Assembly: GCA_947585115.1 (NCBI GenBank)
Contig: CANPWW010000010.1
Span: 1-44,367, forward strand
DNA from: an uncultured Monoglobus sp.
GTDB taxonomy: Bacteria > Bacillota > Clostridia > Monoglobales > Monoglobaceae
Direction of reading: 5' to 3'
Length of the DNA stretch: 44,367 nucleotides
Shown here: positions 1-44,367 of the stretch, one piece after another
Layout: every line of letters starts with the position of its first letter
How positions within the stretch are numbered: position 1 is the stretch's first letter
Made by a program: the position numbers and the translations under genes
The notes under the pieces: model-generated
Told to the model about the DNA's origin: nothing
Seen by the model: the letters and a program-made list of their open reading frames with translations, nothing else
Database searches by the model: none

Positions 1-606
1 AATATTCCTGTCTTTGCATATTTTTATTGTTTCGTCTATGGCTTTTTTAGTCCTGCCATATTCCTTTACCCGGTCGTTTAAGATATGCGTGAACATCACG
101 TATTGGTTGATTATATCACCCTCGCGGCTTTCGGTGATTATTTTGACTCTTACGTCTAATGCCGTTTTCTCTCCCGAAAAATATTCCTCGCTCAGGCTTA
201 TTTCCTTTTCCTCTACCTTTTTGTCGCCCGTGTAGATCACATAAAGCTCCGGCTTCGGTATCTCAAGCTTCTTTGAGCTGTATATATTCAGCTCCTCTTT
301 TTCGATATAGTCCTGATATGTCTGCACAAGGTACATAAGACCCCTGATTATTATATTCACCGTCCATGTGGACTGGGCTTCTACTAAGACTATCAGCCTT
401 TTGTCCATCATAAAGCCCAGGTCGTTATACAGGCTGTCTGTGAGTATATTTTTGAGGGTGACTATCTCGATCATGTCCTCGGTCACATAATCGGCCTCGG
501 GGTGCAGGGCTTTATAGAGCTCCACTATATATTTTGTATCCTGAAACAGATTGGTGAACACGCTGTCTTTAACGTTGCGTTTTAATATCTTTTTGTTGTT
601 GGGCAA
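1..606 (-). CDS. Rpn-family PD-(D/E)XK nuclease / putative transposase, partial (C-terminus off the left edge)
   Basis: The minus-strand frame is open from about 606 to base 1 and runs off the window, so about 202 codons of the N-terminal part are present. The protein contains the segment NDLGFMMDKRLIVLVEAQST, which matches the PD-(D/E)XK catalytic core of the Rpn (recombination-promoting nuclease) family common in gut Clostridia: an Asp in the first half and E-x-Q in the strand after it. Rpn proteins are DNA endonucleases linked to recombination and, in some cases, to phage defence. The start is uncertain. A TTG at 604–606 lies about 10 bases after AGGA and gives MPNNKK, whereas a GTG at 613–615 lies too close to that site. 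The gene is monocistronic in view and has a clear promoter at 637–665. The family call is from sequence pattern; activity is not shown. Confidence 0.82.
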   Translation of the reverse strand, partial: MPNNKKILKRNVKDSVFTNLFQDTKYIVELYKALHPEADYVTEDMIEIVTLKNILTDSLYNDLGFMMDKRLIVLVEAQSTWTVNIIIRGLMYLVQTYQDYIEKEELNIYSSKKLEIPKPELYVIYTGDKKVEEKEISLSEEYFSGEKTALDVRVKIITESREGDIINQYVMFTHILNDRVKEYGRTKKAIDETIKICKDRNI

Positions 607-636
607 GGCAACCACTTCCTATGTTTTGATATTTAT

Positions 637-665
637 ATTATATCCTATTTTTGCAAAACAGTCAA
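637..665 (-). promoter_or_regulatory. Sigma-A-type promoter of the Rpn gene
   Basis: On the minus strand TTGACT (660–665) and TATAAT (637–642) are separated by exactly 17 bases. The predicted start of transcription lies about 20–25 bases before the ribosome binding site of the Rpn gene. Confidence 0.75.
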
Positions 666-709
666 TATATTTATTTGATCGGACAGCGCAAGCGTAGTCT
701 AAAATATGT

Positions 710-743
710 AAAAAACGGCTTTGGCGTTTATTTGCCAAAGCCG
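710..743 (-). terminator. Rho-independent terminator after the TPR gene
   Basis: Perfect 10-bp stem, CGGCTTTGGC (716–725) with GCCAAAGCCG (734–743), and an 8-base loop. In the minus direction it is followed by six T. It lies just past the TPR stop codon and closes the long leftward gene series. Confidence 0.88.
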
Positions 744-749
744 GTATGT

Positions 750-1496
750 TTATTTTTTATATTCCTCAAGCATTTGCTCGATTTCTTCTTTTGATTTCAG
801 GCTCAGGAACGAGAAGGGCTTATCCAGCGATTTTTCTATAAGCTCTATGCCTCTTTCCTTTTCGCCCTGCTTTATCAAAAGCTCGCCGAAGCCGTAGTAG
901 GCTTCGGGGAACCTCGGCTCGGGATCGCGTTTAAGAAGCTCCTCGTATGTCTCTCTCGCCTTGTCATAATCCCCGTTTATCGCGTAGGCCTCGGCCAGGT
1001 TGTCGGTGATTATGTTATCGTCGCTGTTGTAGTCGTAGGCCTCTTCGTTGAACTCGACCGCCTTTTTGCCGTCGCCCTTTAAGTTATACATGATACCCAA
1101 GTTCTGATATATCGTTGTGATCCTGAAATTGTTTTCGTAAACTTCTTCGAGCTTTTCAATCGCGGAGTCGAGGTCGCCCTCCTTCCAGCTGACGAGCGCC
1201 TGGAGCGACATCAGTCTGTATCGGTCGGCGGTGTTGGGCTTAGTGAGCATATAGGCGTCGGCGAAAATCTTTTTAGCCGCCTTGAGCTCACCGCAGCGCA
1301 GGCAGTTGTAGCCGAACAGTATCATGTCTCCGGCGCCCAGGTTCCCGACCTTGCTCGCTATGTTGAAAATTTTCAGCGATCCTTGATAGTCGCCCTTGGC
1401 GTATTTTTGCTTGGCGAACAGCGCCACTATGCCCGCGCGTTTGATTATTATAAACACAAGCGCCGCAAGCAGCAGTAATTGCCAGATAAATTTCAT
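750..1496 (-). CDS. TPR-repeat protein with N-terminal membrane anchor
   Basis: 248 aa. Residues about 3–20 form one hydrophobic segment (WQLLLLAALVFIIIKRAG). The rest is helical with tetratricopeptide-like repeats, for example the stretches NLGIMYNLKGDGKKAVEFNE and DNLAEAYAINGDYDKARETY at about residues 130–185. TPR proteins are protein-interaction scaffolds; the partner here is unknown. A membrane-anchored N-terminus with a cytoplasmic TPR domain is the simplest topology. The ATG follows TTAAGGAG at good spacing. It lies 43 bases after asnS and ahead of a terminator, so it is probably the last gene of the asnS transcript. Confidence 0.85.
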   Translation of the reverse strand: MKFIWQLLLLAALVFIIIKRAGIVALFAKQKYAKGDYQGSLKIFNIASKVGNLGAGDMILFGYNCLRCGELKAAKKIFADAYMLTKPNTADRYRLMSLQALVSWKEGDLDSAIEKLEEVYENNFRITTIYQNLGIMYNLKGDGKKAVEFNEEAYDYNSDDNIITDNLAEAYAINGDYDKARETYEELLKRDPEPRFPEAYYGFGELLIKQGEKERGIELIEKSLDKPFSFLSLKSKEEIEQMLEEYKK

Positions 1497-1539
1497 AATA
1501 TTCGCTCCTTAATATAATTTTCCGAGCCGCCCGCACGGA

Positions 1540-2898
1540 CTATACCAAATTATTCACGGTCCTTGGATAGGGCAGCACGTCGCGGATGTTCGACATTCCG
1601 GTGACGTACATCACAAGCCTCTCAAAGCCAAGACCGAAGCCCGCGTGGCTGCATCCGCCGAATCTGCGCAGGTCAAGGTACCTTGAATACGCCTCCTTGT
1701 CGAGACCCAGCTCGTCCATGCGTCTTTCAAGCACATCTATACGCTCCTCGCGCCTGCTGCCGCCGATTATCTCTCCGATGCCCGGAACCAGACAGTCGAC
1801 CGCGGCAACGGTTTTGTTGTCGTCATTCAGACGCATGTAAAACGCCTTGATCTCCTTTGGGTAGTCGGTGACGAACACCGGCTTTTTGAACAGTTCCTCG
1901 GTCAGGTACCGCTCGTGCTCGGTCTGAAGGTCGACGCCCCACTCCACGGGATACTCAAACTTCTTTCCCGACGCCTTGAGCTTTTCCACCGCCTCGGTAT
2001 ACGTCACTCTGCCGAACTCGCTCTCCGCCACATGGCGCAGCCGCTCCAGCAGACCTTTGTCCACAAATCTATTGAAAAACTCCAGCTCGTCCGCCGCGTT
2101 TTCCAAAACATAATTTATCAGATATTTCAGCATGTCCTCCGCCAGCTCCATGTCGTCGTCAAGGTCGGCGAACGCGATCTCGGGCTCTATCATCCAGAAC
2201 TCGGCCGCGTGGCGCGCGGTGTTGCTGTTCTCTGCGCGGAACGTGGGGCCGAAGGTGTAGATATTGCCGAACGCCATCGCGAAGGCCTCGCCCTCAAGCT
2301 GGCCGCTGACGGTCAGCGACGCGGGAATGCCGAAAAAGTCGTCCTTGATATCGGTCTCTCCCGGATCGAGCGTCGTCACGCGGAACATCTCGCCCGCGCC
2401 CTCGCAGTCGCTTCCAGTGATTATCGGTGTGTGGACGTACACGAAGCCCCTCTCGGAAAAATATTTGTGTATCGCCTGCGCCAGCATCGAGCGCACCCTG
2501 AACACCGCCGACAGGGCGTTGGTCCTGGGGCGCAGGTGCGGTATCGTGCGCAAAAACTCAAAGGTGTGCCGCTTTTTCTGAAGCGGGTACTCGGGCGCGC
2601 TGGCTCCCTCGATCCCGGCGCTGTCGGCCTTGAGCTCAAAGGGCTGCTTGGCGCCCGGAGTCTCCTCCAGCACGCCGCCGAAGGTCACCGCCGAGCCCAC
2701 GTTCAGCTTTGAAATTTCCGCGAAATTTTCGAGGCGGCCGGCCTCTATCACAACCTGGAGGTTTTTAAAGCAGGAGCCGTCGTTCAGCTCCACGAAGCCG
2801 AAATTCTTGGATATGCGCGCGGTGCGCACCCAGCCGCTGACGGTTATTTCCTTTCCGCCGAAACCTCCGCCGAACAAATCTTTTATTCTTGTTTTCAT
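1540..2898 (-). CDS. asnS: Asparaginyl-tRNA synthetase
   Basis: 452 aa, the usual length. It attaches asparagine to tRNA-Asn in the cytosol. Residues about 1–105 form the OB-fold anticodon-binding domain ([13 protein letters not shown], then GFVELNDGS). The class II core follows: motif 2 is [20 protein letters not shown] at about 220–239, and motif 3 is [15 protein letters not shown] near residue 420, followed by RDVLPYPRT as in AsnRS. The motif 2 loop ([16 protein letters not shown]) favours AsnRS over AspRS. The start has an AAAGGA site at acceptable spacing. It lies 28 bases after the GNAT gene in the same direction and probably shares its transcript. Confidence 0.96.
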
Positions 2899-2926
2899 TT
2901 CGTTATACCGTCCTTTTGATCATGTC

Positions 2927-3436
2927 CTAATCAAGCGAAAAGTGGTTCTGCTTGCTGTAGTCCTTGATAAGCTCGGCGCGGGGATAGCCGCGGCTGTGCT
3001 CGACCGAGTTTATGTAAAAGCCTCTGCCGTAGTAGAAGCGTATCAGCGGCGTGACATGCGAGCCGGTGTGCAGGCGCAGGATCTTCACGTTGTTCTCCCG
3101 CATTACCTTGTCGACCACGCTCATCAGTATTTTGCCTATGCCGTTGTTGCGCTGGGTCGACTTGACCGCGAAACGGCTCAGATACGCCTCGTGGTTGCCG
3201 AGAAGCTCAATGCGCACGGCGCCCACGGGCTGATCGTCGATAAACACCACGAACACTTCTTTGGTCTCGATATCGCGCAGCACGTCCTCGCTCGTCTCGT
3301 TAAGCGCCTCTATGTCGTAGTCGAGGCCCGCCATCTCGCAATATTTCAAAAACGCGTCCTTGGTTATTTTTTTGATGGCCGGAACGTCCTCGCGGCTGGC
3401 CCGCTTGACCTCGAACGCGTAAAGCTGCTTACTCAT
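2927..3436 (-). CDS. GNAT-family N-acetyltransferase
   Basis: 169 aa, a single GNAT domain. The acetyl-CoA binding motif A is visible as FAVKSTQRNNGIGKILM at about residues 90–107 (Q/R-x-x-G-x-G pattern). The substrate cannot be read from the sequence. The start overlaps the end of argF by 8 bases, so the two are translationally coupled. Because it sits directly in an argD–argF operon, an N-acetylglutamate synthase role (first step of arginine synthesis) is possible; ribosomal-protein or amino-acid acetylation is equally open. The RBS is GGTGGGGGA before the ATG. Confidence 0.85.
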   Translation of the reverse strand: MSKQLYAFEVKRASREDVPAIKKITKDAFLKYCEMAGLDYDIEALNETSEDVLRDIETKEVFVVFIDDQPVGAVRIELLGNHEAYLSRFAVKSTQRNNGIGKILMSVVDKVMRENNVKILRLHTGSHVTPLIRFYYGRGFYINSVEHSRGYPRAELIKDYSKQNHFSLD

Positions 3437-4364
3437 TTTTATTATCCCCCACCATCAGCATTGCCATAACCGCTTTTTGAGCGTGCAGTCTGTTTTCCGC
3501 CTCGTCGAACACAACGCTGCGCTCGCCGTCTATAACGTCGGCCGTCATCTCAAAGCCGCGGTAGGCGGGCAGGCAGTGCATGAATATGCTGTCGGGCTTT
3601 GACTTGTTAAACAGCTCAAGGTCGATCTGGTAACCCTGAAAAGCCTTTACCCTCTTTTCTTTCTCGCTCTCCTGGCCCATGCTGGCCCATGTGTCGGTGT
3701 AGACCACGTCGGCATCGGTTATCGCCTCAACGGGGTCGTTAGTCATAACTATCTTTGAACCCAAAACCTTGGCGTCCTCGCGGGCGTTGGCGACTATCTC
3801 GGGGTCGCACTCATAGCCCTTGGGCGAGCCGACGCTGATGTCCATGCCCGCCTTGGCGCAGGCGTAAAGCAGCGAGTGGGCGACATTGTTGCCGTCGCCG
3901 ATATAGGCGAGCTTGAGGCCGCGCAGACGACCCTTGTGCTCCTTGACCGTCATAAGGTCGGCCAGAGCCTGACAGGGATGCAGCAGGTCGGTCAGGCCGT
4001 TGATTATCGGGATCGAGCCGTATTTCGCCAGATCCAGCACATCCTGATGGTCGAATGTCCTGATCATAATGCCGTCCACAAAGCGGCTCATGACCTTGGC
4101 GGTGTCGTAGATCGTTTCGCCGCGGCCCAGCTGGATATCATTGGCCGAAAGGAACAGCGCCTGGCCGCCCAGCTGATATATGCCCGTCTCAAAGGACACG
4201 CGCGTCCTGGTGGACGATTTTGTGAAGATCATCGCCAGCGTCTTGCCCTTTAAGATATGGTGCGTCACGCCCGACTTCTGCTCTTTTTTGAGCTTTGCCG
4301 CCAGAGACAGCAGCTGGTTGAACTCCTCGTGTGAAATGTCATGTATGCTTATAAAATGTTTCAT
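3429..4364 (-). CDS. argF: Ornithine carbamoyltransferase
   Basis: 311 aa, full length. It condenses carbamoyl phosphate with ornithine to citrulline in arginine biosynthesis. The carbamoyl-phosphate loop S-T-R-T-R is at residues 51–55, HPCQ at about 129–132, and the ornithine-binding HCLPAYRG at about 263–270. The last motif separates OTCase from aspartate carbamoyltransferase. The start has AGGAGG at good spacing. One base separates it from argD upstream, and its end overlaps the GNAT gene, so argD–argF–GNAT behave as one unit. An anabolic role is inferred from argD next door; a catabolic OTCase (argI/arcB type) would normally sit with arcA/arcC, which are not in view. Confidence 0.95.
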   Translation of the reverse strand: MKHFISIHDISHEEFNQLLSLAAKLKKEQKSGVTHHILKGKTLAMIFTKSSTRTRVSFETGIYQLGGQALFLSANDIQLGRGETIYDTAKVMSRFVDGIMIRTFDHQDVLDLAKYGSIPIINGLTDLLHPCQALADLMTVKEHKGRLRGLKLAYIGDGNNVAHSLLYACAKAGMDISVGSPKGYECDPEIVANAREDAKVLGSKIVMTNDPVEAITDADVVYTDTWASMGQESEKEKRVKAFQGYQIDLELFNKSKPDSIFMHCLPAYRGFEMTADVIDGERSVVFDEAENRLHAQKAVMAMLMVGDNKNE

Positions 4365-4365
4365 A

Positions 4366-5562
4366 TTATAAAACCTCCTTGATCGCTTCGATTAATATGT
4401 CAATATCGGAATTCGTGACGATAAGCGGCGGAACTATCCGCAGCACCCGATCGCCCACGACGCCGACCAGTATTTTTTTCTCAAACAATTTGTTTCCGAC
4501 CTCTTTGGCGATGGGCTCCTTAAACTCGACGCCCCGCATTAGGCCCGCGCCGCGGACCTCGGCTATCCGCGGACACTCCGACATAAGCTTATTCAGAGAA
4601 CCGCCCAGATATTCGCCCGCCTTCGCGGCGTTTTCGAGCACTCCGCCGTTTATCAGCTCGTCCAGAACGACCAGTCCGGCTCTTGTGGACAGCGGATTGC
4701 CGCCGAAGGTGGTGCCGTGGTCGCCGGGCTTAAAGGCCGCCGCGAATTTGTCGCCCGCGCAGAACGCGCCTATCGGCACTCCGCCGCCCAGCCCTTTCGC
4801 CATTGTGAAAATGTCGGGCTCTATGCCGTAGAGCTCGTGGGCGAACAGCTTTCCGCATCTGCCGATGCCGGTCTGCACCTCGTCGATTATCAGCGCGATA
4901 TCGTTCTCGGAGCATATTCTCCGCGCCTCCTCGGCAAACTCGCGCGTCGCGGGGTGCACTCCGCTCTCGCCCTGTATCAGCTCCAGGATAATTCCGGCGG
5001 TTTTGTTGTTCACCGCGCCTCTCAGCGCCTCAATATCGTTTATGTCTATATGCGTGAATTTTTCGATAAGCGGCAGATACGGCGCCTGGTACTTGGGCTG
5101 GCCCGTGGCCGCCACGGTCGCCAGCGTCCTGCCGTGGAACGAGTTTTTGAGGGTTATGAACTCGATCCTCTCGGGTCTGCCTTTTTCCACCTGATACTTT
5201 TTCGCCAGCTTTATCGCGCCCTCGTTGGCCTCGGCTCCGGTCGAGCAGAAGAATACTCTGTCGGCGCAGGTGTTCTCGACCAGCATTTCGGCAAGGCGGG
5301 CCTGGTTCTCAACGTAGTAAACGCTTGAGGTGTGGAGCAGGCAGCCGACCTGCTCTCTCAGCTCGCGCGTCAGTCTCTCGTGATTATGCCCCAGAGCCGA
5401 CACCGCTATACCGGCGAAAAAGTCCTTGTATATATCTCCCTCGGTGGATGTTAAGTCGATCCCGTTTCCGCTGACAAAGCAGACCGGGATACGGTCGCCG
5501 AAGGTGTTCATGTAATATTTTTTGTCAAGAGCCTTTATTTGATCCAAATTTAAATGCTCCAT
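4366..5562 (-). CDS. argD: Acetylornithine aminotransferase
   Basis: About 398 aa, class III PLP aminotransferase. It converts N-acetylglutamate semialdehyde and glutamate to N-acetylornithine and 2-oxoglutarate. The phosphate-binding S-T-G-A-E-A-N lies near residue 107. The cofactor-nitrogen Asp is in LIIDEVQTGIGRCGK. The Schiff-base Lys is in MAKGLGGGVP, near residue 256. Start choice: the first ATG (5571) has its AGGAG site only one base away. The second ATG (5562, giving MEHLNLDQ) has about 10 bases and is preferred. The first ATG overlaps the stop of the cysteine-rich gene as ATGA. Related enzymes (gabT, rocD) are alternatives, but the argF context supports argD. Confidence 0.93.
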   Translation of the reverse strand: MEHLNLDQIKALDKKYYMNTFGDRIPVCFVSGNGIDLTSTEGDIYKDFFAGIAVSALGHNHERLTRELREQVGCLLHTSSVYYVENQARLAEMLVENTCADRVFFCSTGAEANEGAIKLAKKYQVEKGRPERIEFITLKNSFHGRTLATVAATGQPKYQAPYLPLIEKFTHIDINDIEALRGAVNNKTAGIILELIQGESGVHPATREFAEEARRICSENDIALIIDEVQTGIGRCGKLFAHELYGIEPDIFTMAKGLGGGVPIGAFCAGDKFAAAFKPGDHGTTFGGNPLSTRAGLVVLDELINGGVLENAAKAGEYLGGSLNKLMSECPRIAEVRGAGLMRGVEFKEPIAKEVGNKLFEKKILVGVVGDRVLRIVPPLIVTNSDIDILIEAIKEVL

Positions 5563-5567
5563 AACGT

Positions 5568-5801
5568 TCATTCTCCTTTCGTGAGCCTGCTTGTCACATA
5601 GTCATATCCGCCCTCGCTGTGGGGTATAAGACAGGCGGAACAGTCCTTCACGTCTCCGTTTTCGGTTTTGAGCACACGGAAATTTCCGCCGCAGTCACTC
5701 ATATCGTATAAAGGACAAAAGCAGAACAGACAGTTTATCCGCTCCGCTTTGTGACAAGGGTAATATTCGCAATCTTTATTCTCGAAAAACCTGTAACCCA
5801 T
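5568..5801 (-). CDS. Cysteine-rich small domain protein
   Basis: 77 aa, starting MGYRFFENKDCEYYPCHK at 5801. It resembles the 'cysteine-rich small domain' family (PF04071). Cysteines are spaced as C-x4-C, then C-x2-C-x-C, C, and a late D-C-S-A-C, which suggests a metal site (zinc or Fe-S). The function of the family is not established. It sits one base after jag and overlaps the argD 5' end, so it is probably cotranscribed with both. A longer reading up to 5966 would overlap jag and is not supported. Confidence 0.8.
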   Translation of the reverse strand: MGYRFFENKDCEYYPCHKAERINCLFCFCPLYDMSDCGGNFRVLKTENGDVKDCSACLIPHSEGGYDYVTSRLTKGE

Positions 5802-5802
5802 A

Positions 5803-6708
5803 CTAATCCTGAAGCGCGATAACGACCTTGCGGTTCGGCTCCTCGCCGACGCTGTAGGTCTTAACGTCCTCGCTGCTCTGGAGAGCGGCGTGGATAATTC
5901 TTCTCTCATTGGGCGACATGGGCTCGAGCTCAATATCGTGTCCCTCGCGCAGAACTCTGCGCTCAAGGCTCTTCGCCAGTCTCACGAGCGTTTCCTCGCG
6001 CTTTGCGCGGTAGCCCTCGGTGTCGATATTGACCTTGATATACGAGTTCTTCTCTTTGTTGACATACAGACTGGTGAGATACTGGACCGCGTCCAGAGTG
6101 TCGCCTCTCTTGCCGATAAGCAGACCCATGCGCTCGCCCGAAACGGTCACGTCCACCGACTTTCCGCCGTTTTTCGCCTCGATCTTCGCGTCCTCAAGAC
6201 CCATCATGTGGATAAGGGTCTCCGCGAAATACTGAGCGTCGCTGACCGATTTCTCGGTGACCTCGCGCCGCTTCTTCTCGGCGGGCGACAGTTCCTTCTC
6301 GGGCTTCGGCGCGGAAGCCGGCGCCTTTTGCGCAGCCTCGGCTTTTGGCTCGGCCTTTTTCTCGGGGGCCGGTCTCTTCGGCTTTTCCGCTCTCGCGGAG
6401 CGTCTTTCGCGTCTCTCGGCCTCCTCCGCGGCCTTGGCTGCCTTTGCCGCTTCCTCGGCGGCTTTCTGCTGCTCCATCTTTTTGCGGCGCAGCTCGCGGG
6501 TCTCGCGTATTCTCTGTTCCTCCTCGGCCTCTTTGGTTACCCACGCGGAGATTATTACCTCTCTGCCCAGGAGCTTGCCGAGTATTCCCTTGCCTATCTC
6601 CCGCTCGACCGTGAACGACAGTTCCTCGACCGGAACGCCGAACTCCTCGGCGGCGAGACGCAGGGCTTCTTCCTTACTTTTTGCGTTTTTTTCTATTTTT
6701 CGCGGCAT
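5803..6708 (-). CDS. jag: RNA-binding protein Jag/KhpB (Jag-N, KH, R3H)
   Basis: 301 aa. Residues 1–57 are the Jag-N domain (SKEEALRLAAEEFGVPVEEL and the GKGILGKLLGRE turn). About 58–150 is a low-complexity linker rich in Lys, Glu and Ala. The KH domain has GLLIGKRG at 195–202, and the R3H domain has SPNERRIIHAAL at 265–276. In Firmicutes KhpB partners KhpA, binds RNA and influences cell elongation and division. It starts inside the 3' end of yidC (35-base overlap) with AAAGGAGG well placed, so the two are coupled. The long charged linker is normal for this family. Confidence 0.95.
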   Translation of the reverse strand: MPRKIEKNAKSKEEALRLAAEEFGVPVEELSFTVEREIGKGILGKLLGREVIISAWVTKEAEEEQRIRETRELRRKKMEQQKAAEEAAKAAKAAEEAERRERRSARAEKPKRPAPEKKAEPKAEAAQKAPASAPKPEKELSPAEKKRREVTEKSVSDAQYFAETLIHMMGLEDAKIEAKNGGKSVDVTVSGERMGLLIGKRGDTLDAVQYLTSLYVNKEKNSYIKVNIDTEGYRAKREETLVRLAKSLERRVLREGHDIELEPMSPNERRIIHAALQSSEDVKTYSVGEEPNRKVVIALQD

Positions 6709-7708
6709 TCTGCATTTCCTCCTTTATATCCTCGTCGGTCACGTCAACATGAACGACCTTGTTTATGAATATCTGCTGAGCCAGCTGGATAAGTCCGCTC
6801 AGTATCCAGTAGAATCCGATCGCCGCCGGCAGCGTGAACGCTATCCAGATCGAGAACAGCGGCATCATGATCATCATTGTCTTCATTGTGTTGGGCTTTT
6901 CAACGCCGTTCTCATCCTTCTGCACGGGCTGAGGCGGCTGCATTTTCTGGGTGATATAACTCGTCAGATACGAGCTTCCGCCGGCCAGCAGCGGAATGAG
7001 CCACAGTCCGATCGTGCCCCATGTGATGCCGCCCTCGGGGAGCCTGCCGAATATCAGGCCCAAAAGACCGCCCAGATCAGGCGTCTGCGACAGGTCTATG
7101 CCCAGAAGATTAAAGTCTATCAGCATGTAGTTCTTGCCGGTCTCGGTGATAAAGTGACTGTTCATTATCTCCGGATGCTCAAACAGCAGTCTGGCGAAAC
7201 GTATCTCGTACATGCCGAAATTTTTAAAAGCGTTGTCGGGGAATATGCTCAGCGACTCGATGTTGAGCGCGGCCAAAAACTGATTGAGCCCGTCGGGATT
7301 CGAGATGCCCCACTCGTCAACCGCGCTGACGATCCTCCAAACGTCCGAGCTCGCCACGCCCATGATGTAGATTATGGGCTGGCGCACAACATAATACAGC
7401 GCGAACAGGATCGGGAGCTGAATGAACATAGGCAGACATCCGCTCATGGGATTTATCTGATATTTCTGATAGAGCTTCATCGTCTCCTGATTCAGCTTAT
7501 CTTTATCGTTCGCGTACTTTTTCTGGATCTCCATCAAAAGCGGCTGAAGCTTCTGGGTCTTGAGCATCGACTTCTGCTGCTTGACAGTCAGCGGAGTCAG
7601 AACAGCCTTGATGATCAGCGTGAACAGAATTATCGCCACGCCGTAGTTGCCGGTGACAGTGTACATAAGTTTGAGGACCCAGCCGAGGGCCAGCATAATA
7701 TAGGACAA
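6674..7708 (-). CDS. yidC: Membrane protein insertase YidC/Oxa1
   Basis: 344 aa. It inserts and folds membrane proteins alone or with SecYEG. The five-helix Oxa1 core is visible: a first helix in YGVAIILFTLIIKAVLTPLT, a cytoplasmic helical hairpin (KMLK/QKLQPLLMEIQKKYAND), then NPMSGCLPMFIQLPILFALY, and two C-terminal helices around MMIMMPLFSIWIAFTLPAAI. The C-terminus is basic (AAKNRKKRKK). Unlike Bacillus SpoIIIJ, no lipoprotein signal is seen, as in many Clostridia. An extra-cytoplasmic insert of about 130 residues sits between core helices. The start is TTG at 7708 with AAGGAG 8 bases away; an ATG four codons later is the alternative. It follows yidD and overlaps jag. Confidence 0.96.
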   Translation of the reverse strand: MSYIMLALGWVLKLMYTVTGNYGVAIILFTLIIKAVLTPLTVKQQKSMLKTQKLQPLLMEIQKKYANDKDKLNQETMKLYQKYQINPMSGCLPMFIQLPILFALYYVVRQPIIYIMGVASSDVWRIVSAVDEWGISNPDGLNQFLAALNIESLSIFPDNAFKNFGMYEIRFARLLFEHPEIMNSHFITETGKNYMLIDFNLLGIDLSQTPDLGGLLGLIFGRLPEGGITWGTIGLWLIPLLAGGSSYLTSYITQKMQPPQPVQKDENGVEKPNTMKTMMIMMPLFSIWIAFTLPAAIGFYWILSGLIQLAQQIFINKVVHVDVTDEDIKEEMQNAAKNRKKRKK

Positions 7709-7777
7709 TTACAGCACTCCTTACCGTTTAATTTCGTATGTGTTTAACCGCCGCCCTTGCGGCTCCGCGCGGCGCGG

Positions 7778-7987
7778 TTACGGATAATCTATGCCGCCCT
7801 TTGACAGGGGGTTGCACCGAAGGATACGCCAGATCGCTTTGAGGCTCCCTTTTAGCGCTCCGTACTTTTCGATAGCCATAACGGCGTACTGGGAGCAGGT
7901 GGGGTAGAACCTGCACGACGGCCTGCCCTTCAGGCGCGAGATGTACCGCTGATAAAATTTGATTATCTTGATCAACACTTTTTTCAT
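7778..7987 (-). CDS. yidD: Membrane protein insertion efficiency factor YidD
   Basis: 69 aa, starting [20 protein letters not shown] at 7987. The diagnostic cysteine region [11 protein letters not shown] is at about residues 25–35, followed by the L-R-C-N-P motif near residue 57. YidD is a small membrane-associated protein that helps YidC-dependent insertion. The open frame extends to 8092, but that part lacks similarity and lies over a promoter, so the inner ATG is chosen even though no strong ribosome binding site precedes it. The ORF ends 69 bases before yidC. Confidence 0.93.
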
Positions 7988-8063
7988 AATATTTAAGCAA
8001 AGCAAATTATCGCGTTTCGGCCATGTCCGCCAAAATAAAGCGAACATAACAACATACTTTAAT

Positions 8064-8092
8064 AATATAACATGAAACGGAAAAATTTGCAA
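8064..8092 (-). promoter_or_regulatory. Candidate promoter before yidD–yidC–jag
   Basis: On the minus strand TTGCAA (8087–8092) and TATATT (8064–8069) are spaced by 17 bases in the AT-rich gap between rnpA and yidD. It would allow yidD onward to be transcribed independently of rpmH–rnpA. Confidence 0.5.
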
Positions 8093-8129
8093 CCGTTTTT
8101 TACCATAAAAATATATAATTTATACATAT

Positions 8130-8501
8130 TCAGGCATGGGTCTGATTGTTGAAATTAATCTGTTTCACCGCTCTTTTGACCGCAGACCTGAAATCCCGGC
8201 GCAGTCTTTCAAAATCCGCGTCGGGCGCGGAGCTTCTCGCCACCACGACCAGATCGGCGCGGCAGCCCTCGGGGAGCAGGTCCCCGTTTAAGACCTCCTC
8301 GCGGTAGAGCGCCCTTATCCGGCGCTTGGCGCGATTGCGCTTTGCGGCGCAGCCCACCTTTTTGCCGGCGGTTATGCCAAGGCGGTCCACTCTTTTGTTT
8401 TTGAGAGCGTACACGACAAGAGTCGGGGTGACCGCCGTCTTGCCCCGCTTGTATATCCTCATAAAATCAGTGTTTTTTTTAAGGCTTATTATGCCGCTCA
8501 T
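8130..8501 (-). CDS. rnpA: Ribonuclease P protein component
   Basis: 123 aa. It is the protein subunit of RNase P, which with RnpB RNA trims the 5' ends of tRNA precursors. The family signature A-A-K-R-N-R-A-K-R-R-I-R-A-L-Y-R-E (RNR motif) is at about residues 51–67. The N-terminal SLKKNTDFMRIYKRGK is also typical. The start has GGAGAGGG just upstream. It follows rpmH as in nearly all bacteria, but with a hairpin and T-run in between (see 8539–8561). Confidence 0.96.
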   Translation of the reverse strand: MSGIISLKKNTDFMRIYKRGKTAVTPTLVVYALKNKRVDRLGITAGKKVGCAAKRNRAKRRIRALYREEVLNGDLLPEGCRADLVVVARSSAPDADFERLRRDFRSAVKRAVKQINFNNQTHA

Positions 8502-8538
8502 AAACCGCCCTCTCCGCTAAACTCAAACCCGCCGAAAC

Positions 8539-8561
8539 AAAAAGACGCCGACTGCGGCGTC
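8539..8561 (-). terminator. Intrinsic terminator or attenuator between rpmH and rnpA
   Basis: Perfect 7-bp GC-rich stem, GACGCCG (8544–8550) with CGGCGTC (8555–8561), and a 4-base loop. In the minus direction it is followed by TTTTTG. It would make much of the rpmH message stop before rnpA. A second small hairpin, ATCAC/GTGAT, lies just upstream at 8564–8579. Confidence 0.7.
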
Positions 8562-8583
8562 CGGATCACTTGCTCGTGATTGC

Positions 8584-8718
8584 TTAGGCAGATAACTTCT
8601 TTCTGCCCTTGAGTCTTCTTCTCGCCAAAACCTTACGGCCGTTCTTGGTACTCATTCTTTTTCTGAAGCCGTGAACCTTTGATCTGTGTCTCTTTTTAGG
8701 CTGGTATGTTCTGAGCAT
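8584..8718 (-). CDS. rpmH: 50S ribosomal protein L34
   Basis: 44 aa: [20 protein letters not shown] at the start and [12 protein letters not shown] at the end, the textbook L34 sequence. It is a basic component of the large ribosomal subunit. AAGGAGGG lies 7 bases before the ATG. It is driven by the promoter at 8811–8839, giving a leader of about 85 bases. Confidence 0.98.
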
Positions 8719-8810
8719 CGGTATCCCTCCTTAGCAATATATAGGATTAATTATTTACTGGTTATTCCCGAGCCGCCGTCTCCTGCGGCGTCTCACAAAA
8801 AATCTTTATA

Positions 8811-8839
8811 ATTGTACCATGAGTTTTTTCGGTTGTCAA
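8811..8839 (-). promoter_or_regulatory. Strong promoter of rpmH
   Basis: On the minus strand a consensus TTGACA (8834–8839) and TACAAT (8811–8816) are separated by 17 bases. The leader it would produce contains a GCCGC/GCGGC hairpin around 8772–8790. Confidence 0.85.
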
Positions 8840-8994
8840 GTAATATTTTACACAAAAAATGCAAATAATTTTTTATAAAAAATTTATTTCAAATTTTTTC
8901 GCATATATTGTTATCCTCAAAAAGGGCGTCAACTATATTTTGTGTAAACGGACAAATTTTAAATTTTCAAAAAATTTTTCCGCCGATTTGGGTG
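8840..8994. other. AT-rich rpmH/dnaA divergent region, candidate origin or DnaA autoregulatory site
   Basis: The 403 bases between rpmH and dnaA contain no gene. This central stretch is very AT-rich. It holds an 11-bp perfect inverted pair, TTTACACAAAA (8847–8857) and TTTTGTGTAAA (8938–8948), which differ from the DnaA box TTATCCACA by two bases. There is also one TTATCCTCA (8911–8919, one mismatch). Genes point away from it on both sides, as around many origins. No cluster of consensus DnaA boxes is present, so an origin here is only a possibility. Confidence 0.4.
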
Positions 8995-9023
8995 TTGAAA
9001 ATTGATTTTCTTTCTGTTAAAAT
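8995..9023 (+). promoter_or_regulatory. Promoter of dnaA
   Basis: TTGAAA (8995–9000), 17 bases, TAAAAT (9018–9023). The transcript would begin near 9030 and carry a GGCGGC/GCCGCC hairpin at 9044–9061 in its leader. Confidence 0.75.
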
Positions 9024-9121
9024 ATATTTACATAAATGTTACAGGCGGCTTCATTGCCGCCGATTAAATGCCCAAAATCGCGTATTTGCGCGTTTTTATA
9101 CCCAAATTTGCAAGAGGAGAA

Positions 9122-10462
9122 ATGAAGTTGAGAACCAAAGATAACATAAACGACATATGGTCAGCCGTCACGGCTCAGCTCCGCGACGAGATGTCGGGCG
9201 TCGCGTTTGACACATGGATAATGCCGATCGTTCCCATCGGGATAACCGGGACCGAGATCAGGCTCAAAGTTCCGGGCGGGCTCCAGAAAGGCAGTCTCGG
9301 CAAGAGCATGATCACGACAAAATACCGTTCGCTTATCGAAAGCTCGCTCAGAAGCGTCACAGGCAAGGACCTGAGCCTCGATGTGTGCTTCGACGAGGCG
9401 GGCGGGAACAACCAATCGGGCGACCCCATAACCTATGACGGAATGCTCAATACCAAGTACACCTTTGAGAATTTCATCGTCGGCAACAACAACAATCTGG
9501 CGCAGGCGGCGTCGCTGGCGGTGGCCGAGAATCCCGCCGGAAAATACAATCCGCTGTTCATATACGGCGGCAGCGGCCTCGGAAAAACGCATCTTTTGCA
9601 GGCGATAGGCAACTACTACCTGACCCACAACCCGGGCAAAAAGGTGCTGTACACCACCAGCGAGAAATTCACCTACGAGCTGGTGAACGCCATACGCGAA
9701 AAGACCAATCAGGAGTTCCGCAACAGGCACCGCACGGTCGACCTGCTGCTGCTGGACGACGTTCAGTTCTTGTCCACCAAGGAGCTGGCGCAGGAGGAGT
9801 TTTACCACACCTTCAACGCCCTGTACGAGGCGGGCAAGCAGATAGTTCTCACATCCGACCGTCTGCCCTCCGAGACCCCGCATCTGGCGGACAGGCTCAA
9901 GACCCGGTTCCAGATGGGACTGCTGGCGGACATCCAGCCGCCCGACTACGAGACGCGCCTGGCGATACTCAAGAGCAAGATCGAGGCCGAGTATTTCACG
10001 TTCGACGAGGAGATAGTGGAATATGTGGCCAACAACATAACCTCAAACGTCCGCGACCTTGAGGGCGCGCTGATGAGAATTCTGGCGTACGCGGGCATCG
10101 AGCACACCAACACCATTTCGATGGAGCTGGCGCAGAAGGCGCTCAAAGAGATACTCTCGACCCTGCCGCAGCGCAACATCACCACCGCGGTCATTATCGA
10201 CGAGGTGGAAAAATACTACCGTCTGCCCAAGGGCTCGCTGATAACCAAAAAGCGCTCGAGCGACATAGCCTATCCGCGCCACATCGCGATGTACATATCG
10301 CGCGTTATATTGGACGAGTCGTACTCGAAAATCGGAGAGGACTTCCGCCGCGACCACTCGACCGTTATGAACGCGGTCAAAAAGATGAAAAAACTGGTTA
10401 CCGAAAACCCCGAGCTTCAGGACAGCATAAAAGAGCTGCTTGCCAACATAAAGAGGGATTAG
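9122..10462 (+). CDS. dnaA: Chromosomal replication initiator DnaA
   Basis: 446 aa from the ATG at 9122. DnaA is the AAA+ ATPase that opens the origin. Domain I is at about 1–85 (IWSAVTAQLRDEMSGVAFDT). Walker A GGSGLGKT is at 149–156 and Walker B LLLLDDVQF at about 208–216. Domain IV carries the signature as RRDHSTVMNA near 409–418, where most DnaA proteins have GRDHTTVxHA. The upstream ATG at 9068 has no ribosome binding site and adds unconserved residues. GAGGAG lies just before 9122, and a TTG at 9128 with better spacing is also possible. The next gene is mnmE, 3 bases later, not dnaN. Confidence 0.97.
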   Translation: MKLRTKDNINDIWSAVTAQLRDEMSGVAFDTWIMPIVPIGITGTEIRLKVPGGLQKGSLGKSMITTKYRSLIESSLRSVTGKDLSLDVCFDEAGGNNQSGDPITYDGMLNTKYTFENFIVGNNNNLAQAASLAVAENPAGKYNPLFIYGGSGLGKTHLLQAIGNYYLTHNPGKKVLYTTSEKFTYELVNAIREKTNQEFRNRHRTVDLLLLDDVQFLSTKELAQEEFYHTFNALYEAGKQIVLTSDRLPSETPHLADRLKTRFQMGLLADIQPPDYETRLAILKSKIEAEYFTFDEEIVEYVANNITSNVRDLEGALMRILAYAGIEHTNTISMELAQKALKEILSTLPQRNITTAVIIDEVEKYYRLPKGSLITKKRSSDIAYPRHIAMYISRVILDESYSKIGEDFRRDHSTVMNAVKKMKKLVTENPELQDSIKELLANIKRD

Positions 10463-10465
10463 CCC

Positions 10466-11875
10466 ATGAACGACATGTTTGACACAATAGCGGCCATAGC
10501 CACGCCCATAGGTTCAGGCGGCGTGGCTATTATACGCGTCAGCGGAGAAAACTCCGTCGCGGCCGTCGGCGCCGCGGCTCGGCTCAGGCGGGGAATACCC
10601 CTTGAAAAAGCCGAGAGCCGCAGGCTCTACCTGGCGGACATACACAAGATAAGCGACCCCGACGACATAATAGACGAGGCGCTGGTGGCGGTGATGCGCG
10701 CGCCCCGCTCCTACACCGGAGAGACCGTGGTCGAAATCAACTGCCACGGCGGATACCTGGCGGCAGACACGATATTAAAAGAGATACTGAGCGCGGGCGC
10801 CAGACCCGCGGAGGCGGGAGAGTTCACCCGCCGCGCCTTTATAAACGGCAAAACCGACATGATCGGCGCCGAGGCGGTCATGGACATAATCGACTCCAAA
10901 AGCGGCATGGGTCTTTCCAACGCCGCGAAATCGCTGGGCGGCGCGCTTAGCGGCAAGATCGACGCGGTCCGGGAAATAATCTTAAACATCACCGCGGAGA
11001 TCGCGGCGGCGGCGGACTATCCCGAGGAAGTCGACCCCCTGCCGCCCGAGGAGACCGCGGAACAGATCACGGCGGCGCTCAAAAAAGTGAGCGCGCTGAT
11101 CGACGGCTTTGAGACCGGGCGCATACTGCGCGACGGGATTGCGGCGGTCATCGTCGGCAGGCCCAACGTGGGCAAGTCGTCGCTGATGAACGCCCTGACC
11201 CGCAGCGACCGCGCAATCGTCACCGATATACCGGGCACCACCCGAGACACCATAGAGGAGCTTGTGAACATAAAGGGCGCGGCCATGCGCCTTTTGGACA
11301 CGGCGGGCATCCGTGGCGAAACCGACGACAAGATCGAGCAGATCGGCATCAGCCGCGCGCTTGAAAGCATAGAACGAGCGGACCTATGCATATTTGTGGC
11401 CGACTCAAGCGCGGAGCTTGACCCCGAGGACATGCGTATCCTAAAGGCGGTAAAGGGCAAGACAACGGTCTGCGCTCTCAATAAGACCGACCTTGAGACC
11501 GAGACGCGGCTGACCGCCCAAGCCTTGGCGGAGGCGGCAGGGGTTGACATAATTGACGTGATCGAGACCGCGGCACCCGAAAACGACGAGGCCGAGGGCA
11601 TCGAGGCTCTGGAGGAGCGCATCGCCGAAAAATTCGCTCTGGGCAGCATCGGCAGCGGCGATGTTTATGTTTCGAACACGCGTCAGCGCGATTCTCTCAT
11701 AAAAGCGCGCCGGGCTCTGAAGCTGGCGCTGGAGGGAGCCGAGTCGGGCATGCCGTTCGACCTGCTGCGCATCGACCTTGAGGACGCCCTGTCCGCTCTG
11801 GGCGAGGTAACCGGGCAGACCGTGCAGGAAGAGATCATAGACAACGTGTTTTCACGCTTCTGCGTGGGAAAATAA
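10466..11875 (+). CDS. mnmE: tRNA modification GTPase MnmE
   Basis: 469 aa, the normal length. With MnmG it builds the (carboxymethyl)aminomethyl group at C5 of wobble uridine in several tRNAs. The N-terminal folate-binding domain starts DTIAAIATPIGSGGVAIIRV. The G domain is inserted at about 225–375, with Walker A GRPNVGKS at 231–238 and the switch region IPGTTRDTIEE. The C-terminus ends F-C-V-G-K, the family C-[IV]-G-K motif that holds the functional Cys. It starts 3 bases after dnaA with AGAGGG upstream, so it is cotranscribed with dnaA. In many Firmicutes mnmE instead follows jag on the other side of this region. Confidence 0.97.
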   Translation: MNDMFDTIAAIATPIGSGGVAIIRVSGENSVAAVGAAARLRRGIPLEKAESRRLYLADIHKISDPDDIIDEALVAVMRAPRSYTGETVVEINCHGGYLAADTILKEILSAGARPAEAGEFTRRAFINGKTDMIGAEAVMDIIDSKSGMGLSNAAKSLGGALSGKIDAVREIILNITAEIAAAADYPEEVDPLPPEETAEQITAALKKVSALIDGFETGRILRDGIAAVIVGRPNVGKSSLMNALTRSDRAIVTDIPGTTRDTIEELVNIKGAAMRLLDTAGIRGETDDKIEQIGISRALESIERADLCIFVADSSAELDPEDMRILKAVKGKTTVCALNKTDLETETRLTAQALAEAAGVDIIDVIETAAPENDEAEGIEALEERIAEKFALGSIGSGDVYVSNTRQRDSLIKARRALKLALEGAESGMPFDLLRIDLEDALSALGEVTGQTVQEEIIDNVFSRFCVGK

Positions 11876-11908
11876 TTCTGTTTAATTTGCGAACACGAGG
11901 ATAATATT

Positions 11909-12883
11909 ATGAGTGATATAAGCTTAAATTCGGATTTTATCGAAAAATATGTGCGTTTTTCGAATCCGCAGTATATTCAGGTATATTTATACGCCCGGTA
12001 CTTGAGCGGTACCGAGGGCGCTGTGCCCGAGCCCGAGCGGCTTTCGTCGGAGCTTTCGATACCGATCGACCGCGTGAATTTTATTCTGGGCTTCTGGGTG
12101 AGCCAAGGCGCGGTTATCCGAGACGAAAACGGCGAGCTGTCGTTTGCGGCGGAGGATGAGGAAGCGCCGAAGCCGAGGAGCAGCCGCGCGAGGGGCGGCG
12201 CCAAAATGCGCCCGTCCTACAAAAGCGGCGAGATCGATGCGGCGGCGGAGAGGAACCAAGTGCTGTCGGGCATGTTTTATCAGGCGGAGAGCATTCTGGG
12301 CCACACCCTCTCGGGCAACGAGACCGAGCTTTTGTACTCGTTCTACGACTGGCTGGGTCTGCCCTGCGAGGTCATAGTCATGCTTTTGAGCTACGCGGCC
12401 AAAATGGGCAAGACCGGAAAGCGCTACCTTGAGACCGTGGCGATCGACTGGGCCGACAAGGGCATCGACACCTTTGACAAGGCCGAGGAATACATATCCC
12501 GCCTTGAGGAGATCCACGGCAGGGAATATAAGATTCGCTCGATCCTGGGCATCTACGACCGCGCGCTGAGCCAGACCGAAAAGAAATACATAAAGCTCTG
12601 GACCGAGGACATGGACGCCCCACCCGAGCTGGTGGAGCTGGCGTATGACCGCACGGTGGAGAACACGGGCAAGCTGTCCTGGGCGTACATGAACAAGATA
12701 TTAAAGAGCTGGCACGACAGCGGCATCAAGGACGCCGCGGGAGTGGAGCGCGAGGATATTATACGCGGAAAGACGCCCCCGAAAAACAAAAGCGCCAAGG
12801 GCTTCAACAATTTTTCGGACAGCGGCAAGACCGACTATTCATCCCTCGAGGAAAAGCTTCTGGACTTAATGCTTGACAATTAA
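11909..12883 (+). CDS. DnaD-domain replication protein
   Basis: 324 aa. DnaD/DnaB-type proteins help load the replicative helicase after DnaA in Firmicutes. Residues about 1–70 look like the N-terminal winged-helix part (LSSELSIPIDRVNFILGFWV). A basic linker follows at about 85–105. The DnaD domain (DnaB_2) is at about 125–200 (LSGNETELLYSFYDWLGLPC and YLETVAIDWADKGIDTFDKA) and is completed by WAYMNKILKSWHDSGI near 255–270. The C-terminus DYSSLEEKLLDLMLDN is also typical of the clostridial group. It lies between mnmE and the helicase loader, which fits a shared role in replication initiation. Confidence 0.88.
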   Translation: MSDISLNSDFIEKYVRFSNPQYIQVYLYARYLSGTEGAVPEPERLSSELSIPIDRVNFILGFWVSQGAVIRDENGELSFAAEDEEAPKPRSSRARGGAKMRPSYKSGEIDAAAERNQVLSGMFYQAESILGHTLSGNETELLYSFYDWLGLPCEVIVMLLSYAAKMGKTGKRYLETVAIDWADKGIDTFDKAEEYISRLEEIHGREYKIRSILGIYDRALSQTEKKYIKLWTEDMDAPPELVELAYDRTVENTGKLSWAYMNKILKSWHDSGIKDAAGVEREDIIRGKTPPKNKSAKGFNNFSDSGKTDYSSLEEKLLDLMLDN

Positions 12884-12906
12884 AATAAAACGAACGGAGT
12901 GATTTT

Positions 12907-13881
12907 ATGCAATCGGCTCAGGCGCTCGCATTGGGCGAGCTTAAAAACATAAGAGACAGCCGCGAGGCGGAACTGGAGCGCAGGCGCGCCGAGCTCCGAG
13001 CGCGCTCGGACGAGTACGCCGCGATAGAAAACGACCTGCGCCGCGCGGGCAACGAGCTGCTGCGCTCTATATTGGGCGGCGAGCGGGATTTTGACAAGAT
13101 TAAAAACTTTATCCAAAACAAGCAGCGCGCCAAGGCGGCCGTCCTGAAAAACCTGGGACTGCCCGAGGATTATCTGGACGATAAATACAACTGCGGCATC
13201 TGCCGCGACACCGGCTTTGACGACAACGGTAGAAAATGCCGCTGCCTCAAGGAACTGACCGCGAAATACATTATACAAAACTCCAACATGACCGAGGTCA
13301 TGAAGGAGCAGACCTTTGAGAATTTTGACTTCTCGCTGTTCTCGCCCAAGCCCGACGCGAAGGGCAGAGCGCCCCTCGACATCGCGAGGTCCGCTTACAA
13401 TAAAGCCGAAAAATTCGCCGACAGCGTCGACGAGGGCAGGAACATACTGTTAATGGGCGGCGTAGGCACGGGCAAGACCTACCTTTCAAGCTGCATAGGC
13501 AACCGCGCGCTCGCTCTCGGAAAAACCGTTTACTACGAGACGGCGTATAAGCTGTGCGAGCTTTTGGAGAGCGTGCGTTTCGGAAACGGCGGCGACGAGA
13601 AAACCGAGCAGGCGCAGAGCGTGAAAAAATACGCCGAGACCGCCGACCTGCTGATAATCGACGATCTGGGCACCGAGTTTCTGACCCAGTTCACGGCCGC
13701 GGCGCTGTTTGATTTGTTCAACGCGCGCCTCAACAACAGGCTCGCCACGGTGATCTCCACCAATATTGACTTCTCCGCGATGGACGAGCGCTACAGTCCG
13801 CGCATGACCTCAAGAATACTGGGCGAGTATATGATAATCTCCATGCCCGAAGGCGACCTCCGCCGCAAAAAATACGAATAA
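12907..13881 (+). CDS. DnaC/DnaI-type helicase loader ATPase
   Basis: 324 aa. The N-terminal helical part (about 1–90) precedes a putative zinc site, C96-x2-C99 with C111-x-C113 (NCGICRDTGF and KCRC), as in DnaI. The AAA+ ATPase domain has Walker A GGVGTGKT at 184–191 and Walker B LLIIDDLG at about 248–255. The C-terminal Arg-rich segment (RMTSRILGEY) supplies sensor and arginine-finger residues. The protein would load the DnaB-type helicase on the origin opened by DnaA. It starts 23 bases after the DnaD-like gene with CGGAGTG upstream and is followed by a terminator. An IstB-type transposition ATPase is an alternative, but the DnaD neighbour argues against it. Confidence 0.9.
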   Translation: MQSAQALALGELKNIRDSREAELERRRAELRARSDEYAAIENDLRRAGNELLRSILGGERDFDKIKNFIQNKQRAKAAVLKNLGLPEDYLDDKYNCGICRDTGFDDNGRKCRCLKELTAKYIIQNSNMTEVMKEQTFENFDFSLFSPKPDAKGRAPLDIARSAYNKAEKFADSVDEGRNILLMGGVGTGKTYLSSCIGNRALALGKTVYYETAYKLCELLESVRFGNGGDEKTEQAQSVKKYAETADLLIIDDLGTEFLTQFTAAALFDLFNARLNNRLATVISTNIDFSAMDERYSPRMTSRILGEYMIISMPEGDLRRKKYE

Positions 13882-13884
13882 CCG

Positions 13885-13908
13885 ATCGCCCCTCGGGGCG
13901 ATTTTTTC
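13885..13908 (+). terminator. Rho-independent terminator of the dnaA–mnmE–dnaD–dnaC unit
   Basis: 7-bp stem ATCGCCC (13885–13891) with GGGCGAT (13896–13902), 4-base loop CTCG, then TTTTT. It starts 3 bases after the stop codon. Confidence 0.9.
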
Positions 13909-13927
13909 AAAAAATAAAAATAAACTA

Positions 13928-13956
13928 TAGACAAACTATTTCATTTGTGATAAACT
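13928..13956 (+). promoter_or_regulatory. Candidate promoter of the small membrane protein–acyltransferase pair
   Basis: TAGACA (13928–13933), 17 bases, TAAACT (13951–13956). The 7-mer AAACTAT occurs three times here (13922, 13933, 13952), overlapping both hexamers, and may be a regulator site. An alternative is TTGTGA (13945) with TAAAAT (13970) at 19 bases. Confidence 0.4.
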
Positions 13957-13994
13957 ATGTTATTATATGTAAAATACACGGAGGTTAATATACT

Positions 13995-14309
13995 ATGAAA
14001 AAACGTGTTCTTTCCGCCGCATTTCTTACGGCGGCGCTTGCTCTCGGCGCCGTGACAGCGTATGCCGACGGCAATCCTCTCCCGCGCGACCCCGCGGGAC
14101 GGTGGGAGTTTTTCAAGACCAACTACCACGCTATGCCCAACGGACTTAAGATCTGTCTTTTGCTTATAGCGGCCATCATTGTCGCATCCGTGCTGTTTTA
14201 TAAATACGCAAAGCCCGCGGCGGAACCAAACAAGCCCGAAACCGCGGAGGATCAGAGCGGCAAAGAAATCGACAGCACACCGAAGGGAGGCGCTGACAAT
14301 GTCAAATAA
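13995..14309 (+). CDS. Small exported or membrane protein of unknown function
   Basis: 104 aa. Residues 1–24 look like a signal peptide (KKRVLSAAFLTAALALGAV, then A-Y-A | D-G as a possible cleavage site). A short polar stretch follows, then a transmembrane helix at about 53–70 (ICLLLIAAIIVASVLFY) and a hydrophilic Lys/Glu/Pro-rich tail. I recognise no family. GGAGGT precedes the ATG at good spacing. The 3' end overlaps the start of the acyltransferase by 11 bases, so the two are made together. A role as accessory subunit or substrate carrier for that enzyme is an inference from this coupling only. Confidence 0.75.
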   Translation: MKKRVLSAAFLTAALALGAVTAYADGNPLPRDPAGRWEFFKTNYHAMPNGLKICLLLIAAIIVASVLFYKYAKPAAEPNKPETAEDQSGKEIDSTPKGGADNVK

Positions 14310-15552
14310 AAAATCCGGCAGAGCGGGCTCGATACCCGGCTATATATACGCGCTGGACGGTTTGAGAGCCGTGTCGATCATTCTGATATTCATTTTCCAC
14401 AGCTGGCAGCAGTCCTGGATATTTTTTCAGATCCCCTTGAAAAACGGCAAATATCTTTTAAACCTCACATTGTTTCAGCGTTACGGATATATAGCTCTTG
14501 ACGCGTTCTTTGTGCTCAGCGGATTCTGTCTGTTTTATCCGATAGCGCGCGCCATGTTCGGCGAATCGAAACAAATAGGCTGGAAGGAGTTTTATATAAA
14601 GCGCATACGCCGCATTATTCCCGGCTACTGGCTCATGCTTATACTGTTGCTGATTTTCCCCGCGCTTTCGTACCATCCCTTTGACATGAGCTCGGCAACA
14701 GAGATGCTCAAGCAGTATGGTCTGCACGCGCTGTGTCTGCACATATATAACAAGAGCACCACCATGACGGTAATCGGCACCGCGTGGACTCTCGGTATCG
14801 AGGTCGCGTTTTATGTTTTCTTTCCGCTGATCGTAAAGCCGTTTAAAAAACATCCCGTGATCTCGCTGATCGTTATGTTTATAATAGGACAGGGAACGCG
14901 GCTGTTCAGCGCGTTCTTCCTGATGGACACATCCAATACTTATCAGGCGATTCCCTTGGCTTATACCGATATATTCGGATTGGGCATGATGTGCGCTTAT
15001 CTGGTTGTCAAATGCAGGCATAAACTTGATATGAGCCGCCTAAAATGGTTCATGACCGCGCTCTCGGTCGTGTGCCTTGTCGGGGTTTACTATTTCACAA
15101 AGTGGATGAATCTCAACACGGTAAACGGATTGGACGCGTCGGTATATTTCCGTTGGTTTTTCCGGATCATTTTAAGCGCGATTTTCGCGGTGTTCATATT
15201 CGCCACCGCCTATTCGATCGACTTGTGGAGCAGGCGCGTCTGGGGCAACAGATTTTTTGTATATATATCAACCATATCATACAGCTTTTTCCTGTGGCAC
15301 CAGAACATGAATATATTTTTTAAGCAGATCGGCGTGCCCTACACCACATCCGATCCGGTGATGAACGACCGCGCGGCAATGGACGGCTATGTCTTTTTAA
15401 CTATAATAACCTCTCTGGCAATAGCCACCGCGTCGACCTATTTAATAGAGATGCCGATCGCGAAATACGGATTCGTCGGATATTTCAAGCGAATAGCGAG
15501 CGGCATAAAGACCGCCCCCGAGAAAATAAAAACCGCGCTTAAAAACGCGTAA
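14299..15552 (+). CDS. Acyltransferase 3 (OafA/YrhL-type) membrane protein
   Basis: 417 aa, about ten transmembrane helices. Members of the acyltransferase-3 family move acetyl or other acyl groups onto surface sugars. The N-terminal hallmark is ALDGLRAVSIILIFIFHSW, with the conserved His at about residue 34. A second hallmark is the Y-I-K-R-I-R-R-I-I-P-G-Y-W stretch near 100–112. The real start is the ATG at 14299, preceded by GGGAGG; the frame is open further upstream only inside the previous gene. There is no C-terminal SGNH domain. The acceptor is probably a cell-surface glycan, given the large glycan locus 2 kb away. Confidence 0.9.
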   Translation: MSNKKSGRAGSIPGYIYALDGLRAVSIILIFIFHSWQQSWIFFQIPLKNGKYLLNLTLFQRYGYIALDAFFVLSGFCLFYPIARAMFGESKQIGWKEFYIKRIRRIIPGYWLMLILLLIFPALSYHPFDMSSATEMLKQYGLHALCLHIYNKSTTMTVIGTAWTLGIEVAFYVFFPLIVKPFKKHPVISLIVMFIIGQGTRLFSAFFLMDTSNTYQAIPLAYTDIFGLGMMCAYLVVKCRHKLDMSRLKWFMTALSVVCLVGVYYFTKWMNLNTVNGLDASVYFRWFFRIILSAIFAVFIFATAYSIDLWSRRVWGNRFFVYISTISYSFFLWHQNMNIFFKQIGVPYTTSDPVMNDRAAMDGYVFLTIITSLAIATASTYLIEMPIAKYGFVGYFKRIASGIKTAPEKIKTALKNA

Positions 15553-15573
15553 AATTAGAAAGGAACGTGAATT

Positions 15574-17100
15574 ATGACAAAAAATAAAATTTCAAATTCA
15601 TTAACACGAATATTTTATTTGCTATTTGCGATTTGCTTTACTTTTGTGGTTTTAGATTCGCTTTTTAAAAATCCGTACCACAAAACCAAGTATTTAATAC
15701 CTTTGACCGTTTTATGCGTTGTTGTGTTATATCTTGTTTATATGATTTTGCGGAAATACAGCAAGGCTCTTGATAAAAACTATAAAATTATTTTGATTGT
15801 ATTCGCGGCGATCATGTTTATCATAGAGTTGATTATAGGAAATCTTATGAAATGCGATTTAACATTTGACATCGGATCTCTGCACAAAGCGGCTATCGAA
15901 TGGGTCGAAACCGGAACCTTCAAAAGCTATTATGACTACTACAGTTATTTCCCCAACAATTTGGGAGGCATGACATTTCTTTATATTTTTTTTAAATTAG
16001 GTTCCTTTTTTGGAATAAAAAACTATTTTTCAACCGGCGTCTTCGTAATGAGCATTATGATCGTCAGCATAATGGTTCTGGTATCCCTGATATGCAAAAA
16101 ATTTTGCGGAGCCAGAAACGGAATATTCGCCTTGGCGCTTTTTGCGCTGAGTCCACAGGTTTATTTTATAGGCGGCTCAATTTACACCGACACGCTCTCC
16201 ATGTTATTCCCCGTGCTGTTATTCTTTCTGTACTTGATGTCCAAAGAAAAATCTGGCGCCAAAAAATTCGCTGTTTATCTGCTTATGGGACTAGCGGCGG
16301 GAATCGGATGTATGATTAAATTTACCGTGATCATTATTGTTATTGCCGTTATCATATATATGTGTCTGCACGAAAAATTATTTGACATAATTAAAGCGGC
16401 GGTCTGCATGATAGGAATAACCGTGTTGATAACAGCCTTGCTCAACTCCTATATGTACTCCGTGCATTTAGACAAGGATCTCGCCGAGAAAAACAACACG
16501 CCCGTTCTGCATTGGGTCATGATGGGACTTAAAGGGAACGGGGCTTACAACCCCGCCGACTATGAGCTTACACGCTCACTTGACTACAAAATCAGAGACG
16601 AATATCTTCGACAAGAAATAGCAACGCGTTTAAACGACAGAGGATTTTCCGGGATCTGCGAACTGATCGCTTTAAAATCGGCCCGTGATTTCGGTGACGG
16701 AACTTACGGCATAGCGGATACGCTAAGTTATCCGCCGGAAAGAGACACGGTATTCCAAGATTGGGTCGTCTATACCGCCAAGCATTACAGCGTGTACAGC
16801 CACATCGCAACCGCGGTACACATGGCGATAATGATTTTTATGCTGGCTTTGACATATGTCTTTATTTTCAATAAAAAGCGGCCGCTAAGCGATGATTTGT
16901 TTGTGCCGTATCTGACGATATTCGGAATTTGGCTTTTCCTTCTATTCTGGGAAAGCAACAGACGGTATTTTTCAAATTTCGCGCCAATGATCTTTATTTG
17001 CGCCTGCGCCGGCATTGAGACGATCGTTAAACTCAAAAACAATATCCCCTCAAAAGAATCGACCGACGCGGGCAATGAGCCCGACCGCGAGAACAAATAA
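15574..17100 (+). CDS. GT-C-type membrane glycosyltransferase-like protein
   Basis: 508 aa with about ten or more hydrophobic helices. The layout resembles ArnT/PMT-type (GT39-like) enzymes that use polyprenyl-phosphate sugars outside the membrane. After the first helices comes a polar loop (KCDLTFDIGSLHKAAIEWVE) with an Asp-containing segment, as in GT-C folds. Helical segments follow, such as GIFALALFALSPQVYFIGGS. A loop at about 290–400 and a hydrophilic tail end the protein. The gene is clearly more AT-rich than the acyltransferase before it. It lies 21 bases after that gene with AGAAAGGAA upstream. The sugar and acceptor are unknown. Confidence 0.75.
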   Translation: MTKNKISNSLTRIFYLLFAICFTFVVLDSLFKNPYHKTKYLIPLTVLCVVVLYLVYMILRKYSKALDKNYKIILIVFAAIMFIIELIIGNLMKCDLTFDIGSLHKAAIEWVETGTFKSYYDYYSYFPNNLGGMTFLYIFFKLGSFFGIKNYFSTGVFVMSIMIVSIMVLVSLICKKFCGARNGIFALALFALSPQVYFIGGSIYTDTLSMLFPVLLFFLYLMSKEKSGAKKFAVYLLMGLAAGIGCMIKFTVIIIVIAVIIYMCLHEKLFDIIKAAVCMIGITVLITALLNSYMYSVHLDKDLAEKNNTPVLHWVMMGLKGNGAYNPADYELTRSLDYKIRDEYLRQEIATRLNDRGFSGICELIALKSARDFGDGTYGIADTLSYPPERDTVFQDWVVYTAKHYSVYSHIATAVHMAIMIFMLALTYVFIFNKKRPLSDDLFVPYLTIFGIWLFLLFWESNRRYFSNFAPMIFICACAGIETIVKLKNNIPSKESTDAGNEPDRENK

Positions 17101-17227
17101 GCCATAAATACAAAGGATCGCCGTTCAAAAACGACCGCTCCACTTATTATATATACAATAATAAGCTCAATATGCCGGAGTTTACGCAAGCAATCGGCGA
17201 GAAGTGCAGACCGTATAAATAATTAAT

Positions 17228-17277
17228 TTAAGCATATAAAATCCCTCGAAACAAATCGAGGGGTTTTATATGCTTAA
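17228..17277. terminator. Bidirectional terminator between converging genes
   Basis: Long inverted repeat: 17230–17248 pairs with 17257–17275 over 19 bp with one G·U wobble and an 8-base loop. The AAAA/TTTT flanks give a U-tract on both strands. It separates the plus-strand GT-C gene from the minus-strand acyltransferase. Confidence 0.9.
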
Positions 17278-17300
17278 TTCGTTCTAAATTCCTTTAAATT

Positions 17301-18437
17301 TTAATCTTCTAATTTATTGAAGGATGAAATTTCCGGCGTAGATTTGATAACATCCGCATTAAAACAACTATCAAACTTGGCAAAATACTTCCCAAACACT
17401 CTATCAACTAACGAAAACAACGGTCTTTCTACGCACAATATTCTTATCCATTCAATTAAACTACACACAGCATACACAATAATAGCACACAGTATTCCTA
17501 TAATAATAATCTCTATCGGAGATTTGATTGCACCTGTCTTGATCCATGTTCCCCATAGTTTTGAACGAATTAGATTATTGTCATGTATTAAATAAACCGC
17601 AAATGATGTTCTGGATATTGCATTTATAATTTTGTTTGACCCTATATTTATATTTTTAAAAAACATAAACAGCGAAAATGTCGCCATTACCACGCCTAAT
17701 GTTTCATGGTTAAGGAAAATATATGTTCCTCCGGCTTGACGAAGCATCTCATGATTGGGAGACATTCTCTGCAGCCATTGCAAACTTCCCCATACCGCCA
17801 ATATTGATAAAATAAAAACCGTTAGTGACACAATTTTTTTATCAAAAAACTTGATCGAGTAACGCCTTATATATCCGGCAAGAAAATAAAGGCAGACAAA
17901 CCATGAAAGCAGGTTAAAAAATGTGCGCTGAGGCATCGGAAATGTCCACAATGGTAATACCACAAAAGCTGCTCCCAAAACTATCAGCAACGCTATATAA
18001 TTCTTTTTTGACATAGCATTGATCAGCATATTGAGAAATGGCGATAAAAATCCAAGCGCAATATACACCGTAACAAACCACATTGCATTATAAGAAATCG
18101 GCAAAAAAGTTTGAAGCCATGTTTTATAGCCAAACGTCGTAAATTTCGCAAAATATCCGATTATACTGATTAATGCGCAATAAAAAAATGTCGCAAACCA
18201 TAACTTTAATAATCTTTTTATTCTAAAATCGGTATCAACCATAAAATAGCCGCCTATAAGCACAAACAAATTAACCCCCAATGTTCCTCCAATAAACAAA
18301 ACATTGGACACAGCCTTAGATATACCTTGGGCTGAATTAATAATATTTCCATGTAATGCAAAATGATAAATAACAATTATTAACATTGATATTATTCTAA
18401 GCAATTCAAAATTTGACATTCTGTCTTTTCTGTTCAT
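17301..18437 (-). CDS. Acyltransferase 3 family membrane protein
   Basis: 378 aa, about ten transmembrane helices. It starts with the typical SNFELLRIISMLIIVIYHFA (conserved His near residue 25), then NLFVLIGGYFMVD and RRLLKLW-type segments of the exopolysaccharide O-acyltransferase group. It would modify a surface sugar with an acetyl or succinyl group. The gene is AT-rich compared with the housekeeping genes. AAGGAG lies 9 bases before the ATG at 18437. It is the last gene of the leftward glycan locus and is followed by the bidirectional terminator. Confidence 0.88.
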   Translation of the reverse strand: MNRKDRMSNFELLRIISMLIIVIYHFALHGNIINSAQGISKAVSNVLFIGGTLGVNLFVLIGGYFMVDTDFRIKRLLKLWFATFFYCALISIIGYFAKFTTFGYKTWLQTFLPISYNAMWFVTVYIALGFLSPFLNMLINAMSKKNYIALLIVLGAAFVVLPLWTFPMPQRTFFNLLSWFVCLYFLAGYIRRYSIKFFDKKIVSLTVFILSILAVWGSLQWLQRMSPNHEMLRQAGGTYIFLNHETLGVVMATFSLFMFFKNINIGSNKIINAISRTSFAVYLIHDNNLIRSKLWGTWIKTGAIKSPIEIIIIGILCAIIVYAVCSLIEWIRILCVERPLFSLVDRVFGKYFAKFDSCFNADVIKSTPEISSFNKLED

Positions 18438-18511
18438 TATATTTTACTCCTTATTCTATAATATTACAGATTTAAACAACGACCCTTTTATGGATATTTG
18501 CGTTTGATTCT

Positions 18512-20275
18512 CTATGTGTTCTTAGTTTTTAAAGCAAAAACAAGAATAAACATTACCTCTTCTATAAGATATATTATATATCTCGGGTCCTGAGCCGGTA
18601 TGCTCAAAAACAAAAGCGCGGTCGTTATCAAAGGAACCGACAAAACAATGAGGTATTTATATCGCCGCTTGAGCAGCAGAACGACCGCAGAGAAGATAAG
18701 CGCGAACAGCCAAAGTCCTCCGCGCCAGTACACCGGATTGACTAATTGGTTCCTGAACGTCATATCCGAAAGCGTCCTGGTCACAGATGTGCTGACAGTG
18801 CGCTTAAGCCCGCCGTCTCCCATTTCAAAGGCAATTTCTCCGCCCTCAAGCGGGGCCCACTCCGTGCCGTCGGAAGGTCTGCCGATCTCCCAAAGGATCG
18901 ACGTGATATCAAAGGCCGAGCTTATATATTCTTTCGGATATCTAAACAGCCACTTGAAATTCAGTTTCAATATCTTGGCGGCCGTTTCCGGATCGTTCAA
19001 TTTTTCCACATTATAACCTATATCTCCGTAGGTCCTTGAAATTTTATCCGCCCAATACTTGTTTTCCCGCGAGGTCTTGTTCCATTGCTCCCTCGGCATA
19101 ATCTCCTCCATAACGGCAACATCCTCAGCTGGTATATCCTCGACTTTGTTCGACACGGCTCCGACAAGATAAAGCGGCACAGTATATTTCACATATGACA
19201 AATCCTCATCTAAGCGCAAAATGCCGCGCGGGAACACGCTGTTTATGAATACCATACCGACGAGCACAATCGCCAGCAAAGCGCATAACAATTTTACAAA
19301 ATCCTGTTTTTTCACAAATCTGTAAACGCATAGCGCGACAAGAGCAAACCCCGTTCCGGCCCAACCTGCATGCCGGAATATGGCGGTACCAATACCGGAT
19401 ATTATAAAAACAAAAATATGGCGCGCGGTTATCTTTTCGCTCATCAGGCAATCAAACAAACCCAGGACAAAAAGAAACTGTGACATGCAATAGACCGTAT
19501 CCTTAATCATATATCCGCAATAAAGCAACGGCGTAAAAATAACAGCTGACGCAATACCGTAAACCTTGCATATCTTTTTTGAATGAAGCGCGTTATAAAG
19601 CAAGTATATCGCGTAATCATAAATGTATATTAAAAATATCCCCTGGAATACCAGCGTCAAAAACTGCCACCTTCCGCCAAGTGAAAATATTTTCACAAAA
19701 AGCATAAATCCTATAGTGTGCCATTCATACCACTCATGATTTACAACCCACTGCCAAACTCCGTATATATCCGGATATGTATATGACGGATAGCTTGCCG
19801 CCACATAAGCGATAACAACGGCGGCGATCGGCAAAGTTATATAATACAGCCTGATAAAAGGAATTCTGCCGGGTTTTTCATTCAGAACAACAGAATTATT
19901 CTTTTCGACCATAAAATATTCAAGGATCGTGATTATCATAATATATACCGCGGGTATTAACATAAGCATAAACACTATGCGGAACAGAATCCCCGCGATC
20001 GCATTTTCAAACTTTAGATTTACAAAAATCTGAGTGCACGAAAGCTGCAGCAAAAACAATACCGTAAGCGCCGCTGATATAATTTCGGATTTTTTGTCAT
20101 ATTTCATACCCTTGAACATACCGGTAAATATAAATAATGACGCCAAGGCAAGAGGAACGGCCGCAAAAACATACGCCCCGTCCGACCAATCAGCCGGGGT
20201 TATGAAAATAACAATGATCAATGCCACAAAAGCGTATTTCAGCGCCGCCGATATTTTGACTATCATACTGTCCAT
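18512..20275 (-). CDS. Large polytopic membrane protein, possibly DUF6020-like / GT-C type
   Basis: 587 aa from the ATG at 20275 (MDSMIVKIS, AAAGGATG upstream). The open frame to 20374 lies inside the previous gene and is not used. About 12–14 hydrophobic helices are seen, with a conserved-looking polar loop SYPSYTYPDIYGVWQWV followed by EWHTIGFMLFVKIFSLGG near residues 170–215. A long extracytoplasmic part lies at about 370–500. The layout suggests a GT-C glycosyltransferase, but no definite catalytic motif was identified. A truncated paralog lies at 22553–23307. The upstream gene stops 13 bases before, so they are cotranscribed. Confidence 0.72.
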   Translation of the reverse strand: MDSMIVKISAALKYAFVALIIVIFITPADWSDGAYVFAAVPLALASLFIFTGMFKGMKYDKKSEIISAALTVLFLLQLSCTQIFVNLKFENAIAGILFRIVFMLMLIPAVYIMIITILEYFMVEKNNSVVLNEKPGRIPFIRLYYITLPIAAVVIAYVAASYPSYTYPDIYGVWQWVVNHEWYEWHTIGFMLFVKIFSLGGRWQFLTLVFQGIFLIYIYDYAIYLLYNALHSKKICKVYGIASAVIFTPLLYCGYMIKDTVYCMSQFLFVLGLFDCLMSEKITARHIFVFIISGIGTAIFRHAGWAGTGFALVALCVYRFVKKQDFVKLLCALLAIVLVGMVFINSVFPRGILRLDEDLSYVKYTVPLYLVGAVSNKVEDIPAEDVAVMEEIMPREQWNKTSRENKYWADKISRTYGDIGYNVEKLNDPETAAKILKLNFKWLFRYPKEYISSAFDITSILWEIGRPSDGTEWAPLEGGEIAFEMGDGGLKRTVSTSVTRTLSDMTFRNQLVNPVYWRGGLWLFALIFSAVVLLLKRRYKYLIVLSVPLITTALLFLSIPAQDPRYIIYLIEEVMFILVFALKTKNT

Positions 20276-20288
20276 TTTAACACATCCT

Positions 20289-22499
20289 TTAAAGCTGATT
20301 ATCCTTTTTCGCCTGCGTGGAACCAGGCTTAATTTTCGGCAATATTTTTTTGCATGCCCGCAGCAATAGCGCAATAAGCGTCAGCATCGTTATTATATCA
20401 CCCAAACGATAGAACCACGTTCCGGAATATTTTATCTTTACGCCGGAGCTGTCGGAATTAAGCATTACTCTTAAGAGCCCATTGTCGCCCTGAACCACGT
20501 TAAGATTTTGTCCGGCATTATCTTTTGCTTTGTATCCCCAATAATAAATTAACGGGACCTCAACCCAGCAGTTATCCCTGCCGGGAGCTCTTGATAAATT
20601 AACATTAATATTCGTTCCGTCCTTTTTATAATCTTTAACGTTCAGAGAGCTGTCCGACGTTTTATAATCATTTGTCTCATATGACGCGCCTGTATTTACA
20701 GCGGCGGGCAGATAATCATATGATGCAAAAACATTTTTTTCACAGTAATAATTGGCTCCTTTTTTCAGATCCACGTCTTTTGTCAACGCGGACGCTCCGG
20801 AATAAAGCAAAGCCGCGGCGCATAGAATTGAAATTATCAAAATAAAACTCTTTGATCTTTCGTTTCGGCGCATACTGATTATCCACGCGCCGACAATGCA
20901 TATTATCGCCGATACCAACGCTATAAATCTCCACGGGAACTGAAGCACGTTATCAAGGGCGTTCACAGCGCCGATTTTTCCGGCAAACCATTGCCACGGA
21001 AACATTGTCGTGGACATAATCAATAAAACAACTCCGGAACCAAACAACATCGTCATAAATCCGTTATTCTTTTCCCTTTCGCCAGGATATACAAAATACA
21101 AAACACACACCGCAAGCGCGGCCAGAACCCCAATGCCCGGAGAAAGCGCAAGCGAGCCGCTGACACCCTTCAAATACGGTTTTCCTAGCGACATTGAAGT
21201 GCCGAAAACGTTAAAAATCTGTGCCGGCAGAGCGGATTCTGTCGGAAATTCCGTTTCCTTTGCCAGATCAAAAGTGCCGTTGATGTCAAATCCGATATAT
21301 GTGGTTATAAAAGCCACTATGAACCACGCGTTAATCAGAAGCGTCATTCCGGCCGCCTTAAGAAGAGCGAGCCATCTCTTATCCCGCGCAAGACGGCGGG
21401 AGGACAACGCCATTACTATTATTGTAAATATAACGCAGATCACCGTGCTTATAATATGTGTCTGCAAGATACAGGTTGCGGCTATTGTAAGTATATACCA
21501 TTTTTTGTCGCCCCAAAGAATTTCGTAAATACCGTATATAAGAAGAGGCAGGAAAACCATAGCGAGACCTTCGCCCATCGCTCCACGAATACATACCGTA
21601 AACACTCTCCATGTGCAGGTTGTATACAGCACCGCCGCCACGGCTGCCGCATATCTTGACTTTGTGATCCCCTTAACGCTGTAATATGTGATCAACGCTG
21701 TTGCAGCGGAAGCCGCGATCCATAAGGATTGATATGCTGTGACCAATGACACGCCACACAATCTCAACAACGCAGGAAAATACAAAAACAGATCCGGATA
21801 ATACAAGCTGACGGAATAGCCGTATCCGTTTATCTGCCGGGGCTGTATCCTGACAGGAAACTGTCCGGATTGAAGGCCCTCCTTTATTCCCTCGATCCGC
21901 TCAAGGTGAAACAATATATCGTGGCCGAATGACAAGTAATTCGTAAAAAACATATATGACGACAACAAGGCTACGCACATCAAAAAAACCGGCATGTAAG
22001 CATCCGCATTATCATTGTGTTTTCCGTATTTAACGTATAACAGCCACAGCAGTCCCAGCAGGAAAACAAAAGCCATAAAATACCGGTCGTTAAAAATCGA
22101 CCCGTGTCCAGTTACGGTAAGCTTTTTCAAATCAACGCCGTTTTCCGCTTTCACCGCCAGTTCCGTATAGTCCTTTCTCAGGCTTATCTCCTCGGCGTCC
22201 AGATCCGAGATTTGTCCCTCAAAAACAACTTCGCCGTCGCCGGATTCAATAATGATTTTTTCTTTTTTATTATTCTCATCAAAATCAAATTTGTAATCAC
22301 CTTCGGGCAGGGACAGCCTCGGCAAAAAATAGTTGTAATTATCCTTAGTCACATCAGTACTTAATTCAAAGCTTAGCTCGTTGGCGGGATCAATTCCCGA
22401 AAACAAGGTAAGAATAATCATTATTAAACCAATAATCAGCGCTCCAAACACCTTTATGGAATTATTGGACCTTTTTAATATTTTTGTTATTTCTTTCAT
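20289..22499 (-). CDS. Polytopic membrane protein of the PTPS-related (PF10131-like) type
   Basis: 736 aa. One helix near residue 20 is followed by an extracytoplasmic domain (about 40–125), then about 11–12 helices, a second outer domain (about 580–690) and a last helix. The segment SFGHDILFHLERIEGIKEGL and then GQFPVRIQPRQ, with DLFLYFPALL, resembles the membrane proteins labelled '6-pyruvoyl-tetrahydropterin synthase-related', which probably belong to the GT-C superfamily. The D-x2-F-H motif after the first helices fits a metal or lipid-phosphate site. GAAGGGGAG precedes the ATG. It sits between the intact and the broken copies of the same paralog family. Confidence 0.72.
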   Translation of the reverse strand: MKEITKILKRSNNSIKVFGALIIGLIMIILTLFSGIDPANELSFELSTDVTKDNYNYFLPRLSLPEGDYKFDFDENNKKEKIIIESGDGEVVFEGQISDLDAEEISLRKDYTELAVKAENGVDLKKLTVTGHGSIFNDRYFMAFVFLLGLLWLLYVKYGKHNDNADAYMPVFLMCVALLSSYMFFTNYLSFGHDILFHLERIEGIKEGLQSGQFPVRIQPRQINGYGYSVSLYYPDLFLYFPALLRLCGVSLVTAYQSLWIAASAATALITYYSVKGITKSRYAAAVAAVLYTTCTWRVFTVCIRGAMGEGLAMVFLPLLIYGIYEILWGDKKWYILTIAATCILQTHIISTVICVIFTIIVMALSSRRLARDKRWLALLKAAGMTLLINAWFIVAFITTYIGFDINGTFDLAKETEFPTESALPAQIFNVFGTSMSLGKPYLKGVSGSLALSPGIGVLAALAVCVLYFVYPGEREKNNGFMTMLFGSGVVLLIMSTTMFPWQWFAGKIGAVNALDNVLQFPWRFIALVSAIICIVGAWIISMRRNERSKSFILIISILCAAALLYSGASALTKDVDLKKGANYYCEKNVFASYDYLPAAVNTGASYETNDYKTSDSSLNVKDYKKDGTNINVNLSRAPGRDNCWVEVPLIYYWGYKAKDNAGQNLNVVQGDNGLLRVMLNSDSSGVKIKYSGTWFYRLGDIITMLTLIALLLRACKKILPKIKPGSTQAKKDNQL

Positions 22500-22552
22500 T
22501 TAATTTTGCTCCCCTTCATAGTTAATTTTTCAACCAACTTATTTATCCCGCC

Positions 22553-23307
22553 TCATACCGCATCGGGCTTCAGCGCCGCTAAAACGCCGTATATCGTACA
22601 TATCTTTTTTGAGTGAGAAATTTTATACAACAAATATATTGCGTAGTTATAGATATATTTATCAAAAACACTCCCTGAAAAACAAGCGTCAAAAACTGGT
22701 ATCTTCCGCCAAGTGAAAATATCTTCACAAAAAGCAACAATCCGATAGTATGCCATTCGTCCCAAGTATTTCCTGTCACCCACTGCCACACTCCGTATAT
22801 ATCCGGATACGTGTATGACGGATAGCTTGCCGCAACATAGGCGGCAACAACGGCAGCGATAGGCAGCGCCGTATAATACAGCTTTATAAAAGGAATTTTC
22901 GCGGGCTCATCATTCCGCTCGGCACGATCATCGTCTTTCATAAAAAGATCAAGTATCGTGCTTACCATAATATACACCGCCGGTACCAGCAGAACCATAA
23001 ACGCTATGCGAAACAAAATTCCCACAGCGGCGTTTTCAAACTTCAGGTTAACAAAAATCTGAGTGCATGAAAGCTGCAGCAAAAACAATACCGTAAGCGC
23101 AGCCGATATTATGGCGCGACCTTTCTCAAATTTCACTTTTTGAAACATTCCGGTAAATATAAACAACGACGCCGCCGCAAGAAGTGCGGCCGCAAAGACA
23201 TAAGCTCCGTCCGACCAAGCCGCCGGGGTCATGAAAATAACCGCTATAAGCGCTATAAAAGCATATTTAAGAATCGCCGTCGCTTTTGTTGTTATATTAT
23301 TATTCAT
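22553..23307 (-). pseudogene. Truncated, frameshifted paralog of the 18512–20275 gene
   Basis: Residues 1 to about 210 (MNNNITTKATAILKYAFIAL onward) align closely with the N-terminus of the intact gene, including SYPSYTYPDIYGVWQWV and VKIFSLGG. The reading frame then breaks near 22660. In another frame it continues as YNYAIYLLYKISHSKKICTI, again matching the intact copy (YDYAIYLLYNALHSKKICKV), and ends at a stop near 22553. The remaining two thirds of the protein are missing. At DNA level the shared parts are nearly identical in places (for example 23049–23100 and 20016–20067). This is a remnant of a duplication or of gene conversion and probably not a working protein. Confidence 0.88.
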
Positions 23308-23358
23308 TAAACCACATCCTTATAGTTTTTATCAAGTTATTTTTATACTTCGGGCCGA

Positions 23359-24903
23359 CTATTTCGACTCATGGTACTCCTCCTCGGTGTTCACGTTCCA
23401 TATGGGCGATTTGTCTGTCTTGTGCTCCAGTATCGCGTCCACCGCCTCAAACGACGTCACCATCGAGTGGTCCATGTTGTTATAGCGGTGCTGGCCGTTT
23501 CTGCCCACGCAGTAGAGATTTTCAAAGCCGTTTAAATACTCTATAAGCTCGTCCATTTGATCGTAGGTGTCAAAATACGCCGGATACGCTTTTTTGACCC
23601 TCTCTCTGTGAGCATCCAGAACGTCTTTTTTGTCTATAACTCCGATCTTCTCAAGCTCGCCCTTCGCGAACTCGATAAAATCCTCGTCGCTCATGTTCCA
23701 GTATTCGTCGCCCTCGTCGCAGAAATACTCAAGCCCTATCCAGACCTTGTTTTCAAAATCCTCGACCATATAGGGCGACCAGTTGTTGAATATCTGTATC
23801 CTGCCCAGCTTTACCGAAGTGTCCTGCACATATATCCAGCAGTCTGGCACGATGTTTCCCACGGTCTTTATATTCGTCTTGTTCTCAAGCTTTAATTTGT
23901 CGACCAAAAGTCCCACCGTGATAAAATCGCGGTACGGAAGGCCGTCGGCGATCTTTTTCATTTCGGGCTCGGGTTTTGTGAAAGCGTTCAGCAGGTCTTT
24001 GACCGGCATAGACGAGATCAGCGCGTCGCACTCCATCGTCTTTCGCTCGCCGTTTTCGATATACTCAACTCCGATTATCTTTCCGTCCTTTTCGCTTATC
24101 TTAACGACCGGGCAGTTCATCTTGACCTCAGCGCCCATCTCGGCCGCTCTGTCGCACACCGTCTCCCACAGCTGGCCGGGGCCGAGCTTGGGATAGATAT
24201 ATTCCTCGATCAACGAGGTCTCGACCTTTTTGTTACCGCCGCCGAATACCTTGCCGAGCATGTCTTTAAGCACCGCCTTGATCGAAAGCCCCTTCACGCG
24301 CTGAGAGCCCCAGTCGGCGGAGATATACTTCGGGTGTCTGCCCCACAATTTCTCGGTATAGCCCTCGAAGAACATCGAGTAAAGCACCTTGCCGAAACGG
24401 TTGATATAAAAGTTTTCGAGCGAATTTTCGGGCAGCTTTTTCGCCGTGGCGCCCAAATACGAAAAGCCCGCCTTCATCGTGGTGAAAAATCCCATGTTCT
24501 TTATGGTCTCCCACTTCATGGTAACGGGATAGTCAAAGAACTTGCCGTCATAGTATATTCTGGACACACGATTGCGCTTGAGCATAACGCTGTCAGTCTT
24601 TTCGGGATCGGCTCCGCCCTCTTGGTATTCGCGCCTGCGGCCTAGTAAAATATCGTCTTTTGACGGCGCGCCCTGCGGCGGCAGTATGCTGTACCACCAC
24701 TCGGTGACGCGGTCGTCCTTCGAGAAAAAGCGATGTCCGCCTATATCCATTCGATTGCCCTTATATCTCACGGTTTGGGAAATACCGCCTATTCTGTCGC
24801 TTTCCTCAAGAATTGTCACGCTGTATTCCTTTGATCTGGTCAAAAGCTCGTGGGCGGCGGTCAACCCCGCGGGTCCCGCGCCGATTATAACTGCTTTTTT
24901 CAT
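23359..24903 (-). CDS. FAD-dependent oxidoreductase (amine-oxidase / UDP-galactopyranose-mutase-like)
   Basis: 514 aa, soluble. The N-terminal Rossmann motif is [16 protein letters not shown] at about 5–20, and the second FAD contact is I-G-G-I-S-Q near 38–43. Then comes [14 protein letters not shown] substrate domain holds [20 protein letters not shown] near 190–210, and the C-terminal FAD piece is [20 protein letters not shown]. The layout resembles protoporphyrinogen-oxidase-like and UDP-Galp-mutase-like enzymes that occur in surface-polysaccharide clusters. The real substrate is unknown; a sugar-nucleotide or lipid-linked sugar is a reasonable guess from context. AGAGAGG precedes the ATG. 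Base composition is close to the housekeeping genes, unlike the AT-rich genes on either side. Confidence 0.85.
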
Positions 24904-24976
24904 GTAAAATTACCTCTCTTTATTCTGATTCTTTGTATACAAGTTTTATTATAAAGCATGATCGCCGACCGCGATG

Positions 24977-25005
24977 ATATTATTACCCGCGTTATATCAA
25001 GTCAA
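24977..25005 (-). promoter_or_regulatory. Candidate internal promoter before the FAD oxidoreductase
   Basis: On the minus strand TTGACT (25000–25005) and TAATAT (24977–24982) are spaced by 17 bases. It overlaps the last codons of the upstream gene. A small ATCGC/GCGAT hairpin lies just downstream, at about 24960–24974. Confidence 0.4.
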
Positions 25006-26541
25006 ATACATCGCGAACACAAGACCGCAAAACAGCGCGACGGCATAATTCATATATTTCCCCGCTTTCGGCTTCAACTCGGAAAAAATGCCTATATATG
25101 CCGCTCCGGTAAGTATCGTCATCGACAGATATCTGAAATCCATGGTATACGTAAACGGAACCTTGTAATTCAACAGCAAATACGGTATAAATGTTACTGC
25201 CCACACGACGGCTAAGCCGTATCTTGATAAAAGCTTTATCGCCTTCCCCTTAACAAGAACATACACCATCGCGACAACAGATGAGAACACGATAAAAATG
25301 TTTACCGTTTGAAGAAGCTTTGCCGCCGCGTCTTTGCCCTTAAAGGAAAACTCGCCAAACATTGAGGTTCGCAATATTGCCTGAAGTATGCTTATTTCAA
25401 CTTTTGAGTTGTGACGCGCGCTGTATTGCCGTATTACCGAATTCCAAAAATCAAACGACAAAAACTTCCTGATCATAATGTCACCGGTCTTGTCATCAGG
25501 CGTCACGAACACTTCAGCGGGAACGTATCCGAATCCTTGCCCGAACATAATAAGATTTCTTATCGGGTACCACATACCGAGCGGCACGCATATTATCCCG
25601 AACAGCAAAAGCTGCTTTATTATAGCCGCGCATTCTTTTTTCTTAACAGCCTTATACAAGTCGATCAGCATAACCGCTCCGGTAAAAAACGCCATTGTGG
25701 CACAAGACAGTTTTGACATCATTCCCAAGCCGAAGCACAGCGCGAGAATAATAATATTTCTAAAAGTTTTGTTTTTATGCCACCTGAAGGTATAGAGCAC
25801 GCACAGCGATATAAACATTACCGACAGCGCGTCATTGTTCACTCTTCCGCTCATTAATATAAGATTCGGGAAAAATGCCGTGATCGCCGTCGGCAGTGAT
25901 AACTTCTTTATTCCCGCTTCCTTAAAAATTTTATTAAAAACAATTAATGTAACGGATCCCGCGAAACAGGATATAACCTTCGCATATTCTATCATAAACT
26001 GCGCGTCATGCTTGAAAAATATTTCAAGAAATTTTACCAGCAGGGCTGACAGCGCGTAAAACAACGGCGGATGATAAAACTGACCGTAGTTGGCATTTTT
26101 AAGCTTTCCTGTCGTAAGAATATTGTAAATATATGCATAGTGTCCTTTGCCGTCCGGGCTCAATGCACCCAGGTCATGACTTCTTACATTTATCGGCGTG
26201 TACAGAGTATACCCTACGCGTATTATTATTCCGCAAAGTATTATAATGACGGCCAAATCAATTTTCTTTTCCGAACGCAGCGCATATATCCCCGCAACAA
26301 TAAACAGCATAACTGCTGTTATGTATTTTATCAAAGTTTCGTCAACGTGTCCCGTTTCCCGAAAAACAATAATTATCAGTAAAATTAACGTGAACAGAAG
26401 AGCATATCTTAAAACTCCGGCGCCCCAAAAGGCTCCGCATTTGCGAGAATACCCCCCGACCCGAATTTTCGCCGCACCGAATCGCTCAGTCAATTTCTCG
26501 ACGACCGACTCAAATCTTGTTTGTTTGTTATTTTGACTCAT
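24997..26541 (-). CDS. GT-C-type glycosyltransferase (ArnT/PMT-like membrane protein)
   Basis: 514 aa from the ATG at 26541 (MSQNNKQT). GGGGG lies 6 bases before it; an earlier ATG at 26574 lacks such a site. An N-terminal cytoplasmic part of about 45 residues precedes about 12 helices. The first outer loop carries SHDLGALSPDGKGHYAYIYN and then NYGQFYHPPLFYALSALLVK. The D/H-rich loop followed by H-P-P-L is characteristic of GT39-type polyprenyl-phosphate-sugar-dependent transferases. TAITAFFPNLILMSGRVNND follows at about 225–245. It would glycosylate a surface molecule; donor and acceptor are unknown. The gene is AT-rich. Confidence 0.82.
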   Translation of the reverse strand: MSQNNKQTRFESVVEKLTERFGAAKIRVGGYSRKCGAFWGAGVLRYALLFTLILLIIIVFRETGHVDETLIKYITAVMLFIVAGIYALRSEKKIDLAVIIILCGIIIRVGYTLYTPINVRSHDLGALSPDGKGHYAYIYNILTTGKLKNANYGQFYHPPLFYALSALLVKFLEIFFKHDAQFMIEYAKVISCFAGSVTLIVFNKIFKEAGIKKLSLPTAITAFFPNLILMSGRVNNDALSVMFISLCVLYTFRWHKNKTFRNIIILALCFGLGMMSKLSCATMAFFTGAVMLIDLYKAVKKKECAAIIKQLLLFGIICVPLGMWYPIRNLIMFGQGFGYVPAEVFVTPDDKTGDIMIRKFLSFDFWNSVIRQYSARHNSKVEISILQAILRTSMFGEFSFKGKDAAAKLLQTVNIFIVFSSVVAMVYVLVKGKAIKLLSRYGLAVVWAVTFIPYLLLNYKVPFTYTMDFRYLSMTILTGAAYIGIFSELKPKAGKYMNYAVALFCGLVFAMYLT

Positions 26542-26607
26542 TATTTTCCCCCAATATTTACGTCCCGTATCCACGATATGTCGATGCGGCCCGATTTTTC
26601 TTTCGTT

Positions 26608-27054
26608 TTATTTCTTTGTATATATGATCTTCTTTCTCGCCACAAAGTTCCATACCAGTACGATTGCCGCCGCCACGATCTTTGAAAGCAGGAAGTACAG
26701 TCCTATCACATCGGTGAACAGCCACATGATAAGCTCGGTGAGCCCCAGGCCGATAACGCCGATAACCGCGTATATGATAAACTCCGCTGTTCTGCTTGTT
26801 GTCCGCTCATCGGCGCTGAACACAAAGCAAACCGACAGAACATAGTTGACGACCAGCCCGAACACGAACGCGATCGCCGCGGCTATAAGATAGTGCATAA
26901 ACTTCTCGCACAGCCACAGCGCGCCCGCGTCGGCCAGAAACGCTATCCCGCCGACAAATATATACCTGAAAAACTGTATAAACCAGTTTGTTGTCTCCGT
27001 GCGGAAAAGAACGTTCATGTCAAACCTCTTAAGCGCCTCAAAAAACTCTTTCAT
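26608..27054 (-). CDS. GtrA-family membrane protein (putative polyprenyl-phosphate-sugar flippase)
   Basis: 148 aa with four hydrophobic helices after a short N-terminal part. RYIFVGGIAFLADAGALWLC near residue 30 is the GtrA hallmark, and the C-terminus ends WNFVARKKIIYTKK, also typical. GtrA/GtcA proteins are thought to flip undecaprenyl-phosphate-linked sugars to the outer face, working with a GT2 (GtrB/CsbB) and a GT-C enzyme. Its ATG overlaps the stop of the upstream YfhO gene (TAATG). The coupling to YfhO fits the three-component scheme. Confidence 0.92.
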   Translation of the reverse strand: MKEFFEALKRFDMNVLFRTETTNWFIQFFRYIFVGGIAFLADAGALWLCEKFMHYLIAAAIAFVFGLVVNYVLSVCFVFSADERTTSRTAEFIIYAVIGVIGLGLTELIMWLFTDVIGLYFLLSKIVAAAIVLVWNFVARKKIIYTKK

Positions 27055-29630
27055 TATTTATGTGCTTCACCCCGTCCTTTTGTTCTTTTAAGTTTCGCAA
27101 GTCCCGCGAGGACGCCGCTTTCGCCGGAATATCTTTTAAGTGCCGCAAATGCCGCCAAAGTGATAAGCGTCAGCAGCGATATAAGCAGCGAGACGCCGAA
27201 TCCCAGCACATGGTATTTGAGCTTTATATGATGCTCGCCCTCTCCGGCGGGAATCCCCATAAACACGGTCTGAACGCATACAGGCTCGGTCTTTTTACCG
27301 TCAACATAAGCGGTCCAGCCCTCCTCATATGGGATCGAGGTAAAGAGCATTTCGCCGCTGTCGAGTTTCACGTCGCCCTCAATAGAAGAGCCGCTGTGCT
27401 CCGTGACCTTCAGCCGTTTTTCATCGGGTATGCTCCGCAACGCCTTGTCCAGCACATCGGTTTCGATTTTCGCGACTCTCGCGTTTTTCGAAAGCGCGGG
27501 GTCGGTAAAACTGATTTTAACCTGTTCCCCGGCGTTAAAGCTGCCGAGATAAAACACTTTTTTGCCGATACCCGTGTCGTACCCGTAGCCTCGGTTTGCT
27601 CCGTTCACGCTGAGCCGCGGAACGCCGTCATAGTTTCTGGCAAAGTCCGCGTAGTACATGCCGCTTTCCAAAGCGGTGAATTCAACCGCGTTTCCACCGT
27701 CCGCGGTGCGGGCCGGTGTCACGTTTTTAAATATAAACTGTCCCAGCAGTTTTTGAGCAAAATAATTTTCGTTGTCAAGGGCGTTGCCCGCGTTTGTGTA
27801 ATCGGATTGTATGTCGTTGTCTGCCGCGAAACCTATTTCCATGGCATAAGGATTTTCATATACCTTGTTTTCTCCCTGATCCTCGATCAGAGTATAGCTG
27901 TCATTTATTTTATCTTTTGAGATAACATATTTAACGCCGAGCAGCGTGTCGGTAAGTATGGTGGAACCCTGATAGCGGGAGCAGATGTACTCCTGTCTCA
28001 TGCCCATATCGAAATCGAATCTGAGTATGTTGTTATTATAGGTCGAGCTGTAATGCGTTATGCCGTTTAATCCAAAGCTCATATTGTCATTATCGGTGCG
28101 CAAAAATGTTTTTTCCGCGCGATAAAATCCGTCGTCCCAATTTTTAACGCAGTCCGCGGCCTCGGCAATGCCGTCAATCTCGCTCCGATATTCGGTATAC
28201 GTTGTGTACCCAAACTCGCGGTCAAGCCCTTTGAGGGTCGAATATCCGTTCACGGTAAGCTCCGCGCAGGTAAGCAAAACCATAACGGCGCAGACGGGCG
28301 GCGCGAATTTTTTTCCGCAAAAGCATATCACCGCTATCCCGATGATATAAGCCGCCGCGAAAGCAAGACTTAAATAAGCCCGATCCGGGAATTTTATGAC
28401 CTGCTTGTCGAATATCAAAACAGCCGCGAGCAGAGCCGCGTATACCGCCGCTCCCGCGATGATCAGCGGGCGTTTGGCGCCGCGCAGACGAATAAATCCG
28501 CTGTATGCCGTTAAGACGGCAAAAAAGCAAAACACGTAGGCGTATCTGTAAGGGAACCAGTTGGGATATTTGAACACGTGCCACGCGATATCGATATTTT
28601 TGACAAAAAAGCTTGCGATCAGTATGGCGAACACGCACAGTGAGGCGATCTTGGCGCGCGGCTTTATTTTATTGTTAAAGAAATATATCACCGACATAGC
28701 CCCGCAGAGCATGCCGCAGAATATGCTCGGCGCCCCTTTGTTTGTTATGCTGTCATACTGGCCTATGAACAATCGGCGCGGTATTTCAAAAATATTAACG
28801 TTCCAGAAACCCTCCGCGGTATACGTGTTCGACGCCAGCTTGCCGCCCAGCATATTAAGAAACGTGGGCAGCAGTATCACGCACGCAAGCAGCAGGCAAA
28901 CCGCTCCCGAGCCGATCAGTATCAAAGATTTTTTCACAAAATCCCCGACGCTCTTTTTCCCGCCCGCTGTCACGTATCTGTAAATATAATAGATCACCGA
29001 AAATATCGCCGTCATATAAGCGGTATAATAATTCGAGAACAAAGTCACGGCAAATGATATAATAAACAGAAACGGAGACCGTCCGCGGATAACCCGCTCA
29101 ATGCCGAGAAGCACTATCGGCAGCCAGATCACCGCATCAAGCCACATTATGCACATTCCGTACAACATCGAGTAGGACATGAGCGCGTAGCAGCAGGAAA
29201 ACAGCACAGTCGACAGATCGCACCGTTTAAACGCGTGACGCAGGAAAATAGCGAAAGTCAATCCGCACGCGCCGATCTTAAGCACGGTGATCAGCGCCAG
29301 CCCCGCGGGCATAGCCTTCTGGGGGAAGAAAATCATCAAAAGCGAAAACGGGCTTGAGAGATAATAGGTGAAAAGCCCGTATACGCTTCCGCCCATTTCC
29401 TTTGTAAAGGAATAAAAAATATTCGCCTGCCCGGTCAATACCCTGTGGAAATACGCGAAGAACTCACCGTATTGGTCGTCCATGTCCATCACCAGCACGG
29501 TCTTGTCGCCGAACGGATAGATCTTTAACAGCGCGTACACTATTATCATGCACAAAAGCGGCAGCGCGAAAGACAGCGCATACACGCATGTTTTTTTCTT
29601 TTTTGGGGTTTTTAAAAACTCGGTTATCAT
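27054..29630 (-). CDS. YfhO-family membrane glycosyltransferase (copy 1)
   Basis: 858 aa. About 12–13 helices over the first 480 residues are followed by a large outer domain (about 490–820) and one final helix. The first outer loop has LVMDMDDQYGEFFAYFHRVL (residues about 46–65) and FYSFTKEMGGSVYGLFTYYL, matching YfhO proteins (PF09586). In Bacillus/Listeria YfhO-type proteins transfer sugars from undecaprenyl phosphate to lipoteichoic or wall polymers. The acidic D-x-D-D-Q-Y loop is a plausible active site (inference). AAGGAG precedes the ATG. It overlaps the second YfhO gene by ATGA and GtrA by one base. Its base composition is GC-richer than copy 2. Confidence 0.92.
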   Translation of the reverse strand: MITEFLKTPKKKKTCVYALSFALPLLCMIIVYALLKIYPFGDKTVLVMDMDDQYGEFFAYFHRVLTGQANIFYSFTKEMGGSVYGLFTYYLSSPFSLLMIFFPQKAMPAGLALITVLKIGACGLTFAIFLRHAFKRCDLSTVLFSCCYALMSYSMLYGMCIMWLDAVIWLPIVLLGIERVIRGRSPFLFIISFAVTLFSNYYTAYMTAIFSVIYYIYRYVTAGGKKSVGDFVKKSLILIGSGAVCLLLACVILLPTFLNMLGGKLASNTYTAEGFWNVNIFEIPRRLFIGQYDSITNKGAPSIFCGMLCGAMSVIYFFNNKIKPRAKIASLCVFAILIASFFVKNIDIAWHVFKYPNWFPYRYAYVFCFFAVLTAYSGFIRLRGAKRPLIIAGAAVYAALLAAVLIFDKQVIKFPDRAYLSLAFAAAYIIGIAVICFCGKKFAPPVCAVMVLLTCAELTVNGYSTLKGLDREFGYTTYTEYRSEIDGIAEAADCVKNWDDGFYRAEKTFLRTDNDNMSFGLNGITHYSSTYNNNILRFDFDMGMRQEYICSRYQGSTILTDTLLGVKYVISKDKINDSYTLIEDQGENKVYENPYAMEIGFAADNDIQSDYTNAGNALDNENYFAQKLLGQFIFKNVTPARTADGGNAVEFTALESGMYYADFARNYDGVPRLSVNGANRGYGYDTGIGKKVFYLGSFNAGEQVKISFTDPALSKNARVAKIETDVLDKALRSIPDEKRLKVTEHSGSSIEGDVKLDSGEMLFTSIPYEEGWTAYVDGKKTEPVCVQTVFMGIPAGEGEHHIKLKYHVLGFGVSLLISLLTLITLAAFAALKRYSGESGVLAGLAKLKRTKGRGEAHK

Positions 29631-32182
29631 TTTATTTCTCCTTTCGTTCTTCTTAAAACGAAGGCTTTTATTTTTTCTTTATTTGCAAAAGCGATCAACG
29701 CCAACAGCGTGATGAGGGACACAGCGAAGGAAATTCTGAGCCCGGGAGCATGGAACTTGAGCTTAATTTGGTGGTTCCCCGCTCCCGCGGGAACAGCAAT
29801 GAACGTGTCAAACGCCTTAAAAAACTCTGTCTTTTCGCCGTCAACATAAGCCGTCCATCCTTTTTCGTATGGAATAGAGGTGAATATCACCTCTTCGTCA
29901 TCGAGGATTATGTCACCCTCAAGCCAAGTGTTGCCGTAATCCGTAATATTCAGTCGGCTCTCGGTTTTTATTCCGTCCGTACCGTTTTTCAAAGCGGTCA
30001 TGTCAATCATTGCAGCCATCACATTCCGGGATAGTTGTTTATCGCTAAAGCTTATTTTAACCGTATCGTTTCGGCCCAATTTGCCGATATAATATACTCT
30101 TTTTTCCTCTCCGAAATCATAATTATAGCTCCTTTTGATTCCGTTCACTTCCGCGTTCAAATCACCCCTGTAATATTGGCCGAGATCAATATAGTACGCT
30201 CCGTTTTCATTCGCCTTAAACTCCACCGCCATGCCGTTATCGGCAGGCTCGGCTGCATGAATGTCTTTAAATATATTATCCCCCTCTAATAAAATTGTTG
30301 ACAATTTATTTTGATTATCAAACACTGTGTTTTCGTTAGGGAGAGCGCTTAACGCTTTGTTCGAGGCCGCAAGACCAATTCCCAAAACGTAGGGATTTTT
30401 GTAAATCGAGTTTGTATCATCGCGTTTTATGAGTTCGTAGTTATCGTTGATTTTTGTATTTGGTTTTGTTATTATATAACGAAAATCCAATATGCTGTCC
30501 GTCAGCATCGTTGAGCCATGGTACTTAGCCGATACGCCTACTCGGCGCATTCCTAAAGCATCAAAAAAGTTAAAAATATTACTGTTAAAAGTTGACGTAT
30601 AAGAAGTGGCTCCTCTTATTCCACAACTCATATTCTCATTAAATCCGCTGCGCGAATATGTTTTTTCAAACCTGTAAAAATCCTCATCATAATCGGTTAT
30701 ATAATCAACCGCCGACTTTAATTTCCCGACAAATTCGGAGTAAGAGGAGTAATCCGCAGTGGAGAATGTTTTGTAAAGTCCGTTTATCATAACATATCCG
30801 TTAGTCGTCATTTCAACACATGCAACAGTCAACATTGCGCATATTGTGAAAAAACGATGCTTTTTACCAATATGTTTTTCGGCAAAAATCCACACGCCGC
30901 CAATAAAAATCAAAACAAATGTCACAATAGCAAATACCGTATTTTTTATAACGGTTCTATCGAATATAAATACCGCGATCAATATCAACAAATACAACAC
31001 TGTTCCGGCCGCTATCCATAAATAATCATCCCTTTTTAAACTATAGAACGAACGCGCCGCGACATATACGGCAAAAAAGCAAAACACATACGCGTATCTG
31101 TAAGGAAATCCTGTCGGCCAGTGAAACACATGCCATACTTCATCAATTTCTCGAACAAAGAAACTAACAAACAAAACCGCAAAAACAAGAAATGACGCAA
31201 GTTTTTCTCTTATTTTTATTTTGGGATTTAAAAACCAAATCAACACAAGTGTGCCGCATAACGTGCCGCAGAATATGCTCGGCGCCCCATTATTGAAAAT
31301 ACTGTCATATTGACCAACAAATAAACGTCTGGGAATCTCAAATATATTTTCATTCCAGAAGTTTGAAGGCTCATTTAAATCAACTGCAAATTTCCCATCC
31401 AACATACTTATCAGAGTCGGCACGAGAATAGGCGCCGCCAACAACGTACATATTAAAGCCGCGACCGCAAGGATACGCATTTTTTTAAAGAAATCCTTCG
31501 CGCTCTTGTTTTCATCGCTCGAAAAATATCTGAAAAGAAAGTATATAACAGTAAAAATCGCCGTCATATATGCAGTATAATAATTTGAATAAAGCGCAGC
31601 TGTAAACGCAAAAATGAATACAACCGGCGACTTTTTATCAAGCACCCTTTCTATGCCTAAAAGCACAATAGGAAGCCAAACCACGCCATCAAGCCACATG
31701 ATGTTCATCGAGTAAAACAACGGATATGTGGCAAGTGCATAGCTGCAAGAAAACAACACAGTCGTGAGATCGCATTTTTTTGAAGCGTTCGTAATAAATA
31801 CAGCGAAAGTCAAGCCTGCTGTTCCTATTTTCAGCATTGCAATAATAAATATGCAGATTGGCATTTTTTCCTGAGAAAAAAACGCGGCAAGAAGTGAAAA
31901 GGGACTTGAAAGATAGTATGCAAACATTCCGAAAGCATTAGCGCCCATTTCTTTAGTAAATGAATATATTATACTTTCTTTGCCGATTAATACTCTATGC
32001 AAAAAACCGAAAAGTTCAACATATTGTATGTTCATATCACTTACAAGCACTGTATTATTGCCAAACGGATATACTTTTAATATAATATAGATTACAAACA
32101 TGCACAAAAACGGTAGCGCAAAAGACAGCGTATACACGCATGTTTTTTTCTTATCTTTAATTTTAAGCATGCTTATACTCAT
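29627..32182 (-). CDS. YfhO-family membrane glycosyltransferase (copy 2)
   Basis: 851 aa, a full-length paralog of the next gene with the same layout: helices, a first outer loop LVSDMNIQYVELFGFLHRVL and YSFTKEMGANAFGMFAYYLS, a large outer domain, and a final helix. The acidic patch is weaker than in copy 1 (D-M-N-I-Q-Y against D-M-D-D-Q-Y), so the sugar or acceptor may differ. AGGTGGA precedes the ATG. The gene is clearly more AT-rich than copy 1, so if it arose by duplication the duplication is old, or one copy was acquired. The overlap ATGA couples its translation to copy 1. Confidence 0.92.
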   Translation of the reverse strand: MSISMLKIKDKKKTCVYTLSFALPFLCMFVIYIILKVYPFGNNTVLVSDMNIQYVELFGFLHRVLIGKESIIYSFTKEMGANAFGMFAYYLSSPFSLLAAFFSQEKMPICIFIIAMLKIGTAGLTFAVFITNASKKCDLTTVLFSCSYALATYPLFYSMNIMWLDGVVWLPIVLLGIERVLDKKSPVVFIFAFTAALYSNYYTAYMTAIFTVIYFLFRYFSSDENKSAKDFFKKMRILAVAALICTLLAAPILVPTLISMLDGKFAVDLNEPSNFWNENIFEIPRRLFVGQYDSIFNNGAPSIFCGTLCGTLVLIWFLNPKIKIREKLASFLVFAVLFVSFFVREIDEVWHVFHWPTGFPYRYAYVFCFFAVYVAARSFYSLKRDDYLWIAAGTVLYLLILIAVFIFDRTVIKNTVFAIVTFVLIFIGGVWIFAEKHIGKKHRFFTICAMLTVACVEMTTNGYVMINGLYKTFSTADYSSYSEFVGKLKSAVDYITDYDEDFYRFEKTYSRSGFNENMSCGIRGATSYTSTFNSNIFNFFDALGMRRVGVSAKYHGSTMLTDSILDFRYIITKPNTKINDNYELIKRDDTNSIYKNPYVLGIGLAASNKALSALPNENTVFDNQNKLSTILLEGDNIFKDIHAAEPADNGMAVEFKANENGAYYIDLGQYYRGDLNAEVNGIKRSYNYDFGEEKRVYYIGKLGRNDTVKISFSDKQLSRNVMAAMIDMTALKNGTDGIKTESRLNITDYGNTWLEGDIILDDEEVIFTSIPYEKGWTAYVDGEKTEFFKAFDTFIAVPAGAGNHQIKLKFHAPGLRISFAVSLITLLALIAFANKEKIKAFVLRRTKGEIK

Positions 32183-32245
32183 TAAATATCCACCTACATA
32201 TCAGTTTCATATAATATTTATTTTGCAAACAAATTTCGTTTTATT

Positions 32246-33195
32246 TCAATCATTTATACTTTGTTTAAATCTGTTCTCCGCCTCAATCAGACGATATTCA
32301 AAGTCCTGACGGTTTTTTTGAACTATCGTGGACAAGATCAATCCGGAAAAATATGCCTGAATCGCGCTTAAAACCACAAATCCGCACACTATCAAAGTAG
32401 GTATCCGCGGCACCAATCCGGTGTTGAAGTATTCGACAAACACCGGAATAACAAAAGCCGCCGCTATAATAACCAACACAAGCGACAAAAACGAAAAAAA
32501 CTGCTGCGGCTTATAGTTTTTATAAAGCCGCACGATCGTTTTCAGCACCTTAAAACCGTCGGAATAGGTATTGAGCTTTGACTCGCTGCCGGCGGGCCGG
32601 TCGCGGTAATCTATGACCACATTCTCAACGTGCATATTTTTGTCGACCGCATGGATCGTCATCTCGGTCTCTATCTCAAACCCGTGAGACAAAACCGGAA
32701 ATGTTTTGGCAAAATTATAACCAAACGCGCGATAACCTGTCATAACATCTTTTATATCGTTTTTAAAAAGCAAGTTTATGCTCTTCCTGACCACCGTGTT
32801 TCCAAAATTATGAAACGGTCGCTTATTTTCGGTATAATACGTTGACGAAAGGCGGTCGCCGACCACCATATCGGCATTCTTGTTAAGCACCAGATCCGCC
32901 ATTTCCCGCGCGTATTCGGCGGGATATGTGTCATCGCCGTCAGTCATAATGTAACACTCGGCGTCGATCTCGCGGAACATCCTGCGAACAACATTTCCTT
33001 TGCCCTGCAAATACTCACGCCTTAAAATGACCCCCCCCCCCGATCGTTTTTCACGACATTAACGGTATTATCGGTCGAGTTGTTGTCATACACATATATA
33101 ACAGCCTCGGGAAGCGCCTTCCTGAAATCACTTATAACTTTTTCAATTGTTTTTTCCTCGTTGTAGCAAGGTATCAGAACAGCAATTTTATCCAT
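32246..33195 (-). CDS. GT2 polyprenyl-phosphate glycosyltransferase, out of frame at a G11 tract (candidate phase-variable gene)
   Basis: Reading from the ATG at 33195, the protein begins MDKIAVLIPCYNEEKTIEKV and reaches DNNSTDNTV, the nucleotide-sugar site of family 2 transferases. At 33031–33041 lie 11 consecutive G (minus strand). With 11 the frame reaches TAA at 33022–33024 after 57 residues. With 12 (or 9) it continues without a break into GVILRREYLQGKGNVVRRMF, the metal-binding T-D-G-D-D (residues 85–89) and two C-terminal helices, giving about 316 aa. That complete protein is a normal dolichyl/undecaprenyl-phosphate sugar transferase. The ATG overlaps the stop of the upstream GT2 gene by 8 bases. 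Either slipped-strand phase variation (present state OFF) or a sequencing error explains the break. Confidence 0.88.
33031..33041 (-). repeat. Homopolymer of 11 G (C on the plus strand) inside a glycosyltransferase gene
   Basis: 11 consecutive C on the plus strand, with no comparable G or C run noticed elsewhere in the window. It lies in a variable loop after the nucleotide-binding motif, where added Gly residues would be tolerated. Confidence 0.95.
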
Positions 33196-34153
33196 TATCG
33201 TTTTCCCTTTTATTTAAATTTTTATTAATATTGGCATCTTTAATAATATATAACGGACGGCGTTTTGTCTCAAGATACGTCTTTGACAGGTACTGGCCCA
33301 AAATTCCGATCGACAGCAGCTGAAGGCCGCCCACAAGCAGTATGACGCAGATCATCGAAGGCCAGCCGTAGGCGCTGCCTCCGTATATCAGCTGTCTGAT
33401 TATTATAAATATTATGCCTATGATCGACACGAAAAACAGAATTATTCCCATCAGCGACGACAGCGCCAGCGGCGCGGTCGAAAAGCCCACGATACCGTCG
33501 ATCGAATATTTGAAAAGTTTCCAAAACGACCATTTGGTCTCTCCGGCGCTGCGGTTTATGTTCTCGTAGCCTATCCATTTTGTCTCAAAGCCGACCCACG
33601 AAAATATGCCCTTTGAAAATCTGTTATACTCGCACATATCGAGAACGCTGTCAACCATGCGTCTTGACATGAGCCTGAAATCCCGCGCGCCGTCCACGAT
33701 CTCGGTCTGGGATATATGATTTATCAGCTTATAAAACGCATGCGCGAACAGCGAGCGTATCTTTGCCTCGCCCTTTCGGTTCACCCGCCGAGTGGCCGCG
33801 CAGTCATACTCTCCATTCTTCACGATATCGTACATCTCAGGAATAAGCGACGGCGGATCCTGCAGATCAACGTCCATGATAACCACATAGCCGCCCGACG
33901 CGTTTTCCATTCCGGCGTACATTGCGCCTTCTTTTCCGAAGTTCCTGGAAAAGGAAATATATTTAACGCGCTTGTCCTTTTCGGAAAGACCGCGGATAAC
34001 CTCCTCGGTTTTATCCTTGGAGCCGTCGTTCACAAATATAAACTCAAACTCAACGCCGGACATACCCTCCGCGACCTTTGCTATCTCGCGATAAAATATA
34101 GGAACGGCTTCCTCCTCGTTAAAGCACGGAACTATGACGGATATTTTTTCCAT
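33188..34153 (-). CDS. GT2 undecaprenyl-phosphate glycosyltransferase (GtrB/CsbB type)
   Basis: 321 aa. The catalytic domain is at about 1–220: SVIVPCFNEEEAVPIFY at the start, V-N-D-G-S-K-D near 41–47, and the metal-binding MDVDLQDPP near 93–101. The R-F-S-K-G-I-F-S-W-V-G motif and two C-terminal helices (about 230–255 and 265–290) follow, as in GtrB, CsbB and YkoT. The enzyme would load a sugar from a nucleotide donor onto undecaprenyl phosphate at the inner face. It lies just upstream of the second GT2 gene, overlapping it by 8 bases, and 21 bases after the large membrane protein. Confidence 0.93.
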   Translation of the reverse strand: MEKISVIVPCFNEEEAVPIFYREIAKVAEGMSGVEFEFIFVNDGSKDKTEEVIRGLSEKDKRVKYISFSRNFGKEGAMYAGMENASGGYVVIMDVDLQDPPSLIPEMYDIVKNGEYDCAATRRVNRKGEAKIRSLFAHAFYKLINHISQTEIVDGARDFRLMSRRMVDSVLDMCEYNRFSKGIFSWVGFETKWIGYENINRSAGETKWSFWKLFKYSIDGIVGFSTAPLALSSLMGIILFFVSIIGIIFIIIRQLIYGGSAYGWPSMICVILLVGGLQLLSIGILGQYLSKTYLETKRRPLYIIKDANINKNLNKRENDNG

Positions 34154-34174
34154 AATCTACCTCTTTTCAAATGA

Positions 34175-36091
34175 CTAATCAACTTTGTAAAGCTTTATTC
34201 CGCCTTGGTCGTAAACCTTGTCAAGCCCGCTGAACGCGGATTGGTTGACTTTCAGGTTCGAAAGCTCATTGTTTGACAGCACAACGTAATCAATATCATT
34301 TTGACGCGCGACATTTTTGAGCTTCTCGCTGTCGGACGCGCCGTATAAATCGTTCAGAACCTTCTTCCTCTCGGAAACAAGGTTTCCGTACCCGTGAGAG
34401 CCCATCCACATTTCTCCGCCGAAATACATCTGGCGGCCCGCCAGCACCGCGGTAGGATTCAGGTGATTGTAATACGCGGCGAAAGTCGCCCGCTTTTCGG
34501 TATTGTCCTTGACAAATTCAGCGTATTCAAGATCTGCTTTTGAGAATGTCTGGTACATCGCTCCCGAGTGATACTCGCGGCCTATAGTCAGCGCGCCCGA
34601 CACCGTGCCGGCAAGGATAACGAGGGCGGCAAGGAAATATCGGCCCTTCACGCCCTTGAGCTTGTCGAACAGCACAAGAAAATACTCGCTGATTACAATC
34701 AGGAAAATCATATAAGACACAAAGAACAGCTTGTTGTTGTCATATGCCAAAGGCTGGAACAAGATCAGCTCGGCGATAACGAATATGAGAGCCGCGCCGC
34801 ACATAACGATCTTGTTTCGCTTTCCTGTGTTTAAGAACGCGGGAACAACAAACAACGCGGCGATTCCCCAGTTCTTGATCCAGAACCAGAAATTCGGGTC
34901 CTGCTCGTTTACCCAGAACGGCGCGAACTTTACAAACCCTTCCGAGCCCGCCTGACTGAATGTCCAAATAAACAGCTGCGGCAGCGCCATGGCGATTGTG
35001 ATACCGCCAAAACAAAGCCAGTTTATAAAGTCGTTTTTCTTGTCTTTTGACATTATCATATCCGCGGCAAACGCGGCGACCGATATAATACCCAGACCCA
35101 TAAACGAGTGGGTGTGGATCATGGGCATGCAGCCGGCTATAACGCCGAGAAATATAAACGCGCTTCTTTTCCTTGATTCCCACGCGTCGAGCAGCAGCCA
35201 CAGCGTAAACGTCAGATATGTCCAGCCGGCCATTGTGGTGCGCTGAGGAATGATCATATCGCAGATGGGATTGGCCCATCTGATATTTTCCTCGTTATAA
35301 TTTGTCGGAGTGTGATAATAGTCGTTAAAAATTTTGGTAAACGCCGTGTGATCCGCCTTGGCGCCCTCAAAGAAGTAAGCGAAACCGAAGCCGCCTCCCA
35401 CAAAGAACAGTACGGTCGCCAGTATCGCGGCACTGCGGCGCTTGACGAGCTTGTACGCCAGAAAATAGAAACCCATCGCGAGCAGAATGCAGCACACATA
35501 GCTGGGTACCAAAACGGCCCAACGCAGCGGCGTTCCAAACAGAAACAAGCTTGACGACAGAGTGTCGATCAAAAACGGATATCCGAGGCGCTGACCCAAA
35601 AGCAGATTGTGAGAGGGAGGAAAAACACCTCTTTCGGCAACGCTTGTTATAATTCCCATGTGCATGGCAAGATCGCCGTATGTCGACTGACCGGTGGAAA
35701 CAGCGCCGCCCTCATACGGAGCCATAACATGATTCGTGAGAAGCACCCACATAACTATCGAGACAGGCAAGATAAGACAAAGAAATATTAATGCCGTCAT
35801 CGGTGCCTCGGATTTATTATAGCGTATATTACTTTTGATTTGATTAATACTTTTCTTTTTGAGATAAAACAATAAAATATACGCGCCAATGAACACCGCC
35901 AGCAATATCAGATGAGCGGCGATCGAAAAACCGAAAATAAAGGCAAACGGTATTATGCCCCACATCAGCCCGAGAGTACCGATCAAACCTCCGGCCCAGG
36001 CCTGAAAAAATATATCCTTATCTTTAAAATACAAGTTCGAGTATAAAAATCCCGTCAGCAAAAACAGAATATATATCAAAACTCCAAACAT
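34175..36091 (-). CDS. Large polytopic membrane protein, GT-C-like
   Basis: 638 aa from the ATG at 36091 (MFGVLIYILF), which has AAAGGG 9 bases before it. An in-frame ATG at 36142 exists but has no ribosome binding site. About 13 helices run to residue 490. A first large outer loop at about 120–165 contains GQSTYGDLAMHMGIITSVAE, where Asp and His are placed as in GT-C enzymes, and QRLGYPFLIDTLSS follows. A soluble C-terminal part of about 110 residues lies outside. It is the first gene after the strong promoter at 36180–36208. Its role as a membrane glycosyltransferase is inferred from layout and neighbours. Confidence 0.75.
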   Translation of the reverse strand: MFGVLIYILFLLTGFLYSNLYFKDKDIFFQAWAGGLIGTLGLMWGIIPFAFIFGFSIAAHLILLAVFIGAYILLFYLKKKSINQIKSNIRYNKSEAPMTALIFLCLILPVSIVMWVLLTNHVMAPYEGGAVSTGQSTYGDLAMHMGIITSVAERGVFPPSHNLLLGQRLGYPFLIDTLSSSLFLFGTPLRWAVLVPSYVCCILLAMGFYFLAYKLVKRRSAAILATVLFFVGGGFGFAYFFEGAKADHTAFTKIFNDYYHTPTNYNEENIRWANPICDMIIPQRTTMAGWTYLTFTLWLLLDAWESRKRSAFIFLGVIAGCMPMIHTHSFMGLGIISVAAFAADMIMSKDKKNDFINWLCFGGITIAMALPQLFIWTFSQAGSEGFVKFAPFWVNEQDPNFWFWIKNWGIAALFVVPAFLNTGKRNKIVMCGAALIFVIAELILFQPLAYDNNKLFFVSYMIFLIVISEYFLVLFDKLKGVKGRYFLAALVILAGTVSGALTIGREYHSGAMYQTFSKADLEYAEFVKDNTEKRATFAAYYNHLNPTAVLAGRQMYFGGEMWMGSHGYGNLVSERKKVLNDLYGASDSEKLKNVARQNDIDYVVLSNNELSNLKVNQSAFSGLDKVYDQGGIKLYKVD

Positions 36092-36179
36092 ATTATCAAA
36101 CCCTTTCGCAATATATTTTACGTTTATCTTTCGGTCGGTCATTATAAAAGATTTTTACACATAACACACCATATTACTA

Positions 36180-36208
36180 ATTTTACAACGAAATCTTACG
36201 AATGTCAA
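36180..36208 (-). promoter_or_regulatory. Strong promoter of the glycan locus
   Basis: On the minus strand a consensus TTGACA (36203–36208) and TAAAAT (36180–36185) are spaced by 17 bases. It is the only clear promoter before the leftward series of membrane and glycosyltransferase genes (36.1 to 25 kb). Confidence 0.85.
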
Positions 36209-36288
36209 TGTTTTTTTGGAATATACTTCTATTTTCGGCATTATAATCATTTTTTACACATGTTGCTAAAACCTTTGGATGTTTTATA

Positions 36289-36318
36289 CAAAAAAAGAGG
36301 TCCCTTTCGGGACCTCTT
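36289..36318 (-). terminator. Rho-independent terminator of the SLH-protein gene
   Basis: Perfect 10-bp stem AAGAGGTCCC (36295–36304) with GGGACCTCTT (36309–36318), 4-base loop, followed by a run of T in the minus direction. It lies 16 bases after the stop codon. Confidence 0.93.
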
Positions 36319-36333
36319 GAATTTCAACTTATA

Positions 36334-39300
36334 TTAGTTGATCGAGTAGTCGTACTGACGCTGCATGTAAACAACTACGTCGCCTGTTCTCTCGTATGTT
36401 CTGATGTATACATAGTCGAGCATTCCAGCTACGGGGTTCTGCTCTGAGAAGCTGCCGTAGGTGATTACGTCGTTTGTTGTAACGCCTTCGTCGCCGGCGA
36501 GGTAACGGTCAACATAGATGTCACCGATACCGCCCAGACCTACTCTGGATCTGCTGCTTCTGGAAGCGTCATATACATAGTAGTTAGCCTGTACGTTGTT
36601 GAGCGATACAGATGTGATGTTACCAAAGTCGGGCAGAACGTCGCCTTCATTCATGGGAGCGATTCTTACTCTGTTACCGTTTCTGCCAACAACAGCACCG
36701 AATGTAACAACCTCATCAGTCGTTCCGGGATACAGCTTGTTGATTACCGGAACACCGGGATGAGCGCCGCCGCTTGTGATGTCGGATCTGATCTCGCCAT
36801 CGAAAGTCAGGTAAGGTGTAGCCGATGTGATATAATCACCGGTCTTACCGAACTTGAACAGTGAACCGGCCTGCGTGTCTCTTGTCAGGTCAGCATCGTT
36901 GAAGTCCTCGGATGTCTGAGCCTGGATAAGCTCGCCGTTCTGATAGTAGCTTACGGACAGAGTGCCGTTTGAGCCTTCGCCGACAGATGTTATCATAGCA
37001 ACGCCGGACTCGGGGCTTGTAGCGATATCTGTGTTGTAGAGAACTACTACGTCAGCATATCCGTTGGTGTTAGCGTTCGAGTACGCAACAGCTGCGTTAC
37101 CATCCATTGTTACGAGGTTAGAACCGTTTGCAACCGTGCAGTCCTCGGTAGCCTGACCGGAAGCGGACTCACCATACTTGAAGCCGTCGCCGGGTCTGCC
37201 GATGAAGAATACTGTTGTATCCTGAGTTACATCAATTCTCTTTGTGCCGATTCTCAGTTCCTGAGTTTCCTGATCGTATGTGAACTGGTCAACGCCGGCC
37301 AGGAGATCCAGTGTAGAATCAGCGTCAACGCCCGGCTGGTTGTCATAGGGCAGAGTAATCGATCTGATCGAACCGTTGGAAGCGCTCAGAGTTACGATCT
37401 GACCTACCATTGAATCAAGAGCGTCCTGAACGTTGTCGTGGTTCTTATACTGATATGTGATGTAGTCACTGGTTGTTCCACCGTCTACGAATTCGGCTGA
37501 CGGATTGTAGATAGTAACGTTCTGAGCGAATGTCGCTGTGTTCACATTACCGTCCTTGTATACGAACTGGATAACGGGAGCTGTCTCACCGAAGTTACCC
37601 GAAGCAACTTCCGCGTTCAGAATGTAAGCGTAGTTAGCGCCTGTGCCGCTTGTAGCGTTCAGGTCTCTGTTGTAGGCAACGATCTTGCCGTACTTGTCAA
37701 CATAGAATGTACCCGACGAACCGGCTCTGATAGTTGAAGGTGTGTAAGCGCCTTCAGCTACGTCATAAGCTGTGCCGTTGATCTCGTAAGCGGATCCTGT
37801 AGACGATGTATCCGAAGTAACCACACGGTTAACTGTGCCAGCAATAGCTGTAGCATCGCCGTTAAGAACCTCGATGTCATAATACTCGCTGCCGCTGTTT
37901 GAAGTGTTAGCTACGATAGAAAGTACATCCCACTCCTTGAGCTGTGTATAATCGTAGGGCTGACCGTCCTTTGTGATCTTGATGTAAGCGTTGTTAGCTG
38001 TAGACTCAAACTCAACCCTGTTAACCAGGTTGTCCTTGCCTCTGTCGCCTACGGCGTTCTTGAAGGAAAGGATGCCTCTGTTCGACAGCTCCTCAACTAC
38101 GCCGCCTACCGCGAGGTCAACGAAGATGAAGTCATAACCTGCTGTCTGGTTGTTGTCTATCAGTGTAACCTGTCCGCTGTAAGCGCTGTCAGCAGCAACC
38201 TTGTAGTTGGTGTTGTTGGCGTCGCCCTGAGGAGCGAATACGCTTGCGATGTCATAACCGCAGATTCCGTTGTAAACAACGTAAGCGCCGTTATCATCGA
38301 TGGGCAGTCTTGTGGGTGTTCTGTCGTTCTCGCCTCTCATGTAGTACAGAGCGGGACGATTTGTTGTGTCATAGTAGCTGAACTGATCGATGTTGAATGT
38401 AGCCGAAGAGTTCTGTCCCTCTGTGGGGATGATAGAAATCAGAGTAGCGATATCTGTGCCGTTTGTGCGGGCATAAGCTGTTACGTCATAACCGAAGTAA
38501 TCAGCAGCGTCTGTCGTGCCAACATAGAAATCATACTCGGGATTGTAGCCTTCATAAGGTGTGTCATAGTTGTTCGACTGAACCTTAAAGAGGTCTGTCA
38601 GAGCGATTCTTACTGTCTCGTCTCTGTAGGAGTTAACGCTCATAGCGCCGTTTAAGCCTGTAACCTCGTTGGATACAACGTTACCTCTCAGCTTGGTGAT
38701 GCCGAGGTACTCGCTCAGGCAGGTTCTCATGGGCTGCCATGTGCCGTCATAGATTACATACTGGCCGTTGCCGCCGTAAGCCATTCTGTCCATCAGAGGT
38801 GCCTCGATAGCGTTGTCAACCATCTGAGCAACCATTCCTCTTGTAGCCTCAACGCCGTCAGCGCCGCCGATAACACCGTCCAGAACCTTCTGTCTCTGAG
38901 CAGCGATCTCATATCCTACGGGATATCCGCCGTTCTCGAGAGCGTAGTTCTTGTAACCCAGTGTCTCCATGATCATCTTAACAACATCCTGATACAGAAC
39001 GTTATCATCGGGACCAAAGTTACCGTCGCCGTAACCGTTGATTATCTGTGTGCTTGTAGCCGCCTGGATATAACCGGAAGCCCAGTGGGTAGCGGGTACA
39101 TCCTTAAAGATTGTCTCTGTCTGAGCAACCGCGCCTGTACGACCCTGCATTCTCGCAATGATAGCTGTGATCTCAGCTCTTGTGATAGTGTCGTTGGGAC
39201 GGAAGCTCATAACGCCGTCATTGTTTGCATCGTCGCCTGTCAGAATGCCAAGCTGGTTTAATGTTTCGATTGCCGCAGCGTATGTATCGTTCTCAGCAAC

Positions 39301-39387
39301 ATCATCAAATGTAGCCGCAAACGCAACTGTGCTTACCAACATAGCAAACACCGCTACTAAGGCAATCACCTTTTTGAGATTTCTCAT
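36334..39387 (-). CDS. SLH-domain surface (S-layer-like) protein
   Basis: 1017 aa from the ATG at 39387. A signal peptide occupies about 1–25 (KKVIALVAVFAMLVSTVAFA, cleavage after A-F-A). Three SLH repeats follow: about 27–80 (FDDVAENDTYAAAIETLNQL, with T-I-T-R-A-E), about 92–145 (FKDVPATHWASGYIQAATST) and a weaker one to about 200. SLH domains bind pyruvylated wall polymer. The other roughly 800 residues are Thr/Ser/Asn/Asp-rich beta-type sequence of no family I recognise, with very few Cys. An AAGGAGG lies 11 bases before the ATG; an upstream TTG (39396) is too close to it. Codon use is markedly different from neighbours (AGA for Arg, few rare codons), as in very highly expressed genes. Confidence 0.92.
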   Translation of the reverse strand: MRNLKKVIALVAVFAMLVSTVAFAATFDDVAENDTYAAAIETLNQLGILTGDDANNDGVMSFRPNDTITRAEITAIIARMQGRTGAVAQTETIFKDVPATHWASGYIQAATSTQIINGYGDGNFGPDDNVLYQDVVKMIMETLGYKNYALENGGYPVGYEIAAQRQKVLDGVIGGADGVEATRGMVAQMVDNAIEAPLMDRMAYGGNGQYVIYDGTWQPMRTCLSEYLGITKLRGNVVSNEVTGLNGAMSVNSYRDETVRIALTDLFKVQSNNYDTPYEGYNPEYDFYVGTTDAADYFGYDVTAYARTNGTDIATLISIIPTEGQNSSATFNIDQFSYYDTTNRPALYYMRGENDRTPTRLPIDDNGAYVVYNGICGYDIASVFAPQGDANNTNYKVAADSAYSGQVTLIDNNQTAGYDFIFVDLAVGGVVEELSNRGILSFKNAVGDRGKDNLVNRVEFESTANNAYIKITKDGQPYDYTQLKEWDVLSIVANTSNSGSEYYDIEVLNGDATAIAGTVNRVVTSDTSSTGSAYEINGTAYDVAEGAYTPSTIRAGSSGTFYVDKYGKIVAYNRDLNATSGTGANYAYILNAEVASGNFGETAPVIQFVYKDGNVNTATFAQNVTIYNPSAEFVDGGTTSDYITYQYKNHDNVQDALDSMVGQIVTLSASNGSIRSITLPYDNQPGVDADSTLDLLAGVDQFTYDQETQELRIGTKRIDVTQDTTVFFIGRPGDGFKYGESASGQATEDCTVANGSNLVTMDGNAAVAYSNANTNGYADVVVLYNTDIATSPESGVAMITSVGEGSNGTLSVSYYQNGELIQAQTSEDFNDADLTRDTQAGSLFKFGKTGDYITSATPYLTFDGEIRSDITSGGAHPGVPVINKLYPGTTDEVVTFGAVVGRNGNRVRIAPMNEGDVLPDFGNITSVSLNNVQANYYVYDASRSSRSRVGLGGIGDIYVDRYLAGDEGVTTNDVITYGSFSEQNPVAGMLDYVYIRTYERTGDVVVYMQRQYDYSIN

Positions 39388-39511
39388 ATGTCTCAAATCC
39401 TCCTTAAAATATTAAAATTTTAATTTTTTTTACAAAATTAATTTACATTCGCCGCCGAAAAATAAACAGAACATTTTTATCCTATCATACTTTTTCTTTA
39501 GCTTACTACAG

Positions 39512-39541
39512 ATTATAACACCAAATAGGGCAAATTGTCAA
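39512..39541 (-). promoter_or_regulatory. Strong promoter of the SLH-protein gene
   Basis: On the minus strand full-consensus TTGACA (39536–39541) and TATAAT (39512–39517) are spaced by 18 bases. It gives an AT-rich leader of about 118 bases before the ATG. A TTGTAAC heptamer lies upstream on the plus strand at 39566–39572. Confidence 0.87.
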
Positions 39542-39584
39542 TAAGTATTTTATCTTTTCACACAATTGTAACAAAATAACCAAA

Positions 39585-41207
39585 TTATTTAACAGTTTTT
39601 TGTGAACAAAGTAGCGAATTATATATAAATTGCTTAAATAACGGATGCGGTTTGTTGGGTCTGGATTTAAATTCCGGGTGGAACTGCACACCCACGAACC
39701 AGGGGTGATCCTTCACCTCGACGATCTCAACCAGACGATTGTCCGGCGAGGTTCCCGCTATCACAAGCCCCATATCGGTCAGATCCTTGACGAAGTCGTT
39801 GTTCATCTCGTATCTGTGCCTGTGTCTCTCTTTTATCTTTTCAAATCCGCCGTACGCTTCCGAGGCGAACCTGCTGTTCTCTCTGATATTGCAGGGATAG
39901 GCTCCGAGCCTCATTGTTCCGCCCATGTCGGAAATATTTTTCTGCTCTGGCATCAGGTCGATGACCGGATACGGCGTGTCGGGATCAAGCTCCGAGCTGT
40001 GCGCCCCCTTGAGCCCCGCGACGTTTCTGGCGAACTCAACCACCGCCAGCTGCATGCCCAGGCATATGCCCAGATACGGCACCTTGTTCTTTCTGGCGTA
40101 TTTGATAGCCGAGATCTTTCCGTCTATGCCCCGGTCGCCGAATCCGCCGGGAACCAGAATTCCGTCCGCGTCTCCGATGCGCTCGCGCACGTTGCCGTCG
40201 TTTACCTCCTCGGCGTCCACCCAGTCGATCTCGACCTCGGCTCCGCAGGCGTAGCCGCCGTGGTGCAGCGCCTCGGCGACGCTGAGATACGCGTCGTGCA
40301 GCGCCACGTATTTTCCGACCAGAGCGATCTTGACCTTTTTGTCAAGGCTGTTTACCCGCTTTATGATATCGTACCACTCGTGAAGGTCGGGCTCCGGGGT
40401 TTCGATCCCCAGTCTCTCGCAGACCTTTCCCGACAGGTTCTGGTTCTCGAGCATGATCGGCACGTCGTAGATCGTGTCACAGTTGAGGTTCTGGAAAACG
40501 CAGTCTCGGTCCACATTGCAGAACAGCGCAATCTTGTCGCGCTGGGAATCCTCAAGCGGCACCTCGCTGCGGCAGATCAGCATGTCGGGCTGTATGCCTA
40601 TGCTCAAAAGTTCCTTGACGCTGTGCTGCGTGGGCTTTGACTTGAGCTCGCCCGATGTCCTGAGGTAGGGCACCAGCGTCACATGGATATACATGACGTT
40701 TTTCCTGCCCTTGTCGTATGCCACCTGGCGTATCGCCTCCAGAAACGGCTGGCTCTCGATATCGCCGACCGTTCCGCCGATCTCGGTGATGACCACGTCC
40801 GACTCGCCCTCGTCGCCCACGTCGTAGATCTTCTGCTTGATCTCGTCGGTGATGTGGGGTATTACCTGGACCGTTCCGCCCAGGTACGCGCCCTGACGCT
40901 CCTTGGTGATGACCGAGTGGTAGACCTTGCCGGTGGTGATGTTGCTGTTTTTTGTCAGACTTTCGTCGATAAATCTCTCGTAGTGGCCCAGGTCAAGATC
41001 GGTCTCGGCTCCGTCGTCGGTGACAAACACCTCGCCGTGCTGATACGGGCTCATGGTTCCCGGGTCTATATTTATGTAGGGGTCAAATTTCTGTATCGTG
41101 ACCCTCAGGCCTCTGGACTTTAAAAGTCTGCCCAGCGACGCCGCGGTTATGCCCTTGCCTATGCCGGACACAACTCCGCCGGTCACGAAAACGTATTTAA
41201 CAGCCAC
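39585..41207 (-). CDS. pyrG: CTP synthase
   Basis: 540 aa, full length. It aminates UTP to CTP with glutamine as nitrogen source. The synthetase domain starts [20 protein letters not shown] (P-loop, residues about 4–20). The glutamine amidotransferase domain (about 290–540) has the nucleophile Cys in [17 protein letters not shown] and the catalytic His/Glu in FHPEFKSRP. The start codon is GTG at 41207 with GGGGGA upstream. It is transcribed alone from the promoter at 41264–41292; no clear terminator was seen after it, only a weak AAATAA/TTATTT hairpin. Confidence 0.97.
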
Positions 41208-41263
41208 AATGATTTCCCCCTTTTCAATATTATATAAAAAGCCAAATACACTTTAACTCTTGT

Positions 41264-41292
41264 ATTTTAATACCTAAACCGACATCTGTCAA
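41264..41292 (-). promoter_or_regulatory. Promoter of pyrG
   Basis: On the minus strand TTGACA (41287–41292) and TAAAAT (41264–41269) are spaced by 17 bases, with a leader of about 50 bases. Confidence 0.82.
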
Positions 41293-41320
41293 GGGGTTTG
41301 AATCAATTTGTATAAAATTT

Positions 41321-41357
41321 GTAATTCTTTGTAACCCTGTTTGTAACTTTATGTAAC
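41321..41357. promoter_or_regulatory. Four phased GTAAY repeats between the pyrG and panB promoters
   Basis: GTAAT at 41321 and GTAAC at 41331, 41343 and 41353 are spaced 10, 12 and 10 bases, about one helix turn each, so they face the same side of the DNA. They lie directly upstream of the plus-strand promoter at 41367 and about 30 bases from the pyrG promoter. A regulator site is possible. Confidence 0.4.
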
Positions 41358-41366
41358 AAAAAGATA

Positions 41367-41395
41367 TTGCAATTTGTTCCAAAGTGTGCTATACT
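41367..41395 (+). promoter_or_regulatory. Promoter of the panB leader or small RNA
   Basis: TTGCAA (41367–41372), 17 bases, TATACT (41390–41395). Transcription would start near 41402. Confidence 0.65.
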
Positions 41396-41587
41396 CATTT
41401 TTGCCGATATAGGGAGAGCGGAATTTGACCTCTCACTATGTATGACGACAAAAGCTTTGATTGGGTTCCCAACAGAGACTGATTTTTTAAAAAAATTTTC
41501 AAAACGGACAATTTCGCGCAGGTTTTGCGCGGGATCCGCGTTTTGGCGTTCTCTGTAAGGATACCGCATATTGGGTATCCTGTTTTT
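41396..41587 (+). ncRNA. Structured panB leader ending in a terminator (candidate riboswitch, attenuator or separate small RNA)
   Basis: The 478-base gap between pyrG and panB has no gene. Downstream of the promoter are: a hairpin GAGAG (41414–41418) with CTCTC (41430–41434); a nested set of stems, ACAGAGA (41472–41478) with TCTCTGT (41550–41556), AAAACG (41501–41506) with CGTTTT (41539–41544) and CGCGCA (41515–41520) with TGCGCG (41526–41531); then a terminator hairpin. Position before panBCD is where the published 'pan' RNA motif of Firmicutes occurs, but I could not confirm its consensus. A 6S-like or other free small RNA of about 190 bases is the alternative. Confidence 0.5.
41558..41587 (+). 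terminator. Intrinsic terminator upstream of panB
   Basis: 8-bp stem AGGATACC (41558–41565) with GGTATCCT (41574–41581), 8-base loop, then GTTTTT. It lies about 100 bases before the panB start. Confidence 0.78.
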
Positions 41588-41609
41588 ATGCACACAATAA
41601 TATGTAGTT

Positions 41610-41636
41610 TTGGATTTATATTATATATAATATAAT
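41610..41636 (+). promoter_or_regulatory. Possible second promoter just before panB
   Basis: TTGGAT (41610–41615) and TATAAT (41631–41636) with a short 15-base spacer; another TATAAT is at 41626. If active, panB would not depend on reading through the terminator at 41558–41587. Confidence 0.3.
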
Positions 41637-41685
41637 GAAGAAACTCATACCAAAAGCTGAAATTAAATGTAAAGGAGAATGAAAA

Positions 41686-42474
41686 ATGGCAGAAAAGAAG
41701 ATCACCACAAAAACCGTTCGGGCAATGAAGGGCAGAGAGAAGATTTCCATGCTGACCTCTTATGATTACTCGATGGCAAAGCTGGTAGACGCCGCGGGCA
41801 TCGACATGATACTTGTGGGCGACTCGCTTGGCAACGTTATGCTGGGCTATAACAACACAACCCACGTCACCATGGCGGACATGATACACCACACCAAGGC
41901 TGTGGCGAGAGGCGCGAAGCGCGCCATGGTCGTGGCCGACATGCCGTTTCTGTCCTGTCACCTCGGAAAGTATGAGGCGGTGAAAAACGCCGGCGCCCTT
42001 ATAGCGGAAGGAAACGCGGCGGCGGTCAAGATCGAGGGCGGCGAGGAAGTCGCCGAGGTCATAAAGGCGATAACCGACGCGGGAATACCCGTGTGCGCGC
42101 ATCTGGGACTGACGCCCCAGAGCGTGAACCAGCTTGGCGGCTTCGGCGTTCAGGCAAAGACCGACGCGGCCGCGGAAAAGCTGCTGCGCGACGCGAAAGC
42201 GGTGGAGGAGGCGGGAGCCTTCACGCTGGTACTTGAGTGCATCCCCCGCGGTCCGGCGAAAAAGGTTACCGAGAGCCTGACGATCCCCACGATCGGCATA
42301 GGCGCGGGCCCCGACTGCGACGGGCAGGTGCTGGTGCTGCACGACATGCTGGGCATGTTCGACGACTACGTTCCGTCGTTCGTGAAGCGCTTCGCCGAGG
42401 TCGGCAAAACAATAACCGCCGGCGTCACAAACTATATAACCGAAGTAAAAGAGGGCACCTTCCCCTCGAAATAA
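41686..42474 (+). CDS. panB: 3-methyl-2-oxobutanoate hydroxymethyltransferase
   Basis: 262 aa. It transfers a hydroxymethyl group from methylene-tetrahydrofolate to 2-oxoisovalerate, giving ketopantoate, the first committed step of pantothenate (coenzyme A) synthesis. The TIM-barrel signature is clear: [20 protein letters not shown], the metal-binding [13 protein letters not shown] near 40–52, [15 protein letters not shown], and VKIEGGEE near 115. The end [20 protein letters not shown] and [20 protein letters not shown] is typical. AAAGGAGAATG precedes the ATG at normal spacing. First gene of panB–panC–panD. Confidence 0.97.
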
Positions 42475-42489
42475 TCCAATCGGACAAAC

Positions 42490-42508
42490 GGGCGGATAAT
42501 ATCCGCCC
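42490..42508 (+). repeat. Perfect hairpin after panB
   Basis: GGGCGGAT (42490–42497) pairs with ATCCGCCC (42501–42508) over a 3-base loop. There is no T-run, so it is more likely a processing or stability element than a terminator. Confidence 0.6.
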
Positions 42509-42527
42509 ACAGCATATTACAACAATA

Positions 42528-42693
42528 GCCGTAGGGGACGGCGCCCTCGACGTCCCGGCTCCCCCTCGGGGGAGCTGTCGGGCAACGCCCGACTGAGGGG
42601 GGAGGCCCTAGTCCCTAGTCTCCGTTCCCTAGTCCCTACGTTGACTGAGGGGGAGGCCTAATCACTATTCACTAATCGCTAATCACTACGTTA
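42528..42693. repeat. MITE-like intergenic repeat between panB and panC
   Basis: Dense palindromes: GGGACG/CGTCCC (42535/42551), CTCCCCC/GGGGGAG (42559–42574), GTCGGGC/GCCCGAC (42577–42593). Short tandem tracts follow, with several copies of CCCTAGT (about 42607–42640) and of TAATCACT-like octamers (about 42658–42687). The phrase GACTGAGGGGG-AGGCC occurs twice (42591 and 42643). No coding potential. The pattern resembles non-autonomous repeats common between genes in gut Clostridia; family not identified. Confidence 0.65.
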
Positions 42694-42705
42694 GGAGGCA
42701 ACACC

Positions 42706-43578
42706 ATGCAAATAATAAAAACACCGGCGGAGCTTAACGCCGTTTCGAAAAAATTAAGATCCGAGGGCAAAACCATCGGTCTTGTGCCCACAATGGGCTA
42801 CCTTCACGAGGGCCACAAGTCGCTGATACGCAAAAGCGCCGAGCAGAACGACGTCACGATCGTCAGCGTTTTTGTCAATCCGACCCAGTTCGGCCCGGGC
42901 GAGGACCTCGAGACCTACCCCCGCGACCTTGAGCGCGACAAACAGGCCGCGGCCTCGGCAGGCGCGGAATATATTTTCCAGCCCGAGCCCGAGGACATGT
43001 ACCCGGACGGCTACGGGACCTTTGTCAGCGTGGACAGCGACATCACCAAAATACTTTGCGGCAAGACCAGACCCGGCCACTTCCGCGGCGTGGCGACTGT
43101 CGTTACCAAGCTGTTTAACATCTCTATGGCGGACCGCGCCTACTTCGGCCAGAAAGACGCGCAGCAGCTGGCGGTCATTATGCGCATGGTCTCCGACCTC
43201 AACATGAACATCGAGATCGTGCCCTGCCCGATAGTGCGCGAAAAAGACGGCCTTGCCATGAGCAGCCGCAACACATACCTTTCCGCCGAGGAGCGCGGGC
43301 AGGCGCTCAGCCTCAGCGCGGCGCTGAAGGATGCCGAAAAGGCGGTCAAAGGCGGCGAGACCGACCTTGAGAAAATAAAGCGGAACATAAGGGCGCGGAT
43401 ATCAGGATCGCCTCTCGCGGATATCGAGTATATCGAAAGCTGCGCCTTCCCGAGCCTTGAGCCGTACGGCGGCAAACTCGTCGAAAAGACGCTGATCGCG
43501 CTGGCGGTCCGCTTCGGAAAGACGCGGCTGATCGACAATATCATAGTAGAACCCGAAAACCGGGAGGTGCGCGCATGA
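42706..43578 (+). CDS. panC: Pantothenate synthetase (pantoate–beta-alanine ligase)
   Basis: 290 aa. It joins pantoate and beta-alanine with ATP to pantothenate. The nucleotidyltransferase fold shows [16 protein letters not shown] at about 27–42, with the HxGH-type H-E-G-H at 34–37. Then come [20 protein letters not shown], the [14 protein letters not shown] segment, [10 protein letters not shown], and the KMSKS-like [13 protein letters not shown] near 180–192. AGGAGG precedes the ATG. It overlaps panD by ATGA. Confidence 0.97.
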
Positions 43579-43913
43579 ACATAGAGATCATGAACTCAAA
43601 GATCCACAGAGCCACAGTGACCGACGCCAACTTAAACTACATCGGCTCGATAACGATCGACGAGGACTGGATGGACGAGGTGGGCATACTCACCAACCAG
43701 CAGGTGCATGTGGTGAACATAAACAACGGCGAGCGCCTGATAACCTACGCGATACCGGGCGAGCGCGGCAGCGGTGTGGTCTGCCTGAACGGCGCCGCCG
43801 CCCACAAAGCAAGCGTGGGCGACAAGGTGATAATCATAGCCTACGCCACAATGGACTACGAGGAAGCCAAGACCCACAAGCCCAAAATCAAATTCATAGA
43901 AAACAGCATATAA
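43575..43913 (+). CDS. panD: Aspartate 1-decarboxylase (proenzyme)
   Basis: 112 aa. It makes beta-alanine, the second substrate of PanC. The self-cleavage site is Gly24–Ser25 in YIGSITID; Ser25 becomes the pyruvoyl cofactor, exactly at the family position. [14 protein letters not shown] precedes it. The ATG overlaps the panC stop by 4 bases. The operon therefore supplies PanB, PanC and PanD; panE/ilvC for ketopantoate reduction is not in the window. Confidence 0.97.
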
Positions 43914-43940
43914 AAAAGGAGCCCCGGGCTTTTTATATTT
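43912..43940. terminator. Terminator after panD, probably bidirectional
   Basis: AGCC/GGCT core with an AAAA/TTTT extension around GGAGCCCCGGGC. T-runs lie on both strands (TTTTT on plus; six T on minus from 43912–43917). On the minus strand it could end the antisense RNA that starts near 44237. Confidence 0.55.
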
Positions 43941-43979
43941 CTTGTAAAGATAATTTAATTTTACTTTTGTCGGAATTCG

Positions 43980-43988
43980 TGATATAAT
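43980..43988 (+). promoter_or_regulatory. Extended -10 promoter of the small toxin-like gene
   Basis: TG-A-TATAAT (43980–43988), with only a weak TTTTAC-like -35 about 18 bases upstream. The transcript would start near 43995 and end at the terminator at 44213–44238, about 245 bases. Confidence 0.6.
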
Positions 43989-44025
43989 GCGGATATCAAA
44001 GGTAAAGTAAGCAGAGCGGTTCGGC

Positions 44026-44052
44026 CACCTCATTCTCAAAAGGAAGGAGGTG
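44026..44052 (+). promoter_or_regulatory. Stem that hides the ribosome binding site of the small ORF
   Basis: CACCTC (44026–44031) pairs with GAGGTG (44047–44052), which is part of the strong AGGAAGGAGGTG site. An outer GCAG/CTGC pairing (44011 and 44056) may extend it. Such occlusion is common in type I toxin messages. Confidence 0.6.
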
Positions 44053-44059
44053 TTGCTGC

Positions 44060-44131
44060 ATGAAACATGCTTTGGGAATAATATTTCTCACATTCTTGTT
44101 TCTTATTATATTCACTATGAAAGTGATATAG
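44060..44131 (+). CDS. 23-residue hydrophobic peptide, candidate type I toxin
   Basis: ATG to TAG gives MKHALGIIFLTFLFLIIFTM followed by KVI: a Lys-His start, one membrane helix and a basic Lys near the end. Size, hydrophobicity and layout match type I toxins (small pore-forming peptides), but I recognise no named family. A very strong ribosome binding site lies 8 bases upstream and is paired with an upstream sequence. A consensus promoter on the other strand (44244–44272) would make an antisense RNA across the whole gene. A leader peptide or a non-translated structured RNA are alternatives. Confidence 0.6.
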   Translation: MKHALGIIFLTFLFLIIFTMKVI

Positions 44132-44163
44132 CCGCCCTGATTTGACCGGAGGGCAGCTATATC
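44125..44163. repeat. Long hairpin at the stop of the toxin-like ORF
   Basis: GATATAGC (44125–44132) with GCTATATC (44156–44163), one mismatch, then GCCCT (44134–44138) with AGGGC (44150–44154); 13 bp in all with an 11-base loop. It includes the stop codon and would be present in both the sense and antisense RNA. Confidence 0.75.
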
Positions 44164-44212
44164 TGATATTCTGTTTTTTCGGCCGGCCGCATTGCGGCGC
44201 CTTTGATGCTTT

Positions 44213-44238
44213 AAGGGGCCTTCGGGCTCCTTTTTGCA
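44213..44238 (+). terminator. Rho-independent terminator of the toxin-like message
   Basis: 7-bp stem AGGGGCC with GGGCTCCT (one G·U) closed by the stable C(TTCG)G tetraloop, then TTTTTGC. Confidence 0.9.
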
Positions 44239-44243
44239 TTTAC

Positions 44244-44272
44244 ATTATAACACGCACTTTCAAATTTGTCAA
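44244..44272 (-). promoter_or_regulatory. Perfect-consensus promoter of the antisense RNA
   Basis: On the minus strand TTGACA (44267–44272), 17 bases, TATAAT (44244–44249): a full match to the sigma-A consensus, pointing into the toxin-like gene from the far side of its terminator. Confidence 0.85.
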
Positions 44273-44341
44273 GCGTTAGATCAGCGGCGCCACGTCAATC
44301 TAATTTTGAAATAAAATTGTAACCCAAAGAATCCAAAAACA

Positions 44342-44350
44342 TGATATACT
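44342..44350 (+). promoter_or_regulatory. Extended -10 promoter of a gene beyond the right edge
   Basis: TG-A-TATACT (44342–44350), followed by AAGGGTGAG near the edge, which could be a ribosome binding site. A TTGTAAC lies at 44317, too far (22 bases) for a good -35. Confidence 0.4.
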
Positions 44351-44367
44351 TAAAAAGGGTGAGAAAA

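Follow-up and report, generated by a model that had tools for sequence, protein, structure and literature searches.

An uncultured Monoglobus species, a member of a genus within Clostridia, carries a run of 11 G that breaks the reading frame of a GT2 glycosyltransferase gene. We interpret this run as a lineage-specific, hypermutable contingency tract subject to slipped-strand change, and the gene as a surface-glycosylation GT2 that now stands OFF; we put the probability of this reading at roughly 0.8. An earlier note on the same DNA had proposed phase variation with the gene in the OFF state from the locus itself. The locus alone is insufficient for that proposal, but phase variation is the best reading because the G11 tract belongs to a set, seen in its own genome and across its genus and accompanied by series of tract lengths in other genes.

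The tract and the gene it interrupts

The window, meaning the whole stretch of 44,367 nucleotides that was analysed, corresponds to one contig (C10) of the genome (G000). The tract is found at 33031-33041, where C11 on the forward strand is G11 in the minus-strand GT2 gene. On the coding strand it is flanked by C and T, its 3' flank being TC and not TA, and a run count over the whole window gave no second G/C run of at least eight. Read from 33195, the frame codes for 57 residues and then reaches a stop just beyond the G11 (33022..33195, minus strand). The 51 residues preceding the tract match Glycos_transf_2 (Pfam, E 1.5e-8, 35.2 bits for a cut-off of 23.3). The 3' part of the gene, 254 aa at 32246..33010 on the minus strand, is open in a frame different from that of the 5' part and contains no further break. 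The run itself, the stop after 57 residues and the intact remainder past the tract are as the earlier note had described them.

The 3' part resembles AglJ and DPMS enzymes. When the two parts were searched separately against the AglJ model (TIGR04182, NCBIfam), they scored 162 bits (3' part) and 33.7 bits, both under the cut-off of 325, and the 3' part also matched the dolichol-phosphate-mannose synthase 5mlz (E 4e-4). No Pfam match was obtained for it at 1e-4. The protein is probably a polyprenyl-phosphate sugar transferase. Rfam and tRNA scans over the window returned nothing.

Host genome and gene neighbourhood

The genome comprises 2,342,091 bases and is 90.36% complete; since it is in 125 contigs, it is probably a metagenome assembly. 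The contig that bears the GT2 tract gene also carries dnaA, and the locus is therefore chromosomal. A PgfS-like GT2 gene (33188..34153, minus strand) shares 8 bases with the start of the tract gene. On the same strand, the next gene downstream of the tract gene encodes a YfhO membrane protein (29627..32182, PF09586, E 1.2e-169), and a second YfhO membrane protein (27054..29630, PF09586, E 1.7e-189) and a GtrA/DPMS transmembrane protein (26608..27054, PF04138, E 2.8e-22) are also encoded there, so that the GtrA and YfhO partners previously assigned to the GT2 are confirmed by their Pfam matches. An S-layer homology protein encoded near the cluster (36334..39396, minus strand, PF00395, E 5.7e-23) is a possible surface substrate. 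This arrangement is only partly conserved, because among ten tract-free orthologues of the genus and family, considered with flanks of about 1.5 kb, a PgfS-like gene is near the GT2 in three and a YfhO gene in one (G005).

Elsewhere in the window, a 242-aa frame at 22579-23307 is like the first third of a 620-aa membrane protein (18512-20374) and ends in a frameshifted tail; it has no G/C run of at least 8 and is a truncated paralogue.

The tract site in relatives

At high identity, the GT2 gene is present in seven of the 11 remaining genomes of the genus and in three additional family genomes; the other four genus genomes gave no match, which counts against our reading. None of these ten orthologues has a G run longer than 4 at the tract site. 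To these ten we added 80 genome_contigs loci, one genome being in both samples, which gave 90 loci. The site could be recognised in 83 of them, with a longest G run of 2-4 and none above 4. The G11 at this site is private to this genome. The earlier note had counted a lack of any G run in relatives against its own proposal, and such a lack is what we found. We do not regard it as decisive, because tracts appear and disappear between species: a flavin oxidoreductase gene of the window (23359..24903, minus strand) is tract-free, and its homologue in G010 has an in-frame G9. On the other hand, since the GT2 tract is private, selective maintenance of it cannot be demonstrated.

It had also been suggested that the tract encodes a Gly-rich loop of variable length. 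This was wrong, as the segment from DNN to QGKGN measures 29 aa in 82 of the 83 loci. With a tract of the length usual in the genus, the GT2 segment would exceed that of relatives by two residues; the flavin oxidoreductase loop of G010 likewise has two residues more than that of the window. An exact insertion of nine G into a tract-free site was considered and is unsupported, the two cases, compared by eye, differing by six bases.

The 3' part of the GT2 shares 81-87% identity with four orthologues over 248-251 residues. Its dN/dS is 0.026 and 0.055 against two of them, and dS is saturated against the other two. Judged by the two unsaturated comparisons, the sequence beyond the tract was under constraint until recently. 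One scan of viral_contigs gave no second record of the species, and no length variation was seen at the GT2 locus.

Long G runs of this genome compared with chance

The number of runs expected by chance was calculated from Markov models of orders 1-5, trained on 224 kb of this genome (nine 20-kb stretches and the window) and scaled to 2.34 Mb. Four runs of at least 11 G are present for 0.006-0.36 expected, and ten of at least 9 G for 0.3-6.9 expected. Runs of at least 11 are thus in clear excess, but under the order-1 model the excess of runs of at least 9 is weak (10 for 6.9).

The ten tracts include four G11 and one G10. Four tracts are inside genes, namely the GT2 (G11, OFF), an acyltransferase (G9, ON), a BspA-LRR protein (G10, OFF) and another signal-peptide protein (G11, OFF), while three lie upstream of signal-peptide genes (C1, C16 and C47). 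The last three occur in a repeated intergenic sequence, CTGA-Gn (C14, C29 and C82), and were set apart from the set as probably unrelated. In addition, this genome contains a single exact G8 with C and TAC flanks (L228, G000:C50:2545-2554), perhaps an eleventh member.

These counts bear on the idea that a single slip produced a recent pseudogene, fixed OFF and heading for decay. The frameshift in the GT2, the lack of a match for it in four of the 11 other genus genomes and the private nature of the tract would all agree with such a history. However, nothing else is broken past the tract, the dN/dS values are low in the two unsaturated comparisons, G11 runs are rare by chance, and this genome has further long tracts in genes of the contingency type. 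We therefore hold a fixed pseudogene to be highly improbable, and keep to a contingency tract.

A genus-wide set of tracts

Among 12 genus genomes, nine contain tracts of at least G9, 105 in total and up to 18 per genome; none was found in G001, G007 or the single-contig G008. The sampled GC content is 41% for G008 and 51% for the genome under study. All 105 tracts were inspected, and five whose 15-base flanks were identical to those of another were dropped, leaving 100 distinct tracts: 80 G9, 9 G10, 9 G11 and 2 G12. Runs of exactly eight G number 30, spread over 10 of these 12 genomes, and 11 of the 30 have C before and T after.

Without counting the GT2 of the window, 22 of the 28 tract-gene pieces scanned gave a Pfam match at 1e-4. 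The families comprise Acyl_transf_3 (5), MBOAT, PMT_2 (just under the cut-off), sugar-transfer ATP-grasp, polysaccharide deacetylase, cytidylyltransferase, flavin oxidoreductase, BspA-LRR, SLH and Ig-like, as well as HsdS, N6_Mtase with Methylase_S, N6_N4_Mtase, MethyltransfD12, MTTB, GHKL kinase, PemK and GNAT. Four tract genes are of restriction-modification type, and many others are of glycan, acyltransferase or surface-protein type. Some tracts are outside coding sequence, upstream of genes.

We also observed a repeated small-ORF family with 18 loci (L149-L151, L158, L172, L174, L176, L193, L194 and L204 among them). Its layout consists of a ribosome-binding-like site, a start, about 20 codons and G9 to G12, followed by a short tail and then a strong hairpin resembling a terminator. 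Both G003 and G010 have several copies, and none of the ten tracts of the genome under study belongs to it.

Tract length and reading frame

The relation between length and frame was followed on 35 hand-picked coding tracts for which the frame could be told; tracts at contig ends and gene ends, in leaders and in the small-peptide family were left out, as was the C-run gene L175. At G9, 28 of 30 coding tracts are in frame, and at G10 or G11, none of five. By a script count, in 20 of 23 families the frame is open only when the tract length is a multiple of three (p 1.6e-7 at an expectation of one third); merging homologous families (L168 and one of L182) gives a fairer 19 of 22 (p 4e-7). MBOAT, one unnamed family and one mixed family depart from this rule. 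G9 would then be the usual in-frame state across the Monoglobus tract set.

Two families offer series of lengths. In a signal-peptide family with seven loci, G8 is OFF three times, G9 is ON three times and G10, from this genome, is OFF once. In a second family, G9 is ON (L053), G10 is OFF (L166) and G11, again from this genome, is OFF. Homologous tracts thus vary in length among loci of other tract genes; at the GT2 site, none of the 83 orthologues has a tract.

These series help to weigh two further explanations. The first is that the tract is real but its consensus length is wrong, most cells being in frame and the GT2 ordinarily ON. An assembly in 125 contigs, probably of metagenomic origin, and the prevalence of G9 in the genus (80 of 100) are in line with it, and so is a case from Bifidobacterium breve, for which the available part of one paper contrasts an annotated G11 with about 37% G11 and 60% G12 in cultures (PMC9187656). 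However, the out-of-frame lengths 8, 10 and 11 recur in independent genomes and in other tract genes, and if cells of one population differed in tract length, that in itself would amount to phase variation. We give a miscalled length only a small chance of being the explanation.

The second is recoding, in which slippage of RNA polymerase or the ribosome along the run would yield some full-length enzyme at any DNA length. Homopolymer runs are known slippage sites, and this general knowledge speaks for it. Recoding nevertheless does not account for the different tract lengths at homologous loci of other genes, and it fails to explain tracts located upstream of genes, outside coding sequence. 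It is very improbable.

Under slipped-strand phase variation, replication slippage would alter the number of G in the GT2 tract, lengths in the right register giving the full-length enzyme and other lengths a short stub. As its families suggest, the enzyme would attach a sugar to polyprenyl phosphate for use by a membrane transferase, and cells of one clone could then differ in a single surface-glycan sugar. By polarity, the early stop might in addition reduce expression of the downstream YfhO genes. We infer the role of the enzyme, the surface phenotype and slippage in growing cells from these sequence data. If this reading is true, a population would contain cells that differ in the state of their glycans, surface proteins and DNA methylation, and a frameshifted gene in an assembled genome of this kind should not be taken for dead on that ground alone.

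Sequence flanking the tracts

Across the genus set, the base before the tract is C in 82 of 100 cases and the base after it is T in 83 of 99, with both found in 77 of 99. In the genome sample, shorter runs have both flanks in 18% of G4 and 8% of G5. When similar flanks were merged by single linkage into 36 groups, one of which is a lumped group of 48, C was found before 29 of 36 and T after 29 of 35. Among the 35 framed coding tracts, C precedes 34 and T follows all 35, in all three codon positions. Codon choice as a cause of the flanks was rejected, since they hold in each position.

Of 391 Clostridia genomes, 13 contain the extended motif TC-G9-TA, with 40 copies in all: 30 in seven Monoglobus genomes (8 of the 12 having been drawn), 2 in two other genera of the family and 8 in four of the six drawn genomes of another genus, g83 (family f56). 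The reversed motif, taken as a control, was found 0 times in the same 391 genomes. Likewise, a search of 148 genomes gave 34 copies of CG9TA in 7 of them, four Monoglobus genomes holding 31 of the copies, and a single copy of its reverse. One copy outside the Monoglobus family (L292, in G237, from the Clostridia genus with these 8 copies) has TC-G9-TA directly before a promoter-like TTGACT-17-TATAAT. In G006, the sole tract that appears as C9 on the coding strand is near the start of a long gene (L175); it keeps the usual DNA flanks, and therefore the flanks follow the G strand and not the gene.

Slippage by itself does not readily account for the near-constant flanks or for the length of nine, which call for an additional mechanism. 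It is conceivable, though unlikely in our view, that TC-G9-TA is a defined DNA element that is read or maintained in Monoglobus and in at least one other genus, g83. Its reader could be a factor that binds the tract, a nuclease or recombinase, or an activity devoted to slippage or repair. Such an activity would set both the flanks and a length near nine, at any codon position and in as well as upstream of genes, and the G11 of the window would be a drifted copy.

Mismatch-repair genes

Both mutS1 and mutL score over the cut-off in 37 of the 38 family genomes, the genome under study included in each case. Loss of mismatch repair as the cause of the tracts is thus rejected for the genes tested, as mutS1 and mutL are present. 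To our knowledge, mutS and mutL are absent in Campylobacter and the epsilonproteobacteria, and their presence here counts against our reading. The mutS1 of G005 (C98) and the mutL of G001 (C15) each match in two pieces with their own open frames; frameshifts in these repair genes and assembly errors are both possible.

Comparison with known systems

The closest likeness for the gene cluster is with the streptococcal Pgf protein-glycosylation cluster, of which we take NCBIfam NF047588-NF047590 to be the models. In both, a PgfS-like GT2 is near YfhO proteins, two of them in the window. The window proteins, however, score below the equivalog cut-offs: 336.8 bits for 33188..34153 against PgfS (cut-off 500), and, for the one YfhO protein scanned, 281.1 of 1400 for PgfM1 and 266.8 of 1500 for PgfM2. 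In addition, the window includes a GtrA protein and the AglJ/DPMS-like GT2 with its tract.

Poly-G switching is already known in Campylobacter and Bifidobacterium breve, and G/C tracts are abundant in Gardnerella. In the open-licence literature, we found nothing on phase variation in Monoglobus, nor on simple sequence repeats with phase variation in gut Lachnospiraceae. The available text of a 2025 review names Clostridioides for invertible promoters and a signal transducer (PMC11868660), and that of a survey of 99 genomes states that poly-G/poly-C runs longer than 2 bases are generally under-represented (PMC2831843).

In Gardnerella, according to the accessible portion of one study, G/C tracts of 8 or more have a median of 20 per genome and about 70% of them are upstream of genes (PMC11287997). 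Monoglobus resembles it as a genus with many G/C tracts, some in surface-protein genes. It differs in that the Gardnerella tracts are mostly upstream of genes, and that portion of the study mentions no flank motif.

In B. breve, an intragenic G tract switches sortase-dependent pili with measured slippage, and the authors also mention tracts in promoter spacers, as far as the available sections of the paper go (PMC9187656). Both cases involve a Gram-positive gut commensal, an intragenic G tract and frame-dependent expression. B. breve, however, belongs to Actinobacteria and switches pilus genes, whereas the Clostridia set described here covers a wide range of genes with slippage that we infer.

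Finally, Campylobacter jejuni NCTC 11168 has 29 poly-G/C contingency loci of seven or more repeats, and colony measurements gave major peaks at G8 (257), G9 (214), G10 (431), G11 (77) and G12 (9), as reported in the accessible part of that work (PMC4965091). The same part concludes from PCR slippage that the rate is mainly set by the number of repeats and not by flanking sequence, a finding that argues against the flanks having a part in how fast tracts slip. The two organisms share many poly-G tracts per genome, frame-dependent ON/OFF states and surface-modification genes. In C. jejuni, the reported peaks are spread from G8 to G12 (colonies, not loci), whereas 80 of the 100 tracts studied here are G9, with near-constant C and T flanks in the Monoglobus set and with mutS and mutL present. 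If our reading is true, simple-repeat phase variation on a Campylobacter-like scale would operate in a Gram-positive gut genus that keeps its mismatch-repair genes.
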